DNA of 54,856 nt from a virus, in IMG/VR virus record IMGVR_UViG_3300042565_002302, positions 1 to 54,856 of that record; one strand, 5' to 3'. A program made the translations under genes and the position numbers. The notes under the pieces were generated by a model. That model was not told the origin of the DNA, did not search any database, and saw nothing but the letters and a program-made list of their open reading frames with translations. Position 1 is the first letter of the stretch; every line of letters starts with the position of its first letter. Positions 1 through 54,856 of this stretch are shown one piece after another.

Positions 1-887
1 TTTTCACCATTCTTATATGAACCCTTAAACATTAATTGTCCATTATCATAATATTTTTCCCATATACCATCTTTTTCACCATTCTTATATGAACCCTTAT
101 ACCATAATTGTCCATTACTCCAATATTCTTCCCAATAACCATCTCTTAAATTATTCTTATATGAACCCTTAAACCATAATTGTCCATTATAGTGATATTC
201 TTCCCATATACCTTGTTTTTTTCCGGTATTAATATCATACTGATTAATCCTCAACCCATCTACAATGGGTTGATCCTTATTCCATTGAGCCCATCTAGAA
301 TCTTCTCCACTTAATTTACGTGGAATAAAGAGTTTTTTCTTATCTTCATTAATATTTTCAGTTAATTTTTTAATTAATTTTCCATTCTTATATGAACCCT
401 TATAATCTAATTGTCCATTACCAAAATACCTCTCCCATATACCATCTTTTTCACCATTCTTATATGAACCCTTAAACCATAATTGTCCATTACTCCAATA
501 TTCTTCCCAATAACCATCTCTTAAATTATTCTTAAATGAACCCTTATAATCTAATTGTCCATTACTCCAATATTCTTCCCATATACCATCTTTTTCACCA
601 TTCTTATATGAACCCTTAGACCATAATTTTCCATTATCGTGATAATACTCCCAATAACCTTCTTCTTTACCATTCTTATATGAACCCTTAGACCATAATT
701 TTCCATTAAAATGATAAGCCTCCCATATACCTTCTTTATTACCGGTATTAATATTATATTGATTAATTCTTAATCCATCTACGATGGGTTGTTCTTTATT
801 CCAATCAAACCATCTGGAATCTTCTCCACTTAATTTACGTGGAATAAAGAGTTTTTTCTTTTGTTCTTCTGTTATTATAATTTTCAT
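1..887 (-). CDS. MORN_2-repeat polyprotein with head-leader start (3' end cut off)
   Basis: The gene starts at an ATG 1 nt after the stop of the upstream gene and is open to the window edge. It begins MKIIITEEQKKKLFIPR, which fuses the leader type of its neighbours directly to the KKLFIPR cassette. A conserved block follows (SGEDSRW, WNKEQPIVDG, RINQY, NTG), then five copies of a 23-residue repeat of the form G-x-W-E-x-Y-x-x-N-G-x-L-x-x-K-G-S-x-K-N. The segment LTENINEDKKKLFIPR (near 320-365) then starts a second cassette with at least three more repeats. The repeats match the MORN_2 (YwqK-like) pattern. The internal L-T-E and I-N-E triplets before the second cassette look like prohead-protease sites. 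It is a paralogue of the 1668-residue protein at 4452-9458. The biochemical role is unknown. Confidence 0.8.
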   Translation of the reverse strand, partial: MKIIITEEQKKKLFIPRKLSGEDSRWFDWNKEQPIVDGLRINQYNINTGNKEGIWEAYHFNGKLWSKGSYKNGKEEGYWEYYHDNGKLWSKGSYKNGEKDGIWEEYWSNGQLDYKGSFKNNLRDGYWEEYWSNGQLWFKGSYKNGEKDGIWERYFGNGQLDYKGSYKNGKLIKKLTENINEDKKKLFIPRKLSGEDSRWAQWNKDQPIVDGLRINQYDINTGKKQGIWEEYHYNGQLWFKGSYKNNLRDGYWEEYWSNGQLWYKGSYKNGEKDGIWEKYYDNGQLMFKGSYKNGE

Positions 888-888
888 T

Positions 889-1287
889 TTAATATTTAAA
901 TATTTTAGTAAATATTTCAGGTGCCAAATCTAAATCTAAGATCCTAACCCTAATTTTCATACCATTTTTAATAGCTTTAACCACACGATGTTGTCCATCT
1001 AATATACGTATAAACTCACCACCACTCTTTATTAATATAATAGGGTATTTCAAATCCGCATTATCAATTCTTTTTGGATCTCTTTCAACATCTATTAATA
1101 AATGTTTAATCTTATTAGGGTCTATTTCAAACCCATTATCTAATTGTTCAATCACATCATCAAATGTGATTTTAACTATCTTACCACCTATTTCATCTCC
1201 CCAAGATGAATTAACACCACTCCCTTCAGGTTGTTTGAAACTTTCACTTAATAAATCAAATTGTTTTTTTGTTATTATAATTTTCAT
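889..1287 (-). CDS. ParB/sulfiredoxin-like fold protein with N-terminal head leader
   Basis: 132 residues. The N-terminus MKIIITKKQFDLLSES is the shared leader, with a candidate cut after L13-S14-E15. The rest contains YPIILIK, then ILDGQHRVVKAI with DGQHR at 97-101. This is the G-x-H-R signature of the ParB/Srx superfamily, whose members bind or hydrolyse nucleotides and include nucleases. The gene lies 1 nt from each neighbour (stop at 889, next ATG at 887), so it is probably co-translated with them. The ParB-like fold is read from one motif and secondary-structure-like spacing. A head-packaged ParB-like nuclease or regulator is an inference. Confidence 0.65.
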   Translation of the reverse strand: MKIIITKKQFDLLSESFKQPEGSGVNSSWGDEIGGKIVKITFDDVIEQLDNGFEIDPNKIKHLLIDVERDPKRIDNADLKYPIILIKSGGEFIRILDGQHRVVKAIKNGMKIRVRILDLDLAPEIFTKIFKY

Positions 1288-1288
1288 C

Positions 1289-1549
1289 TTAATATTTTGT
1301 TATTTTTAACACCAATTTCCCATTTCCTTTTATGGCTCTATGCCATTGATGTCTTGGTATTTCAATCTTACCTTCCATTTTAATTGGTAATTCATTATCC
1401 CTTTGAAACATCCAATCTGTTTCACCAATTACCTCAACAATCCTATCTTCATTATCCCGATGCCATATAAGTTCCCCAGAATCTAACTCAGAATCAAACT
1501 CTCTTATAACAACATTTGTTTCAATTTCTTTATCTAAATATGGTTTCAT
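1289..1549 (-). CDS. Small cupin-like hypothetical protein
   Basis: 86 residues without the leader seen in its neighbours. It contains LIWHRDNEDRIVEV, FQRDNELPI and IEIPRHQWHRAIKG. The P-x-x-x-x-H arrangement near the C-terminus and the upstream W-H-x-D resemble the two metal-binding motifs of cupin folds. Similar short proteins occur in marine T4-like phages as far as I recall. The function is unknown. It sits between a leader-bearing gene and the 339-residue modular protein, and ends 1 nt before the next gene. Confidence 0.5.
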   Translation of the reverse strand: MKPYLDKEIETNVVIREFDSELDSGELIWHRDNEDRIVEVIGETDWMFQRDNELPIKMEGKIEIPRHQWHRAIKGNGKLVLKITKY

Positions 1550-1573
1550 AATATATTGATTTATAAGTAGTTA

Positions 1574-2593
1574 TTACCAATAACCACTTGTACTACCTTT
1601 AACAAGTCCTGATCTATTGAGGCGGCAAGCCCAATATCCAGCCGTCATTCTATCTTTCTTCTTAGCGCAATTGTGTCTTGCGGCAAAACTCTTTCTTGCT
1701 TTAGAATTACCCACTCGTGCTTTTAAACCACCTTTTTTATCACCAAAAGTAATCTTTTTTATATTACCTGTTGATGGGTTTTTAACATATACAACATATT
1801 TCTTACCCGAACCGGTATTTCTTTTAATTTTATTTAATTTAGGGTGTTTCTTTTCTTTCTCCTCAATAATGCTCTCAATTAAACCTTTAGATAAATCAGT
1901 CAAATATTTATTCATTTCATTAGCATAAGTTTTACTTTTAACTGTCCCTGTATAATATTCTGAATTTTCAAAATCAATAAAGTTTTCATAAGCCAAATCA
2001 CCCCAACCTTTTTCTTTAAGATATTTATCAATTTCATCAATATCAATTTCATCTTTTATATTATCATCTTCATATTTACCACCATCGTATTCAATTAAAA
2101 ATACATCTAATGGTACAACTTCACCTCTAAATGTTCCGAATCTTCCTATATCAGTGCTTTCAAATAATTCTTCATCACTACTATCTAATTCAATTGATCC
2201 ACTATCATATAATCTTCTTGTTTCAGATAATAAATCAATATGGGCTTCACTACCTGGTCTATACACACTTTCATTAACAGATATACCATTTATTAAATGA
2301 TATTTTAATCCTTCACTAATTACTTTTTTCATACTTATACTTTCATTTACATCATTATTTCTTAATTCATCCAAATATTTTTCAATACCTTCTCTATCTT
2401 CACGATTAAATACTTTTAATAATTTAACGTTTTTAGTTGATATGGATTTGCGATCCCCACCTTTTTTTATATAAACCAATCTTTCATCCAAGGCGTGTAA
2501 TGGTACGTCTTGATACCTATATTTTTTATTAAAATAAGCCAATGGAATCATTATTTCTATTACAGCTGTTTTATTAGTCATATACATTTTCAT
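1574..2593 (-). CDS. Modular phage protein with 'GxKYHLxNGIS' and C-terminal 'VYVKNPxTGNxKKxxFGD' domain
   Basis: 339 residues as drawn. ATGs at 2593, 2587 and 2581 are possible starts; the last gives an 8-nt ATGACTAA overlap with the upstream stop and is attractive. After about 90 residues come VNESISMKKVISEGLKYHL and ISVNESVYRPGSEAH, then TDIGRFGTFRGEVVPLDVF. The C-terminal part (KKYVVYVKNPSTGNIKK, FGDKKGG, KSFAARHNC, YWACRLNR) is a Cys/His-containing module I recognise from many marine T4-like phage proteins of unknown function. Several V/I-x-E triplets before S or G (VNES, ISEG, VNES, LSET) look like head-protease sites. It may therefore be a virion protein that is cut internally. The function is not known. 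Confidence 0.6.
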   Translation of the reverse strand: MKMYMTNKTAVIEIMIPLAYFNKKYRYQDVPLHALDERLVYIKKGGDRKSISTKNVKLLKVFNREDREGIEKYLDELRNNDVNESISMKKVISEGLKYHLINGISVNESVYRPGSEAHIDLLSETRRLYDSGSIELDSSDEELFESTDIGRFGTFRGEVVPLDVFLIEYDGGKYEDDNIKDEIDIDEIDKYLKEKGWGDLAYENFIDFENSEYYTGTVKSKTYANEMNKYLTDLSKGLIESIIEEKEKKHPKLNKIKRNTGSGKKYVVYVKNPSTGNIKKITFGDKKGGLKARVGNSKARKSFAARHNCAKKKDRMTAGYWACRLNRSGLVKGSTSGYW

Positions 2594-3962
2594 TATTTAC
2601 ATTCATATTTATTATATAATATTTTTTACCTTTATATGTATAAGTTATTGGTTCTGCTTTAGCGTCAATACAATATGTCGGATAATCTTTTAATAATCTA
2701 TCTAAATCAAAATAACCATCATAGATAAATAACATTCCAGGTAAACCATCAATATTACTATATTTTGGTGGTTGATTACTCGTTCCTTTATATTTATTCT
2801 CATCATAAAACCCAACCGGATCTTCCATAAATTCTTTATTCAAATCATTTAATTCGGATGATTTTTTAATTTCCTCATCGGTAAGATTATCAATATCATA
2901 TTCATAAAAAAATCTAAAACGACTACTATCAATCAACATATCATAAAATAAATCATCCCAAGAAAAATATTTTAAAATATTTTTTTCGCCAACACGTTTA
3001 ATTAAATTATTTGTTTTGGTTTTACTTGAATTTAAAACGTCACTACTATCAATATTCTCTATAATATCATCTATTGTTTCATCATTAACAACAATATATG
3101 CCCCAATAATACTATTAACCCTATTAATTTTTTTACGTAAATAAAATTGTGAGTCTTCAATAGACATAATTTCAGGGAAATAATTTTCACCAAGAGATTT
3201 AGACCAACTACCAAATACTTTAGCCATTAATTTTTTAGGATTATCAATGGTTTTATCTTGTAAATATTTTTTTATACTACTAGCAACTTTTTTTGGGTAT
3301 ATAATATCACCATTATATTCATTATATTCAATTCTATCCGTATCACTAAAACTAACATTTAATCTATTATCTATTGCATCATACCCTTGAACCTTACCAA
3401 AAACATCAACAAATAATGCGGTTTTATAATCATCACCATTACTACTCCTATTTAAGATAAAAAACAAACTACCATTTTCCATATAATTCTCATAAGTGCT
3501 ATCATCTGTCACACACCATTTAGTACCTTTACCATAATAACAAGAAGCTTCTGCTGTTGATGGGTATAATATGACAATACTATCGAATTCATCAACCATA
3601 TCAATATCATTCTTTAATTGTATCTTTCTGTTCGATCTCTGAAAAGCCTTTTCCGTTGCTACGGTAAATGAATCTAAGTCTTTATATGAGTATATATCGG
3701 TAGATAACTCAGCATTCTTAAATCTTTGTGGGTAGGTTTCTAATACAATTAAAGCATTTCCAACCTTACCCCAATATTCGTGATCGAAATTTTTAACATT
3801 CCTTAACCCAAACTCTTCAACAAATCTTTTATATAACCAATGAAGATATTTTTTATTTGGTGAAGGATCATAATCATATAATTCAGATATTAAATCCGAA
3901 ATAAATACATTTTCTTGTAAATTATATTTCTTTAAAAACTTTTCTAAGAATTTTTCTTCCAT
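2574..3962 (-). CDS. WC-motif phage protein (paralogue 1)
   Basis: 462 residues. Two signatures stand out: YDPSPNKKYLHWLYKRF at 31-47 and ASCYYGKGTKWC at 139-150, the latter followed by a Y-x-x-x-G-x-L-F-F-I-L-N-R segment. The same pair, in the same order, occurs in the 595-residue protein at 11392-13179, so the two are diverged paralogues. I know the family only as uncharacterised proteins of large T4-like phages. The conserved Cys pair and Trp could form a catalytic or binding site. Its ATG overlaps the stop of the leader-bearing 150-residue gene by 1 nt (TAATG), which implies translational coupling. Confidence 0.65.
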   Translation of the reverse strand: MEEKFLEKFLKKYNLQENVFISDLISELYDYDPSPNKKYLHWLYKRFVEEFGLRNVKNFDHEYWGKVGNALIVLETYPQRFKNAELSTDIYSYKDLDSFTVATEKAFQRSNRKIQLKNDIDMVDEFDSIVILYPSTAEASCYYGKGTKWCVTDDSTYENYMENGSLFFILNRSSNGDDYKTALFVDVFGKVQGYDAIDNRLNVSFSDTDRIEYNEYNGDIIYPKKVASSIKKYLQDKTIDNPKKLMAKVFGSWSKSLGENYFPEIMSIEDSQFYLRKKINRVNSIIGAYIVVNDETIDDIIENIDSSDVLNSSKTKTNNLIKRVGEKNILKYFSWDDLFYDMLIDSSRFRFFYEYDIDNLTDEEIKKSSELNDLNKEFMEDPVGFYDENKYKGTSNQPPKYSNIDGLPGMLFIYDGYFDLDRLLKDYPTYCIDAKAEPITYTYKGKKYYIINMNVNNENVYD

Positions 3963-4414
3963 TACATATCTTTGATTTCATCAACCAGTTTTTTATTTAA
4001 TCCAACTTTCTTAGATGTTTTTTCATCCAACCAATATACATCAGCATATTTACCACCTTTAGGGTGCTTTAAATAAGGTCCAATTTCAAACTTACCACCT
4101 TCAAGTTTTCTTTTACCCCAATCATTAATAAGGCTTTTAGCTTCATTGTGAATCTCATTCTCCAATTCTTTATTTTCATCATCTTTAGCACCTTGTTTAC
4201 CTTTAAATCTTATAGATAACACCGCACCTGATGGATCACCCAATTCAATACTTACATGTTCTCCGTGTCTTTTTGATAAATCTTTAAAGTCATTATAAAG
4301 ATCTTTAATATGTGATTTTAATTTATCAAATGTCATTTCATTAAATGCCCATCCTTCCATCATTAATTCATTTGCCAACCTATCAATTTGGCTTTCTGTT
4401 AATCTTATTTTCAT
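3962..4414 (-). CDS. Leader-bearing hypothetical protein
   Basis: 150 residues starting MKIRLTESQIDRLANELMMEG, the shared leader, with a candidate cut after L-M-M-E20. The remainder is highly charged, with SIELGDPSGAVLSIRFKGKQG and a lysine-rich C-terminus, and matches no family I know. A TATTTATA octamer lies 27 nt upstream (4442-4449). It sits between the giant polyprotein (upstream) and the WC-motif protein (downstream). I infer a small head-packaged protein, processed to about 130 residues. Confidence 0.6.
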   Translation of the reverse strand: MKIRLTESQIDRLANELMMEGWAFNEMTFDKLKSHIKDLYNDFKDLSKRHGEHVSIELGDPSGAVLSIRFKGKQGAKDDENKELENEIHNEAKSLINDWGKRKLEGGKFEIGPYLKHPKGGKYADVYWLDEKTSKKVGLNKKLVDEIKDM

Positions 4415-4451
4415 ATTTTTTATATTTGTTTTTTTATTTTATATAAATAGT

Positions 4452-7400
4452 TTATTTGTTTTTAAAGTGAGTTAACATTGCATAAACACCAGCGCTTTTT
4501 AAAATTGTCATAAATGCATCCATAAAATCAACATTTCCTAATAAACTATTTATAATATCCGAATAACCTGGCATTAAAGATGTAAACGCCACAATTGATA
4601 ACATCTCATTTTTGAAACCCTTTAATGATTTATTTTGTCTAAAATAAACAACAATCATAGCAATCGCTAAGTTTGTAATTTCAAAAGCATTTAATGGTTG
4701 AACTGCATACTCTTTAATTAAAGAACTAATATTTCTAATAAGTGCATTTATACCAGAACCAAATGAAGTTAAAAATCCTACATCTAATCCAATATTCTTT
4801 TTAAATTTTTTTAATATATCATCTACATTATCACTTATTTTACTCTCATTTAAACCTGTATACTCACTTTGTTTATATAATTCTTCAAATTTATCCCTAA
4901 CTTTTTTACTTCTCAATGGTATGGTTAAATCAAAATACATATGACCTAAAGGAGCATCTTCACCTATATCCCAACTTAAATTACTTAATATTCTATTTTT
5001 TAAATCATTAAAAACGTTTTCTTTTTCAGATAATTTCCCATCTTCCAAGTAATAATCATCGGAAAATACATCCCAATATATATTAAATAAGTTTGTTGTA
5101 TCACCACCATCCATATCACCTTCACCCCATCTGCCAGTCATATCACCAGTAGTTAAATCGTATTGATTTATTTTTTTACCATCAATAGTAGGTTGCATTT
5201 CATTCCACTCCTTTTTTCTTTCGTCAATTCTTTTTGGTGTGAATAATTTATTTTTTGATCGCTCAGATTCAGTTAACGGTATTCTTTTAACTAACTCACC
5301 ATTCTTATATAAACCCTTATACATTAATTGTCCATTATCAAAATACCATTCCCATATACCATCTCTTTCACCATTATTAAATGAACCCTTAAACCATAAT
5401 TTTCCATTATCAAAATATTTTTCCCAATAACCATCTCTTAAACCATTATTAAATGAACCCTTATAATCTAATTGTCCATTAAAATAATACCTCTCCCAAT
5501 AACCTTCTTTCTTACCATTATTAAATGAACCCTTATAATCTAATTGTCCATTATAGTGATATTCTTCCCAATAACCTTCTTTTTCTCCATTCTTATATGA
5601 ACCCTTAGACCGTAATTTTCCATCAGTATAATAATACCTCTCCCATATACCATCTTTTTCACCATTCTTATATGAACCCTTATAATCTAATTGTCCATTA
5701 AAATAATACCTCTCCCAATAACCTTCTTCTTTACCATTCTTATATGAACCCTTAGACCATAATTTTCCATTAAAATGATAAGCCTCCCATATACCTTCTT
5801 CTTTACCATTCTTATATGAACCCTTATACTCTAATTTTCCATTAGAATGATATCCTTCCCAATAACCTTCTTCTTTACCAGTATTAATATCATACTGATT
5901 AATACGTTCTCCATCTACGATGGGTTGATCCTTATTCCAATTAGCCCACCTGGAATCTTCTCCACTTAATTTACGAGGAATAAACAATTTCTTTTTTGGT
6001 TGTTCAGATTCGAAGATTTTATCATAAAATCTTTTAATTAATTCTCCATTCTTATATGAACACTTATACGCTAATTGTCCATTATCATAATAATACCATT
6101 TACATATGCCATCCTTTAAACCATTCTTATATGAACCCTTATACATTAATTGTCCATTACTCCAATATTCTTCCCAATAACCTTCTTTTTCTCCATTCTT
6201 ATATGAACCCTTAGACCATAATTTTCCATTATAGTGATATTCTTCCCAATAACCTTCTTTTTCTCCATTATTAAATGAACCCTTAAACCATAATTTTCCA
6301 TCAGTATAATAATATTCCCAATAACCTTCTTTTTCTCCATTCTTATATGAACCCTTATACTCTAATTTTCCATCCGAATAATATTCTTCCCAATAACCAT
6401 CTTTTTTACCGGTGTTAATATCATATTGATTAATTCTTAATCCATCTACGATGGGTTGTTCTTTATTCCATTGAGCCCATCTAGAATCTTCTCCACTTAA
6501 TTTACGAGGAATAAAGAGTTTTTTCTTTTCAGATTCATCTAATCTTTTAATTAATCCTCCATTCTTATATGAACCCTTATACCTTAATTGTCCATTACTC
6601 CAATATTCTTCCCATATACCATCTTTTTCTCCATTATTAAATGAACCCTTATAATCTAATTGTCCATTAGAATAATACCATTCCCATATACCATCTCTGT
6701 CACCATTCTTATATGAACCCTTATACCTTAATTTTCCATTACTCCAATACTCTTCCCAATAACCTTCTTCTTTACCATTCTTATATGAACCCTTAAAATC
6801 TAATTGTCCATTATAATGATAATATTCCCAATAACCATCTTTTTCACCATTCTTAAATGAACCCTTATAATATAATTGTCCATTATCATAATATTCCTCC
6901 CATATACCTTCTTTTTCTCCATTATTATATGAACCCTTATAATCTAATTGTCCATTATCAAAATACCATTCCCATATACCTTCTTTATTACCGGTATTAA
7001 TATCATATTGATTAATTCTTATACCATCTTTAATTGGTTGATCCTTATTCCAATCAGCCCATCTGGAATCTTCACCAGATATTTTACGAGGAATAAAGAG
7101 TTTTTTCTTTTCAGATTCATCTAATCTTTTAATTAATCCTCCATTCTTATATGAACCCTTATACATTAATTGTCCATTACTCCAATATTCTTCCCAATAA
7201 CCTTCTTTTTCTCCATTATTAAATGAACCCTTATACGCTAATTTTCCATTATAGTGATATTCTTCCCAATAACCATCTCTTAAACCATTCTTATATGAAC
7301 CCTTATAATCTAATTGTCCATTATCATAATATTCTTCCCAATAACCTTCTTTTTCTCCATTCTTATATGAACCCTTAGACCATAATTTTCCATTATCATA

Positions 7401-9458
7401 ATATTTTTCCCATATACCATCTCTATCACCATTCTTATATGAACCCTTAGACCATAATTTTCCATTATCGTGATAATACTCCCAATAACCTTCTTTTTCT
7501 CCATTCTTATATGAACCCTTATACTCTAATTTTCCATTATCATAATACCATTCCCATATACCTTCTTTCTTACCAGTATTAATATTATATTGATTAATTC
7601 TTAATCCATCTACGATGGGTTGATCCTTATTCCAATCAGACCATCTAGAATCTTCTCCACTTAATTTACGAGGAATAAAGAGTTTTTTCTTTTCAGATTC
7701 ATCTAATGTTTCAATGGTATATTCTTTATCGGTTGTTTCAAGTCCCAATTCATATATCTTATCCATTAAACCGCTTCTTCTCATAGTTTTAAAAACAAGA
7801 TTTTCAGTTGCCATCTCACCACCTTTATCCAAACCAGCTTTTCTATATTTCTTTATCTTATCTTTTATCATATCCAAAGCTTTTCTGGTTTCTTCATACT
7901 TACCATCTTTATATAATTCAACAATTCTATTATATTCACTTTCAAATTGTTTTACCTTCTTTTTAATGGTTTCCCTATCAATCTTAACGTCCTGTGGTTT
8001 TGGTTTTTTAATCCATTCATCATTCATTACAGAATATATACCAGTGCTTTCATGTGGTTCATCTTTATCCTGAGCATATAATTCAACATCATAACCTTTG
8101 ATTTTAATATCGTGATTGTCATTCCACACAGCTTTCTTAGCGTCAAAATATTTCTTGATTAATTCCTTATCATCAAACTTATTGAAGTCTATAAGAACAT
8201 GTAAATCCACGTCTGAATATTGACTCCAATTATAATTAGCTAAAGAACCTGTGAATATAATATCCTCAATAGGTGCTTCAACTTCCAATGTTTTATGAAA
8301 CTCCTGACCGATAGCAACTAATGTGTCTTTTATCTTCTTTTTTAATTTATCATCTTCATCCCACACTTTAGGGTTTAATTCCTTTTGTGGTTCAAATGAT
8401 TTTAATATCTCATCCTTGTTTTCTATTTGTTCATTTATATTCATATCAATAGGGATTAATTTTTTTCCAACATATTCAAATATCTGTTTAATTTTCACAT
8501 CCTTACCATTTATTATATTCACCTCTTTTTCGTGAGGATTTCCTTTTATATCAACACCCTCAATAGTAATACTATTTGGTTCTACATAACCCTCAATAAC
8601 AATTACCTTCTGTTTGTTTTTACCATAATATTGTTGGTTAATTTCAGCAACATCAATTACATTATTACGTGACGTTGTCCAATGATTACCCATATCTTTT
8701 AGATTAACCTCAGATAAATTATCTATAAATAAAACCCTATAAATATTACCACCATTTTCAATTAAATCCTCCACTTCCGATTCATACAACTCTAATTCCC
8801 AATTAGCCGTATTATCTGAACCATAATAATTGATCCAAGATTTTAATATCTCATCCTTGTTTTCCATTTGTTCTTTTATTATCATATTATCATAATCATC
8901 TTTCCAATCCATACTTTCCCTTACACTACCATCCTTATCATAAACGATATATGCGATTTTCTTAGCCATTTTATATATATCTTTACGTCTAATATCACCA
9001 TATTCAAAATATTCAATAGATAACCCATCGGGCTTACCATCAATATAATTTACAATTTTTTCCAATTGATTATTAAATGAGTAATACCATTTCCATATAC
9101 CATATTTTTTACCATCATCAAAACTACCAATTTCCCCTAAACTACCATTCATGTAATACATTTTCCATAAACCAGTAAACTCATTATTTTTTGTCTGACC
9201 ATCAAATTGGATTTTACCGTTTAAATAGAATGTTTGGTGTATCCCTTCGTACTCACCATCTTTATACCCTATTTTATACAATATTCTACCATTATTATCA
9301 TACATAATCCATAAACCATCTTTTCTACCGGTATTTACGTTATATTGATTAATACGTTCCCCATCAACTATCGGTTGTTCTTTATTCCATTGAGCCCATC
9401 TATTATCCTCACCAGATATATTACGAGGAATAAATAATTTCTTTTTTGCATCACCCAT
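4452..9458 (-). CDS. Giant MORN_2 polyprotein with ART-like, nucleotidyltransferase and membrane modules
   Basis: 1668 residues. Order: a KKKLFIPR cassette and divergent MORN_2 repeats (5-190); a possible ADP-ribosyltransferase-like domain (205-330: R241, TTS 261-263, E310-K-E312); a pol-beta-type nucleotidyltransferase (365-575: G404-S405, D416-x-D418, D457/E459); four cassettes each with SEKKKLFIPR or similar, GEDSRW, WNKxQPI, RINQY and 6, 6, 5 and 8 MORN_2 repeats; a repeat-free module (1398-1538); and a hydrophobic C-terminus (1539-1668). Modules are separated by L-D-E/S at 587, 781 and 975, I-F-E/S at 1150, L-T-E/S at 1397 and L-N-E/S at 1538. These resemble T4 prohead-protease sites. 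The start has TATTTATA 6 nt upstream. Domain calls are from motifs. Processing and head packaging are inference. Confidence 0.8.
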   Translation of the reverse strand: MGDAKKKLFIPRNISGEDNRWAQWNKEQPIVDGERINQYNVNTGRKDGLWIMYDNNGRILYKIGYKDGEYEGIHQTFYLNGKIQFDGQTKNNEFTGLWKMYYMNGSLGEIGSFDDGKKYGIWKWYYSFNNQLEKIVNYIDGKPDGLSIEYFEYGDIRRKDIYKMAKKIAYIVYDKDGSVRESMDWKDDYDNMIIKEQMENKDEILKSWINYYGSDNTANWELELYESEVEDLIENGGNIYRVLFIDNLSEVNLKDMGNHWTTSRNNVIDVAEINQQYYGKNKQKVIVIEGYVEPNSITIEGVDIKGNPHEKEVNIINGKDVKIKQIFEYVGKKLIPIDMNINEQIENKDEILKSFEPQKELNPKVWDEDDKLKKKIKDTLVAIGQEFHKTLEVEAPIEDIIFTGSLANYNWSQYSDVDLHVLIDFNKFDDKELIKKYFDAKKAVWNDNHDIKIKGYDVELYAQDKDEPHESTGIYSVMNDEWIKKPKPQDVKIDRETIKKKVKQFESEYNRIVELYKDGKYEETRKALDMIKDKIKKYRKAGLDKGGEMATENLVFKTMRRSGLMDKIYELGLETTDKEYTIETLDESEKKKLFIPRKLSGEDSRWSDWNKDQPIVDGLRINQYNINTGKKEGIWEWYYDNGKLEYKGSYKNGEKEGYWEYYHDNGKLWSKGSYKNGDRDGIWEKYYDNGKLWSKGSYKNGEKEGYWEEYYDNGQLDYKGSYKNGLRDGYWEEYHYNGKLAYKGSFNNGEKEGYWEEYWSNGQLMYKGSYKNGGLIKRLDESEKKKLFIPRKISGEDSRWADWNKDQPIKDGIRINQYDINTGNKEGIWEWYFDNGQLDYKGSYNNGEKEGIWEEYYDNGQLYYKGSFKNGEKDGYWEYYHYNGQLDFKGSYKNGKEEGYWEEYWSNGKLRYKGSYKNGDRDGIWEWYYSNGQLDYKGSFNNGEKDGIWEEYWSNGQLRYKGSYKNGGLIKRLDESEKKKLFIPRKLSGEDSRWAQWNKEQPIVDGLRINQYDINTGKKDGYWEEYYSDGKLEYKGSYKNGEKEGYWEYYYTDGKLWFKGSFNNGEKEGYWEEYHYNGKLWSKGSYKNGEKEGYWEEYWSNGQLMYKGSYKNGLKDGICKWYYYDNGQLAYKCSYKNGELIKRFYDKIFESEQPKKKLFIPRKLSGEDSRWANWNKDQPIVDGERINQYDINTGKEEGYWEGYHSNGKLEYKGSYKNGKEEGIWEAYHFNGKLWSKGSYKNGKEEGYWERYYFNGQLDYKGSYKNGEKDGIWERYYYTDGKLRSKGSYKNGEKEGYWEEYHYNGQLDYKGSFNNGKKEGYWERYYFNGQLDYKGSFNNGLRDGYWEKYFDNGKLWFKGSFNNGERDGIWEWYFDNGQLMYKGLYKNGELVKRIPLTESERSKNKLFTPKRIDERKKEWNEMQPTIDGKKINQYDLTTGDMTGRWGEGDMDGGDTTNLFNIYWDVFSDDYYLEDGKLSEKENVFNDLKNRILSNLSWDIGEDAPLGHMYFDLTIPLRSKKVRDKFEELYKQSEYTGLNESKISDNVDDILKKFKKNIGLDVGFLTSFGSGINALIRNISSLIKEYAVQPLNAFEITNLAIAMIVVYFRQNKSLKGFKNEMLSIVAFTSLMPGYSDIINSLLGNVDFMDAFMTILKSAGVYAMLTHFKNK
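5300..7565 (-). repeat. 69-bp MORN_2-coding tandem repeats
   Basis: About 25 imperfect 69-bp units coding G-x-W-E-x-Y-x-x-N-G-x-L-x-x-K-G-S-x-K-N-G, interrupted by three longer conserved cassette sequences (near 5870-6030, 6410-6550 and 6980-7130). Units are very similar at DNA level, so the shifted frames also stay open and produce spurious reading frames. The array is prone to recombination or slippage. The window's left end (1-735) holds a second array of the same unit. Confidence 0.9.
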
Positions 9459-9464
9459 ATAATG

Positions 9465-9472
9465 TATAAATA
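9465..9472 (-). promoter_or_regulatory. TATTTATA octamer before the polyprotein gene
   Basis: On the coding strand TATTTATA ends 6 nt before the ATG at 9458. The same octamer precedes several leader-bearing and structural genes. It may be part of a phage late promoter or a translation-start element; the sequence alone does not decide. Confidence 0.4.
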
Positions 9473-9520
9473 TATTAAAAATGTATTTATTTTATAGTTT
9501 AAGTTGAATATATTTCCACT

Positions 9521-10348
9521 ATGAGCACAATTAGTTATTTCGGAAGTAAAAGTAAGATAGGTTCTTTCATTGAACCATTTTATCCAAAAAATATTAAAAC
9601 ATACGTAGAGCCATTTTCAGGGACTTTCCAATGTTATTTTCATATGGACTTAGAAAAGTATCCAAACTTAGAAAAAGTCGTTTATAATGACTTAAATAAG
9701 TATATTGTTAACCTATTTAAATGTAATAAACAATATAAAGAATTTTATGAATACGTTAAAGATATACCATCACAAGATCCAGAATTATTTAAACAATACC
9801 ACACAAAGTTATTCGGAGGTAATCACTATGATACTTTTGAAATGGGGGATTTTGATACTGCTACTGCTTATTCTTATGTGATGTGCCAAATTTTCTCAGG
9901 AACTAACCCTGAAAAAGCTAAGTTTGTAGATCTTAAAGGAAAATATACTTGTAAGTTCGATTCATTCAAGAATAAATTAATAAAGCAAAAAATGAATTCA
10001 CATATTGATAGAATTACCGATATTGAAATGATGGACTTCGCTGAACTTATTAAAAAATATGATACACCTGAAACATTATTTTATTTAGATCCACCATATA
10101 AAGGTAGAGAGTTTCAATACTTTAAAGGTGATGGTAATTTCGGTGATTTAGGTCATCAAAGAGTGGCTGATGTCCTTAAAGATATCAAAGGAAAATTTGT
10201 TTTATCTTATTACCATTTTGATGAATTAGATAAATGGTTTCCAAGAGATATTTATAAATGGGAATTTAAGGAATTTAATAAACCATCAGGCGCCTCAAAA
10301 GGTAAAACACAATCAAAGGCGCAAGAACTTTTAATTATGAACTACTAG
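9521..10348 (+). CDS. D12-class adenine-N6 DNA methyltransferase (Dam-like)
   Basis: 275 residues. It has the D12-class motif order: Y-F-G-S-K near 6-10 (SAM-binding F-x-G-x-K variant), E-P-F-S-G at 30-34 and the catalytic D-P-P-Y at 190-193. The family methylates adenine N6, usually within GATC. The length fits a single-domain Dam enzyme without a fused nuclease. No restriction enzyme lies next to it, so protection of phage DNA from host restriction is the likely role. It opens a short plus-strand operon, divergent from the polyprotein gene, with no Shine-Dalgarno sequence upstream. Confidence 0.88.
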   Translation: MSTISYFGSKSKIGSFIEPFYPKNIKTYVEPFSGTFQCYFHMDLEKYPNLEKVVYNDLNKYIVNLFKCNKQYKEFYEYVKDIPSQDPELFKQYHTKLFGGNHYDTFEMGDFDTATAYSYVMCQIFSGTNPEKAKFVDLKGKYTCKFDSFKNKLIKQKMNSHIDRITDIEMMDFAELIKKYDTPETLFYLDPPYKGREFQYFKGDGNFGDLGHQRVADVLKDIKGKFVLSYYHFDELDKWFPRDIYKWEFKEFNKPSGASKGKTQSKAQELLIMNY

Positions 10349-10349
10349 T

Positions 10350-10598
10350 ATGAAAAAAAAAGAATACAACTTTATTAAAATTGAAAGACCTAAGTTTGAG
10401 GAAAAACCATCTCAAATAATGTTAGATATTAAATCAATTGAATCTGAAATTGAGTTGGAGGAAAAGAGAATAGTTAATTCTAAACAAGAATTAATTAAGG
10501 AGTTAAAAAAAATAAAAAAAAATCAAATCCCTGTTATCCCAAATAAAATAACATTGTGGATGAAAATAAAGTTTTTATTTACCGGTAAATGGCATTAA
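10350..10598 (+). CDS. Small coiled-coil hypothetical protein
   Basis: 82 residues, rich in Lys and Glu. The central stretch (ESEIELEEKRIVNSKQELI) is predicted by eye to be a coiled coil, and a short basic/aromatic tail (MKIKFLFTGKWH) follows. It starts 2 nt after the Dam stop and overlaps the next gene by 10 nt, so it is co-translated. No family was recognised. Confidence 0.6.
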   Translation: MKKKEYNFIKIERPKFEEKPSQIMLDIKSIESEIELEEKRIVNSKQELIKELKKIKKNQIPVIPNKITLWMKIKFLFTGKWH

Positions 10599-11395
10599 AA
10601 AAACTTACAAAACAACAGCGTTATTATAGAAAAAATAAAGCTAAATACAGAAAGTGGAGAAGAAAACGAGTTAAACGTCTAGTCGAAAGCGGTGAAATGG
10701 CTAAGATTAATAAACTCAAAAAAAAAATACGCAATAAGAAAAAAGAAAACAAAAAAAGAAATAAAAGAAAAATAGAAAGAAAGAAAAACGCAATCTATTT
10801 TATAGCCACAATTAGGGGTAATAAACCATTTAAAATTTTTAATAGGTATGTCGATTATTCTTGGGCATCTAAAAAATGGGATACCATTTTAGAAGAACAA
10901 AAAAACTTATTTTATCCAGGTCTTAAATACCCCTTAATGTTTCTTTATAAAGTAGAACCAGGTGAAGAAAATACAATTACGCAAAGAAATAGTATAGGTA
11001 AAATTATTGAAACCAAAATACCTGGTTATAAAATCATATTTCAAGATATATTTTACAATGAAATTAAGATATATTTTAAAAACAAATCTGTTAGAGTTCC
11101 TGCTTATTTCCTTATTCAACTATTAGATATGAATAGTAATATTAAACAAGTATTTCTTATTAAAAATAAAATATGTATTGAGGATGAAGGTAAATACTTT
11201 TTATTCGTCTGCAATGATAAAAATGAAGCATCTTCTATTAAAAATAGATTAAGAGAAAAATATATGGAAACAGGTAAAACTAATGTTCTTTTCTTTAACG
11301 ATGTAAATACAATATCAATGAAAGAAGAAATCTACGATAATATAGTTAAACAAGGTATATGCGATTTAAAATATTTAAATAGGAGTGACAATTAA
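10589..11395 (+). CDS. Hypothetical protein with strongly basic N-terminus
   Basis: 268 residues. The first 70 residues are almost entirely Lys/Arg-rich (KKLTKQQRYYRKNKAKYRK and following), as in nucleic-acid-binding tails. The remainder is an ordinary mixed alpha/beta-looking region (NAIYFIATIRGNKPFKIF, YPLMFLYKVEPGEEN). The start overlaps the preceding gene's end. It runs convergently into the 595-residue gene and their stops overlap by 4 nt. No family was recognised; a nucleic-acid-binding role is a guess from charge. Confidence 0.6.
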   Translation: MALKKLTKQQRYYRKNKAKYRKWRRKRVKRLVESGEMAKINKLKKKIRNKKKENKKRNKRKIERKKNAIYFIATIRGNKPFKIFNRYVDYSWASKKWDTILEEQKNLFYPGLKYPLMFLYKVEPGEENTITQRNSIGKIIETKIPGYKIIFQDIFYNEIKIYFKNKSVRVPAYFLIQLLDMNSNIKQVFLIKNKICIEDEGKYFLFVCNDKNEASSIKNRLREKYMETGKTNVLFFNDVNTISMKEEIYDNIVKQGICDLKYLNRSDN

Positions 11396-13179
11396 TTATC
11401 ATCAAAAAGTTTGTAATTATACAATAAACTATAAAATTCATCAATATTGTTTAAAATGTATTTACTAAAACCATTTTTACTTTTTAATGTAACAGATATC
11501 GTTAAATCATCCATATCAATAGTATTTACCCTAAAATAAAAATCTTTGTTTCTTGGTAATTCGTACCATCGTTCAAGTTGATAATTTTTATTTATTTCAT
11601 TAAATATTTCTATATACTTGTTGAAGTTTTCATTTTCTTCGATATCATCTTTAATCTTTTCCAAGTTCCAATTCACTTCACGTTGAAACCTTTCTTCATC
11701 AAAAGCATCCCAATCAATCATTTCATATGAATTGTCCATCCAACCACCAATATTATCATCTTCAGTTATAGTCTTTAATAATGAATTAATTGTATTTTTT
11801 TTGGGTTGGTATTCGTCAAATAACTTAATTAGATTATTAACAGTTGTTTTATACATATAATAACAACTTTCACCTGATTTTTCAATACCATATTTTTCAA
11901 AATAATTACATAATTCTTCTTCAATAGTCTGTTTAGCACCTTCCTCAGCAGCTCTATTCATCTCTGTTTGGTAATCACTAATTATATTACTAATCCACCT
12001 ATCAAACATATCAGCTAAAGTTTTAGAAACAATAGTTCTTACCTCATCGTCACTAAAATCAGCATTAACATACTGAGGTAAAATGAATTTAAGTATTTCC
12101 CTTAATAATTTAATATTTTCATCATTAAATCTATCTACTATATAACCTTCATCCCATTCCGAATCAATATCCATAGGATAAAAATCATAATCATTATAAT
12201 AACGACTATCAATAATACTTAATAAGTAGTCATCACCATCAGATAAATCAAATAATTTTTTATAGTTATCTAACCCATCAAAATCAAACTTTATTACGGA
12301 TTTACCCCTATCTTTTTCATTCATAATAAATTTTGTAATATTATCAGAACCAATAATTTGATTTGAGTTTTCTTTACCATTGATAAAAGCCTTTAATAGA
12401 CTAACAATAGGTAATTGTTCGGTTAGTTCATTTATTAGGTTAGTTAACTCCGGAAATTCGTCATATAAAAAACCAATTCCTTTTTCAATATCAGCTGAAT
12501 TATATACGTATTTTTTTAGTTTACCACCATCTTTTTCCATATATAAAGCAGCCTTATCCCTAGGATAACGCTTATCAATAAAATAATATAAAATACCGTT
12601 ACTTGAATATTTTATAAAATTAGTTTCGCTTTCAGTTGATGATGTACACCATTTAGTTTCTTTACCGTAATAACAAGAAGCATCATATGTTAAAGGTCTA
12701 ACAACTAAAAAATTACTATCTTCAAATACTTTATCCACACCTTTTTTAGCTATTCTTTCTTTTTCAAACCTTGTTTTATTTTCTTCTAATATTTGTAACA
12801 TAGCGAGAAGATAAAAAGGTATCACATAAGCATTAATATCTTTTGGGTTTTTTGTTATTTTGTCAATATCAATAATATTTTGACCTTCAAATTTAACACC
12901 AGTTTCAATGAGTCTATTTACAAATTGATTTACAATATCATCATTAATTCTTTTATAATTTTTTTCAAAAGGAATGACAATTCTATTTATCATCTCTTCA
13001 ATCTTATCATAATCCTTAAACTTTAAAGAAGAGTCTAAATACTTACCAATCCACTCAGAATATTTACCTTGTGATGTTGGATCAACAGTAAACATCCTAT
13101 CAATGAATTCACCATCGGTAGGATATTTATTTTTTACTTTTTCAATTATTTCCTTTTTACCCTCTAATAAAACATTCAT
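11392..13179 (-). CDS. WC-motif phage protein (paralogue 2)
   Basis: 595 residues. It shares VDPTSQGKYSEWIGKYL (32-48) and ASCYYGKETKWC (167-178) with the 462-residue protein at 2574-3962, again followed by a Y-x-x-x-G-I-L-Y-Y-F-I-D-K segment. The N-terminus MNVLLEGKK could be a very short leader with L-L-E before G. The C-terminal 400 residues are acidic, mostly helical in composition and not similar to paralogue 1. It is directly downstream of the bS21 gene, with its ATG adjoining that stop. Function unknown. Confidence 0.65.
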   Translation of the reverse strand: MNVLLEGKKEIIEKVKNKYPTDGEFIDRMFTVDPTSQGKYSEWIGKYLDSSLKFKDYDKIEEMINRIVIPFEKNYKRINDDIVNQFVNRLIETGVKFEGQNIIDIDKITKNPKDINAYVIPFYLLAMLQILEENKTRFEKERIAKKGVDKVFEDSNFLVVRPLTYDASCYYGKETKWCTSSTESETNFIKYSSNGILYYFIDKRYPRDKAALYMEKDGGKLKKYVYNSADIEKGIGFLYDEFPELTNLINELTEQLPIVSLLKAFINGKENSNQIIGSDNITKFIMNEKDRGKSVIKFDFDGLDNYKKLFDLSDGDDYLLSIIDSRYYNDYDFYPMDIDSEWDEGYIVDRFNDENIKLLREILKFILPQYVNADFSDDEVRTIVSKTLADMFDRWISNIISDYQTEMNRAAEEGAKQTIEEELCNYFEKYGIEKSGESCYYMYKTTVNNLIKLFDEYQPKKNTINSLLKTITEDDNIGGWMDNSYEMIDWDAFDEERFQREVNWNLEKIKDDIEENENFNKYIEIFNEINKNYQLERWYELPRNKDFYFRVNTIDMDDLTISVTLKSKNGFSKYILNNIDEFYSLLYNYKLFDDN

Positions 13180-13365
13180 TTAATTTAATCTTTTACTTTC
13201 TTTATAAGCGGCTTTTTTAATTTCTTCTCTTCTCTTAACACATTCTTTGGTAAATGCTTGTTTTTCTCTAAGTTCTTTAACAACACCTGTTTTATCAAAC
13301 TTCCATTTAAACTTTTTTAAGGCTCTATCTAACCCACCTTCTTTTTTTATATCCACTATTATCAT
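13180..13365 (-). CDS. rpsU: Ribosomal protein bS21 (phage-encoded)
   Basis: 61 residues: MIIVDIKKEGGLDRALKKF then K-x-D-K-T-G-V-V-K-E-L-R-E-K-Q-A-F-T-K-E-C-V-K-R-R-E-E-I-K-K-A-A-Y. This is the full bS21 pattern (I-D-R-A-L-K-R-x-K, L-R-x-R-Q-x-F-x-K-x-S-x-x-R-R) at normal length. bS21 binds the 30S platform near the anti-Shine-Dalgarno sequence. In Flavobacterium it helps hide that sequence, as far as I know from published work. A phage copy could replace host bS21 and change which mRNAs are translated. It sits 1-2 nt from each neighbour in a late-looking operon with no Shine-Dalgarno of its own. Confidence 0.85.
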   Translation of the reverse strand: MIIVDIKKEGGLDRALKKFKWKFDKTGVVKELREKQAFTKECVKRREEIKKAAYKESKRLN

Positions 13366-13366
13366 A

Positions 13367-13741
13367 TTATTTCATCAATAAAGCACCTATAATTATTCCA
13401 GGTAATATTCCATAACCAAAATATAACGCCTTTCTCATTACACCCATAGTTTTATAGTCATTTATTATACCTTTATAGTTTTCTTCATTTTCTTTAAACT
13501 TACCAATAACAATACTATCACTAGCCATTATTATACTATCCTTTGTAATAACATCTTTATAATCCATTATTACTGAATCCTGTTGTTTAATAATTTCTGT
13601 CTTAGTCGAATCTTGATACTTTAATTGTTTAATATTATGAGCAATATTAATTAACTCAACTCTGGTAAAACAAGTATCTATTTTTTGTGAAAAAACATTT
13701 ATCGTAATAAATGTAAATAATAATACTAATAATTTTCTCAT
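13367..13741 (-). CDS. Exported coiled-coil protein with C-terminal membrane anchor (possible spanin/lysis protein)
   Basis: 124 residues. An N-terminal signal peptide (MRKLLVLLFTFITINVFSQ, the Bacteroidota-like ending F-S-Q) is followed by a predicted periplasmic coiled coil rich in D-S-I repeats, and ends in a membrane segment (YFGYGILPGIIIGALLMK). The ATG overlaps the previous stop as ATGA, so it is coupled to another small membrane coiled-coil protein. This pairing, with an amidase upstream in the same direction, suggests a spanin-like or holin-like lysis role. No lipobox is present. Confidence 0.5.
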   Translation of the reverse strand: MRKLLVLLFTFITINVFSQKIDTCFTRVELINIAHNIKQLKYQDSTKTEIIKQQDSVIMDYKDVITKDSIIMASDSIVIGKFKENEENYKGIINDYKTMGVMRKALYFGYGILPGIIIGALLMK

Positions 13742-14052
13742 TTAGCAAAATCGTGTAAGAAGTTTATTGCGTTATGAATGTTTGTATCTTTCGGTAATGG
13801 CTTTTTCAAACTCTCTTTTTGTTGATTAATTACAGTTGTTCTTTTATCAATATTGTTTATAACTTGAGCTCTTTGATGCTTAATTGAATCAACAACCATT
13901 AATATTGAATCAATTTGGTTTGAATTGGATTCAATCTTATCTAATTTATCTTGAATGGATTTTGTTTTATCATCCATAATGTAATTCATAACTATGAAAA
14001 TACCTATTAATATAATAATAAATTTAATTATTTCCGTTACTATTTCTTTCAT
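13738..14052 (-). CDS. Membrane-anchored coiled-coil protein (possible inner-membrane spanin)
   Basis: 104 residues. An N-terminal membrane segment (IIKFIIILIGIFIVMNYIM) is followed by about 75 residues of coiled coil (KLDKIESNSNQIDSILMVV). This is the topology of an i-spanin (Rz-like). It overlaps the next gene by 4 nt (ATGA). The assignment rests on topology and position only; such proteins have little conserved sequence. Confidence 0.5.
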   Translation of the reverse strand: MKEIVTEIIKFIIILIGIFIVMNYIMDDKTKSIQDKLDKIESNSNQIDSILMVVDSIKHQRAQVINNIDKRTTVINQQKESLKKPLPKDTNIHNAINFLHDFAK

Positions 14053-14055
14053 ATC

Positions 14056-14439
14056 TTACCCTTTAGCTATTTTATCAATTGAAGCGATTAAATACTTTTG
14101 CATTAAATCAATTGATTTATATTTTAGTTCAATTATTTCATTCGTATTATCAACAGCCTTTTTTAATTTTTCAGCTTTATCATCAGTAATTATAAAAGCA
14201 TCAACCCTATACGTATTAGTTTTATATTTTTTTAATTCAGTAGTATTAACAACTTTTTCAAATTTTGATATATATTTCGAATCCCTAGATAAAATCCATA
14301 GACCCAATCCTTGTGATTCTAATTTCTGAAAATAAATATTATTAATACTATTAATATCTTTACCATAATCACGCTCTTCATCATGTATAATTATCATTTC
14401 TCGCGATTCTCTTAATACTTGTTTAATTAATTCTTTCAT
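14056..14439 (-). CDS. Leader-bearing hypothetical protein
   Basis: 127 residues starting MKELIKQVLRES, a short form of the shared leader with a candidate cut after L9-R10-E11. The rest has DEERDYG, GLWILSRDSKYI and FIITDDKAEKLK and matches nothing I know. The ATG overlaps the stop of the upstream 176-residue gene as ATGA. It lies 3 nt before the spanin-like gene. I infer packaging in the head from the leader. Confidence 0.5.
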   Translation of the reverse strand: MKELIKQVLRESREMIIIHDEERDYGKDINSINNIYFQKLESQGLGLWILSRDSKYISKFEKVVNTTELKKYKTNTYRVDAFIITDDKAEKLKKAVDNTNEIIELKYKSIDLMQKYLIASIDKIAKG

Positions 14440-14966
14440 ATTCTACGTTCCTCCTTTTTACCGGTTTTTTTTCTTCTTTCAATTCTTCTATCCGATAATA
14501 TTCCACCCCAAGTTGAAACCCATTCTTTATAGTTTTGTTTTAGTTTTGTAATTAATTCAACGGTTTCATCTGTTAATTGTAACATATTTGCTGATATATA
14601 ACAACCACTTTGATCATCCAATGAATATACCCACTCAATGTTTTCTTGAGTTAATTCCCCAACCCACTCAATGTTACCTGAAGATATATTTAATATCTTA
14701 AACTCAACTAAGTCAGTAACGTTATTAATAAACCCCTCCATTGAAGTTTTAAAAGCTTCTTTTTCATTATCCGCAAACTCTAATTCAGTAGCGTCTATAC
14801 CTGAAACTTGAACCATAGCCCCATCAATCAAAAACTTTCTAAATTGTTCTTCAGGTTTTTTTAATACTTCTTCATCCTTTTTAAATGTAATTTCTTCTCT
14901 CTCACCTTGCTCTACTAATCTTATCCTTTTAAGAATTGATTTAGTAATATCGTGTTTTGTTTTCAT
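14436..14966 (-). CDS. Leader-bearing conserved phage protein (MKTKHDITKSIL type)
   Basis: 176 residues from the ATG at 14966. A second ATG at 14972 would add MY-, but the TATTTATG element at 14970-14977 fits the internal start (gap of 3 nt, as seen elsewhere). It begins MKTKHDITKSILKRIRLVEQ with a candidate cut after L-V-E19. It continues with FRKFLIDGAMVQVSGID, FINNVTDLVEF, IEWVYSLDDQSGCYIS and MLQLTDETVELI. I recall this arrangement as a recurring uncharacterised protein of marine T4-like phages. The function is unknown; its position near the lysis genes suggests late expression. Confidence 0.6.
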   Translation of the reverse strand: MKTKHDITKSILKRIRLVEQGEREEITFKKDEEVLKKPEEQFRKFLIDGAMVQVSGIDATELEFADNEKEAFKTSMEGFINNVTDLVEFKILNISSGNIEWVGELTQENIEWVYSLDDQSGCYISANMLQLTDETVELITKLKQNYKEWVSTWGGILSDRRIERRKKTGKKEERRI

Positions 14967-14982
14967 ATACATAAATAGATTA

Positions 14983-15558
14983 TTATTTATTTTTTATCTT
15001 ATTTTTAATCTTAGAAAAATCAAATGCGGGACTTAAATCCGTATATTCTTCATAATAATTACTTCTACATAATATACCTTTTACAATCGTAGCATCTAAT
15101 AACTTCGTATTATGTCCAACAGTATTCCTTGATATGGTGTATTTTGCACACAACCCGTCAATTAAATCTTTAAGTGATTTAGTTTGTTGATCACTATATT
15201 TAGCCCAATAACTATATCCACGCCACTCTTGCTCATAAACATCACCCTTATATTGCTCACCAATCCAATTATAGAAATACTTTTTTTTCTTTATTAACCA
15301 ACCATCATTCTCTAAAAAAATCGTTATTGTTTTTTCATAAGGAACAACAAATGAATAATTGTCAGCCATAAAATGGTTATATATATTACCTTCCCTATCT
15401 ATCGTATAATTAGGTATTTTGATACTTTTCCTCAATTTAATACCACTCAAATAATCTTTAATACCTCTTGACGTATGTCCTAAGACAATTTGTTCTTTAT
15501 TATTAGGTATCAAAGAATAATTACTTTCCAATGTTTTATATTCATAATTTATATTCAT
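14983..15558 (-). CDS. N-acetylmuramoyl-L-alanine amidase-like endolysin
   Basis: 191 residues. QIVLGHTSRG with H28 corresponds to the first zinc-ligand motif of amidase_2/PGRP folds. YTIDREGNIYNHF (51-63) corresponds to the H-F-x-I-D-R-x-G-x-I-Y segment, and TITIFLENDGWL (77-88) to S-I-G-I-E-L-x-N-x-G. Conserved aromatic residues (EWRGYSYWAKYSDQQ) and H149 follow. The usual second histidine before I-D-R is Asn here, so the active site is not fully canonical. The enzyme would cleave peptidoglycan during lysis. It heads its own transcription unit after a terminator and is followed by membrane coiled-coil proteins. Confidence 0.6.
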   Translation of the reverse strand: MNINYEYKTLESNYSLIPNNKEQIVLGHTSRGIKDYLSGIKLRKSIKIPNYTIDREGNIYNHFMADNYSFVVPYEKTITIFLENDGWLIKKKKYFYNWIGEQYKGDVYEQEWRGYSYWAKYSDQQTKSLKDLIDGLCAKYTISRNTVGHNTKLLDATIVKGILCRSNYYEEYTDLSPAFDFSKIKNKIKNK

Positions 15559-15567
15559 AATTCATAT

Positions 15568-15575
15568 TATAAATA
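15568..15575 (-). promoter_or_regulatory. TATTTATA octamer before the amidase gene
   Basis: The octamer reads TATTTATA on the coding strand, 9 nt before the ATG at 15558. It is also inside a weak host-type promoter: TTG at 15596-15598, an 18-nt spacer and TATATTTA at 15570-15577. A terminator hairpin lies directly upstream, so a new transcript should start here. Confidence 0.4.
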
Positions 15576-15593
15576 TAATTCTATATAAAATAA

Positions 15594-15624
15594 AGCAAAA
15601 AAAATGGTGGATAACCCACCATTT
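15594..15624 (-). terminator. Rho-independent terminator
   Basis: A 9-bp stem (AAATGGTGG at 15602-15610 pairing with CCACCATTT at 15616-15624) with a 5-nt loop. Read on the minus strand it is followed by a run of eight T residues. It closes the transcript that ends with the 195-residue gene at 15637. Confidence 0.75.
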
Positions 15625-15636
15625 ATTAACCACTAA

Positions 15637-16224
15637 CTATTCCCACCAACATCTAATATCTCTATTTAATAATTTGAATAACAAGTCTTGAGCTCTTTTT
15701 TCATTATAATGACCAAGATTCATAGCTAATCTCTGTTTGTAATTATCATCGTTTAATTCAAATACTTGTAATTCTTTATTGGACAATACTTTTCTAACAG
15801 CGGCTTTATGTTTAGCAAAATAATCATCATAGTTTTCTGATACTTCTTCAATTTCAAGTTGTTTATAATCAGGCTTATCTTCAATATCTAACCAATTATA
15901 ATTTGATTCATGATAATCCATATACTCGCTTGAATAAAACTCATCTTGTATTTTTTCAATCAAACGAAGACACCACATCATTCTTTCAGAATCATACTTC
16001 GCTCGTGTATGAAAATCTCTATTACCTATATATTGAGACTGATGTTTCAATTTAGTTTTAAGGATTTCCCATATAAAATGATCATCCCAATCTCTATCTT
16101 TCCAGATAACAGGAAACCATCGGATTAAGTTTTTAATTGATCGATACATATTTTTAATATTCCAACCAATGTTATCCCATAACCAATTAGTAATTTTTTT
16201 AATTAAAGTTTCTTTATTATCCAT
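15637..16224 (-). CDS. Conserved phage hypothetical protein (Trp-rich)
   Basis: About 195 residues from the ATG at 16224, which overlaps the upstream stop (TAATG). An in-frame ATG at 16245 is less likely. The N-terminal half is Trp-rich and basic (WLWDNIGWNIKNMYRSIKN, WFPVIWKDRDWDDHFIWEIL). I recall this pattern from uncharacterised proteins common in phages. It is followed by an acidic helical region. No enzymatic motif is visible. It is the last gene before a terminator. Confidence 0.55.
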   Translation of the reverse strand: MDNKETLIKKITNWLWDNIGWNIKNMYRSIKNLIRWFPVIWKDRDWDDHFIWEILKTKLKHQSQYIGNRDFHTRAKYDSERMMWCLRLIEKIQDEFYSSEYMDYHESNYNWLDIEDKPDYKQLEIEEVSENYDDYFAKHKAAVRKVLSNKELQVFELNDDNYKQRLAMNLGHYNEKRAQDLLFKLLNRDIRCWWE

Positions 16225-16556
16225 TACACTACTTTTTGATACCATCCTTTTTTAGATAGTTTAACTAATAAAACCTTATCTTCATTCGTTAAAGAATTAC
16301 GATTTTCGTAAATATTATTACAAATTTTAAACAATTCTTGTTCAGTTGTGGTACCAACCACCACTTCATCACCATCAATCATATCTTCAATACCTAAATC
16401 TTCTTTAAGAAGATTAAATAAATCCTTTTTCTCGGATTTATTTAGTGAGTAGATAATATCATTGATATCACCATCCACATTTAATGACACATAACCCATA
16501 TATTTATATTTTTTAATTATTTTATTACCTGAAATATCATTTCTATTAATGTCCAT
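16224..16556 (-). CDS. Hypothetical protein
   Basis: 110 residues. MDINRNDISGNKIIKKYKY is followed by a region with LNKSEKKDLFNLLKEDLGI and an acidic patch (IDGDEVVVGTTTE). No family was recognised. It is downstream of the Clp gene and coupled to the next gene through a TAATG overlap. Confidence 0.5.
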   Translation of the reverse strand: MDINRNDISGNKIIKKYKYMGYVSLNVDGDINDIIYSLNKSEKKDLFNLLKEDLGIEDMIDGDEVVVGTTTEQELFKICNNIYENRNSLTNEDKVLLVKLSKKGWYQKVV

Positions 16557-16600
16557 ATCATCACAATTAACGCAATGATACGGACTATTTGCTTTTTCAT
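16517..16600 (-). CDS. Candidate 27-residue membrane microprotein
   Basis: A short reading frame ([18 protein letters not shown] then IEMIFQVIK) whose ATG overlaps the Clp stop as ATGA, the coupling pattern used elsewhere in this genome. It encodes one basic-headed hydrophobic segment. It overlaps the start of the following 110-residue gene in another frame. The size makes chance likely; only the ATGA junction and composition support it. Confidence 0.25.
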   Translation of the reverse strand: MKKQIVRIIALIVMIWTLIEMIFQVIK

Positions 16601-18600
16601 TTATTTACTTTTTTAGTTCTTTTTTTTATTGATACAACAATTTTTTCATTAACATAATCAACAAAAAGTGTTTCACCTTCTTTAATATCACCTTTTAATA
16701 GTTCTTCCGATATAGGGTCTTCAATATGTTTTTCAATACTACGTTTTAAAGGTCTAGCACCATTTTCAACATCAAACCCTTCATTCACAACATACTCTTT
16801 CATTTTTTCAGATATGTCAAGTATATAACCTAAACCCAAAATCCTACTCTTTAACCCCATAATCTCCACATCAAAGATTTCAAAAATGTGATTCTTTTCT
16901 AATGGATTGAATACAATCACATCATCCAATCTATTTAAGAATTCAGGTTTGAAGAATTTCTTTAATTCTTTCATTAAGGTAGAATCTATCTTCTCCTTAG
17001 AAACAACCTTTTCATTTGTAAAACCAATACCCATACCCTGTTCTCTAATTTCTTTTGTTCCCAAGTTAGATGTCATAATTATAATAGTATTACGAAAATC
17101 AACTTTTCTACCTGAAGCATCTGTCATAAATCCTTCATCAAATGTTCTTAATAACAAGTTGAAAATATCAGGATGAGCCTTTTCAACTTCATCAAATAAT
17201 ACAACTGAATATGGTTTTCTTCTAACTTTTTCAGTTAATTCACCACCCTCATCATATCCAACATATCCTGGAGGTGAGCCTATTAAACGTGACTGATTAA
17301 ACTTCTCAGCATATTCATTCATATCCACTCGTATAAGATTATCTTTACCCTCAAATAAGTAATCATTTATCACCTTTGTTAATTGAGATTTACCAACACC
17401 TGTAGGTCCTAAAAAAAGAAAAACACCCGATGGTTTATTAGGGTTTTTAACCCCAGCCCTTGTTCTTTTAATGGCTTTTGATAACTTGGAAATAGCCTCA
17501 GGTTGTCCAATAATTCTCTTATTTAATTCATTTTCAATACCTAATAGTTTATGACCTTCACTGGTTGTAATTTTAGATATAGGAATATCTGTCATAATTG
17601 AGATAATGTCAGCAATATCTGAATCATTTACAACGGTTTTATTAAGTTTAATTGAATCCTGCCAAATTTTACGTTTTGTCTCTAATTCGTGATTTATATC
17701 ATCTTCTTCTTTTTTTATTTTAGCAGCTAACTCATACTCTTGAGTTTTAACAACCCTCATTTTTTCCTTCTTAACCTCAACCAATTCTTTTTCGAGTCTA
17801 ATAATATCTTCAGGAACTACAATATCCTTTATTTGAGTTCTTGAGCCAGACTCATCTAATAAATCAATCGCTTTATCCGGTAAAAACCTATCACTTAGAT
17901 AACGAATTGATAAATTAACACAAGCTTTAATAGCTTCATCGGTGTATCTTACATTGTGGTAATCTTCATATATACCACGAATGTTATTAAGTATTTCAAG
18001 AGTTTCTTCTGATGTTGGTTCACTTACAACTACCTTTTGAAATCTACGTTCCATAGCCCCATCTTTTTCAATGGATTCACGATACTCATCAAGAGTTGTA
18101 GCACCAATACATTGCATATCACCACGAGCTAACGCTGGTTTAAACATATTCGCCACATCCAATCCTTGTCCACCTGCACCCATAATTGTATGAACTTCAT
18201 CAATAAAAAGAATAATATCCTTACTTTTAGACAATTCAGCTAAAAGAACTTTAATCCTTTCTTCTAATTGTCCGCGATATTTGGTACCAGCAACTAAAGC
18301 ACCTGGTTCAAGCTCAATAATCCTTTTATTTAATAAGGTTCTTGGAGCTTTCTTTTCATAAATCTTCATAGCTAAACCAACCACAATTTGTGATTTACCA
18401 ATACCTGGATCCCCAATAAGAACTGGATTGTTTTTCTTACGTCTTGTTAAGATTTGAGCTATACGCTCAATTTCTTTGTCACGCCCAATAACAGGGTCCA
18501 ATTTACCTTGTTGAGCTAAAGCCGTTAAGTCTTTACCAAATGTATCCAATATTGGTGTTTTTTCTGATTTTTTTTCTGAACCATCCGCCGTTTCAATCAT
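16597..18600 (-). CDS. ClpC/ClpA-type AAA+ unfoldase lacking the N domain
   Basis: 667 residues. D1 has Walker A GDPGIGKS (63-70) and Walker B ILFIDE (130-135). A short UVR-like middle segment follows (about 268-310). D2 has Walker A GPTGVGKS (398-405) and Walker B VVLFDE (466-471). An I-G-F tripeptide at 525-527 sits where ClpA/ClpC carry the ClpP-docking loop, so it may feed substrates to host ClpP. The usual 140-150-residue N-terminal Clp_N adaptor domain is missing, which implies different substrate selection. No clpP is in the window. It has its own host-type promoter and lies next to the sigma gene. Confidence 0.85.
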
Positions 18601-18632
18601 AATATAATACTTTTATTTGTTGTTTAATAATA

Positions 18633-18663
18633 CAAAGATAGATATATGTTTTAATATAATCAA
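18633..18663 (-). promoter_or_regulatory. Bacteroidota-type promoter for the Clp gene
   Basis: Minus-strand TTG (18661-18663), 20-nt spacer, TATCTTTG (18633-18640), matching TTTG-N19/20-TAnnTTTG. The start codon is about 33 nt downstream. Confidence 0.65.
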
Positions 18664-19446
18664 TTATTCGAAAAATTTAAATAAATCTATTGCATTAGCC
18701 CTGATTTTATTTATACTTTTACTTTTTATTTGACGGATACGTTCTTTTGTCAAACCAAACTCATCTCCGATTGCCTCCAATGTCATTGGCTCACCATCAA
18801 TACCAAAATACATTTTAATAATCGTTCTCTCTTTATCGTCTAATTTATTTAATAATTTTTCCAACTCACTTTTAAGATTAGTTTGGTTGTTGTTTAATTG
18901 ATTATCTGGCATTAAAGCCCCATCATCTTCAATAAGATCTATTAACTCATCACCATCTTCATTTACAATGTCAAAAATAGATCTTGTAGTTGGAAACATT
19001 TCAACTAAGTCTGAATCAGAATCTTTAACTTCTTTCTTAGCCTTTAAATAATCATTTATTTGATTTACAGGAATACGGATATTTCTCGAATGCTCATTGA
19101 TAGATTCAATAATTGATTGTTTAATCCACCATACAGCGTAAGAAATAAATCTATACCCTTTAGTCCTATCAAACTTGTCAATCGCCTTTAATAAACCCAA
19201 ATTACCCTCAGCTATAAGATCAGATAAGGGTATCCCATTATTTTGATACATTTTAGCTATTGAAATAACAAATCTCAGATTCGCCTTAATAAGTTCTTCA
19301 CGAGCTTTTTTATCCCCATTTAAAACTCTCTTAGTTAACTCAGCCTCTTCTTCTTTTGAAATAATGTCGGCATATTTCCTAATGTCTTTTAAATAACTTT
19401 TTATTTCATCTTGTTGGATGAAAAAAGTATTTGCGGTATTTGTCAT
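18664..19446 (-). CDS. Sigma-70 family RNA polymerase sigma factor (primary-sigma-like)
   Basis: 260 residues. Region 1.2 lies near 13-48 and regions 2.1-2.4 near 50-126, including LIAEGNLGLLKAIDKFD, YAVWWIKQSI and SRNIRIP. Region 4 lies near 195-252, including YFGIDG, TLEAIGDEFGLTKERIRQI. These are very close to Bacteroidota primary sigma. Region 3 (about 130-190) is degenerate, and the usual P-T-x-x-E-I/L-A segment is not visible. It should direct host RNA polymerase to phage promoters. Its own promoter is a host-type one, so it can be made by the unmodified host enzyme early in infection. The source is probably a Bacteroidota host gene. Confidence 0.88.
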   Translation of the reverse strand: MTNTANTFFIQQDEIKSYLKDIRKYADIISKEEEAELTKRVLNGDKKAREELIKANLRFVISIAKMYQNNGIPLSDLIAEGNLGLLKAIDKFDRTKGYRFISYAVWWIKQSIIESINEHSRNIRIPVNQINDYLKAKKEVKDSDSDLVEMFPTTRSIFDIVNEDGDELIDLIEDDGALMPDNQLNNNQTNLKSELEKLLNKLDDKERTIIKMYFGIDGEPMTLEAIGDEFGLTKERIRQIKSKSINKIRANAIDLFKFFE

Positions 19447-19474
19447 AAATAATATTGTTTTTTTATTTGGAATA

Positions 19475-19506
19475 CAAATATAATAAAAAAAGTCTAATAA
19501 ATCAAA
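19475..19506 (-). promoter_or_regulatory. Bacteroidota-type promoter for the sigma gene
   Basis: Minus-strand TTTG (19503-19506), 20-nt spacer, TATATTTG (19475-19482). The start codon is about 28 nt downstream. The upstream element lies inside the 3' end of the Nudix gene. Confidence 0.7.
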
Positions 19507-19928
19507 TTTTTAATTTTTTCTACGTTTTGGTGTTGAGTGTAATGGACATAATTTCTTAGAGAATCGATCTTAATCCATTTATATGTATCAAATTCGGGGG
19601 TTTTTGTGTTATTTTCATAAAAATACGAATTACACTTAATATCTAATTTTTCAATAGGTGTGTCAGTTATAATTAAGAAAGTTTTAATCTTTTTATTACC
19701 ACTTCTATATACCGTAAAATCAAATTCGTATTTTTTTAATATGTTAATATCTGAAATAGAAATATTAGTTTCTTCCCATAATTCACGAATAGCACAAGTA
19801 AAATAACTTTTATCACCCCCTTCTAAATGTCCTTTAGGTATCGACCAAGAATTATGATTACTAACGTGACCAACCAAAACCCTATCAATTTCAGTTGAGT
19901 AAAGATATATCCCACAAGTAATCTCCAC
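19494..19928 (-). CDS. Nudix hydrolase
   Basis: 144 residues. PKGHLEGGDKSYFTCAIREL then WEETNI (31-56) is a Nudix box: G33 and the R48-E49-x-x-E52-E53 catalytic helix are intact. The spacing before R-E is one residue longer than G-x5-E-x7-R-E, the first Glu position is Asp, and the final Gly is Asn. The family hydrolyses nucleoside diphosphates linked to other groups, including mutagenic dNTPs, Ap4A or mRNA 5' ends. The substrate cannot be read from this sequence. It is coupled to the upstream gene by a 1-nt overlap. Confidence 0.8.
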   Translation of the reverse strand: MEITCGIYLYSTEIDRVLVGHVSNHNSWSIPKGHLEGGDKSYFTCAIRELWEETNISISDINILKKYEFDFTVYRSGNKKIKTFLIITDTPIEKLDIKCNSYFYENNTKTPEFDTYKWIKIDSLRNYVHYTQHQNVEKIKNLIY

Positions 19929-20323
19929 TAATTAAATGTCTTTAAGAAGTCCTTTTCTTCCTTTTTTAAAGAACCCACACCAGATTTACTAATCTTATCT
20001 AAGATAGTGTTTAAATCCAAAATAACAGGCTCTTCTTTTTGTTTTTTAGTGGATTTAGTCTTAGTATTAAACAAATATTTCAATATTTCCTGATCAATCT
20101 GTAAAGCAATTTCTTTAAATTGTTCTTTTGGAATTAAAATAAACGGTGAATTAATCTCACTAATCCTTTGCTTAAGAATACTAATTTTGTCAATAGATTT
20201 AAGAGTTAATAATATAACACTTTCACCCTCAACCATTTTAACAACTTCATCACCCAAAAGAATTGTTAAATCATCACAAATCTGACGATTGTTACCGAAC
20301 ATTATTAGAAAGTAATTTATCAT
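19928..20323 (-). CDS. Hypothetical protein with 'ILDKISKSGxxSLKKEEKxFL' C-terminus
   Basis: 131 residues. The last 30 residues (ILDKISKSGVGSLKKEEKDF) resemble the short helical tail found at the C-terminus of many Bacteroidota rhomboid-type membrane proteins, as I recall. No membrane segments are present here. The N-terminal part (VVKMVEGESVILLTLKSIDK) is unassigned. An internal ATG at 20302 is an alternative start. It has a clear host-type promoter and heads the Nudix operon. Confidence 0.55.
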   Translation of the reverse strand: MINYFLIMFGNNRQICDDLTILLGDEVVKMVEGESVILLTLKSIDKISILKQRISEINSPFILIPKEQFKEIALQIDQEILKYLFNTKTKSTKKQKEEPVILDLNTILDKISKSGVGSLKKEEKDFLKTFN

Positions 20324-20343
20324 ATGTTAAATAATTTAGTTCA

Positions 20344-20375
20344 CAAATATAACTATAAATATTTTGAATTACAAA
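20344..20375 (-). promoter_or_regulatory. Bacteroidota-type promoter for the 131-residue gene/Nudix operon
   Basis: Minus-strand TTTG (20372-20375), 20-nt spacer, TATATTTG (20344-20351). The start codon lies about 21 nt downstream at 20323. This is one of the best matches in the window. Confidence 0.7.
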
Positions 20376-20416
20376 TTTTGTTTATTTTTTATAAAAACAT
20401 TACTATATTTTTATTT

Positions 20417-20803
20417 ATGAAGATAGGTAAAATACATATAAAATTCAATTTTTATAGTAAAGAAGATGAAATGGTTACAAATCAAGTAACTAAATCGGAT
20501 AGTACAGAATACGGAACACTTACTTTTGACGATAATGGAAAACTTGTTGATTGGTTTGTTGATAAAGACTTACTTAAAAAGGTTTGTGATCAGGCGGATA
20601 AAGAAAGATATGGTGATGAACAGGCAGATACATTTAATTTCTGTTGGGAACACTCAATCAAAAATAAATCTGATTACCCTGATGGTGGTGAAAAATTAAT
20701 AAATAGAGTGAATGAATCTTGGTTTAATGAACTTATTAAACTATCAAATGAAAAAGATACATCGCTTATATTATACTCTTGGGATAATGAAATTAGAAAT
20801 TAA
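20417..20803 (+). CDS. Hypothetical acidic protein
   Basis: 129 residues from the ATG at 20417 (MKIGKIHIKFNFYSKED). The frame is open upstream to 20324, but that stretch lies in the intergenic promoter region and is unlikely to be translated. It contains TEYGTLTFDDNGKLVDWFVD and ESWFNELIKLSNEKDTSLIL. No family was recognised. It overlaps the next gene by 17 nt. Confidence 0.5.
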   Translation: MKIGKIHIKFNFYSKEDEMVTNQVTKSDSTEYGTLTFDDNGKLVDWFVDKDLLKKVCDQADKERYGDEQADTFNFCWEHSIKNKSDYPDGGEKLINRVNESWFNELIKLSNEKDTSLILYSWDNEIRN

Positions 20804-21074
20804 AATAGATAAAGAAATTATAGATTTCTGTAAATTAAATGAATTAGATTTACCCATTTTTATTTATGACTGTCTTGAAAAAGGATATATTCAAAATAAG
20901 TGGGGTAAATCCCCTATGGATTCAATTAAAAAGGATGTTAGTGAAACTACACAAACACCTAAAAAGAAAGGTAATAGGAAAAAAAAAGAAGAACTCACAC
21001 CAGAACCAATTGAACAAAAAAAATCGGAACCTGTTAAACAAACTCCGATTAATGATTTATATGGTGAAGATTAA
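20787..21074 (+). CDS. Conserved T4-like phage hypothetical protein
   Basis: 96 residues from the ATG at 20787 (MKLEIKIDKEIIDFCKLNEL). An earlier ATG at 20712 would overlap the upstream gene deeply. The segment D-F-C-K-L-N-E-L-D...F-I-Y-D-C-L-E-K-G-Y...K-W-G-K-S-P resembles short proteins of unknown function common in large T4-like phages. The C-terminal half is Lys/Pro/Glu-rich and probably disordered. It runs convergently into the zinc-ribbon gene, with stops overlapping by 4 nt. Confidence 0.55.
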   Translation: MKLEIKIDKEIIDFCKLNELDLPIFIYDCLEKGYIQNKWGKSPMDSIKKDVSETTQTPKKKGNRKKKEELTPEPIEQKKSEPVKQTPINDLYGED

Positions 21075-21550
21075 TATTGTTCAAAACGATCTTTCTTAAT
21101 TGGGAACTTTTTATTCAGTTCAATTAATTTTTTTGTATACATATCACCAAATTTCATAATACGATCAACAACTTTTTGGGTTATTTCTTTTCTCATCATA
21201 TCTTTATCGTAAATACTAACCGTTTTTTCGGTTGGTGGAACATAATCAATTTTTTTACCTACATTTCTTTCTGCTGGTACAAAACTAGTACTAACTTTCG
21301 GTTTAGATTCATTTACTATTTTTTTAACGATATTAGTTAAATCTTTTTCTGTTAATTTAATTGTTTTCATATCTTTTTTACTTTTTCTATCCCATTTAAC
21401 ATTATTACATTGGGAACATTTATAAATATGTAATTTTTCAGTTTCCTTATGAGTATGTTTTGTTTTTTTACCACATTTTTCGCAACCCATAATCATTGGA
21501 ATGTGTTTTTTAAGATTTAATCCTTCTTCCATAGTAATATATTTTATCAT
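21071..21550 (-). CDS. Zinc-ribbon protein with an internal head leader
   Basis: 159 residues from 21550; an ATG at 21532 is also possible. C23-x-x-C26 and C45-x-x-C48 form a zinc ribbon (GCEKCGKKTKHTHKE, YKCSQCNN). The sequence then has M61 starting MKTIKLTEKDLTNIVKKIVN-E-S, an exact match to the shared leader with a candidate cut after V-N-E81. Either the frame encodes two products, the shorter starting at 21370, or the zinc ribbon is removed by the cut. The C-terminal 75 residues (VPAERNVGKKIDYVPPTEK) are unassigned. TATTTATA is 14 nt upstream of the long start. Confidence 0.6.
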   Translation of the reverse strand: MIKYITMEEGLNLKKHIPMIMGCEKCGKKTKHTHKETEKLHIYKCSQCNNVKWDRKSKKDMKTIKLTEKDLTNIVKKIVNESKPKVSTSFVPAERNVGKKIDYVPPTEKTVSIYDKDMMRKEITQKVVDRIMKFGDMYTKKLIELNKKFPIKKDRFEQY

Positions 21551-21564
21551 TTTTTATATATTCT

Positions 21565-21572
21565 TATAAATA
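21565..21572 (-). promoter_or_regulatory. TATTTATA octamer before the zinc-ribbon/leader gene
   Basis: On the coding strand the context is AAAAAGTAAGTATTTATA. The same 18-base context also precedes the 368-residue gene (22686 onward), so the two upstream regions share a duplicated sequence. 14 nt to the ATG at 21550. Confidence 0.45.
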
Positions 21573-21573
21573 C

Positions 21574-22299
21574 TTACTTTTTAGGGATTAATTCATCTAA
21601 CATACCACGTCTTCTAGCTGCAAGATACAAAGCATTATTTTTATCAACTAAATCTTTTCTACCTTTATAATCACCTTTTTTAAATTCTTGTCTTATCAAT
21701 TCAGGTGTCCAAGATATTTGTAAGGTATCAGGGATTAATTCATCTAACATTTTACGTTTTCTAGCTGCATTATATAAAGCAAAATTTTTAATTTGTAAAT
21801 CACCCCTACTTTTATAATCACCTTTTTTAAATTCTTGTCTTATCAATTCAGGCGTCCAAGATGTTTGTAAGGTATCAGGGAATAATTCATCTAACATACC
21901 ACGTCTTTTAGCTGCAAGATACAAAGCTTTATTTTTAATTTGTAAATCACCCCTACCTTTATAATCACCTTTTTTAAATTCTTGTCTTATCAATTCAGGC
22001 GTCCAAGATATTATGAGTTTATCAGGTATTAATTCATCTAACATACCAAGTCTTTTAGCTGCAAGAAACAAAGCATTATTTTTATTAACTAAATCTTTTC
22101 TACTTTTATAATCACCATCGTAAAATTCTTTTCTTATTTGTTCTGGCGTTCGTTTAATTATTAATGTATGGGGTATTAATTCATCTAACATACCACGTTT
22201 TTTAGCTGCAAAATACAAAGCATTATTTTTTTCCTTTAAATCAGATCTACTATTATAATCACCTTTTTTAAATTCTTGTCTTATCAATTCAGGCGTCCA
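21574..22299 (-). repeat. 147-bp tandem repeats (five units)
   Basis: Five in-frame units of 147 bp encode the 49-residue repeat. Neighbouring units are nearly identical over long stretches (for example around 21690, 21840 and 21985), indicating recent amplification. Unit number probably varies between related phages. Confidence 0.85.
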
Positions 22300-22680
22300 A
22301 GATGTTTGATACGTATCAGGAAATGCTTGAGTTAATATATCATCCACACCTTTTGTTAAATTATATTTCTTAGATATTTTAACAGATAAATTATATAATT
22401 TTACATCCCTTACTTTTAAATCTTTTCTACCCTTATAATTACCATCAATTATTTCTTGTTTAATTTGTTCTGGTGTCATTTTATCATAAAATAATGTTTT
22501 AATATAACCCACTAAACCTTGCTTTCTAGCTTTATCGTATAATTCAGGAAATTTAACTTCAAATTCGTCAATGTCATTAACAATATTTATCGCCTGCTTA
22601 ATTTCTTCCCACCATAGACTAGGAGCACCTTCATTTAATAAAAGTGAATTAAATTGTTGTTCAGTAATTATTATTCTCAT
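21574..22680 (-). CDS. Leader-bearing protein with 49-residue tandem repeats
   Basis: 368 residues. The leader MRIIITEQQFNSLLLNEG has L15-N16-E17 before G18, the best match to the T4 prohead-protease site in the window. After an N-terminal region and a degenerate unit (68-127) come five repeats at exact 49-residue spacing (W128, R177, W226, W275, W324): W-T-P-E-L-I-R-Q-E-F-K-K-G-D-Y then R-x-D-L...A-L-Y-x-A-A-K-R-x-G-M-L-D-E-L. The x-A-L-Y-x-A-A-x-x-x-G-x-L-D-E pattern recalls short helical repeats of phage proteins and homing-endonuclease tails, which suggests DNA binding. No nuclease motif is seen. Confidence 0.65.
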   Translation of the reverse strand: MRIIITEQQFNSLLLNEGAPSLWWEEIKQAINIVNDIDEFEVKFPELYDKARKQGLVGYIKTLFYDKMTPEQIKQEIIDGNYKGRKDLKVRDVKLYNLSVKISKKYNLTKGVDDILTQAFPDTYQTSWTPELIRQEFKKGDYNSRSDLKEKNNALYFAAKKRGMLDELIPHTLIIKRTPEQIRKEFYDGDYKSRKDLVNKNNALFLAAKRLGMLDELIPDKLIISWTPELIRQEFKKGDYKGRGDLQIKNKALYLAAKRRGMLDELFPDTLQTSWTPELIRQEFKKGDYKSRGDLQIKNFALYNAARKRKMLDELIPDTLQISWTPELIRQEFKKGDYKGRKDLVDKNNALYLAARRRGMLDELIPKK

Positions 22681-22685
22681 ATTTC

Positions 22686-22693
22686 TATAAATA
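22686..22693 (-). promoter_or_regulatory. TATTTATA octamer before the 49-residue-repeat gene
   Basis: Coding-strand TATTTATA ends 5 nt before the ATG at 22680, in the shared context AAAAGTAAGTATTTATA. Confidence 0.45.
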
Positions 22694-22729
22694 CTTACTT
22701 TTTACTTAAAGATTAGTATTATTTAACTT

Positions 22730-25495
22730 ATGGAGAATAAATATAAATCACCAACAATACGAGTAGAATGGGAAGATTTCCCAGAAAACTTTACAAAGGA
22801 AAGAAAACTTAGAGTTAAATCATACTTCCAAAAGAAATATAATACCCAAAAAATATCTATTGTTCTTAAACCGAAAAAAATTAAACAATCGGAACAAACT
22901 GAAATTATTTCTGAAAACTTATTCGATCTTAACTACCAAAAGAAACTTATTAAAGAATATGTTTCACTAAATGGTAATAACATTGATTCGGAGTTTATTG
23001 AAAAATTAGATGGTAAAGTAAATGAAAAATTAATCACTAAAAAAGATCTATCATTCAAGATAAATGAATGTAAAATTAAATCAATCCAATTCTCTAATTT
23101 TCTTTCATATGGGGATAATAATCAAATAAACTTTGAGAAAATACCCGGTATTACCATTATTAACTCAAACCCTGAAAATCAAGGAGGTAAAACTACGTTA
23201 TTAAACTCAATCGTTTTCCTTTTATTTGGTTCAACATTTTCAACCAAAAAAAATGAAGAAATCTTTAACCTATACACAGATAAAAATGAAGTTAAAGTGT
23301 CAGGTGTAATTCAAATTGACGATCACGATTTTAGATTGGATAGAACACTTACCAGAAAACCTAAAAAGAAGGGTTCCGCTGAATGGTCTTATTCATCTGT
23401 ATTCAATTTCTTTAAACTAAATCCTGATGGAACAGAAGTGAATGAAACAGAAGAACAAAGAAAAGAAACTGAAAAAGTTCTTAAACAAAATATTGGTGAT
23501 ATTGATGATTTTCTTTTAACCATTATCGCCACTTCAGATAACCTTGAAGATTTAATCCACGCAGGGGCTACTGATAGAGGTAAAATATTTTCAAGATTTA
23601 TGGGTTTAGATATTTTACAAGAAAAAGGTGATATATGTAAAACCCTTTATACTGAATACCAAAAAAGTCTTAAATCTAATCAATTTAATACCGAACAACT
23701 TAAAAATGAAATTGATTTACATAAAGAAGAAATATCTAAAATTAAAGAAGATATTTTGGATAGACAAACCAAAATTGATACAATTAAATTAGATATAGAT
23801 AGTTTAAATATTCAAAAGGATAATTTACTTAAAAATATAATTAAAATCGATCCTGAGATAGTTAAATTGTCTTATACATCACTTCTAAGTGATAAATCTT
23901 CAACTGAAAAATTATTATCAGATAAAGAAACACAATATAAAACACTTAAAACAGATATTGATGGATTAGAACACTTTTATGAAGAAACTAAATACAATTC
24001 TTTATTGGAAAAAGAAAAAGAACTTCTTTCAGTTTTATCAAAATATAAATCTAACTTAGATACCATTAAGGAAGAGAATACTAAACTAGAACTTAAATTA
24101 TCTGAAAAAGATTTAATTGATAAAACAATTATTGATTTAGAAAATCAGATTAAAGAAAAAGAAAGTTCAATTTTAGAACATATGTTTAATCAGGATGCGT
24201 TGGATAACCTTATAACTGAACTTGGTGTTATTACCAATGAAAGGGCTAACAATAATAAAGATATTCTATCCACATTAGATTTAATTAAACAATTGGAAGA
24301 AGGTGAGTTTTGTCCAACTTGTAAAAGAAAATTAGAAGATGTGGATCATACAGATGAAATCAACCAATTAAAACAAAAAGTGAAAGATTTAAAGGTGACT
24401 AATGAAACAAATATGCTACTTTTAACCGAACTAAATGATAAGGTTGATATTCAAAAAGGAGAAAAACTTAAATTGGATAATAACTTATTAATTGAAAGGG
24501 GTATTGAAAAATTAAAGTCATCTATTGATATTAATAAAACCAAATTGGAAACAATGACTGAAGCTCAAAATACTATTGAAACTAATAAAGGTAGAATATC
24601 TAAAGGTGAAACTCTAATTAATTCTAAACAATCTGAATTAGATGTCATATTAAAAGATATCAAATACCAAAAAGAACAAAAAGGTATATTAGATACCAAA
24701 TTAAATAATGAAATACTACTTTCAAGAATTGAGTTAGATGTAGAAAGATTAAAAAATAAGTTTAATACAATATTATCAAACATTCAGAAGTATGAAGATA
24801 ATGTAGTGAATATTGAGAATAATAAAACAATTGAAGCAAAGACAAATGTATTACAATTTGACATTAATACTAAGTCAGATGAAATGAATGGTTTTAATGA
24901 AGATGTTGCGGTATTCCAAGTTAATATTAAGAATATAGATAAGATTATTTTGGATAAGGAAAACACAATTAAAACAATCGCTATTGAGGAAAAGTATATT
25001 AAAACGTTTGACTTCTATATTGAAATGTTCGGTAAGAATGGTATCGTTAAATTGATTTTAAGGGATAAAATACCTTATATCAATGATAGATTAAATGATT
25101 TATTAGGTGATTTAACAAACTTCTCAATCAAAATTAATATTAACGATAAAAAAGAATTAGAGTTTGTGATGTCGGATAATGCAACAGGTTTAGATAAGTT
25201 CTTATATACTGGTTCAGGTTTTGAAAGGACAATGGGGGCATTGGCATTAAGACAGGTATTGGTTGAGATTAATTGCTTACCGAAGTTTAATATGTTATTC
25301 TTAGATGAAGTATTGGGTAAGGTAGGTAAAATGAACTTGGATAAGGTTGAGATGTTATTGAGTAGGATAAAGGATAATTACGATAATGTAATGTTTATAA
25401 CCCATAACGAGGAAACGAAGAGTTGGGGTGATTTTAATATTGTCGTGACTAAGGAAGATAATATATCAAGGATTGATTTAGTGGGGATGAATTAA
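22730..25495 (+). CDS. SbcC/Rad50-like recombination ATPase (T4 gp46-like)
   Basis: 921 residues. The ABC-type head begins at IKSIQFSNFLSYGDNNQINF (117-136). Walker A is a variant (NPENQGGKTT, 147-156), followed by a long coiled coil broken by a zinc hook C-P-T-C near 527-530. Walker B is MLFLDEV near 855-861. With a gp47/SbcD-like nuclease it would resect DNA ends in recombination-dependent replication. That partner is not in the window; the phosphoesterase at 26853 does not look like it. An N-terminal extension of about 115 residues (IRVEWEDFPENFTKERKLRV) precedes the canonical start and is unusual. Confidence 0.88.
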   Translation: MENKYKSPTIRVEWEDFPENFTKERKLRVKSYFQKKYNTQKISIVLKPKKIKQSEQTEIISENLFDLNYQKKLIKEYVSLNGNNIDSEFIEKLDGKVNEKLITKKDLSFKINECKIKSIQFSNFLSYGDNNQINFEKIPGITIINSNPENQGGKTTLLNSIVFLLFGSTFSTKKNEEIFNLYTDKNEVKVSGVIQIDDHDFRLDRTLTRKPKKKGSAEWSYSSVFNFFKLNPDGTEVNETEEQRKETEKVLKQNIGDIDDFLLTIIATSDNLEDLIHAGATDRGKIFSRFMGLDILQEKGDICKTLYTEYQKSLKSNQFNTEQLKNEIDLHKEEISKIKEDILDRQTKIDTIKLDIDSLNIQKDNLLKNIIKIDPEIVKLSYTSLLSDKSSTEKLLSDKETQYKTLKTDIDGLEHFYEETKYNSLLEKEKELLSVLSKYKSNLDTIKEENTKLELKLSEKDLIDKTIIDLENQIKEKESSILEHMFNQDALDNLITELGVITNERANNNKDILSTLDLIKQLEEGEFCPTCKRKLEDVDHTDEINQLKQKVKDLKVTNETNMLLLTELNDKVDIQKGEKLKLDNNLLIERGIEKLKSSIDINKTKLETMTEAQNTIETNKGRISKGETLINSKQSELDVILKDIKYQKEQKGILDTKLNNEILLSRIELDVERLKNKFNTILSNIQKYEDNVVNIENNKTIEAKTNVLQFDINTKSDEMNGFNEDVAVFQVNIKNIDKIILDKENTIKTIAIEEKYIKTFDFYIEMFGKNGIVKLILRDKIPYINDRLNDLLGDLTNFSIKININDKKELEFVMSDNATGLDKFLYTGSGFERTMGALALRQVLVEINCLPKFNMLFLDEVLGKVGKMNLDKVEMLLSRIKDNYDNVMFITHNEETKSWGDFNIVVTKEDNISRIDLVGMN

Positions 25496-25497
25496 AT

Positions 25498-25526
25498 AAA
25501 AAAAGGGACTATTAAGTCCCTTTTTT
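25498..25526. terminator. Bidirectional rho-independent terminator
   Basis: The stem A-rich/GGGACT (25498-25510) pairs with AGTCCC/T-rich (25515-25526) around an ATTA loop. T-runs on both strands serve the convergent gp46 gene and the gene ending at 25525. Confidence 0.8.
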
Positions 25527-26061
25527 ATTTTAAATTTTCTTTATTACTTTCATACCACTCATACCAAATAACATCAACATCAAATTTATTATTATGTTCA
25601 TCATATAGATAAAAAATATTATTTCGTTTTAATTTATCATTCCATTTAATGCAATCACCTATATTATATTTTTCAAATTGCCAACCTTTAAATCCTTTAG
25701 AGTTATTTAAAGTTTTAGGGATATATAATAGTACTTGTAAGGATTTTAATGTTAATTTAAATGTTTCAACATCATCCCACTTACGATATAATTTATTTTC
25801 ATAAATGTATAATACAATATTACTAATACCAACCAAATGATCCTTTACAAACTTTTCAGATTCTAAATCAGTAACATATGGTAATACATAAGATGTATCA
25901 GTTAAATTATTATCAAAAACTATCGGATTTCTTAGTGCTGTTGATATTGTCTTAATTAAATATTCATCCTTATGTTTTTCCCATAATTCTTCCATCATTA
26001 AAAATAAACCTTTACACATTATAAAATAATTGTTCCAAGTTTTAGTACTTCTTTTACCCAT
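25525..26061 (-). CDS. Conserved phage hypothetical protein
   Basis: 178 residues. The N-terminal stretch (WNNYFIMCKGLFLMMEELWE, ISTALRNPIVFDNN) I recall from uncharacterised phage proteins. The C-terminal half is aromatic-rich (VIWYEWYESNKENL). No catalytic motif is visible. It is the last gene of the minus-strand block before the shared terminator. Confidence 0.55.
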   Translation of the reverse strand: MGKRSTKTWNNYFIMCKGLFLMMEELWEKHKDEYLIKTISTALRNPIVFDNNLTDTSYVLPYVTDLESEKFVKDHLVGISNIVLYIYENKLYRKWDDVETFKLTLKSLQVLLYIPKTLNNSKGFKGWQFEKYNIGDCIKWNDKLKRNNIFYLYDEHNNKFDVDVIWYEWYESNKENLK

Positions 26062-26119
26062 TAAAATTCATTATAATCATTTTTTCTAAAAAAACAAAAA
26101 AAAAGTAATTTATTTATCA

Positions 26120-26860
26120 TTATTTTAATTTTTCTTCACTATATTTTACTTGTTCTAAACTTATTTCAGAACCAATGTAATTCATATTAAGGTTTTTACA
26201 AGCTAAAGCCGTTGTTCCTGTTCCCATAAATGGATCGTATACCAAATTACCCTCAGTTGAGTAAATTGATAATAATTTCTCACATAATTCAGTTGAATAC
26301 GTTGCTTTATTTAGATTATTACTACCATCATTATTCTTTGCAGTTATGAAATTGTCAATTATTTCATAATAGTTTTGCCCTTTAGGTGATGTTTTAACCA
26401 CTTTTTTATGACAATTAAAAGTTTTTAACTCATCTTTCCTACAAAAAATATAAATGAACTCAACAATCCTATTTAATCTATTATAAGATGCTGGATGTGG
26501 AATACTATTTGATTTCTTCCAAATAATAGTATCGGCAACCATAAAACTTGTATTTCCTATGATTGCCGAAACCAATAAATAAGGTAATGATGGAGTTTCA
26601 ATTGAATATGAAAAGTTGTATATTACCACACCATTAGGTTTCAATACCTTATCAAATAATTTGAATATATCTATTGTCCATTTAATGTATTCATCTTCAC
26701 TCTTCCAATCATTATAGGTGTCATATCTTGATTGTTTATCAGCGTAACCACCTTTCCTTTTTGTCATATTGTATGGTGGGGATGTTAATATCACATCAAC
26801 CGATTTATCAACCATTTTATCCATAGTCAATAAACAATCTTCATTATAAAGCTTATTCAT
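26120..26860 (-). CDS. N4/N6-class DNA methyltransferase (beta class)
   Basis: 246 residues. Catalytic motif IV T-S-P-P-Y-N (26-31) is near the N-terminus and the SAM-binding motif D-P-F-M-G-T-G near the C-terminus, the permuted order of the N4/N6 beta class. The TSPPYN form is used by both N4-cytosine and N6-adenine enzymes, so the base is uncertain. It overlaps the phosphoesterase gene by 8 nt. It is the second methylase in the window, from a different class than the Dam-like one, and probably extends protection against host restriction. Confidence 0.88.
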   Translation of the reverse strand: MNKLYNEDCLLTMDKMVDKSVDVILTSPPYNMTKRKGGYADKQSRYDTYNDWKSEDEYIKWTIDIFKLFDKVLKPNGVVIYNFSYSIETPSLPYLLVSAIIGNTSFMVADTIIWKKSNSIPHPASYNRLNRIVEFIYIFCRKDELKTFNCHKKVVKTSPKGQNYYEIIDNFITAKNNDGSNNLNKATYSTELCEKLLSIYSTEGNLVYDPFMGTGTTALACKNLNMNYIGSEISLEQVKYSEEKLK

Positions 26861-27533
26861 CTACAAAATCAAATTTCCCTTCTTTATATTCCACCACTAT
26901 TGGCTTATTAACTGGTTGGTATTCCTCATTACAAGTGCTCGCATTTACAAATAATACACCCTCATATTCTTTATAACCGTACCCACAATGTATATGTCCA
27001 AAAACATTTAATTTAGGTTTTACAACCATAATTCTACTAAGCAAATCCTGACATCCAACATTGGTTAAATCCCAAGGCATAAAATCACACATATACTTTG
27101 GTGGTCCGTGCGTAATCAATATATCAGTATCTTCAGGAATTAAAACCCATTTTTCAACCAATGGTAATCCTCTTCCCAAATTAAACGCCCAATTATAAAA
27201 CTCAGGTTGCCACGGAGTTCCATAGAATTTCATACCGTCAATAACTATCTCACTATCTTCTAAATAATGAACATTCTTCGGTAATCCTTCAATTAATTTA
27301 TCAAGCCAAGCTGGTTTTAATTCAAACGATAATTCGTGATTACCAGCAATGAATACCACATGTTCAAACTTCTCAGATTGTTTTTCAATCCACTTAAAGA
27401 AGTTTTTAACCTCACTTTCCCTTCCAACACCTGAAAAATCACCTGAATGGATAAGAATATTACCTTCAGGTAATTCAATTTTATTATGCTTATTATGTGT
27501 ATCACTAATCAATACAAACTTTTTGTTTTCCAT
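26853..27533 (-). CDS. Calcineurin-like metallophosphoesterase
   Basis: 226 residues from the ATG at 27533, just after the upstream stop; an in-frame ATG at 27569 overlaps that gene. Metal-binding motifs appear in order: FVLISDTHNKH, LIHSGDFSG, VFIAGNHELSF, ILITHGPP and VFGHIHCGYG. These are the complete D-x-H / G-D / G-N-H-E / H / G-H-x-H set. The compact length suits small cytoplasmic phosphodiesterases or phosphatases. The substrate is unknown. It could act on cyclic nucleotides or RNA ends given the RNA-repair genes nearby, but that is inference. Confidence 0.85.
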   Translation of the reverse strand: MENKKFVLISDTHNKHNKIELPEGNILIHSGDFSGVGRESEVKNFFKWIEKQSEKFEHVVFIAGNHELSFELKPAWLDKLIEGLPKNVHYLEDSEIVIDGMKFYGTPWQPEFYNWAFNLGRGLPLVEKWVLIPEDTDILITHGPPKYMCDFMPWDLTNVGCQDLLSRIMVVKPKLNVFGHIHCGYGYKEYEGVLFVNASTCNEEYQPVNKPIVVEYKEGKFDFVDE

Positions 27534-27535
27534 TT

Positions 27536-27835
27536 CTATTCCGCTCTCAATTTTCTTATATACTTCCAATACTTTCTAACAGGATCTCTGGTTAATTCAT
27601 GTAAGAAAGTAAGATACTTAATGTGTGGTGGTGAAAATAATTCTTCCCTTGTGGGATTATTTTTCCACCTTTTAAATTCTTCTTCCGATGCTGGTTCAAT
27701 ACCCAAAATAACCATTTCTTTTAATTTGTAATAACCCGAACATTGACTATCTATTGATAGTTTTGAACAGTATAATCCATCCAAATACTTCTCACAAAAA
27801 TTATCAAATGGTGATGGTCTCCAAAAACTTTTCAT
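27536..27835 (-). CDS. Hypothetical protein
   Basis: 99 residues. MKSFWRPSPFDNFCEKYLDG, three more Cys, and IEPASEEEFKRWKNNPTREE. No family was recognised. It overlaps the upstream membrane gene by 4 nt (ATGA), and the phosphoesterase start follows closely. Confidence 0.5.
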   Translation of the reverse strand: MKSFWRPSPFDNFCEKYLDGLYCSKLSIDSQCSGYYKLKEMVILGIEPASEEEFKRWKNNPTREELFSPPHIKYLTFLHELTRDPVRKYWKYIRKLRAE

Positions 27836-28029
27836 TTTCTTAGTGGGTTATTTTTTTTAACTTTGTATATTATGTATCGGACATGCATCCAAGGCCCAAA
27901 CCATACAATAGATATAATAACACAAATGATAAATAACCAACTTGGGTAAATAAAAAACCCAAGAATACAAGGTATTACTAGTATTAAGTAACCCAAAAAC
28001 GCAAATAATATTTTATATAAATTTCTCAT
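27832..28029 (-). CDS. Small two-segment membrane protein
   Basis: 65 residues. Two hydrophobic segments (ILFAFLGYLILVIPCILGFF and WLFIICVIISIVWFG) and a basic tail (YKVKKNNPLRK). A host-type promoter lies directly upstream, so it probably heads the transcript leading to the phosphoesterase and methylase genes. Function unknown. Confidence 0.55.
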   Translation of the reverse strand: MRNLYKILFAFLGYLILVIPCILGFFIYPSWLFIICVIISIVWFGPWMHVRYIIYKVKKNNPLRK

Positions 28030-28033
28030 AATA

Positions 28034-28065
28034 CAAATATAGTAAAAAAAATAAAATAAAACAAA
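28034..28065 (-). promoter_or_regulatory. Bacteroidota-type promoter
   Basis: Minus-strand TTTG (28062-28065), 20-nt spacer, TATATTTG (28034-28041), just upstream of the membrane protein start at 28029 (a 5'UTR of only a few nt). Confidence 0.65.
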
Positions 28066-28431
28066 TTAATTTTTAAACTCATTATCCTGATTTTTAATAA
28101 CACCATCACCTTTTGACCACTCCAAAAGTTTAGCTTTAACACATAATTTTAGTTCGTCTATTTTTGAAATCGGACAACGGAAATTAACCATTTTTGTAGG
28201 TTCGTTGTATTTAGATTTAGCAACCCTTGTTTCTTTTTTTTTCTTTGATTTCACACTAATAACTTCACCCAATAAACTTTCATCAACCAAATATTTATTG
28301 TTAGCCCCAGGTTTTCCACCACCAGTTATTAAATCAGGATAAATTTCTTTTAATCTTTTAACCTTCTCCTTAATCCACCTACGTTTAATAGTGGTTAATT
28401 TTGATATTTCTTCAATAGTAAATCTTTTCAT
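28066..28431 (-). CDS. Probable helix-turn-helix DNA-binding protein
   Basis: 121 residues. FTIEEISKLTTIKRRWIKEK and VKRLKEIYPDLI at the N-terminus look like a MerR/HTH-type first-helices pair followed by a G-rich loop (GGGKPGANNKYLV). The middle is a basic linker (KSKKKKETRVAKSK). The C-terminal part has RCPISKIDELKLCV. A regulatory role is inferred from composition only. Confidence 0.45.
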   Translation of the reverse strand: MKRFTIEEISKLTTIKRRWIKEKVKRLKEIYPDLITGGGKPGANNKYLVDESLLGEVISVKSKKKKETRVAKSKYNEPTKMVNFRCPISKIDELKLCVKAKLLEWSKGDGVIKNQDNEFKN

Positions 28432-28462
28432 CTTACAATAATAATAAATTTATTTACACCCA

Positions 28463-29689
28463 TTATTCAATTTCTTTATTCCAAAAAGGTTTTTGATATT
28501 CGGGTTTTAACATCCTCCATATTGTTTGTGAATAATCTTTCCTATCCCATAATGAAAACAATATAGGTTGATACTCTCTTGGTTGTTCTTTAACCCACAT
28601 AGCATATTCCTTCTTTCCAACACTGTCAAATGGGAAATCAGGTCTTTTTGATTTAAAATTATCAAATAAATCATTACAATTTTCTTCAATAACCCAATAA
28701 TCTGTTTTTAATTTTTCAACATAATTTTTTACTTTAACATCGAACTCGTCAGGAACTCTATCTAAAAACTCATTAAAGTTTGTTTTATTCTTTAAACATT
28801 CCCAAATATCTACATTAGAAAAATTAGTTAATAAACGATGCAAACGAACGTATTCATCCGACTTAATTTTAGCTCTAATACCTGATTGATGAAACTTAAT
28901 TACAAACCCTTCTCGGTTATTACCAATCATAGATTTAATTTGTTTAATATCAGTTAAACCATCATATTTCTTAACAATGTTTATACCAATATTATTCAAT
29001 AGATTTTTGAACCTGATATCATCACTATTATCTGAATGTATATTAACCTCATAACCACTTTTGGTATGTATCATTCCAAGTAAAACCAAATCCTCAAAAT
29101 CATAGCTACACACTATTCTGTTCTCAGGATAAATTATCTCAAATATATAAGTATAGTCAGGATGTAATTTACTATATTTGTATTTTTCAAGTAATTTACA
29201 ACCTTTAACAGATTGATTTGATGTGAATGAACCCTTAGATGTGAATATCCATTCACCTTTTGTTTTTGGTGTTGGGACATAATACGGATCATCATAATTA
29301 GGTAAGTTGTTTGGGTCAAAGAACCTTTCCATACCTGTTTCATAATTATTATCGAACCATAAGTTATATCTACTATCTTCACTTAATTTATATTCATAAT
29401 AAAAAAGAATACCTAAAGAACCATCCATTTTCTCATATACATCAAACTCTTCATTCGGTATAGATGGAAGTTCTTCAATATTAAAGAATTTTGTCATACC
29501 TTTAGCGATTAATACCCCCCTATCATCAGTTATTAAAGGTCTAGCATTCATAGTAATATCATCCCAATTTTTATTAAATTGACAGTCACGACTATAATTC
29601 CACATAAATAAAGGTAAATTTGGATGTTTTTTTACTACCAATAACCCATTATTAACATATTCATTTAATGTATTTATATCATATTTCAT
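28463..29689 (-). CDS. T4 Rnl1-like RNA ligase
   Basis: 408 residues. Nucleotidyltransferase motif I is K87-M-D-G-S, preceded by DDRGVLIAKGMTKFFN, which is characteristic of Rnl1-type ligases. Further motifs are FTSKGSF, FEIIYPENRIV, EGFVIKF and RAKIKSDEYV (motifs III-V). The C-terminal 120 residues are helical, as in T4 Rnl1 (374 aa). The family seals tRNAs cut by host anticodon nucleases. A CCA-type nucleotidyltransferase and a P-loop kinase lie immediately upstream, supporting a tRNA-repair role. Confidence 0.85.
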   Translation of the reverse strand: MKYDINTLNEYVNNGLLVVKKHPNLPLFMWNYSRDCQFNKNWDDITMNARPLITDDRGVLIAKGMTKFFNIEELPSIPNEEFDVYEKMDGSLGILFYYEYKLSEDSRYNLWFDNNYETGMERFFDPNNLPNYDDPYYVPTPKTKGEWIFTSKGSFTSNQSVKGCKLLEKYKYSKLHPDYTYIFEIIYPENRIVCSYDFEDLVLLGMIHTKSGYEVNIHSDNSDDIRFKNLLNNIGINIVKKYDGLTDIKQIKSMIGNNREGFVIKFHQSGIRAKIKSDEYVRLHRLLTNFSNVDIWECLKNKTNFNEFLDRVPDEFDVKVKNYVEKLKTDYWVIEENCNDLFDNFKSKRPDFPFDSVGKKEYAMWVKEQPREYQPILFSLWDRKDYSQTIWRMLKPEYQKPFWNKEIE

Positions 29690-29705
29690 TTTATTTCATT
29701 TTATT

Positions 29706-29927
29706 TTAATCTTCATCACCCCAAACTAAAGGTATTCCATTTTTTAAACTCAATTTATGTTTTTCTTTTGGTACAATATCACATAATCTAAAATCATCTG
29801 TATCAGTAAATTTAGTAAAAAAATTATTAATATTATCAATGCGGGTAACTATTTGATACCTATTTTTTTCACATCCCCAAATATCCCAACGATATATTAA
29901 AACATCGTAAATATCTATTTCCATCAT
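29706..29927 (-). CDS. Small hypothetical protein
   Basis: 73 residues from the ATG at 29927 (MMEIDIYDVLIYRWDIWG). An in-frame start at 29951 would overlap the upstream gene. It is aromatic-rich and ends LVWGDED. No family was recognised. It lies between the RNA ligase and another small gene. Confidence 0.45.
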   Translation of the reverse strand: MMEIDIYDVLIYRWDIWGCEKNRYQIVTRIDNINNFFTKFTDTDDFRLCDIVPKEKHKLSLKNGIPLVWGDED

Positions 29928-29929
29928 AA

Positions 29930-30154
29930 CTATTTTAATTTTTGATGCCATTCAACAATTCCGTGTTTTATATTGTGAACAATATAATACCCCCTACTAT
30001 TTTTTGTCACCCTATATACCACTTCACTTTCCGTTGATTTTTTAGTCATCTTATATAAGTTAAATCTACCTATATTTAAAGCAGTTAATCTTATACCTTT
30101 AATGTAAGGCCCATCCATACGAGCCTTAAAATCACTCATTTTCACATCTATCAT
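29930..30154 (-). CDS. Small basic hypothetical protein
   Basis: 74 residues with predicted beta structure (ESEVVYRVTKNSRGYYIVHN). Rich in Lys/Arg/Tyr, so RNA binding is conceivable. It lies 9 nt downstream of the nucleotidyltransferase gene in the RNA-repair cluster. No family was recognised. Confidence 0.45.
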   Translation of the reverse strand: MIDVKMSDFKARMDGPYIKGIRLTALNIGRFNLYKMTKKSTESEVVYRVTKNSRGYYIVHNIKHGIVEWHQKLK

Positions 30155-30163
30155 TATTTTAAA

Positions 30164-30898
30164 TTATTTCTCAAATGTAGGTTTTAACCACATTCCTTTA
30201 CCAAATATTATTTCAACTATTCTTGGGTTTAAATAATTAATTTCCCTTATTAAATCCAAAGTTTTAATAGTATCGTGTTTGAACATTTTCATCACTTCTT
30301 CACGAATTCTTTCACCACTTACAACTTGTTCAAGTTTATCCACAACACTATCCATTAGACAAGTTTCCCATATTCTGGGTGTTATGGTAAATCCTTTGGT
30401 AATTGAAAATCTCATAGCTCTTAAAAGTCTAAGAGGGTCATCCAACATTGTGATTTTACTATCTCTTGGTGTAATAAGAAGTTTGTTTTCCAACGCCCAT
30501 CGCCCATCAAATAAATCAATAAGGTTTCCATCAATATCTTCAGCCATTGCGTTTAATGTAAAATCCCTTCTTATCAAATCATCTTCAAGAGATCCAAGTT
30601 TCAATATTGGTCGTCTTGTTCCTTCAGTATAACCAATCTCTTTACGAGCCATTACAAAATCAGCAACCATACCTTTAAACTTATGATTTACCGGAAACTT
30701 AGCTCTAATCGTAAACATATCCGGTGTTGAAAGAAATATCTCATATCCTTCTGATTTAAGATATTCCGTCATTAAGTTAAATCCTTCTTGAACTGATTGA
30801 TTTAAATCATCTAATATGAATGTAAAGTCAATATCCTTAGAATCCAATCCAAGAAGTCTATCCCTAACACATCCCCCTACTTTATATATCTGTGGCAT
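30164..30898 (-). CDS. CCA-adding enzyme / poly(A) polymerase-type nucleotidyltransferase
   Basis: 244 residues. YKVGGCVRDRLLGLDSKDID (5-24) is the class II head signature G-G-x-V-R-D...L-x-x-D-I-D. It is followed by DFVMARKE, RRDFTLNAMAEDIDG, DLFDG and DDPLRLLRAMRFS, all standard for tRNA nucleotidyltransferases. It is shorter than bacterial enzymes (about 400 aa) because the C-terminal body/tail helices are mostly missing. It would repair tRNA 3' CCA ends or add short tails. A TATCTTTG element at 30926-30933 gives a partial promoter. Confidence 0.85.
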   Translation of the reverse strand: MPQIYKVGGCVRDRLLGLDSKDIDFTFILDDLNQSVQEGFNLMTEYLKSEGYEIFLSTPDMFTIRAKFPVNHKFKGMVADFVMARKEIGYTEGTRRPILKLGSLEDDLIRRDFTLNAMAEDIDGNLIDLFDGRWALENKLLITPRDSKITMLDDPLRLLRAMRFSITKGFTITPRIWETCLMDSVVDKLEQVVSGERIREEVMKMFKHDTIKTLDLIREINYLNPRIVEIIFGKGMWLKPTFEK

Positions 30899-30925
30899 AT
30901 TTATTTCCCTTATTTATTAATACTA

Positions 30926-30933
30926 CAAAGATA
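30926..30933 (-). promoter_or_regulatory. Partial Bacteroidota-type promoter (-7 element only)
   Basis: Minus-strand TATCTTTG, 27 nt before the nucleotidyltransferase ATG. No convincing TTTG at the expected distance, so only half the signal is present. Confidence 0.35.
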
Positions 30934-30953
30934 ATACATTTTAAATATAAAAC

Positions 30954-31352
30954 CTAAAGTTTTATTTCAAATCTATTCTTCATTTGTTCTAACTTATCTT
31001 CAGGTACACCATGTTCATTCACTCCATTATGTCTGTTCTCAACTATTAATGAATGTACACGATAACCATATTTTGCCGCCAACTCATAGTAAGCATCCAT
31101 TTCCCATTCTTGAGTAAAAGTATTAGACACAACAACCGGTGAATGCTCGTATTTCATAACAAATTCAATTTCCATTTTACACCAAGCATGCGCATCTTTT
31201 ATTTTAGATGGTTTAAAGTTATAATTACCTTCTCGATCTATAAAATATTGATCAGCTTCTTTATGACAATAATCCTTATCACCAACCAACATTTTAGCTA
31301 GAGTTGATTTTCCTGAACCTGGTAATCCTCTAAGTAATATTAATTCTTTCAT
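30954..31352 (-). CDS. P-loop kinase of the AAA_33/N4BP2L1 type (PNK-like)
   Basis: 132 residues from the ATG at 31352 (MKELILLRGLPGSGKST), which follows the upstream stop by 1 nt. Walker A is GLPGSGKS (9-16). KEADQYFIDREGNYNF, DAHAWC, PVVVSNTFTQEWEMDAYYE and KYGYRVHSL match small predicted kinases related to polynucleotide kinase. No phosphatase domain is attached. Its position beside a CCA-type enzyme and an RNA ligase suggests 5'-end phosphorylation in RNA repair, but the substrate is not proven. Confidence 0.75.
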   Translation of the reverse strand: MKELILLRGLPGSGKSTLAKMLVGDKDYCHKEADQYFIDREGNYNFKPSKIKDAHAWCKMEIEFVMKYEHSPVVVSNTFTQEWEMDAYYELAAKYGYRVHSLIVENRHNGVNEHGVPEDKLEQMKNRFEIKL

Positions 31353-31353
31353 A

Positions 31354-31605
31354 TTATTTCTTTTTAAATTGTTCAAACCATTCTTTTAATAACTCTTTTG
31401 TTGTTTTATCAGATTCTTCAATTCTATTTTTTTGATAAGCCCATTTATGAAAGTTAATCATATCTTCCTCACTATACATTCTTTCAGCTTGCCATTTAGC
31501 ACCATCTTTAAAAGAAAGTATACTAGTTCTCATTGAAGTTTCATTTTTATTGAAATATGTTTCTGCAAATCTTTCAGCAGCTTCTTCAAGCGTTTCTTGC
31601 TCCAT
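31354..31605 (-). CDS. GAKWQAERMYSEE-family small protein (copy 1)
   Basis: 83 residues. LEEAAERFAETYF at the N-terminus and the signature F-K-D-G-A-K-W-Q-A-E-R-M-Y-S-E-E-D, then a basic end (EWFEQFKKK). The motif is widespread in Bacteroidota phages, as I recall, and has no known function. The adjacent upstream gene is a paralogue with the same ends. Confidence 0.6.
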   Translation of the reverse strand: MEQETLEEAAERFAETYFNKNETSMRTSILSFKDGAKWQAERMYSEEDMINFHKWAYQKNRIEESDKTTKELLKEWFEQFKKK

Positions 31606-31606
31606 T

Positions 31607-31921
31607 CTATTTCTTTTTAAATTGTTCTAATAACCACTCAGTACTTTGAATAGGTGCTTGACATCGCTTTGCATATTGTTTAGCTATTTCAATTACTTCT
31701 TCCTCACTATACATTCTCTCTGCTTGCCATTTAGCGCCTTCAATATATCCAAGTTTAAATGGTAGAATATGTTTTTGTGGTACAATTGGGTTTTCATTTT
31801 GAAAAATAACAAAAGCATTTTCAGCCGCTTCTTCAAGTGTTTCTTGTTTTATAATAGAACTGTCTGATTTTTGAATTATTAACCCTCTTTCTTTTTCTTG
31901 TTTAGGTTCTTCTTTTGTCAT
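31607..31921 (-). CDS. GAKWQAERMYSEE-family small protein (copy 2)
   Basis: 104 residues. Shares QETLEEAAE, GAKWQAERMYSEEEV and a C-terminal L-E-Q-F-K-K-K with copy 1, so the pair is a tandem duplication. An extra N-terminal segment (KEEPKQEKE) echoes a Lys/Glu/Pro stretch in the upstream protein, as if short linker pieces were shuffled. It overlaps the upstream gene by 4 nt. Confidence 0.6.
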   Translation of the reverse strand: MTKEEPKQEKERGLIIQKSDSSIIKQETLEEAAENAFVIFQNENPIVPQKHILPFKLGYIEGAKWQAERMYSEEEVIEIAKQYAKRCQAPIQSTEWLLEQFKKK

Positions 31922-32808
31922 TTTATTGCGTCCCCAGCGATTTGTTTTAATTCTACAATTGCATTTATGTATTTTTCAAAACTTGTGTCCATAGTGTATA
32001 TTCTGCCTAATGCTTTTTTTAGCTTTTCATTCTCGGCTTCTAATTTCAATCTGATTGGTTCTTCTCCTTCCCAATTGATACAAGTTATGCTATCATCTGT
32101 TGATTTTAATACTCTTTTCAACATTTCATTTTCTTCTTTTAGCTTTTCGTTTTTGGCTTGCACCTTATCAGCTAATAATTGTCCTATGACTGAATTAGTT
32201 TCGCCTTTCCAATCTTGGATGAATTTGACAATAGTTTTTTCCTCATGCTCCCTGCCCTTTTCGTAGGCTAATAATTCGGCAGGCGTTTCAAATCCAGTAA
32301 TTTCTTTATAGCCTTTCATTTCCTCAACCCACTTCTCTATTGGTGTTGGTGTTGTTTCTTGTTTAGGTTCTTCTTTTGGAATGACGATTTTGTATTTATA
32401 GATATTCCAATGAGATATATAATTAAACTCTTTATCTTGACAAATTTTATCTTTAGTAATTTCAACCCATTCACAACTTGGATTCTTAACAAACCATTCT
32501 AAAAACTTATCATCAATAGCTTGTACACCATCTTTAATTAAGTCTTGGTCTGTTGTTAGAATTATTTTTTTGCACCCAGAAAAATTGTAATTAGAATCTT
32601 CACATCTTCTTGGTTTACCTATAACTTCTCTATTAAGAAAAGTTAAATACCAATCTTCATCTTCAGGTTTTTCATCAAAAGTGATGTAGATGTGTTGTAG
32701 TTTTGAGTTAGATGAACTCATTACTTCTGCACCTAAGTTTAACTTACCACTATTTAAAATGGATAACCTACTTGGTTTATCTGTCGGTATTAAATGTATG
32801 TTTTTCAT
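31918..32808 (-). CDS. Coiled-coil hypothetical protein
   Basis: 296 residues from the ATG at 32808 (MKNIHLIPTDKPSRL). A GTG at 32829 is in frame but lies on the promoter's -7 element, so it is not the start. The N-terminal half has beta-rich segments (LQHIYITFDEKPEDEDWYLT, KIILTTDQDLIKDGVQ). The C-terminal half is a long coiled coil (KVQAKNEKLKEENEMLKRVL). No family was recognised. It heads the transcript of the GAKWQAERMYSEE pair and the kinase. Confidence 0.6.
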   Translation of the reverse strand: MKNIHLIPTDKPSRLSILNSGKLNLGAEVMSSSNSKLQHIYITFDEKPEDEDWYLTFLNREVIGKPRRCEDSNYNFSGCKKIILTTDQDLIKDGVQAIDDKFLEWFVKNPSCEWVEITKDKICQDKEFNYISHWNIYKYKIVIPKEEPKQETTPTPIEKWVEEMKGYKEITGFETPAELLAYEKGREHEEKTIVKFIQDWKGETNSVIGQLLADKVQAKNEKLKEENEMLKRVLKSTDDSITCINWEGEEPIRLKLEAENEKLKKALGRIYTMDTSFEKYINAIVELKQIAGDAIK

Positions 32809-32828
32809 ATTAATTCTTTTTAAGACCA

Positions 32829-32860
32829 CAAAGGTAATATATTTTAATTAAACCACCAAA
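32829..32860 (-). promoter_or_regulatory. Bacteroidota-type promoter (decides the start at 32808)
   Basis: Minus-strand TTTG (32857-32860), 20-nt spacer, TACCTTTG (32829-32836). Transcription would begin about 14 nt before the ATG at 32808. Confidence 0.7.
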
Positions 32861-32936
32861 TTATTTTTACAAAAATTAATTTATAGGTGTTTTTTACACA
32901 AAAATGAATATATTTAAAAAAAATATAAAAAAAAAC

Positions 32937-32966
32937 TTGTATTATCAAATTAAAGTGTTATTTTTG
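32937..32966 (+). promoter_or_regulatory. Bacteroidota-type promoter
   Basis: TTG (32937-32939), 19-nt spacer, TATTTTTG (32959-32966). The ATG at 32992 is 25 nt downstream. Together with the minus-strand promoter at 32829-32860 it makes a divergent promoter pair. Confidence 0.7.
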
Positions 32967-32991
32967 TATCACAATTATAAACAATACCACT

Positions 32992-33567
32992 ATGACTAAG
33001 AAAAAAGAAGTAATCATCCCTCAAATCATTAACAATGTAATCGGTAAATGTGATGATTTAATTAATCAAGCAATGGAACGTGAAAACAAAAGATTCCAAT
33101 CCTTAATAACAAAATTCCAAGAATGGTATTTAAGGCAAGATCCCAATCAAAAGTTTATTTACGGTCCAATTATACCATTTTTACAACAATTATCAGGTAA
33201 CTATAAAGTTGGTGGAACAGTTGAGTATTATTCAATAAGCTATTCATTCCCTGACAATAGAAAAAGTGGTGTGTTAGTTTATAACCAAGAATCATTTGAT
33301 AAATGGTTTGATAGATACAAAGAAGATTATAAAATCAATCAGATTTGGAAACTTACCCAATCAATGATGAAACACTTAACCGATAAAGATAGTTTAAGTT
33401 CCAATGTGAGAATTAGTAAAACAGCAAAAGGTTTCTGTGTTGAGTTCCAATACTTAAATGACGGACAATTATTCAACTACCAAACTGACGCAATTGAAGC
33501 GGGCGGTCATAACATCCAATGTTTCCACTACCGATACATAACCAAAATTAAAAAAGTGACTAACTAA
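32992..33567 (+). CDS. Hypothetical protein
   Basis: 191 residues. KEVIIPQIINNVIGKCDDLI is followed by a central aromatic beta-rich region (GTVEYYSISYSFPDNRKSG) and EFQYLNDGQLFNYQTD. No family was recognised. It has its own host-type promoter and its own terminator, so it is a single-gene unit, probably expressed early by unmodified host polymerase. Confidence 0.6.
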   Translation: MTKKKEVIIPQIINNVIGKCDDLINQAMERENKRFQSLITKFQEWYLRQDPNQKFIYGPIIPFLQQLSGNYKVGGTVEYYSISYSFPDNRKSGVLVYNQESFDKWFDRYKEDYKINQIWKLTQSMMKHLTDKDSLSSNVRISKTAKGFCVEFQYLNDGQLFNYQTDAIEAGGHNIQCFHYRYITKIKKVTN

Positions 33568-33577
33568 GTCACTTTTT
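33551..33577 (+). terminator. Rho-independent terminator
   Basis: An 11-bp stem AAAAAGTGACT/AGTCACTTTTT with an AACTA loop, followed by T residues. It overlaps the last codons and stop of the preceding gene. Confidence 0.8.
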
Positions 33578-33590
33578 TTATGTCCATTAC

Positions 33591-33598
33591 TATTTATA
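33591..33598 (+). promoter_or_regulatory. TATTTATA octamer before the lipobox gene
   Basis: TATTTATA in the context ACTATTTATATGAT, ending 4 nt before the ATG at 33603 and directly after a terminator, so a transcript must start close by. This supports a promoter reading for the octamer. Confidence 0.5.
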
Positions 33599-33602
33599 TG
33601 AT

Positions 33603-34580
33603 ATGGAAAATATTTTATTGCAAGAAATAAATAGAATGAGGAAATTAATGAATCTTATGGAAGTTGAAGATATTAAAACCGAAGATACTTTAAAAAACGA
33701 TCCTCAAAATCAAAAAATTATTCAGTCGTTGAAACAGCAAATTGGCGGTGAAAAAGAAATCTATATTAAACTTGTAGATAATAGACCCGGTAAAGAAGGG
33801 AAAATAAATATAGTGAAAATGGTAAATGGTGAAGTTATTGATATAGATGATGATCAACCAGAACCTATTAATGAAAGTATTATAGACACCCTTAAAATAG
33901 GTGCGGTATGTTTTATATTAGCATCAGGTATGGTTTCCTGTAAAAAAGAAGATTCGTATAACATATCAAAAGACTCAAGGTTTATATTAAAACCAAATAT
34001 TTTAAATACGTTAGGTAAAGAGTTTTTTGATAGTCCTGTTAATTCTAAGAGTAAAATATATATTTGGGCAGGCAATCAATCAGGTTCAAATACAAGATAC
34101 TTATACCACGATTACTCAAATCAAGATAAAAAATATGGTCCAGTTTTTAATCAAAATTATCCTGATTCTTTCGCTTACGGTTCAAATGGTATTACCCCAA
34201 CTGAAGTTATTCAAATTCTACCATTTAATCAGACTACGGTTAGTAAACTACAACCCTATAATAAAACAGGTATACCATTAGATACTTTATTAGGTAAATA
34301 TAAAAATGTGGTTGTGGTAGATGTATTAGGTTCATCACACTATGATTGGTCAGATCCAAATAACCCAAAAGAAGTAAGTAATAATAAATATAAAACAGGT
34401 TACGCTATTTATTTAACAAATATTGATGGTATTAATATAGGTGAATTATACCCAACTACATTAGACGTGATGTTTGGTACTTATAAAAACCCAATTACCG
34501 GTAATGATAAATTAATGGGGTTAGATGATTACTATTTTGGTAATTTTAATAATTTATTAAGTGATAAACCAGAAATATAA
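33603..34580 (+). CDS. Protein with leader-like N-terminus and internal lipoprotein signal
   Basis: 325 residues. The N-terminus MENILLQEINRMRKLMNLME resembles a helical head leader. At residues 89-92 is I-N-E/S, a candidate protease site. It is followed by a hydrophobic stretch and lipobox-like G-M-V-S-C113 then K-K-E-D, the charged follow-on typical of Bacteroidota lipoproteins. The 210-residue C-terminal part is Tyr/Asn-rich (YIWAGNQSGSNTRYLYHD). Read literally, removal of the first 91 residues would expose a lipoprotein signal. Alternatively the segment is an internal membrane anchor. The role is unknown; surface exclusion of competing phages is one possibility. Confidence 0.55.
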   Translation: MENILLQEINRMRKLMNLMEVEDIKTEDTLKNDPQNQKIIQSLKQQIGGEKEIYIKLVDNRPGKEGKINIVKMVNGEVIDIDDDQPEPINESIIDTLKIGAVCFILASGMVSCKKEDSYNISKDSRFILKPNILNTLGKEFFDSPVNSKSKIYIWAGNQSGSNTRYLYHDYSNQDKKYGPVFNQNYPDSFAYGSNGITPTEVIQILPFNQTTVSKLQPYNKTGIPLDTLLGKYKNVVVVDVLGSSHYDWSDPNNPKEVSNNKYKTGYAIYLTNIDGINIGELYPTTLDVMFGTYKNPITGNDKLMGLDDYYFGNFNNLLSDKPEI

Positions 34581-34603
34581 GGACGGTGAAATAATTAAAC
34601 AAA

Positions 34604-34629
34604 AAAAGGTGGATTTTACTCCACCTTTT
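34604..34629. terminator. Bidirectional rho-independent terminator
   Basis: A 10-bp stem AAAAGGTGGA/TCCACCTTTT with a TTTTAC loop between convergent genes. T residues follow on both strands, more on the minus side. Confidence 0.75.
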
Positions 34630-35035
34630 CTGTTTCTGATGATACGGAAGCTTCTTCAGCTTCAATAACTTTTATTTCAGGTATTATATCATCTCTCACT
34701 ATATTGAAATTAAGTTTGGTTAAATCATCTAGTGACGTTGAATTAAACAATTCCTCTAATTGTCTTTTCTTCTCAGCCAATAATTTAATCTTTTGTTCTC
34801 TTTCAATATTAACTCTTATTATTTGTGATATAAATCCTAACATATCTGTAAAAGATATTGTAGGTTCTTTCGTTATCAAATAAGTTAAATTGTCTTTCTT
34901 TTTAACAATTATACCCTCTTGTTCTATTTCCCATTCAGGTTTGAAGTAACATTTCATCAATTTTATTTGTCCATCAAATTCAAAAGAAAACACATGTCCC
35001 TTATATTCTTCAAACACATCATCTATATTAGTCAT
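34616..35035 (-). CDS. Hypothetical phage protein
   Basis: 139 residues from the ATG at 35035 (MTNIDDVFEEYKGHVFSFEF). A longer in-frame reading from 35086 lies inside the upstream gene. AAGGAG sits 7 nt upstream, one of the few good Shine-Dalgarno matches in the window, though it falls in Lys/Glu codons of the neighbour. The C-terminal half is a coiled coil (IEREQKIKLLAEKKRQLEEL). No family was recognised. The overlap is ATGACTAA. Confidence 0.5.
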   Translation of the reverse strand: MTNIDDVFEEYKGHVFSFEFDGQIKLMKCYFKPEWEIEQEGIIVKKKDNLTYLITKEPTISFTDMLGFISQIIRVNIEREQKIKLLAEKKRQLEELFNSTSLDDLTKLNFNIVRDDIIPEIKVIEAEEASVSSETEKVE

Positions 35036-35420
35036 CTTTTTTCTCCTTTTCTGTTTCATATATTGAATGTAATGTCGATTTATCAATTTCCATTAATATT
35101 TTATAATTTAAAAAGTCATCAGAACTATAATCACCTACTTGTTCAAATTGTATTCCTTTCGGTGTAAATATAAGTCCATTAACAACACCCCCTGTTGGGT
35201 CTAAAAATTCAATTAACACCTCTTCAATATTAAATAATTCTTTTGGATTAATATGGTGGTGAACCGTTTCATATATTTCAGTTGAAAACATTAATTTATC
35301 TGCATCATTAAATATTTTATATCTCCTAAAAAGATATTCTTGGATATCACAACCTTTTAATTTAATTAACCACCTATTAGTTTTAAGTGGTTCAAAATAC
35401 TCCCATTTACTTAATTTCAT
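35028..35420 (-). CDS. Hypothetical phage protein
   Basis: 130 residues. MKLSKWEYFEPLKTNRWLIK, DIQEYLFRRYKIFNDADKL and EVLIEFLDPTGGVVN give the look of a beta-rich phage structural component, but I cannot name a family. It is directly upstream of the coiled-coil protein, sharing an 8-nt overlap. Placement near the tail block makes a virion role possible. Confidence 0.5.
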   Translation of the reverse strand: MKLSKWEYFEPLKTNRWLIKLKGCDIQEYLFRRYKIFNDADKLMFSTEIYETVHHHINPKELFNIEEVLIEFLDPTGGVVNGLIFTPKGIQFEQVGDYSSDDFLNYKILMEIDKSTLHSIYETEKEKKDD

Positions 35421-35424
35421 AATA

Positions 35425-35730
35425 CTACCATTCTGGATTTAATTTATATCTTAAATGGTCTAATAAAATTACAATACCAGCCGAAAAACAAGCATCAAAA
35501 AATGTAGTTACTAAAAAACTACCACCAATGAATACCGATGTTGGGCTAAATAATACTAAACTTAAAAACCAACCAACGTGAAAACCACAACATAGCGGAC
35601 ATCTAAAAACAGAACTCCAATATTCATTTATACTTTCAGTCCAATCCCTTAACCATTTAAAAATCTTGCTTTGAGTTACAATTGTTGTAATCCCAAAACT
35701 AATAATACTAAATAAAAAAACATTCATCAT
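35425..35730 (-). CDS. DUF1360-like membrane protein
   Basis: 101 residues from the ATG at 35730, which overlaps the upstream stop as ATGA; an in-frame ATG at 35745 is less likely. Membrane segments flank a conserved C-P-L-C-C-G-F-H-V-G-W motif (about 45-55). A last hydrophobic stretch (FFDACFSAGIVILLDHLRY) follows. The R-C-P-x-C-x-G-F/Y-W/H motif is typical of small phage and bacterial membrane proteins of unknown function (DUF1360). Confidence 0.6.
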   Translation of the reverse strand: MMNVFLFSIISFGITTIVTQSKIFKWLRDWTESINEYWSSVFRCPLCCGFHVGWFLSLVLFSPTSVFIGGSFLVTTFFDACFSAGIVILLDHLRYKLNPEW

Positions 35731-35909
35731 AACGTAAATCCACAAATTAAAAGTGTTATTATTATTGAAAGTGATACACCTAAAACAATTAACTCTGTCA
35801 TAGGTATAGGTCTAACTCTTTCAGCTGTTATTCTCTTATAAAATAAGAAACCGCTTCTTAAACAATTTAATAAACTTATCACAAAAAGAAATACTAAAAT
35901 ATGTGTCAT
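35727..35909 (-). CDS. Small two-segment membrane protein
   Basis: 60 residues with an N-terminal hydrophobic segment (ILVFLFVISLLNCLRSGFL) and a C-terminal one (ELIVLGVSLSIIITLLICGF). Coupled by ATGA overlaps to both neighbours, including the DUF1360-like protein, so the two may form one membrane complex. Function unknown. Confidence 0.5.
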   Translation of the reverse strand: MTHILVFLFVISLLNCLRSGFLFYKRITAERVRPIPMTELIVLGVSLSIIITLLICGFTL

Positions 35910-36109
35910 TTTACTCCGTGACCTTTCATTGATTTTTTAATTTTATTCACATTCTTCCACATTACCTTTGTTTCGGACATTAATTCTTTTAATTTTTTTC
36001 TCAACTTAAATGAATATACTTTCTTACCTTTAATATAATATTGTTCAGATAATATCTCAACTTCTTTTAATATATTCTTTAATTTTTGATACTCTTCCAT
36101 ATTATTCAA
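35906..36109 (-). CDS. Small helical hypothetical protein
   Basis: 67 residues, Lys/Glu-rich, probably a helical hairpin (KNILKEVEILSEQYYIKGKK). Overlaps the HAD gene by 8 nt and the next membrane gene by 4 nt. No family was recognised. Confidence 0.45.
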   Translation of the reverse strand: MNNMEEYQKLKNILKEVEILSEQYYIKGKKVYSFKLRKKLKELMSETKVMWKNVNKIKKSMKGHGVK

Positions 36110-36548
36110 CCTTATCTTGGTTTATTAAACCCATATTAGTTAAATATTCTTCAACAACATTCCAATTAATAAAAGGTCTACCATAAGCAACTTCTTTACC
36201 TTCTTCATCTTTAGTTGTCATTATACTTAAAGGAGCACCCAAAGCAGCATCATCAATATATAATTCAGCATAACACTTCGAACTACTAGTCCAATTAGCT
36301 TGCGTTGGATTAAAACCCACACTATATAATTTAATATCATTACCCTCAAACCAATCAATAGCATCACCCAATTCATGACCACTACGCATTGTGTTTAATA
36401 TTAATTGATGACCATTTTCTACCAACTTTTTTAATACCGGAACCGCCCCAATATCCTGTCCTACTTTTGGATATTCATGAGCCACAACTGTTCCATCAAA
36501 GTCGAGGGCTATAATAATACCCCCACTATTTTTTAAATTTCCATTCAT
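36102..36548 (-). CDS. HAD-superfamily hydrolase
   Basis: 148 residues. Motif I is D-F-D-G-T (16-20), motif II TMRSG, and the acidic motif IV ELYIDDAALG. The compact length and the sequence H-E-Y-P-K-V-G-Q-D-I-G resemble small phosphatases found in Bacteroides and phages. It hydrolyses a phosphomonoester of unknown identity. It is the first gene of a five-gene overlapping unit running to 35028. Confidence 0.8.
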   Translation of the reverse strand: MNGNLKNSGGIIIALDFDGTVVAHEYPKVGQDIGAVPVLKKLVENGHQLILNTMRSGHELGDAIDWFEGNDIKLYSVGFNPTQANWTSSSKCYAELYIDDAALGAPLSIMTTKDEEGKEVAYGRPFINWNVVEEYLTNMGLINQDKVE

Positions 36549-36567
36549 ATCCTTTATATTTTTTTCT

Positions 36568-37218
36568 TTATTTATTTTTTTGATTTAATACTGCAATACC
36601 ACAAGTAATTGCGTCAGCAATATCATAATTATTCTTTTTTAATCTACCCTTACTATCTTTTAACCATTCTAATTTAGGGTATAATTTATTCACTTCATCA
36701 AATATTACTTTCTTCTTATCTAATGTAGCAAAACCCTCTTTATCTACCTTATAATAATGTTTGTGTTCTTCTTTAATTTCATCAATATTATCAGCTTTTT
36801 TCTTATAAGCCCCGAATAATACCAATTTGTTTTTAGCCGAACCTACTTGCATTAGGTTAGGGAATGCTTTCGCTCTCGAATCATATGATGAAATGTATTT
36901 TGGTGCTACACCTAATATATCATAACACATCTTAGAGATAATACCATTAAACTTTAATAGAGTTGCCACTGTATATACATTGTTTGAACCTAATAAAGGT
37001 TCTTCAATCCAAATATGTTTAATTGGCATACCTTTATATTCTTCAATAAGGGTTTGAACTAAATTGGCTTTTTCATATAATAGAGACTCTGTTGTAGCGT
37101 TTTTAACCTTTGGTTCAATTTGTTTAAGTTCTAATACTTTTTCATTTGTATAGTCAAATAGAGCGATACCAACACAAGTTGTTGATACGTCAAGACATAA
37201 CATAAATACTTTTTCCAT
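36568..37218 (-). CDS. RuvC-like Holliday-junction resolvase
   Basis: 216 residues. RNase H-fold acidic residues sit in order: D10 in LCLDVSTTCVGIALFD, E72/E73 in IWIEEPLLG, and D199/D202 in YDIADAITCG near the C-terminus. The length and motif spacing match phage RuvC-like resolvases. It would resolve branched replication or recombination intermediates before packaging, in place of T4 gp49. It lies between the HAD gene and a leader-bearing gene. Confidence 0.8.
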   Translation of the reverse strand: MEKVFMLCLDVSTTCVGIALFDYTNEKVLELKQIEPKVKNATTESLLYEKANLVQTLIEEYKGMPIKHIWIEEPLLGSNNVYTVATLLKFNGIISKMCYDILGVAPKYISSYDSRAKAFPNLMQVGSAKNKLVLFGAYKKKADNIDEIKEEHKHYYKVDKEGFATLDKKKVIFDEVNKLYPKLEWLKDSKGRLKKNNYDIADAITCGIAVLNQKNK

Positions 37219-37254
37219 ATATGGAATATATAAAGAAATGAAAGATTGTAAATA

Positions 37255-37734
37255 TTATATGGTTTTAGAAAAACTAACAACTTTTCTATTTTGATGTGTA
37301 AAAATAAAATCCATTTTAATACTATCAACCACACTATCAACTTCAATCTCTAAATCATTTATAACAAGATCTTTGGGATTGTGTTGAGATATTAAATAAT
37401 TTAAATAACTAGATATAGTATGGGAGTAATCTATCAAATCAGGATATTTAACATTATAATATAGTATTTTATTATCCAAATCTTCACCATTACTAATAAT
37501 AATTTTACCTTCATATCTAATAGCATTATCAATATCAGCATAATCTAAATCATATTCCCACAATTCATCTACTTTAATAATATATTTTAATGATTTAATA
37601 TTATTTTTAGTTAAAAAATTATTACTAGCATCTTTAACCATTTTTCCAAATTCAACAGATCTCTCGTCAATGTTTCTTGGGATGAAAAGTTTCTTTTTTT
37701 CTTCTCTTAATATTTTTTTAATAATATCTTTCAC
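37255..37734 (-). CDS. Leader plus KKLFIPR cassette, hypothetical
   Basis: 159 residues. MKDIIKKILREEKKKLFIPR joins a short leader (candidate cut after L-R-E11) directly to the KKLFIPR motif found after each cut site of the MORN polyprotein. The remainder (RNIDERSVEFGKMVKDASNN then mixed alpha/beta) is unrelated to MORN repeats. This shows that the leader/KKLFIPR pair is a portable module and not a property of the repeats. It begins 1 nt after the stop of the 870-residue tail gene. Function unknown. Confidence 0.6.
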   Translation of the reverse strand: MKDIIKKILREEKKKLFIPRNIDERSVEFGKMVKDASNNFLTKNNIKSLKYIIKVDELWEYDLDYADIDNAIRYEGKIIISNGEDLDNKILYYNVKYPDLIDYSHTISSYLNYLISQHNPKDLVINDLEIEVDSVVDSIKMDFIFTHQNRKVVSFSKTI

Positions 37735-37735
37735 A

Positions 37736-40348
37736 TTAAAAATCTAAATTTATTTGATATATTGTTGAGTTTTGTCTTGATTTAATTACTGGCGTAGCCA
37801 ATTTAGCAATACCTACTAAATCTTTATCATCACTATATATACCTACTTCACTTATATATGGAGTTCCTGTAAATACATTAAATGTTGGATTTACCGACCT
37901 ATTAAACATAGTTTCATCAACAACACATAATAAATTAGTTTGATAAACCGTAGCTCCAATATCGGTTGATACATTACCAAATAAAAACTCTTCATCACCT
38001 AATTGTAAAGACGATGTTGTTGTATTACCTGACATATAATTAACAATATTAAACTGCGAACCATAAGTTAAAGCCGACCAACTTAATCTTATCTTACTAC
38101 TACTTAAATTAGAACCAATAATTGGAAAACCTACTGATTGATTTCTTACCGATGAAGTTATATCATATATTGTCCAACCAGCGGAGTTATATGTATCCCC
38201 ACTCATAGTTTTCTTTAATAATACATATAATCTATCAGCAGTATAACCAGTAAAATTACTAAAATTAGAAAGGAAACCAAACCCACCAATAGGAAAAGAT
38301 AAGAAAATATCTGTTTGTTCATTTTTACTTGGGGTAATTGTTGAATAATTTAAACAAGGTAAAGCCGTTGTAAACCCTGTTGATGATCCTAACATATAAC
38401 TTACCCATAATTGCTCAGTTGTTGCAGATAAAATACCTATAATATCCTCACCACAAGGATCTACAATACTTTCAGTTAATATAGGTGTCGGTAATGTCCA
38501 ATTTCTATTTGATTTATATGATAAAGCTGCATTTATTTCTTTATCTTCCATAATAGCAACCTTCAAATCAGGAAATACCTTACCAACATTATAACCATCA
38601 ATCGTATCTACTAAATCATAATATCTTAAAGAAAAGTCACTATTAACTGTTCTACCTGTAAAACCTGTTGTATTACCAGTCGGTAAATTAAATAAACCTA
38701 ATGGTGTTGATATATTTAAAAAATCATTATCTAAGAATGTATATGATAAAGTATCTTTATCCAATATAATTTTTCTTGTATCATTAACCAATGAAATAAC
38801 ACCATTAGCGGTTTGAGCCGAATTTAATAAATTAAATCCAACATTTATTGATCCCCTTAAACCAGTTCCACCAGGTTTTGTTATATTTAGTAATGTAAAT
38901 TCATTATCAATTGCCGTTGACCCTGTGAACGTTGTGATAATTACTCTATCACCAGGATTAAATGGAACTGAATCTGTCATATCAAATATTGACACATTCC
39001 CTCTACCATCACCATAGTTTCCTGTTGTTACACCACTAAATGAATAATTCTTTCTACTATATAGATTATATCCTGTAGCGTTAGTTATACCACTCCAACT
39101 TAAAACAACGCTAGTATTTTCAGAACCTGTATTATATCCAATACCAAACGTTGTTTTATCAAATAAATAACCATCCTTCTTATAGTAAAACTTCTTATCC
39201 GTTAAAGTTTCACCCCTATCAGTAAGTGCTGAAACATAGAATGTATACCCACTTAACATTTTAGCAACACCTACATTCGTAAAACCTGTTATTCGTAAAT
39301 TAGGTGTGTTTATTGTTGGTATATTTGTTTCAATTTCATTTGTAAAATACTTATCTTCCGTATTAGCTGTAAATGTATGTCCAATCACGTTACTTCTATG
39401 ATACATAAGTGTTGGGAAACTAAATTTGGTTTTAGTTATAAACTCACCATATTCATTACCAACCGAATTATTCGTATAATGAATAATACCCATATTTTCA
39501 AGGTTATTTGGGTAGTTATTTAATAAACTTAAAGAACCTTTATAAACATCTGTTTTGTATGGACCATAACCTGTATTATAACCCATAGGATTTTTATTCC
39601 ATACAATAGATAAGTTCCAAACCGGAACATCATACTGACTTAAAGTACAAGTTCCTGATAGATTTAAATTACCACTATCCCAATAAGCTGTCGGCGTGTT
39701 TAACCCATAATAATTCGTAATTGAATCTCCACTTGGGTAAACAAATATCCTAACCCTTGTATTAGGGAATGTATTTAATTTAGGTAATGATCTATCTAAA
39801 GACATAGTAAAATTAGCTCCTATTGTTCCTGTTACACCTGTAATTCTATACCATAAATAAGGTACTGAAGTTGTAACTGATGTTTCACCACTAAAACTAA
39901 TTAATATTAAATCATTTCTAACAGGAATATAAGCATTCCCTGTTGTCGCAGTTGTTGCCGATATAGTTAAAGTATTAGTAAACTCCCTACTATTAGCATT
40001 TAATATTTGCTTATATAAACTAATTGTATTAAATGAAGAACCAGTAAAAAAACCTCTATTTTTAGCGGTATTTGTTATAATATTTTTATCTACATACTGA
40101 TAATCAATAGTTTTGAAAAAGTTAGTAGGATCCGATTCATTAGGTATTAAAGGATATTTAATATCCGGATTATTATCTTTCGGTTTAAGTATATTAAGAC
40201 CTGATGGTGTTGGGTAATTATAATTTATTTCACTATCACCTAAAGCAAAAAATTTATAATTTAAAGTACCTGACGCTAATTTATATCTACCAACATCTGT
40301 AATCTTAATGTTTAAGATTGGATTATTATTTTTAATAATATATGACAT
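37736..40348 (-). CDS. Large tail/baseplate protein with FN3-like segments
   Basis: 870 residues. The N-terminus has ITDVGRYKLASGTLNYKFFA and LGDSEINYNYP, an opening I recall in phage tail/baseplate proteins. Ser/Thr/Gly-rich beta repeats follow, including VVLSWSGITNATGYNLYSRK, which resembles fibronectin type III strands. The end (PYISEVGIYSDDKDLVGIAK) resembles C-termini of T4-type baseplate or fibre proteins. It is downstream of five other structural genes in one long unit. The precise role (tail fibre, baseplate or collar) is not determined. Confidence 0.65.
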   Translation of the reverse strand: MSYIIKNNNPILNIKITDVGRYKLASGTLNYKFFALGDSEINYNYPTPSGLNILKPKDNNPDIKYPLIPNESDPTNFFKTIDYQYVDKNIITNTAKNRGFFTGSSFNTISLYKQILNANSREFTNTLTISATTATTGNAYIPVRNDLILISFSGETSVTTSVPYLWYRITGVTGTIGANFTMSLDRSLPKLNTFPNTRVRIFVYPSGDSITNYYGLNTPTAYWDSGNLNLSGTCTLSQYDVPVWNLSIVWNKNPMGYNTGYGPYKTDVYKGSLSLLNNYPNNLENMGIIHYTNNSVGNEYGEFITKTKFSFPTLMYHRSNVIGHTFTANTEDKYFTNEIETNIPTINTPNLRITGFTNVGVAKMLSGYTFYVSALTDRGETLTDKKFYYKKDGYLFDKTTFGIGYNTGSENTSVVLSWSGITNATGYNLYSRKNYSFSGVTTGNYGDGRGNVSIFDMTDSVPFNPGDRVIITTFTGSTAIDNEFTLLNITKPGGTGLRGSINVGFNLLNSAQTANGVISLVNDTRKIILDKDTLSYTFLDNDFLNISTPLGLFNLPTGNTTGFTGRTVNSDFSLRYYDLVDTIDGYNVGKVFPDLKVAIMEDKEINAALSYKSNRNWTLPTPILTESIVDPCGEDIIGILSATTEQLWVSYMLGSSTGFTTALPCLNYSTITPSKNEQTDIFLSFPIGGFGFLSNFSNFTGYTADRLYVLLKKTMSGDTYNSAGWTIYDITSSVRNQSVGFPIIGSNLSSSKIRLSWSALTYGSQFNIVNYMSGNTTTSSLQLGDEEFLFGNVSTDIGATVYQTNLLCVVDETMFNRSVNPTFNVFTGTPYISEVGIYSDDKDLVGIAKLATPVIKSRQNSTIYQINLDF

Positions 40349-40359
40349 ATCAATAAATA

Positions 40360-41412
40360 TTAAGTTAATGGAAAAAATTTTATGTTTTTTAGTTTAACCT
40401 CATTACTACTTTTAAGTGAGAAGTTAACCCAAGTATTATCCTTAGTGTCACCAGAAAAATCAATTATTTCAGAATATTTTCCATTCTCACTAAATAAGTT
40501 TATTCTTTTATTATTTTTATAAAAATCACAACTAAAATCAACCCCATCGAGATTGAATTGAATGATGTTTTTAGTATTACCTGTTAATGCATAAGTTGTA
40601 ATCGTATTATAATCAATCTCATTAATAGTTACACTGTTTACATTTATAACGTCAGATAAAGATGAATTATATAATGTCACAATTCCAGATGTTAGATTGA
40701 CAGTAAAGGCAGTTGTTATATTATATGGATTATGACCGTCACAATTATATTCATATATTTTAGTTGAAAATATATCACCATCAAACATTTGAAAATTCAC
40801 ACAACTTAATGATTCAAAATTAACTATTATTTCATAATCATTCACCGGTAAACCGCTTATACTACTATTATCAGTATATGAATTACTAGCATCTAAAATT
40901 ATACTACCAATATTAAATGTATTAGCTGTATATGGAATATTTTCAACGTAAACCCCCTCACCTATATCTAATTTAACTAAAACATTACCAAATAATGTAG
41001 TGGCAGTTGTAGTTGTTAAACCGGTATAATTAGGTAATCCATTAATTGTAAATGATTGTTTATTAAAATCAGCATATGAAAAATTATTATTAGTGATTGT
41101 AAAGCCACTAAAACCTGTGAAATTAGTTGATCCTGATAAGTATAAGTTATATTTATACCCTATATTATTAAAGTTAAAATCAACACCAAAACCTAAACCA
41201 GAAGTACCTCTATCAAAAAAACCATTTTTCCTTTCAATAAAATTGTTTGAATAATCAAACGAATCTAAAACTATATTATAAAATCTAGGCCACGAAATTA
41301 ATGTTAATGTAGAACCACTATAATTAAAAACATTAGGGTAATGATTTGGGTTTAAAATATATCCATTAGAACTTTTATCTTTTCTTATATCACCACTTAA
41401 AAATATATTCAT
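40360..41412 (-). CDS. Tail/baseplate structural protein (shared fold with the gene at 44459)
   Basis: 350 residues, beta-rich and Asn/Ser/Thr-rich. FYNIVLDSFDYSNNFIERKN, RGTSGLGFGVDF and YKYNLYLSGST closely match FNFYLDAFDSNNNFLKRNE, RGSSGLGPNIGL and FRYDLYISGSS of the 396-residue protein at 44459-45649. The two therefore share a duplicated domain. It is the second to last gene of the structural block. No named T4 homologue is visible. Confidence 0.6.
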   Translation of the reverse strand: MNIFLSGDIRKDKSSNGYILNPNHYPNVFNYSGSTLTLISWPRFYNIVLDSFDYSNNFIERKNGFFDRGTSGLGFGVDFNFNNIGYKYNLYLSGSTNFTGFSGFTITNNNFSYADFNKQSFTINGLPNYTGLTTTTATTLFGNVLVKLDIGEGVYVENIPYTANTFNIGSIILDASNSYTDNSSISGLPVNDYEIIVNFESLSCVNFQMFDGDIFSTKIYEYNCDGHNPYNITTAFTVNLTSGIVTLYNSSLSDVINVNSVTINEIDYNTITTYALTGNTKNIIQFNLDGVDFSCDFYKNNKRINLFSENGKYSEIIDFSGDTKDNTWVNFSLKSSNEVKLKNIKFFPLT

Positions 41413-41414
41413 GC

Positions 41415-43544
41415 TTATAAATTATTAACAACATTATTAGATGTAAATACACTACTCTCATCAATACCTCTTTTATATACATATTTCTGAGTTTGAAACT
41501 TTGTATTTACTATCTTTTCACCTACAAATGATATAGTTGTAGCAGGAACAAATTGTTTAACTACATTTGACCAATAATCACCAATACTATCCAAATACTT
41601 TAATATATGAACATATCTAAAACCTGTAGTACCTGTAGCATTTAAATATTCTTCATACACTTTATATAAAGTAGGATATTCTGATATACCTTTTCTATTT
41701 CTTACATTTATTAATCTAGAATAAACATCATCTAAGAAATGTTGTAACCCTTGCGGAGTGTCATTCAACCATTGAGTAAACCAAGTGTTACCTGATAATG
41801 TCACATAATAATAGTTATACACATCATTTTCAATCGGTTTACTTAATTTTAAATTCAAATCAATAAACTTATTATTCATTATTAACCTCTCATCATTTGT
41901 CTCATAATTAGCATAACTCTCATCGGTATATTCTGATCTAACAACATCTGTTACACCAGACACAAACCAAACTTTCTTATTGTCTATCTCTTGTGTTATT
42001 TCATACCCATAATTTAACCCAGGAAACTTTTCAAAGTATTGTTGGTATGTTGGCATTTGATAATAAAAAGTATCGGTATTATCCAATATAAAGGGATAAC
42101 CTTCAGTATCGACAGGTATTGTACTTGTGTCAATTATTGTACCTGTTTGTACTTCAGTTAAACTAATAACCGACTCTAACTCAGCAATATTAATCTTACC
42201 ATCGGCTAAATACACATATTCATTCATTTCATATAAACTTTCAGGCGCTCCAATATATTCTAAAATAAAAGTTAAAGCCTTTCTCGTCCCTTTTGATTTA
42301 AACAAATAAGCCGAATTTAGAAATAATCGTCTCCAAAATTCTATATCTAATTCATATGGGGTTTTATTTTTAGTATTAGTAAGAACTTGTGTTGTATTAG
42401 AACCAAACACATTTGTTAATAAATCATTAGATCCATATATCGTATCAGCTTTCCAACCGATAGTTTCCGCTAAGTTTTTTATTAAATTATCGGCAGCATT
42501 ATTTTTTTTATCATATGTAACAGTATTAGCAAAAGCCAAACCATCAATGTATTTTTTTATTTCATCAAAACTTCTACCGTAAACTTGTAACATTTTTTGT
42601 ATTTTTTGATCAGGTGTGTCAAAATCTATGATACTATCAGAAACATAAAATCTAGCAATTAAATTGGATTTAATTTCATCTATATCGTTACCAATATCTA
42701 CTAATGTAGTTATGTATTGTTCTAAATAATTTAAATTAATATTTGGATTATAACCATAAAAATAGGTTTCCCAAGTTATAGATGTGGTGTCATCCACCAA
42801 TGTATCATCTACATATCTACGATAATTAAATGTTGCCGTATATAATGGTGTCGAATCTCTATTTAATAAAAATTGTTGTATTTCATCAAATTGTTTAAAC
42901 GTATTTTCTCTCTCCAAATAGTTTGGTTTAATTAAAAAATTCGCTGTTGATGCTGAAAATATATTACCATTTACACTTATAGTTAAATAAGTATCATCTG
43001 TCGTTAAACCCACTAATGGGTTTTCTTGGTTATTATATTCTATTATAAACTTATCATAATATTTAATAAGATTTCTTAATGTTCCACCAGTAGCACTAGT
43101 ATCTAATAACCCATCACTAGTTAAAGTAATATTATATGGGTTATAAATAAAACCTATAGGTATTTGAAATTGTGTGATGTTTGTTGATGAATTATATGTT
43201 AAACTATATAATGCTTGGTTGTAATAAATACCTGCCGGAAAATCAGTAATAATACCATTTACAGCAGATCTTAATCTTTCAGCCAATGATCCATAATTAG
43301 CGTAATTTGTAATGTCCGAATAATTAAAGTTTATAAAAATATTTAGATTGGTGTTAAATCCGTTTGTTTGGTAGTTAAATACCGTAGGATACCCTGCCAT
43401 AGGTAAGATACCTTGTGATGTCTCTAAATTAGTTGTTATACTAAAATCACCAAAACTGAATAATGGAGTTCCTTTAGTTGATTGTAAACCAACTAACCTA
43501 TCCCCAAATACAGATGAACCATTTCTAAATTGTTTAGTTGCCAT
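41415..43544 (-). CDS. Tail/baseplate protein with tail-protein-I-like segment
   Basis: 709 residues. SLAERLRSAVNGIITDFPAG near residue 85 and the central FKSKGTRKALTFILEYIG, APESLYEMNEYVYLA resemble the 'K-G-T-x-x-x-I-x-x-x-L-x-x-x-G' core of phage tail protein gpI. It is the only gene of this block with such a core. It begins at the stop of the upstream 297-residue gene and is probably a wedge or tail-tip component. Confidence 0.6.
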   Translation of the reverse strand: MATKQFRNGSSVFGDRLVGLQSTKGTPLFSFGDFSITTNLETSQGILPMAGYPTVFNYQTNGFNTNLNIFINFNYSDITNYANYGSLAERLRSAVNGIITDFPAGIYYNQALYSLTYNSSTNITQFQIPIGFIYNPYNITLTSDGLLDTSATGGTLRNLIKYYDKFIIEYNNQENPLVGLTTDDTYLTISVNGNIFSASTANFLIKPNYLERENTFKQFDEIQQFLLNRDSTPLYTATFNYRRYVDDTLVDDTTSITWETYFYGYNPNINLNYLEQYITTLVDIGNDIDEIKSNLIARFYVSDSIIDFDTPDQKIQKMLQVYGRSFDEIKKYIDGLAFANTVTYDKKNNAADNLIKNLAETIGWKADTIYGSNDLLTNVFGSNTTQVLTNTKNKTPYELDIEFWRRLFLNSAYLFKSKGTRKALTFILEYIGAPESLYEMNEYVYLADGKINIAELESVISLTEVQTGTIIDTSTIPVDTEGYPFILDNTDTFYYQMPTYQQYFEKFPGLNYGYEITQEIDNKKVWFVSGVTDVVRSEYTDESYANYETNDERLIMNNKFIDLNLKLSKPIENDVYNYYYVTLSGNTWFTQWLNDTPQGLQHFLDDVYSRLINVRNRKGISEYPTLYKVYEEYLNATGTTGFRYVHILKYLDSIGDYWSNVVKQFVPATTISFVGEKIVNTKFQTQKYVYKRGIDESSVFTSNNVVNNL

Positions 43545-44437
43545 TATCCTATTATATTAGCTCTACTATCATTAAAATCTATATTATCCCTTAATCTTCT
43601 AATCTCATAATTAGAATCGGTAAGAGTTACTTTTTGTTCATATAAATCGTATTGTTTATATATATTACCGTCAAAGTCGTATATTGTATATACACCATCA
43701 TCCACATTCTTTACTTGTTCACCATACAACATATATGCCAATGTTTCTACATCATATTCAACCAAATCAACTTCAATGTTTACCGGATTGAAAAATGAAT
43801 TAGTTAATTTAACCGTTTGGTTTGGTTGTCCAATAAAAGGAATTGCGTTAGGTCTAACACTTGGCGCTGCTGTTGGTGTTAAAGTACAGAATAATAAGTT
43901 ACCACTATCACTATATCTATATCTAATAGATTTTTGACTGCTATCTGTTAAGTTTTGACTTATTGGTTCACATAAAAATGAAGATGTAATTACTTTAAAA
44001 TAGTTTTGTAATAAACTACCATCTGAATTAATATATTCAACTTTATATCCAACTAAACCATTATTTATAAACTTATTTGTATATTCAGCCGGTGCTTGTG
44101 TAATATCAAATACCAAACCTTTAACATCAGGTGATGAACTTAATACACCGCAATCCAATATTCTAGTTCTTATTTCAGCAGGTCTAATATATATATTATA
44201 TATACCTTTTTGATTAAAATTTGCCGATGGTAATGTAAGATTATACATACCACCTAATATTTCATTAGTATTACCACCTGTATCTGCTGTATTAAAAACA
44301 GGGGCTATTATATCAATTGCATTTAACTTAGTAATTGTAGGCGCCCCAATAAAATCCCTTGTTGGGATATATATTGAAAACACTTCCATATCTGAAGGAC
44401 TCGCATTTGATGGTTTAACCGTTCCAAAAGTACTCAT
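43544..44437 (-). CDS. Structural protein of the tail block
   Basis: 297 residues, beta-rich with many Asn, Thr and Pro (GMYNLTLPSANFNQKGIYNI, RYRYSDSGNLLFCTLTPTA). The repeated immunoglobulin-like look suggests a baseplate or fibre connector. No family was recognised. TATTTATA lies 4 nt before the start. It overlaps the stop of the next gene by one base. Confidence 0.55.
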   Translation of the reverse strand: MSTFGTVKPSNASPSDMEVFSIYIPTRDFIGAPTITKLNAIDIIAPVFNTADTGGNTNEILGGMYNLTLPSANFNQKGIYNIYIRPAEIRTRILDCGVLSSSPDVKGLVFDITQAPAEYTNKFINNGLVGYKVEYINSDGSLLQNYFKVITSSFLCEPISQNLTDSSQKSIRYRYSDSGNLLFCTLTPTAAPSVRPNAIPFIGQPNQTVKLTNSFFNPVNIEVDLVEYDVETLAYMLYGEQVKNVDDGVYTIYDFDGNIYKQYDLYEQKVTLTDSNYEIRRLRDNIDFNDSRANIIG

Positions 44438-44441
44438 ATCT

Positions 44442-44449
44442 TATAAATA
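44442..44449 (-). promoter_or_regulatory. TATTTATA octamer inside the structural block
   Basis: Coding-strand context AATATTTATAAGAT, 4 nt before the ATG at 44437, in the 21-nt gap after the 396-residue gene. Confidence 0.4.
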
Positions 44450-44458
44450 TTGATTTAA

Positions 44459-45649
44459 TTATTTTTCTTGTTCTTTTTTTACTTTAAAGAAATTATTATC
44501 ATACACACTTATATCATCAACCGTATTTATATCACAAAACTTAAATATCGGTTCAAATACATTATTATCACCCCTTAAAATAAAGGCGTAATTATTTATT
44601 TTAGGTTTTTCAACAATACCTACCAATATATCCCTTTTAGTTATAGCCGTAAAAGTTAAATCATTTACACCTAAGCCATTAGGTGTGTATTGATAAAATG
44701 TTGTTACACCAGTAGTTGCCGAATATTCATAAAAATATAAATCAGTATTACCTGATTGTTTAATAATATATAATACAGAACCATCAACCTGATTTGTTTT
44801 ACTTATAACCTGTTTACCTGCCGATACTGAACCAACATTTACAGTTTTTCCAGTTCCATATGTAATAAACTCAAATAAAGTACTTTCAGTTAAACCTTGT
44901 GTTGTTGTCCCTGTTACTTGTTTAGCGTAATAATCAATTGTATTAGGTAGTGTTGATGTTCCTAATGTGGTATAATTACTATCCACAGTATATGACGTAT
45001 TAAAAAGAGTTGTTTTATAAATATTTACACTACTACTACCTGAGATGTATAAATCATACCTAAAACCAGGATAAGTCCAATTTAAACCAATATTTGGACC
45101 CAAACCTGAAGATCCCCTATCATACCTCAATATTTCATTACGCTTTAAAAAGTTATTATTACTATCAAAAGCATCTAAATAAAAATTAAAATATCTACTA
45201 GTAAATGACGATGATGACCCTAAATTAATAGCGGTTAAATAATTACCAATATGAACAGTTTGACAAGTTTTTGTAAAACCAGCACTATTTCTGGCGGTTA
45301 AACATACTGTATATGCGGTAGGAACACTTGAATATAAAATTGGTGGATTTTCGGTAGATGCTGTTAGTACATTTTGCACATCCCAAAAGTAAGAAAATGT
45401 GGGTGCTGTAGATGTGTTTACAATACTAACCGCAGTTGTTCCACTTGGATACGCAACAAAGTTTATATCACCCAACAATTGTTTAATATCCCAAGCAACA
45501 TTATCATATACACCAATTTCTCTGGTATCTACATCTAACATAAAAGGTATTTGTATAATACCATTACTAATATTTAGTGTATTACCCCTAACCGGTAGTT
45601 GTAAACTACTAAATTGATTTGTACTTATTTTTATCTCTATCTTTTCCAT
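44459..45649 (-). CDS. Structural protein with PKD-like and shared fold domain
   Basis: 396 residues. The N-terminal 150 residues include TFSYFWDVQNVLTA and YTVCLTARNSAGFTKTCQTV, the W-D...Y-x-V-x-L-T-x-x-N pattern of PKD/Ig-like domains often found on phage surfaces. The middle matches the gene at 40360-41412 (see there). Its ATG overlaps the stop of the next gene upstream by one base. Confidence 0.6.
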   Translation of the reverse strand: MEKIEIKISTNQFSSLQLPVRGNTLNISNGIIQIPFMLDVDTREIGVYDNVAWDIKQLLGDINFVAYPSGTTAVSIVNTSTAPTFSYFWDVQNVLTASTENPPILYSSVPTAYTVCLTARNSAGFTKTCQTVHIGNYLTAINLGSSSSFTSRYFNFYLDAFDSNNNFLKRNEILRYDRGSSGLGPNIGLNWTYPGFRYDLYISGSSSVNIYKTTLFNTSYTVDSNYTTLGTSTLPNTIDYYAKQVTGTTTQGLTESTLFEFITYGTGKTVNVGSVSAGKQVISKTNQVDGSVLYIIKQSGNTDLYFYEYSATTGVTTFYQYTPNGLGVNDLTFTAITKRDILVGIVEKPKINNYAFILRGDNNVFEPIFKFCDINTVDDISVYDNNFFKVKKEQEK

Positions 45650-46785
45650 TATAAAGTGTTTGGTGGTGGGAAATTAGTTGATTCTTGATTTGTAACCCTT
45701 ATATCTGTTATAATTTTTTCATACATAGGTATTACCGTAGTCCCACTAACACTAGGGTTTATATCAAAAGATAAGGTGTTTGGGTTGTATAACCTAATAC
45801 CATATGTTTTTGTTGATGAATTAAGGTTTAATTTTATAAATGTGTAATTATCGGTAAATTGGGTTCTATAAAAAATTGTACCATCTTTATCTGGATTTAA
45901 TATATCACTTGTCGTAGATCCTGATTTTGTAATCATTTGAATGGATTTACCTGTTTTTGGATTATAAAAGGCAACTTGTAAATAAATTTCAGTTAAATCA
46001 GTACTTTTTGGTAAATAAATATTATTACCTAAAGTTTTATTATACCTATCCAAATTGATATTTGGTTTTCTTATTGAATCATAGGTAACACCTTTCGGTA
46101 TTGAATAAAAATTAGCAAAATTAGGGAATATACTTAACACAGATGAGTAATTTATAGCGTTGTACCCAACCAGGTTAAAATTTGTTTCTTGCGTTTCAGA
46201 TGTAAATATTAATTTATTATAATAAAACTGATCATACCCTGTCGTAGTTGATTTAGCGCTAATTAATATTCTATCTACTTGTTTTCTATTAGAAATATTA
46301 TTACTACTAAAATAAGTAAATATAAATTGAGCGTTACTGATGGCTTGATTTGTAATAGGTTGTAAATTAACCTCACGTATTGATTTAAAATTACCACCAC
46401 CAACATTTATAGTCCAACCATTACCATTATTAGTCCCAATAATTTGATTTTCCACAGGTGAAAGGTTAGTATTATCTCTGAGTGTATTCGCATAAGAATT
46501 AATAAAATACCCACTACCTGAATTAAAAACATTTTGTTTAAAGTAAGGATAAAAAGGATTGTTTTCACCAACACTTTCATCCCCACAACAAAAGAAATTA
46601 AATTGGTAATTTAAATCATTACCTTCGTATTGATATAAATCAACCTCAAAATCTACAACAGGGTTTATATTTCCCAAACCTTCACTTTCAACCCAACCCC
46701 TAATTAAATCCCCTTTATCGTCAGTAAAGTTTACTGTAAAGGGTATATTTAACGTTTTCGTTTGTTCAGTATTTCTTATCTCCAT
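45649..46785 (-). CDS. Structural protein of the tail block
   Basis: 378 residues from the ATG at 46785 (MEIRNTEQTK), 2 nt after the upstream stop. A longer reading from 46794 would use TTG. Contains FNFFCCGDESVGENNPFYPY and TRDIRVTNQES-like beta segments near the end. No family was recognised. Size and order place it among the baseplate/fibre proteins. Confidence 0.55.
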   Translation of the reverse strand: MEIRNTEQTKTLNIPFTVNFTDDKGDLIRGWVESEGLGNINPVVDFEVDLYQYEGNDLNYQFNFFCCGDESVGENNPFYPYFKQNVFNSGSGYFINSYANTLRDNTNLSPVENQIIGTNNGNGWTINVGGGNFKSIREVNLQPITNQAISNAQFIFTYFSSNNISNRKQVDRILISAKSTTTGYDQFYYNKLIFTSETQETNFNLVGYNAINYSSVLSIFPNFANFYSIPKGVTYDSIRKPNINLDRYNKTLGNNIYLPKSTDLTEIYLQVAFYNPKTGKSIQMITKSGSTTSDILNPDKDGTIFYRTQFTDNYTFIKLNLNSSTKTYGIRLYNPNTLSFDINPSVSGTTVIPMYEKIITDIRVTNQESTNFPPPNTL

Positions 46786-46787
46786 TT

Positions 46788-49700
46788 TTAACAAATATCT
46801 ATATCATTTATTGATTGTAAAGTACCTAAACCACCACTACTAAAATTATAATTCGGGTTATAACTTAAACTTTTAATGTTACCGTTTGTCGGATTCCAAT
46901 ACCTACTTCTAAACGGTAAAATAATATCATTATATACGTAATGTCTACCATTTAAAAATGGGAAATTAGTGCCATTATCAGAATCATCAATTTCACCATT
47001 AGGTATTAATTCCCTCCACTCCCATAAATTGTTAACGTCATTGAATACAGCCCAACTTTCTTTATCTTCAATATTTGGACTACTATAAATTGTATTAGTG
47101 AAATATTTTAGTTTTATTGGGTGTAATAAATCAGTTTTAGTATACGTTGATGTAGTAGCACTAAATAAAGTTGAGCCGCTATAACCATATTTATCTTTTA
47201 ATTTAAATAAATAACTAGGTATTTGTAGTACATATGTACTCAACTCTCTTTCATTATATTCAACAATATCACCAAATATAGTATCACCAATATTAATATT
47301 GTCAGATATAGATATCTTAGTTTCATCAGTATCTAAATAGTAAACCACAAAATGTTCAAATAATAAATCACTTTTCTTAACCTTATAATCATTACCATAA
47401 TATTGTAATGTTTCCAACGGAACCGCACTATCTATCGGAGTGTTTGAAAATGTTGCATTGTCTATTGTCGCATATAATCCACCTTGTTCATAATTAACGA
47501 TGTTTGCTGTTATTAAACTATCAGTAGCCCCTGTTCTAAATAAAACTGAACTACCTATAGGAAAATTACTTAAATTGTTATCTATGTATATCATAGAATA
47601 ATTAGGTAATATATAGCTTTTAGCCACCTTAGAACCGAAAACATTAGATAATAAAGGTTTAACCCCCATAAAACTTATAATATTGTTAGGATAATTATTA
47701 CCAATAGGTTTTTTAGTATACTGACTAAATAATGAAAATAACCTATCTTTATCATAATTAAAATCATCACCTTTTCTATATATGATAGATTCAGTTAATG
47801 ACGATAAACCTAAAGATATTGTTTCAAAATCAGTAAACTGAATATGTTCACCAATATTTAAATCATCCAAACATTTAAAAACCGAAACATCGTCACTTAA
47901 AAAAATATCATTATTTGTTAAACTACCGTCACGGTAAGTATTTGTTAACCCAGACGTCATCAAACCTAAACCATACTGAGGTGTATTATGTAGCGATGTT
48001 CCGGTGATAAAAAAATTAACATTATTAACTAATAACTCATCAGATATAAACCCATTCCTACCCCCATAAAATTCATCATAAAAAGAATTCTTTTTTTTAG
48101 TTATAGTGTGATTAGTTGTAATTAATGTGTTTTTTTTCTTAAAAAAGAAAGATATTTCAGTTACAGGATTACCATTTTCATCTAATAAATTACTCAAATC
48201 AACTTCACCTTTATTAGTTAAAAAATAATTATTATTACCAAAACCATTTTTACTTAGAGGTGTGGTTAAAGTATAGTTATCACTATTTTCAATAACCTTA
48301 TATTTCCTAATATAGTATTGAGATAAACTACCAATATCTGTTGGATTTATAAACCTTTTGAATTGTATATATTGTCCAGTAAATCCACTTAATTTAACCG
48401 TAAATAATTTAGATGTATTACCGTTATTATTACTACCCACACTAACTATTGGAAACACACCAATATCTTTTATAGTTGTCCCTGACACTGTTTTTACCGA
48501 TATGTAATCACCCACAGATAAATTATGATTAAAATAGGAATTAAACACATTATTGGTAGATGCACTTATTTCAAATGACGTAAGTGTAGAATTGTATTTC
48601 GCAGGTATCCCATCACTAACTTTAAACGTATTAGTAATACCACTTTCTATAATATTTAAATTAATATTATTTTCCCTATCATAAGAATACATAGAATACA
48701 TATCCCAATTAACAATATTCTCATTAACATACTCTAAATGTTGTTTAGAAAGGACTACAGAATCATAATAATCATCATACGATAATAATTTTTGTGTTCT
48801 GTATTGATAGGGTTCTTTTTGAACTATTTTATAATTAACAATACCCTTAAAAGCATATGTGTTTGTGTAAGCAGATATAATTGTATTTGGTGTAAAAATG
48901 TATGGGTTATTTGACGATGGTGAAGATATAAAATTATTACTCCAACCATAATAATCCCTATAACTAACATTCGGAGTTAACAAACCATTACCTGATACAG
49001 TTGTTGCACTTAATTCATATGAATCCGGCCATATATTTAACCAACAATATTGCTGATAAGCCCTTATATTTAAACTATCACCTAAAGCCATTGTTTCAGG
49101 TAATCCCATAAAACCAGCAACAGAATCATAACCATAGCTCGTTTTTAAAAGCTCACTACTAGTCATAGTATTACCATTCTTAATTGTAACAAAAAAAGAA
49201 TATGTTTTATATTTAGGTATTTTTACTGACATAGACCCCCTAAATGTTGATAAATTAGTTCTTAACACATTTGATTGTGTGAAATTAGCTTCCGTTGTTC
49301 CTGATAAAAAAGCACCTATATTAATCCAACCTGTTGAAGCACTAACAATGATAGGATTACCTGGACTATTGGTGTAATTATCAACATCATATGAACCATC
49401 ACGTTTAATATCAGTCGGTAAATACCAATAATCAATTAACTCAACTAATCTTTCTGAACCTATTGTTGTTAAAGGTGATATATTATTAACGATTATATCA
49501 TCATATGGTGCAGTTATACTAAAAATTAAAGATTTGGCAGTGTATTGATTATTATTAGGATCATTATCCACAACATTTGTATTCCCAACCACTTTTATTG
49601 GATCATATAAAAAATCAATATTACTTAAATAACTGTCAAATGAATTCAACCCTTGTGCGTTACCATAAAATGAGTTAGCAAAGAGTTTTAAACCACTTAC

Positions 49701-50438
49701 AGTAATAACTCTATATTCTAAATTACTTCCGTTAGAACTAGATTCTTCAATCTCCATTTTTATTGTTTCACCAACATTCAATGTAACACCACTTGTAACT
49801 ATATTATTTGATGTCGGTAAAGTAGATAATGGACTAATGTTACCACTAAAAATTACTTGTGAGAAAACTGTTTCAGGTGTAGTTGCATCATTTTTTATAA
49901 AATTAATTTTTACTACAAAATCTTCGGCAGATGCACTAATATTCTTTAAATTAATCCTTGTTGTTGACCCAAAAGAATAAGTAGTTAACTCTTGAGCTGT
50001 ATAACGATAATTTAAAATATCATATCCACTCGGATTAGAATCTTTTACTATAGTATTAAACGGTATTACCTGATTAGTACTTAATCCAACAAATGCGGTA
50101 TTAGTGAAAATCCCAACATTAAAATTTCTATTATCATTAGGGTTATTTATTTCTTGTTTGTTTATATAATAATTAGTGTTAAACTCCTTATAATAGTCAT
50201 TTATAAATGGATTGTTTATACCATTACTATAATACATTCCACTAACCCTCAAATAAGTTCTAAATAAATTAGAATCACGCCTTTCAAATGTGAATTGTTC
50301 ATTTGAATTAATAGTGTAGTTATATAAACCCTCAATTGAATTTTTTTCTTTACTTTGAAGGTTTATTCTTAACTGGTTATCTCTATCCGGAGCCCCAATA
50401 TATTTTCTATTGGGTATTAATATTTTTTTATTTTCCAT
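46788..50438 (-). CDS. Very large structural protein (baseplate or fibre)
   Basis: 1216 residues, the largest of the tail block. MENKKILIPNRKYIGAPDRD is followed by beta-rich, Asn/Ser/Thr/Tyr-rich sequence without membrane segments or obvious enzymatic motifs. The C-terminus (RHYVYNDIILPFRSRYWNPT) is aromatic. Composition and position suggest a host-contact or baseplate-periphery protein. It lies 3 nt downstream of the 885-residue gene. Confidence 0.6.
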   Translation of the reverse strand: MENKKILIPNRKYIGAPDRDNQLRINLQSKEKNSIEGLYNYTINSNEQFTFERRDSNLFRTYLRVSGMYYSNGINNPFINDYYKEFNTNYYINKQEINNPNDNRNFNVGIFTNTAFVGLSTNQVIPFNTIVKDSNPSGYDILNYRYTAQELTTYSFGSTTRINLKNISASAEDFVVKINFIKNDATTPETVFSQVIFSGNISPLSTLPTSNNIVTSGVTLNVGETIKMEIEESSSNGSNLEYRVITVSGLKLFANSFYGNAQGLNSFDSYLSNIDFLYDPIKVVGNTNVVDNDPNNNQYTAKSLIFSITAPYDDIIVNNISPLTTIGSERLVELIDYWYLPTDIKRDGSYDVDNYTNSPGNPIIVSASTGWINIGAFLSGTTEANFTQSNVLRTNLSTFRGSMSVKIPKYKTYSFFVTIKNGNTMTSSELLKTSYGYDSVAGFMGLPETMALGDSLNIRAYQQYCWLNIWPDSYELSATTVSGNGLLTPNVSYRDYYGWSNNFISSPSSNNPYIFTPNTIISAYTNTYAFKGIVNYKIVQKEPYQYRTQKLLSYDDYYDSVVLSKQHLEYVNENIVNWDMYSMYSYDRENNINLNIIESGITNTFKVSDGIPAKYNSTLTSFEISASTNNVFNSYFNHNLSVGDYISVKTVSGTTIKDIGVFPIVSVGSNNNGNTSKLFTVKLSGFTGQYIQFKRFINPTDIGSLSQYYIRKYKVIENSDNYTLTTPLSKNGFGNNNYFLTNKGEVDLSNLLDENGNPVTEISFFFKKKNTLITTNHTITKKKNSFYDEFYGGRNGFISDELLVNNVNFFITGTSLHNTPQYGLGLMTSGLTNTYRDGSLTNNDIFLSDDVSVFKCLDDLNIGEHIQFTDFETISLGLSSLTESIIYRKGDDFNYDKDRLFSLFSQYTKKPIGNNYPNNIISFMGVKPLLSNVFGSKVAKSYILPNYSMIYIDNNLSNFPIGSSVLFRTGATDSLITANIVNYEQGGLYATIDNATFSNTPIDSAVPLETLQYYGNDYKVKKSDLLFEHFVVYYLDTDETKISISDNINIGDTIFGDIVEYNERELSTYVLQIPSYLFKLKDKYGYSGSTLFSATTSTYTKTDLLHPIKLKYFTNTIYSSPNIEDKESWAVFNDVNNLWEWRELIPNGEIDDSDNGTNFPFLNGRHYVYNDIILPFRSRYWNPTNGNIKSLSYNPNYNFSSGGLGTLQSINDIDIC

Positions 50439-50441
50439 TTA

Positions 50442-53099
50442 TTAATTTATTTCGTTATATATGAAGTCCCTTAACTTCCAGAATTGATTACAAAAGAAAT
50501 AATAATTTGTTACGTTATTATCATAAGGATTACGTTTTTGAGAATGTTCAACAATATCAAATATCTCATCAGTTATAGGATATAACATTAAATCCATTTC
50601 ACTTAATTTAGGTGCGTTAACACCACCATTATTAGTATCAAAAATATCCTTGAGTGTTTCAATCGCATAAAATGTATTATCGTATTTATTCGCTTCAAAT
50701 GTAGGTAGATACATATTACCAACAATCAATGGAAATACATTTCCTGTAGGTACTTTATAAAACTTTATTGATACATTATCTAAACGACAATTCATTCTAT
50801 AAGAAAGAAATGATGTTTGTATCCTGAAGTACACAATATCATCATCACGTAAATCGTAATTTTGATCTATCGTAAATGTTACTCCCAAATATTTCCATTG
50901 TGAACCAACCCCAACAGAATTAGAAAATTTATCCAACACTATATTCACACCATTACGATACAACATTATTGAAAGTGTATGTACAGAGTTAGTACCTTTT
51001 CCCAATAACTTAAAATCAATTCTACCTTTAATTTTAAAAGTACCAGCATTTCCATTATTAACTTTAAAGTAACTATTTGTAGTCCCACCAAAACCCCAAC
51101 TACCAATATTATTATTATTAAAATAATCCACAAAATCAAAACCCGTATTATTACTTCCAACTCTACCTATTGTGCCGTTAGGGTATAATCCAGTATCTAA
51201 ATCACCTGTTTTTTGAAATGCTATATCATACCCATACGGACCATCATCATCTAATGGTAGCACATTCGGTCCTAATTTACTATTAGGTGAATTTATAAGA
51301 ATAGTACTAATAAAAGAAACTAATTCTATATCACCACTTAAAGGTTTTGTTGAGTATAAATTAGGTAATGGTGAATACATACTTTTTAATAAAATATCAC
51401 TGTATTTTAAATCATTTTCAATATTTAACGCAGAATTATAACCACCATTATTTTCAATATTTAACGCAGAATAATAACCATACTTTGTCCATTGACTTGC
51501 TATCGTATATATATTACTACGTCTATTCTCATAATCCCAATTTAACTCCGCACCATTCCTATATCTAGTACCAACATCTTCATTAGGGTATGGATAATAT
51601 GTAGGATCTATCGAATTATAATAACCATTAGGAAACGGTGAGTGAGGATAGTATTGTGCATTATATTTAATGTCATATTTAGTAACCGTAGTTAATCCTG
51701 TAGATCCATCCAATCCAATTTGTTCGACTAAATCAGCACTATTATTTAAATTAAATCCAATTGCCGATGCTCTAGTGTATGTTCTACCGTCATTCAAATT
51801 AACACTAACTTGATCATTGGTATAAATCATTAAACAATAAGGTGTTTTAGTACAAATTCCAGTTGGGTTACTAGTAAAATCATCATTTGTTTTATACCAA
51901 TTACCTTCTTCATCTATATTATATCTATCCCACTTACAAGGGATAACAGCGTAAAATGATCCATCAAGAAATACATCAGCGGAGACATCAGGGTTATCAA
52001 CATCATAACCGTCAAGTAAAAATGAAACCTTACCACCCATATTTTGTTTTGACGTAGCTAACGCAATATTATTAATGACATACGTTGGCTCTATTGAATT
52101 AAAAACACTATAATCAGAATAGAATGAACCTATTATATAATTACAAGGTTGATATTTATAGTCTAATTTATAGTCGTATCTATTAATACCAATTTCACAA
52201 ATATCGTTATCACCAAAAAAAGATTTAACTTGTACTTGAGCACCTCTTGATATTAAAGTTCCGCTAGAATTAACACTTTTATTATCATTAGGAGTTTGTT
52301 TTTGTATTACAGACACATTATCACCTGTTTGATTTTTTACACCAGATCCACCACCAAAATTACTAAGAGTTGCACCTGTTACAATAATTGCGCTACCACC
52401 ACCTCCACCACCTTCACCACCTCCAACACTTCCAAATATATTTCCAACGTTAATGGTTTGGCCTTTAGTAGATCCTGTAACTATTTGTCCTCCATTAGCT
52501 GTTTTAGGTGATAGATTTACTTGTTGATCCGATTTAAAATCACTTTTATTTTTTTGACCCGTAGCTAATTGTTGAGCTGGTGTTGTACTTAACGAACCAG
52601 CGTCAGTGCTATCAAAGTTCATTAATAAATCACCACTACCTAATGGAACACCAACTAAAACATAATCACCGTTTTTATTGGTTGATGTTACATATTTAAA
52701 ATATTTTTTATAGACATATTCTAACGCAGAATTAGCCATAACTTCATCTTCACTTGGAAAACCACCGACAGGATAATGATTTTTATTTACCTTATATTTA
52801 GGTAGTAAAGGGTAATCTGAATTAACAATACTATTATAAATGGTACTAATTAATACGTTATTTGAATCGGTATCATCTAAAGGTATAATATAACCAATTT
52901 TAACGTTTTCCATCGGAAAATTATTACTGTCAACAACCCTACCTATAATAACACCCCAATCACTACAAGGATTAGGATAAACATCCGTTCCGTAAATACT
53001 TAAAGTTAAGACATCAAGAATATCAAAATCTTGTTCCAGATTTACTTTTAAGTATTGATTTTGATCGGGAAGTATTTTAGTTTTAATTCTATATTTCAT
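50442..53099 (-). CDS. Large structural protein with carboxypeptidase-regulatory-like start and Gly-rich hinge
   Basis: 885 residues. VIIGRVVDSNNFPMENVKIG near 50-69 and NKNGDYVLVGVP near 140-151 are the two halves of a CarboxypepD_reg-like beta-sandwich with an insertion. A Gly-rich hinge (GGGEGGGGGGSA near 226-237) separates it from a C-terminal region with repeated SALNIENNGGYNSALNIEN. It is the first gene of the minus-strand structural block and is divergent from gp25. TATTTATA is 6 nt before its start. Adhesion or baseplate role inferred. Confidence 0.65.
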   Translation of the reverse strand: MKYRIKTKILPDQNQYLKVNLEQDFDILDVLTLSIYGTDVYPNPCSDWGVIIGRVVDSNNFPMENVKIGYIIPLDDTDSNNVLISTIYNSIVNSDYPLLPKYKVNKNHYPVGGFPSEDEVMANSALEYVYKKYFKYVTSTNKNGDYVLVGVPLGSGDLLMNFDSTDAGSLSTTPAQQLATGQKNKSDFKSDQQVNLSPKTANGGQIVTGSTKGQTINVGNIFGSVGGGEGGGGGGSAIIVTGATLSNFGGGSGVKNQTGDNVSVIQKQTPNDNKSVNSSGTLISRGAQVQVKSFFGDNDICEIGINRYDYKLDYKYQPCNYIIGSFYSDYSVFNSIEPTYVINNIALATSKQNMGGKVSFLLDGYDVDNPDVSADVFLDGSFYAVIPCKWDRYNIDEEGNWYKTNDDFTSNPTGICTKTPYCLMIYTNDQVSVNLNDGRTYTRASAIGFNLNNSADLVEQIGLDGSTGLTTVTKYDIKYNAQYYPHSPFPNGYYNSIDPTYYPYPNEDVGTRYRNGAELNWDYENRRSNIYTIASQWTKYGYYSALNIENNGGYNSALNIENDLKYSDILLKSMYSPLPNLYSTKPLSGDIELVSFISTILINSPNSKLGPNVLPLDDDGPYGYDIAFQKTGDLDTGLYPNGTIGRVGSNNTGFDFVDYFNNNNIGSWGFGGTTNSYFKVNNGNAGTFKIKGRIDFKLLGKGTNSVHTLSIMLYRNGVNIVLDKFSNSVGVGSQWKYLGVTFTIDQNYDLRDDDIVYFRIQTSFLSYRMNCRLDNVSIKFYKVPTGNVFPLIVGNMYLPTFEANKYDNTFYAIETLKDIFDTNNGGVNAPKLSEMDLMLYPITDEIFDIVEHSQKRNPYDNNVTNYYFFCNQFWKLRDFIYNEIN

Positions 53100-53105
53100 T
53101 ATATA

Positions 53106-53113
53106 TATAAATA
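53106..53113 (-). promoter_or_regulatory. TATTTATA octamer before the 885-residue structural gene
   Basis: Coding-strand TATTTATA, 6 nt before the ATG at 53099, in the divergent 53-nt gap that also serves gp25. Confidence 0.45.
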
Positions 53114-53129
53114 AAAGATTTTCAAAAAA

Positions 53130-53149
53130 TATAAATAAATATATTTATT
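53130..53149 (+). promoter_or_regulatory. Candidate late-promoter region before gp25
   Basis: Holds TATAAATA at 53130-53137, identical to the T4 late -10 consensus and 15 nt before the ATG, and TATTTATT at 53142-53149, 3 nt before the ATG. Either could be the functional element, and this is where the two readings of the octamer conflict. Confidence 0.4.
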
Positions 53150-53152
53150 GTT

Positions 53153-53527
53153 ATGGCTAGTATAGGTATATTTTTTCCATTCACAGAAAGTGAAACTGAA
53201 TTTATTAAACAAACAACTACAACTAATGACGAAATACGTTCATCATTAACACATTTATTATTAACCAATAAAGGTGAAAGGTATTATAAACCAGATTTTG
53301 GAACAAATCTTAGAAACTTTATTTTTAATCCAAATGATAATACAACATATGAAGCTATGAGAGAAGAAGTAAAAACTGCTGTTAGTAGATATTTCCCACA
53401 ATTACAAATAACAGATATAATAATAAACGCAAACCCAAATAACGAAAGAAGTGTAAATCTTCAAATTAAATATATAAATAATGCTTCAATATTTGGTAAG
53501 CAAGATACAATTAATATAACAATATAA
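53153..53527 (+). CDS. Baseplate wedge protein, gp25-like
   Basis: 124 residues, the usual length. DDEIRSSLTHLLLTNKGERY-like core (TNDEIRSSLTHLLLTNKGER at 23-42) is the signature R-x-x-L-x-x-L-L-x-T-x-x-G-E-R of T4 gp25, followed by the F-G-T-N-L motif at 49-53. A member of the conserved wedge core of contractile tails. It overlaps the gp6-like gene by one base (TAATG). Confidence 0.85.
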   Translation: MASIGIFFPFTESETEFIKQTTTTNDEIRSSLTHLLLTNKGERYYKPDFGTNLRNFIFNPNDNTTYEAMREEVKTAVSRYFPQLQITDIIINANPNNERSVNLQIKYINNASIFGKQDTINITI

Positions 53528-54856
53528 TGGCAGAAAGAAAAATATCATACGCAGAACGTGAATTCACAGGTTTAAGAAATGAACTTATTGGTTATGTTCA
53601 AACTTATTATCCTGATTTAATCACTAATTTTGGTGATGCTGGTTTATTCTCAGTATTAGTGGATATAAATGCAGCCGTTGCGGATAACTTAAACTTCCAT
53701 ATCGATAGAAGTATTCAAGAAACTTATCTTCAATTCGCACAACAAACTAATTCAATCTATAACATCGCTAGAACCTATGGTTTAAAAATACCAGGAAATA
53801 GACCTTCAGTTGCCGTATGTCAATTTAGTATAAATGTCCCTGTTGATGGTGATAAAGAAGATGTTAATTATTTAGGTATACTTAAAGCAGGGACTAAAAT
53901 TAGTGGTGGCGGTCAAATATTTGAAACAATAAATGATATTGATTTTTCTTCAACAATAAACTCAAATGGTGCTCAAAATAGATTAAAATTACCTATTTTT
54001 GATACAAATAATAAAGTAGTTTCATATCAAATTATTAAAACTGAAATCGTTGTAAACGGTGAAACAAGAACACTTAGACAAATTATAAACCCATCTAATG
54101 TTAGACCATTTTTTCAAATTATTTTACCTGAAAGAAATGTTCTTTCTGTTAGTTCAATAGTTGTTCAAGATGGAACATCAATTACTACAATACCTGAAGA
54201 TTCAGTATTTTTTGATGATAATCAAAGATGGTTTGAAATGGATGCATTAGCCCAACAAAGAGTTTTTATTGAAGATCCTAACCTTCCTATTGTTGATGGG
54301 ATTAGACAAGGTAAATGGGTTAAAACAAATAAAAAATTTATTACGGAATATACACCAGAAAACTTTATGATTATCACATTTGGTGGTTCTGAAACAGATA
54401 ATGATGCAATAACTCAATTTACTTTAAATGAGTTTAATATTGATTATAATGAACTAACTAATAACCCTGTATTAGGTTTAACACCAAAAGCAAATACCAC
54501 AGTATTTGTTAAATATAGGGTAGGTGGAGGACAACAGTCAATCCTTAACCCTAACACCCTTACAAGAATTACATCATCTAATTTTTTAGTTAATGGACCT
54601 AACTCAACTATTAATACAGCTGTATCTAATTCGTTAAGTGTAACAAATGTCACCTCTTCATTGGGTGGGGCGAATCAACCAACAATAGAAGAAGCTAGAA
54701 ACTTTATAGGTTTTAATTTTGGAGCTCAAGAAAGATGTGTAACTCTTGAAGATTACGACTCACAAATATTTAAAATGCCGGGTAAGTTCGGAGCACCATC
54801 TAAAGTTAGTGTTACCAAAACAGGTAATAAGATAAATGTAAATATTCTAACTACAG
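53527..54856 (+). CDS. Baseplate wedge protein, gp6-like (3' end cut off)
   Basis: At least 443 residues; the frame is open to the window edge. SYAEREFTGLRNELIGYVQT, YYPDLITNFGDAGLFSVLVD and NFHIDRSIQETYLQFAQQ match the N-terminal core of T4 gp6/gpJ baseplate proteins. QPTIEEARNFIGFNFGAQER then CVTLEDYDSQI near 390-420 is the downstream gpJ-type motif. Together with gp25 it confirms a contractile-tail phage. A probe of the remaining 3' part needs the next window. Confidence 0.85.
   Translation, partial: MAERKISYAEREFTGLRNELIGYVQTYYPDLITNFGDAGLFSVLVDINAAVADNLNFHIDRSIQETYLQFAQQTNSIYNIARTYGLKIPGNRPSVAVCQFSINVPVDGDKEDVNYLGILKAGTKISGGGQIFETINDIDFSSTINSNGAQNRLKLPIFDTNNKVVSYQIIKTEIVVNGETRTLRQIINPSNVRPFFQIILPERNVLSVSSIVVQDGTSITTIPEDSVFFDDNQRWFEMDALAQQRVFIEDPNLPIVDGIRQGKWVKTNKKFITEYTPENFMIITFGGSETDNDAITQFTLNEFNIDYNELTNNPVLGLTPKANTTVFVKYRVGGGQQSILNPNTLTRITSSNFLVNGPNSTINTAVSNSLSVTNVTSSLGGANQPTIEEARNFIGFNFGAQERCVTLEDYDSQIFKMPGKFGAPSKVSVTKTGNKINVNILTT

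Follow-up and report, generated by a model that had tools for sequence, protein, structure and literature searches.

How should we read a phage gene that repeats one kind of module along a very long chain, with a triplet resembling a head-protease site at module borders? The case lies on IMG/VR virus record IMGVR_UViG_3300042565_002302, of which positions 1 to 54,856 (one stretch of 54,856 nucleotides, here called the window) were analysed. Phage head proteases are known mainly for the removal of leaders and scaffold. In T4, the protease gp21 recognizes L/I-X-E and cuts behind the Glu, and internal proteins are directed to the head core by short N-terminal leaders (PMC9026906). Judging from sequence comparison, the gene probably encodes a polyprotein of capsid-internal (ejection-type) proteins that would be processed by the head protease of a T4-like phage.

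The minus-strand frame runs from 9458 to 4452 without interruption over 1668 residues. Its parts are listed below, where G002 denotes the related record IMGVR_UViG_3300023179_003795.

4452..9458, minus: predicted polyprotein, 1668 aa, 197.7 kDa, one continuous frame
8871..9458, minus: module 1 (residues 1-196), header MGDAKKKLFIPR and MORN_2 repeats, without a capsid-targeting-like leader
8871..8879, minus: predicted cut IKE/Q (E196)
8430..8870, minus: module 2 (residues 197-343), 147 aa, family unassigned, missing from the G002 homologue exactly between both sites
8430..8438, minus: predicted cut INE/Q (E343)
7698..8429, minus: module 3 (residues 344-587), Pol-beta-type nucleotidyltransferase, 244 aa
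7698..7706, minus: predicted cut LDE/S (E587)
7116..7697, minus: module 4 (residues 588-781), header and MORN_2 repeats
7116..7124, minus: predicted cut LDE/S (E781)
6534..7115, minus: module 5 (residues 782-975), header and MORN_2 repeats
6534..6542, minus: predicted cut LDE/S (E975)
6009..6533, minus: module 6 (residues 976-1150), header and MORN_2 repeats
6009..6017, minus: predicted cut IFE/S (E1150)
5268..6008, minus: module 7 (residues 1151-1397), header and MORN_2 repeats
5268..5276, minus: predicted cut LTE/S (E1397)
4845..5267, minus: module 8 (residues 1398-1538), diverged header (IDER type) and a domain of no assigned family
4845..4853, minus: predicted cut LNE/S (E1538)
4455..4844, minus: module 9 (residues 1539-1668), hydrophobic and probably membrane-active; its G002 homologue is 77% identical and stands behind INE/G

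A first-pass annotation had placed six triplets in this protein, and all six (from E587 to E1538) lie where it put them. It had also described seven modules; its six borders stand, but the total is nine, IKE/Q and INE/Q having been missed. These two sit in the contexts IIKE/QMENKDEILKSW and NINE/QIENKDEILKSF, the residues after the cut being QMENKDEILKS and QIENKDEILKS. The coincidence that it reported between module borders and T4-gp21-type L/I-x-E sites thus extends to eight borders, although the three LDES sites are recent duplicates that represent one event and are mutually non-independent. The nine predicted pieces comprise 196, 147, 244, 194, 194, 175, 247, 141 and 130 residues (14.4-29.7 kDa); GLIKRLDESEKKK is an example of a peptide spanning a predicted cut. 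Five modules had been said to begin with a common header. Three do so with an exact SEKKKLFIPR (588, 782, 976) and one with SEQPKKKLFIPR (1151), but the fifth has a diverged SERSKNKLFTPKRIDER (1398) and lacks GEDSRW. A sixth header, MGDAKKKLFIPR, is the N terminus of the polyprotein itself.

The MORN_2 profile (PF07661) matches the polyprotein with an E value of 7e-101, with 23 repeats passing, and profile searches recovered no peptidase family among its domains. Of the two enzyme-like domains claimed earlier, the nucleotidyltransferase holds up, with a marginal Pfam score but clear orthologues, whereas residues 197-343 match no family. By eye, this second module had been suspected to be an ADP-ribosyltransferase; the idea was dropped, as searches of profiles, phages, viral contigs and PDB sequences gave it no support and model confidence stayed below 50.

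Relatives on independent contigs had been set beforehand as the test of the border sites, and the polyprotein reading withstood it. The header is carried by only a few IMG/VR contigs. From 41 distinct header occurrences that were tabulated, the junction test took the 21 that are internal or stand behind a longer leader, in the window and its relatives. Every one of these 21 distinct junctions has [LI]xE at most six residues from the header, where the expectation from shuffling each 14-aa linker is 4.9, with the reservation that there are few full-cassette relatives and that part of their sites go back to a common ancestor. Module number and content (nucleotidyltransferase, lysozyme, number of MORN modules) change across the same set. 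P3 and P1 are kept, while P2 can be any of D, F, T, N, A, L and S, P1' is S in most cases (D, A, E, T, N or L in the others) and the distance to the header varies. Because P2, P1' and linker length all vary, the junctions are not mere recent copies. Deviant borders also occur, namely MVE/S before one lysozyme, LTE/L in one linker and VQE/S in a more distant fusion. Taken together, a polyprotein with gp21-type border sites is, on the comparative evidence, a well-supported prediction.

The relatives also indicate how modules come and go. In G002, the homologue L023 (735 aa) occupies the corresponding locus, its adjoining gene being 90% identical to that of the window, and its order is MORN, VIKE/Q nucleotidyltransferase, TIDE/S header module and NINE/G hydrophobic module. 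It lacks module 2 and the four internal MORN modules, with the gaps in register with the sites. Three other homologues (L025, L024 and L027) have two or three MORN modules followed by a phage lysozyme (Pfam E 2e-22; PHROG endolysin), the border of which reads LPITE/SKTPS, or MVE/S in L027. At a syntenic locus flanked by an 870-aa tail gene and a RuvC-like gene, a leader/header protein of 158-168 aa is encoded in the window and in five relatives. The G002 protein at this locus is 345 aa long: an additional module follows the leader, and a new INE/SEQS stands before the shared header module. There are also short genes in which a leader directly precedes the header, as in MKIIITE/EQKKKLFIPR, MKDIIKKILRE/EKKKLFIPR and KRVILE/DEEPKKKLFIPR.

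Leaders of this kind are found elsewhere in the window, as listed here.

1..887, minus: second multi-module protein, cut by the contig end; leader MKIIITE/EQ, a MORN module, LTE/N and INE/D, a MORN module
37255..37734, minus: single-module protein; leader MKDIIKKILRE/E, then the KKKLFIPR header as in the polyprotein; its syntenic counterpart in G002 has the additional module bounded by INE/S
889..4414, minus: genes downstream of the polyprotein, several beginning with leaders that end in [LI]xE, e.g. MKIRLTE/SQ (3962-4414) and MKIIITKKQFDLLSE/S (889-1287)

Genome-wide in the window group, [LI]xE[SAGDENQ] is enriched 3.0-fold in residues 3-20 versus 36-80 of predicted proteins, and LxES/IxES 7.5-fold; the same ratio is 0.6 for [LI]xD and 0.7 for [LI]xQ. 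The enrichment is 2.7- and 1.7-fold in two large relatives and weak in immuto, a cultured Flavobacterium phage. An unrelated head-operon gene has varied leaders, mostly ending in [LI]xE, before (A/Q)(P)IDYGxxPERM (e.g. IKLTE/APPIDY and RLRRRLNE/APIDY), and on contig G019 this gene is fused to its upstream neighbour with the junction LLE/APPIDYG. About a quarter of the predicted genes of G021 (IMGVR_UViG_3300032050_000001, 321 kb) start in the manner of MSKIVRLTE/SDL, MKYIITE/SQ or MNLNE/NISRVKELMG, and such leaders may identify a very large group of proteins internal to the capsid.

The nucleotidyltransferase allows predicted and native protein ends to be compared. Module 3 shows the GS...DxD motif of Pol-beta nucleotidyltransferases (GSLANYNWSQYSDVDLH); it matches PF01909 with E 9e-4, narrowly short of the cutoff, and phrog_36119 with E 3e-47. 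There are about 20 clear orthologues, most of them stand-alone genes near terminase and portal, with 245-264 aa versus 244 aa for the predicted cut product. When aligned, their start Met falls 1-2 residues past the INE/Q or IKE/Q cut (EQM/EQI), and they end near LDE/S. These stand-alone genes have neither site nor leader, and as they have no leaders, packaging is not implied for them. In a different phage, one gene (L134:1296-3281) joins a nucleotidyltransferase to an M23 peptidase and peptidoglycan-binding lysin through the junction KLNE/QTQS, which makes this gene a candidate for a further polyprotein.

The ends of the nucleotidyltransferase bear on the reading that best rivals processing. 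That is, the protein might remain an uncleaved multidomain ‘polyvalent’ protein, in which recombination fused leader-bearing genes and left the motifs as passive scars, or in which they are flexible linkers of a general kind. Injected proteins that combine several domains, among them ART, NTase and lysozyme, have been described, and some enter the capsid unprocessed, as the N4 vRNAP does (PMC5512222). Moreover, leaders with the L/I-x-E motif are abundant and gene fusion would bring them in. However, the internal borders (LIKxLPLTE, IKRLDE) do not look like remnants of leaders such as MKIIITE, P3 and P1 are kept amid change, and the nucleotidyltransferase has gained a site that its stand-alone genes lack. 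We consider passive fusion unlikely for these reasons.

Processing by a head protease presupposes a lineage that has one. The G002 portal shares about 55% identity with hundreds of portals in IMG/VR, and the portal-related genomes keep the T4 order of terminase, portal, S77 protease, scaffold and gp23. An S77 prohead protease is present in 10 of the 12 portal-related records searched. Neither the window contig, which is incomplete, nor the closest 98-kb relative has a protease or an intact capsid gene, and the nearest contigs are all fragments. The T4 gp23 cut LTE/A (E65/A) aligns with LINE/A in 21 relatives (LINE/Q in one of them). Across 82 distinct major capsid proteins, which represent the wider lineage (the capsid gene of the polyprotein's own clade was not found), the position of the T4 cut reads INE in all 82, followed by A in 71, S in six, T in three and Q in two. 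These next residues are of the same class as the S and Q in the polyprotein. In addition, the protease, scaffold and capsid genes of relatives start with KLLE/A, KSLLE/S and ALLE/S, and in immuto, whose capsid protein is 42% identical, the protease has LLTE/S and the scaffold AIAE/A.

A second rival accepts cleavage and assigns it to another protease, or to the infected cell rather than the capsid, for example for the late release of lysis/cell-wall enzymes and membrane modules. It could draw on the related polyproteins that end in phage lysozyme, on the fusion of a nucleotidyltransferase to an M23/peptidoglycan-binding lysin and on a G002 neighbour gene with a marginal holin-like match. Yet the same motif stands at the cleavage position of the capsid protein, protease and scaffold genes start with it, and it is the one that gp21 recognizes in T4 (PMC9026906), which leaves this explanation quite improbable.

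Close relatives did give gp23 matches, and these were set aside as capsid genes because each proved to be a small gene carrying part of the capsid protein. They are separate genes of about 70-140 aa, located at 93434-93673 and 94929-95174 in G002 and at L215:6001-6485, L216:5781-6402 and L067:7021-7236. Some have leader-like starts (MRTINQYIIE), and in G002 a TnpB-like gene separates the two pieces. No intact capsid gene was found on any of these contigs.

Predicted structure distinguishes border sites from similar triplets within modules. The first-pass annotation had stated that L-x-E is absent inside the repeats. In the five header modules this is correct for Leu, but not for Ile, as I-x-E occurs there eight times (GIWE); LGE is present in the first MORN module. 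In the AlphaFold model of residues 588-1025 (mean pLDDT 85), the MORN solenoids are rigid, and the low-confidence segments 781-788 and 976-989 coincide with the predicted cuts E781 and E975. A second model gives a confident nucleotidyltransferase and a low-confidence stretch at 582-602, around E587. The I-W-E triplets that the MORN model covers are in beta strands with pLDDT 88-97. As modelled, most border sites thus fall in low-confidence linkers and the inner I-W-E triplets in rigid strands, while E196 is predicted inside a helix with low confidence. The best PDB matches of the solenoid model are MORN1 proteins, and MORN repeats also dominated the fold search with the second model.

Ordinary MORN_2 repeat expansion, with border triplets that are coincidental or an assembly artefact, is extremely improbable: MORN_2 arrays are common, another phage has some 30 separate MORN_2 genes without sites and the tripeptide [LI]xE is frequent (28 in the polyprotein, ten of them LxE), but independent contigs share the architecture with different modules and keep the site at all 21 junctions. 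The phage with the separate genes (G001; L006, L017-L022) has about 30 stand-alone MORN_2 mini-genes within 25 kb, at 90-115.6 kb of IMGVR_UViG_3300031963_008158. They start with MxSKDITPYNEKGE or MNTSEIRKENLINLYNEKGE and have no L/I-x-E borders. This array was rejected as a close relative, given its separate genes, other start and lack of sites, and serves only as a distant MORN comparison.

Under the polyprotein reading, a T4-like phage, with related phages that infect Flavobacterium, would make one 198-kDa chain late and take it into the prohead core. A gp21-type (S77) prohead protease, acting in trans, would then cut behind the Glu of about eight L/I-x-E/(S/Q) sites located in flexible linkers. 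The products would be about nine proteins of 14-30 kDa: five MORN_2 beta-solenoids, the nucleotidyltransferase, module 2, a header-bearing module and the hydrophobic C-terminal module. The released proteins would be packaged alongside the DNA and would probably enter the host by ejection. The MORN_2 modules are probably binding scaffolds, and the hydrophobic end, together with the lysozymes of relatives, suggests help at the cell envelope during entry. With related polyproteins bearing lysozyme or other numbers of MORN modules, the gene would act as an interchangeable cargo cassette.

The weakest point of this scheme is how the chain is targeted, because the polyprotein has no leader. The N-terminal capsid targeting sequence of T4 IP/Alt proteins (about 10-19 aa, ending at the cut) is absent, and module 1 and four other multi-module proteins start M-S/G-D...KKLF. 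Other multi-module proteins do open with the leader MKIIITE/EQ (window 1-887, L036:10520, L042:1352 and L044:6630). The header itself might bind the core, or the chain might be targeted in some other way.

Several known systems share parts of this design. As in T4 IPI-III and Alt, short leaders end in L/I-x-E, the cut is predicted to follow Glu, the lineage has T4-type head genes and the cargo includes enzymes. Those T4 genes each yield one mature cargo protein, cut behind an N-terminal leader (Alt is also trimmed C-terminally), whereas the polyprotein has about eight predicted internal sites and about nine cargo modules in one chain. The inner-body/ejection proteins of phiKZ and SPN3US, cut by gp175/gp245, likewise have a short Glu-terminated motif (S/A-x-E, A-x-E), and SPN3US favours serine at P1'. 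Self-cleavage apart, the SPN3US cuts remove N-terminal propeptides (PMC10052503). As described, then, cutting in these phages amounts to propeptide removal and protease self-cleavage, without the splitting of a chain into several folded products. With MORN_2 repeat proteins (PF07661) the polyprotein shares the repeat family and the beta-solenoid fold, but unlike the others compared, its repeats sit in a header-plus-site cassette.

The nearest known concept is that of polyvalent proteins (Iyer et al. 2017), in which many unrelated domains occur together, co-delivery with DNA was proposed and a likeness to RNA-virus polyproteins was drawn (PMC5512222). The present protein also joins unrelated domains (MORN_2, nucleotidyltransferase and others, with lysozyme in relatives) in one mobile-element protein. 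In polyvalent proteins, release is ascribed to embedded peptidase domains (PMC5512222); here no peptidase is recognized and the sites fit a separate prohead protease. What appears to be new is the placing of prohead-protease-type sites between modules. In the open-access literature, most subscription journals being outside the scope of the search, we found no description of a phage polyprotein cut by a prohead protease. The same literature yielded no mass-spectrometry data for the lineage and no virion proteomics of the Flavobacterium relative.

If the proposal is true, this would be a DNA-phage counterpart of RNA-virus polyproteins, with cargo release coupled to capsid maturation. An [LI]xE with a small or polar residue behind it, at domain borders and N termini, would then be a signature for predicting which of these phages' many uncharacterized genes have packaged, ejected products. 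The design further hints at a modular way to load phage capsids with several proteins. On balance, we lean towards a wider reading as well, in which the prohead protease of a large T4-like lineage acts on polyproteins in general, L/I-x-E sites are where cargo genes fuse, swap and duplicate, and one gene loads a fixed-ratio bundle of effectors into the capsid.

Other observations concern the remaining window genes. A tblastn search for known phages akin to the window tail proteins returned none. A protein family with the ASCYYGKGTKWCT motif is encoded at 2574-3962 and 11392-13179 of the window, at L035:5613-7472 and at L023:15143-16321. Three of these four members match phrog_17056, there are several copies per phage, and the L023 copy is fused to MORN-like repeats. 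Finally, the window gene at 21574-22680 has repeats of about 38 aa (WTPELIRQEFKKGDYKSRGDL...), matches phrog_20046 and has the leader-like start MRIIITE/QQ.
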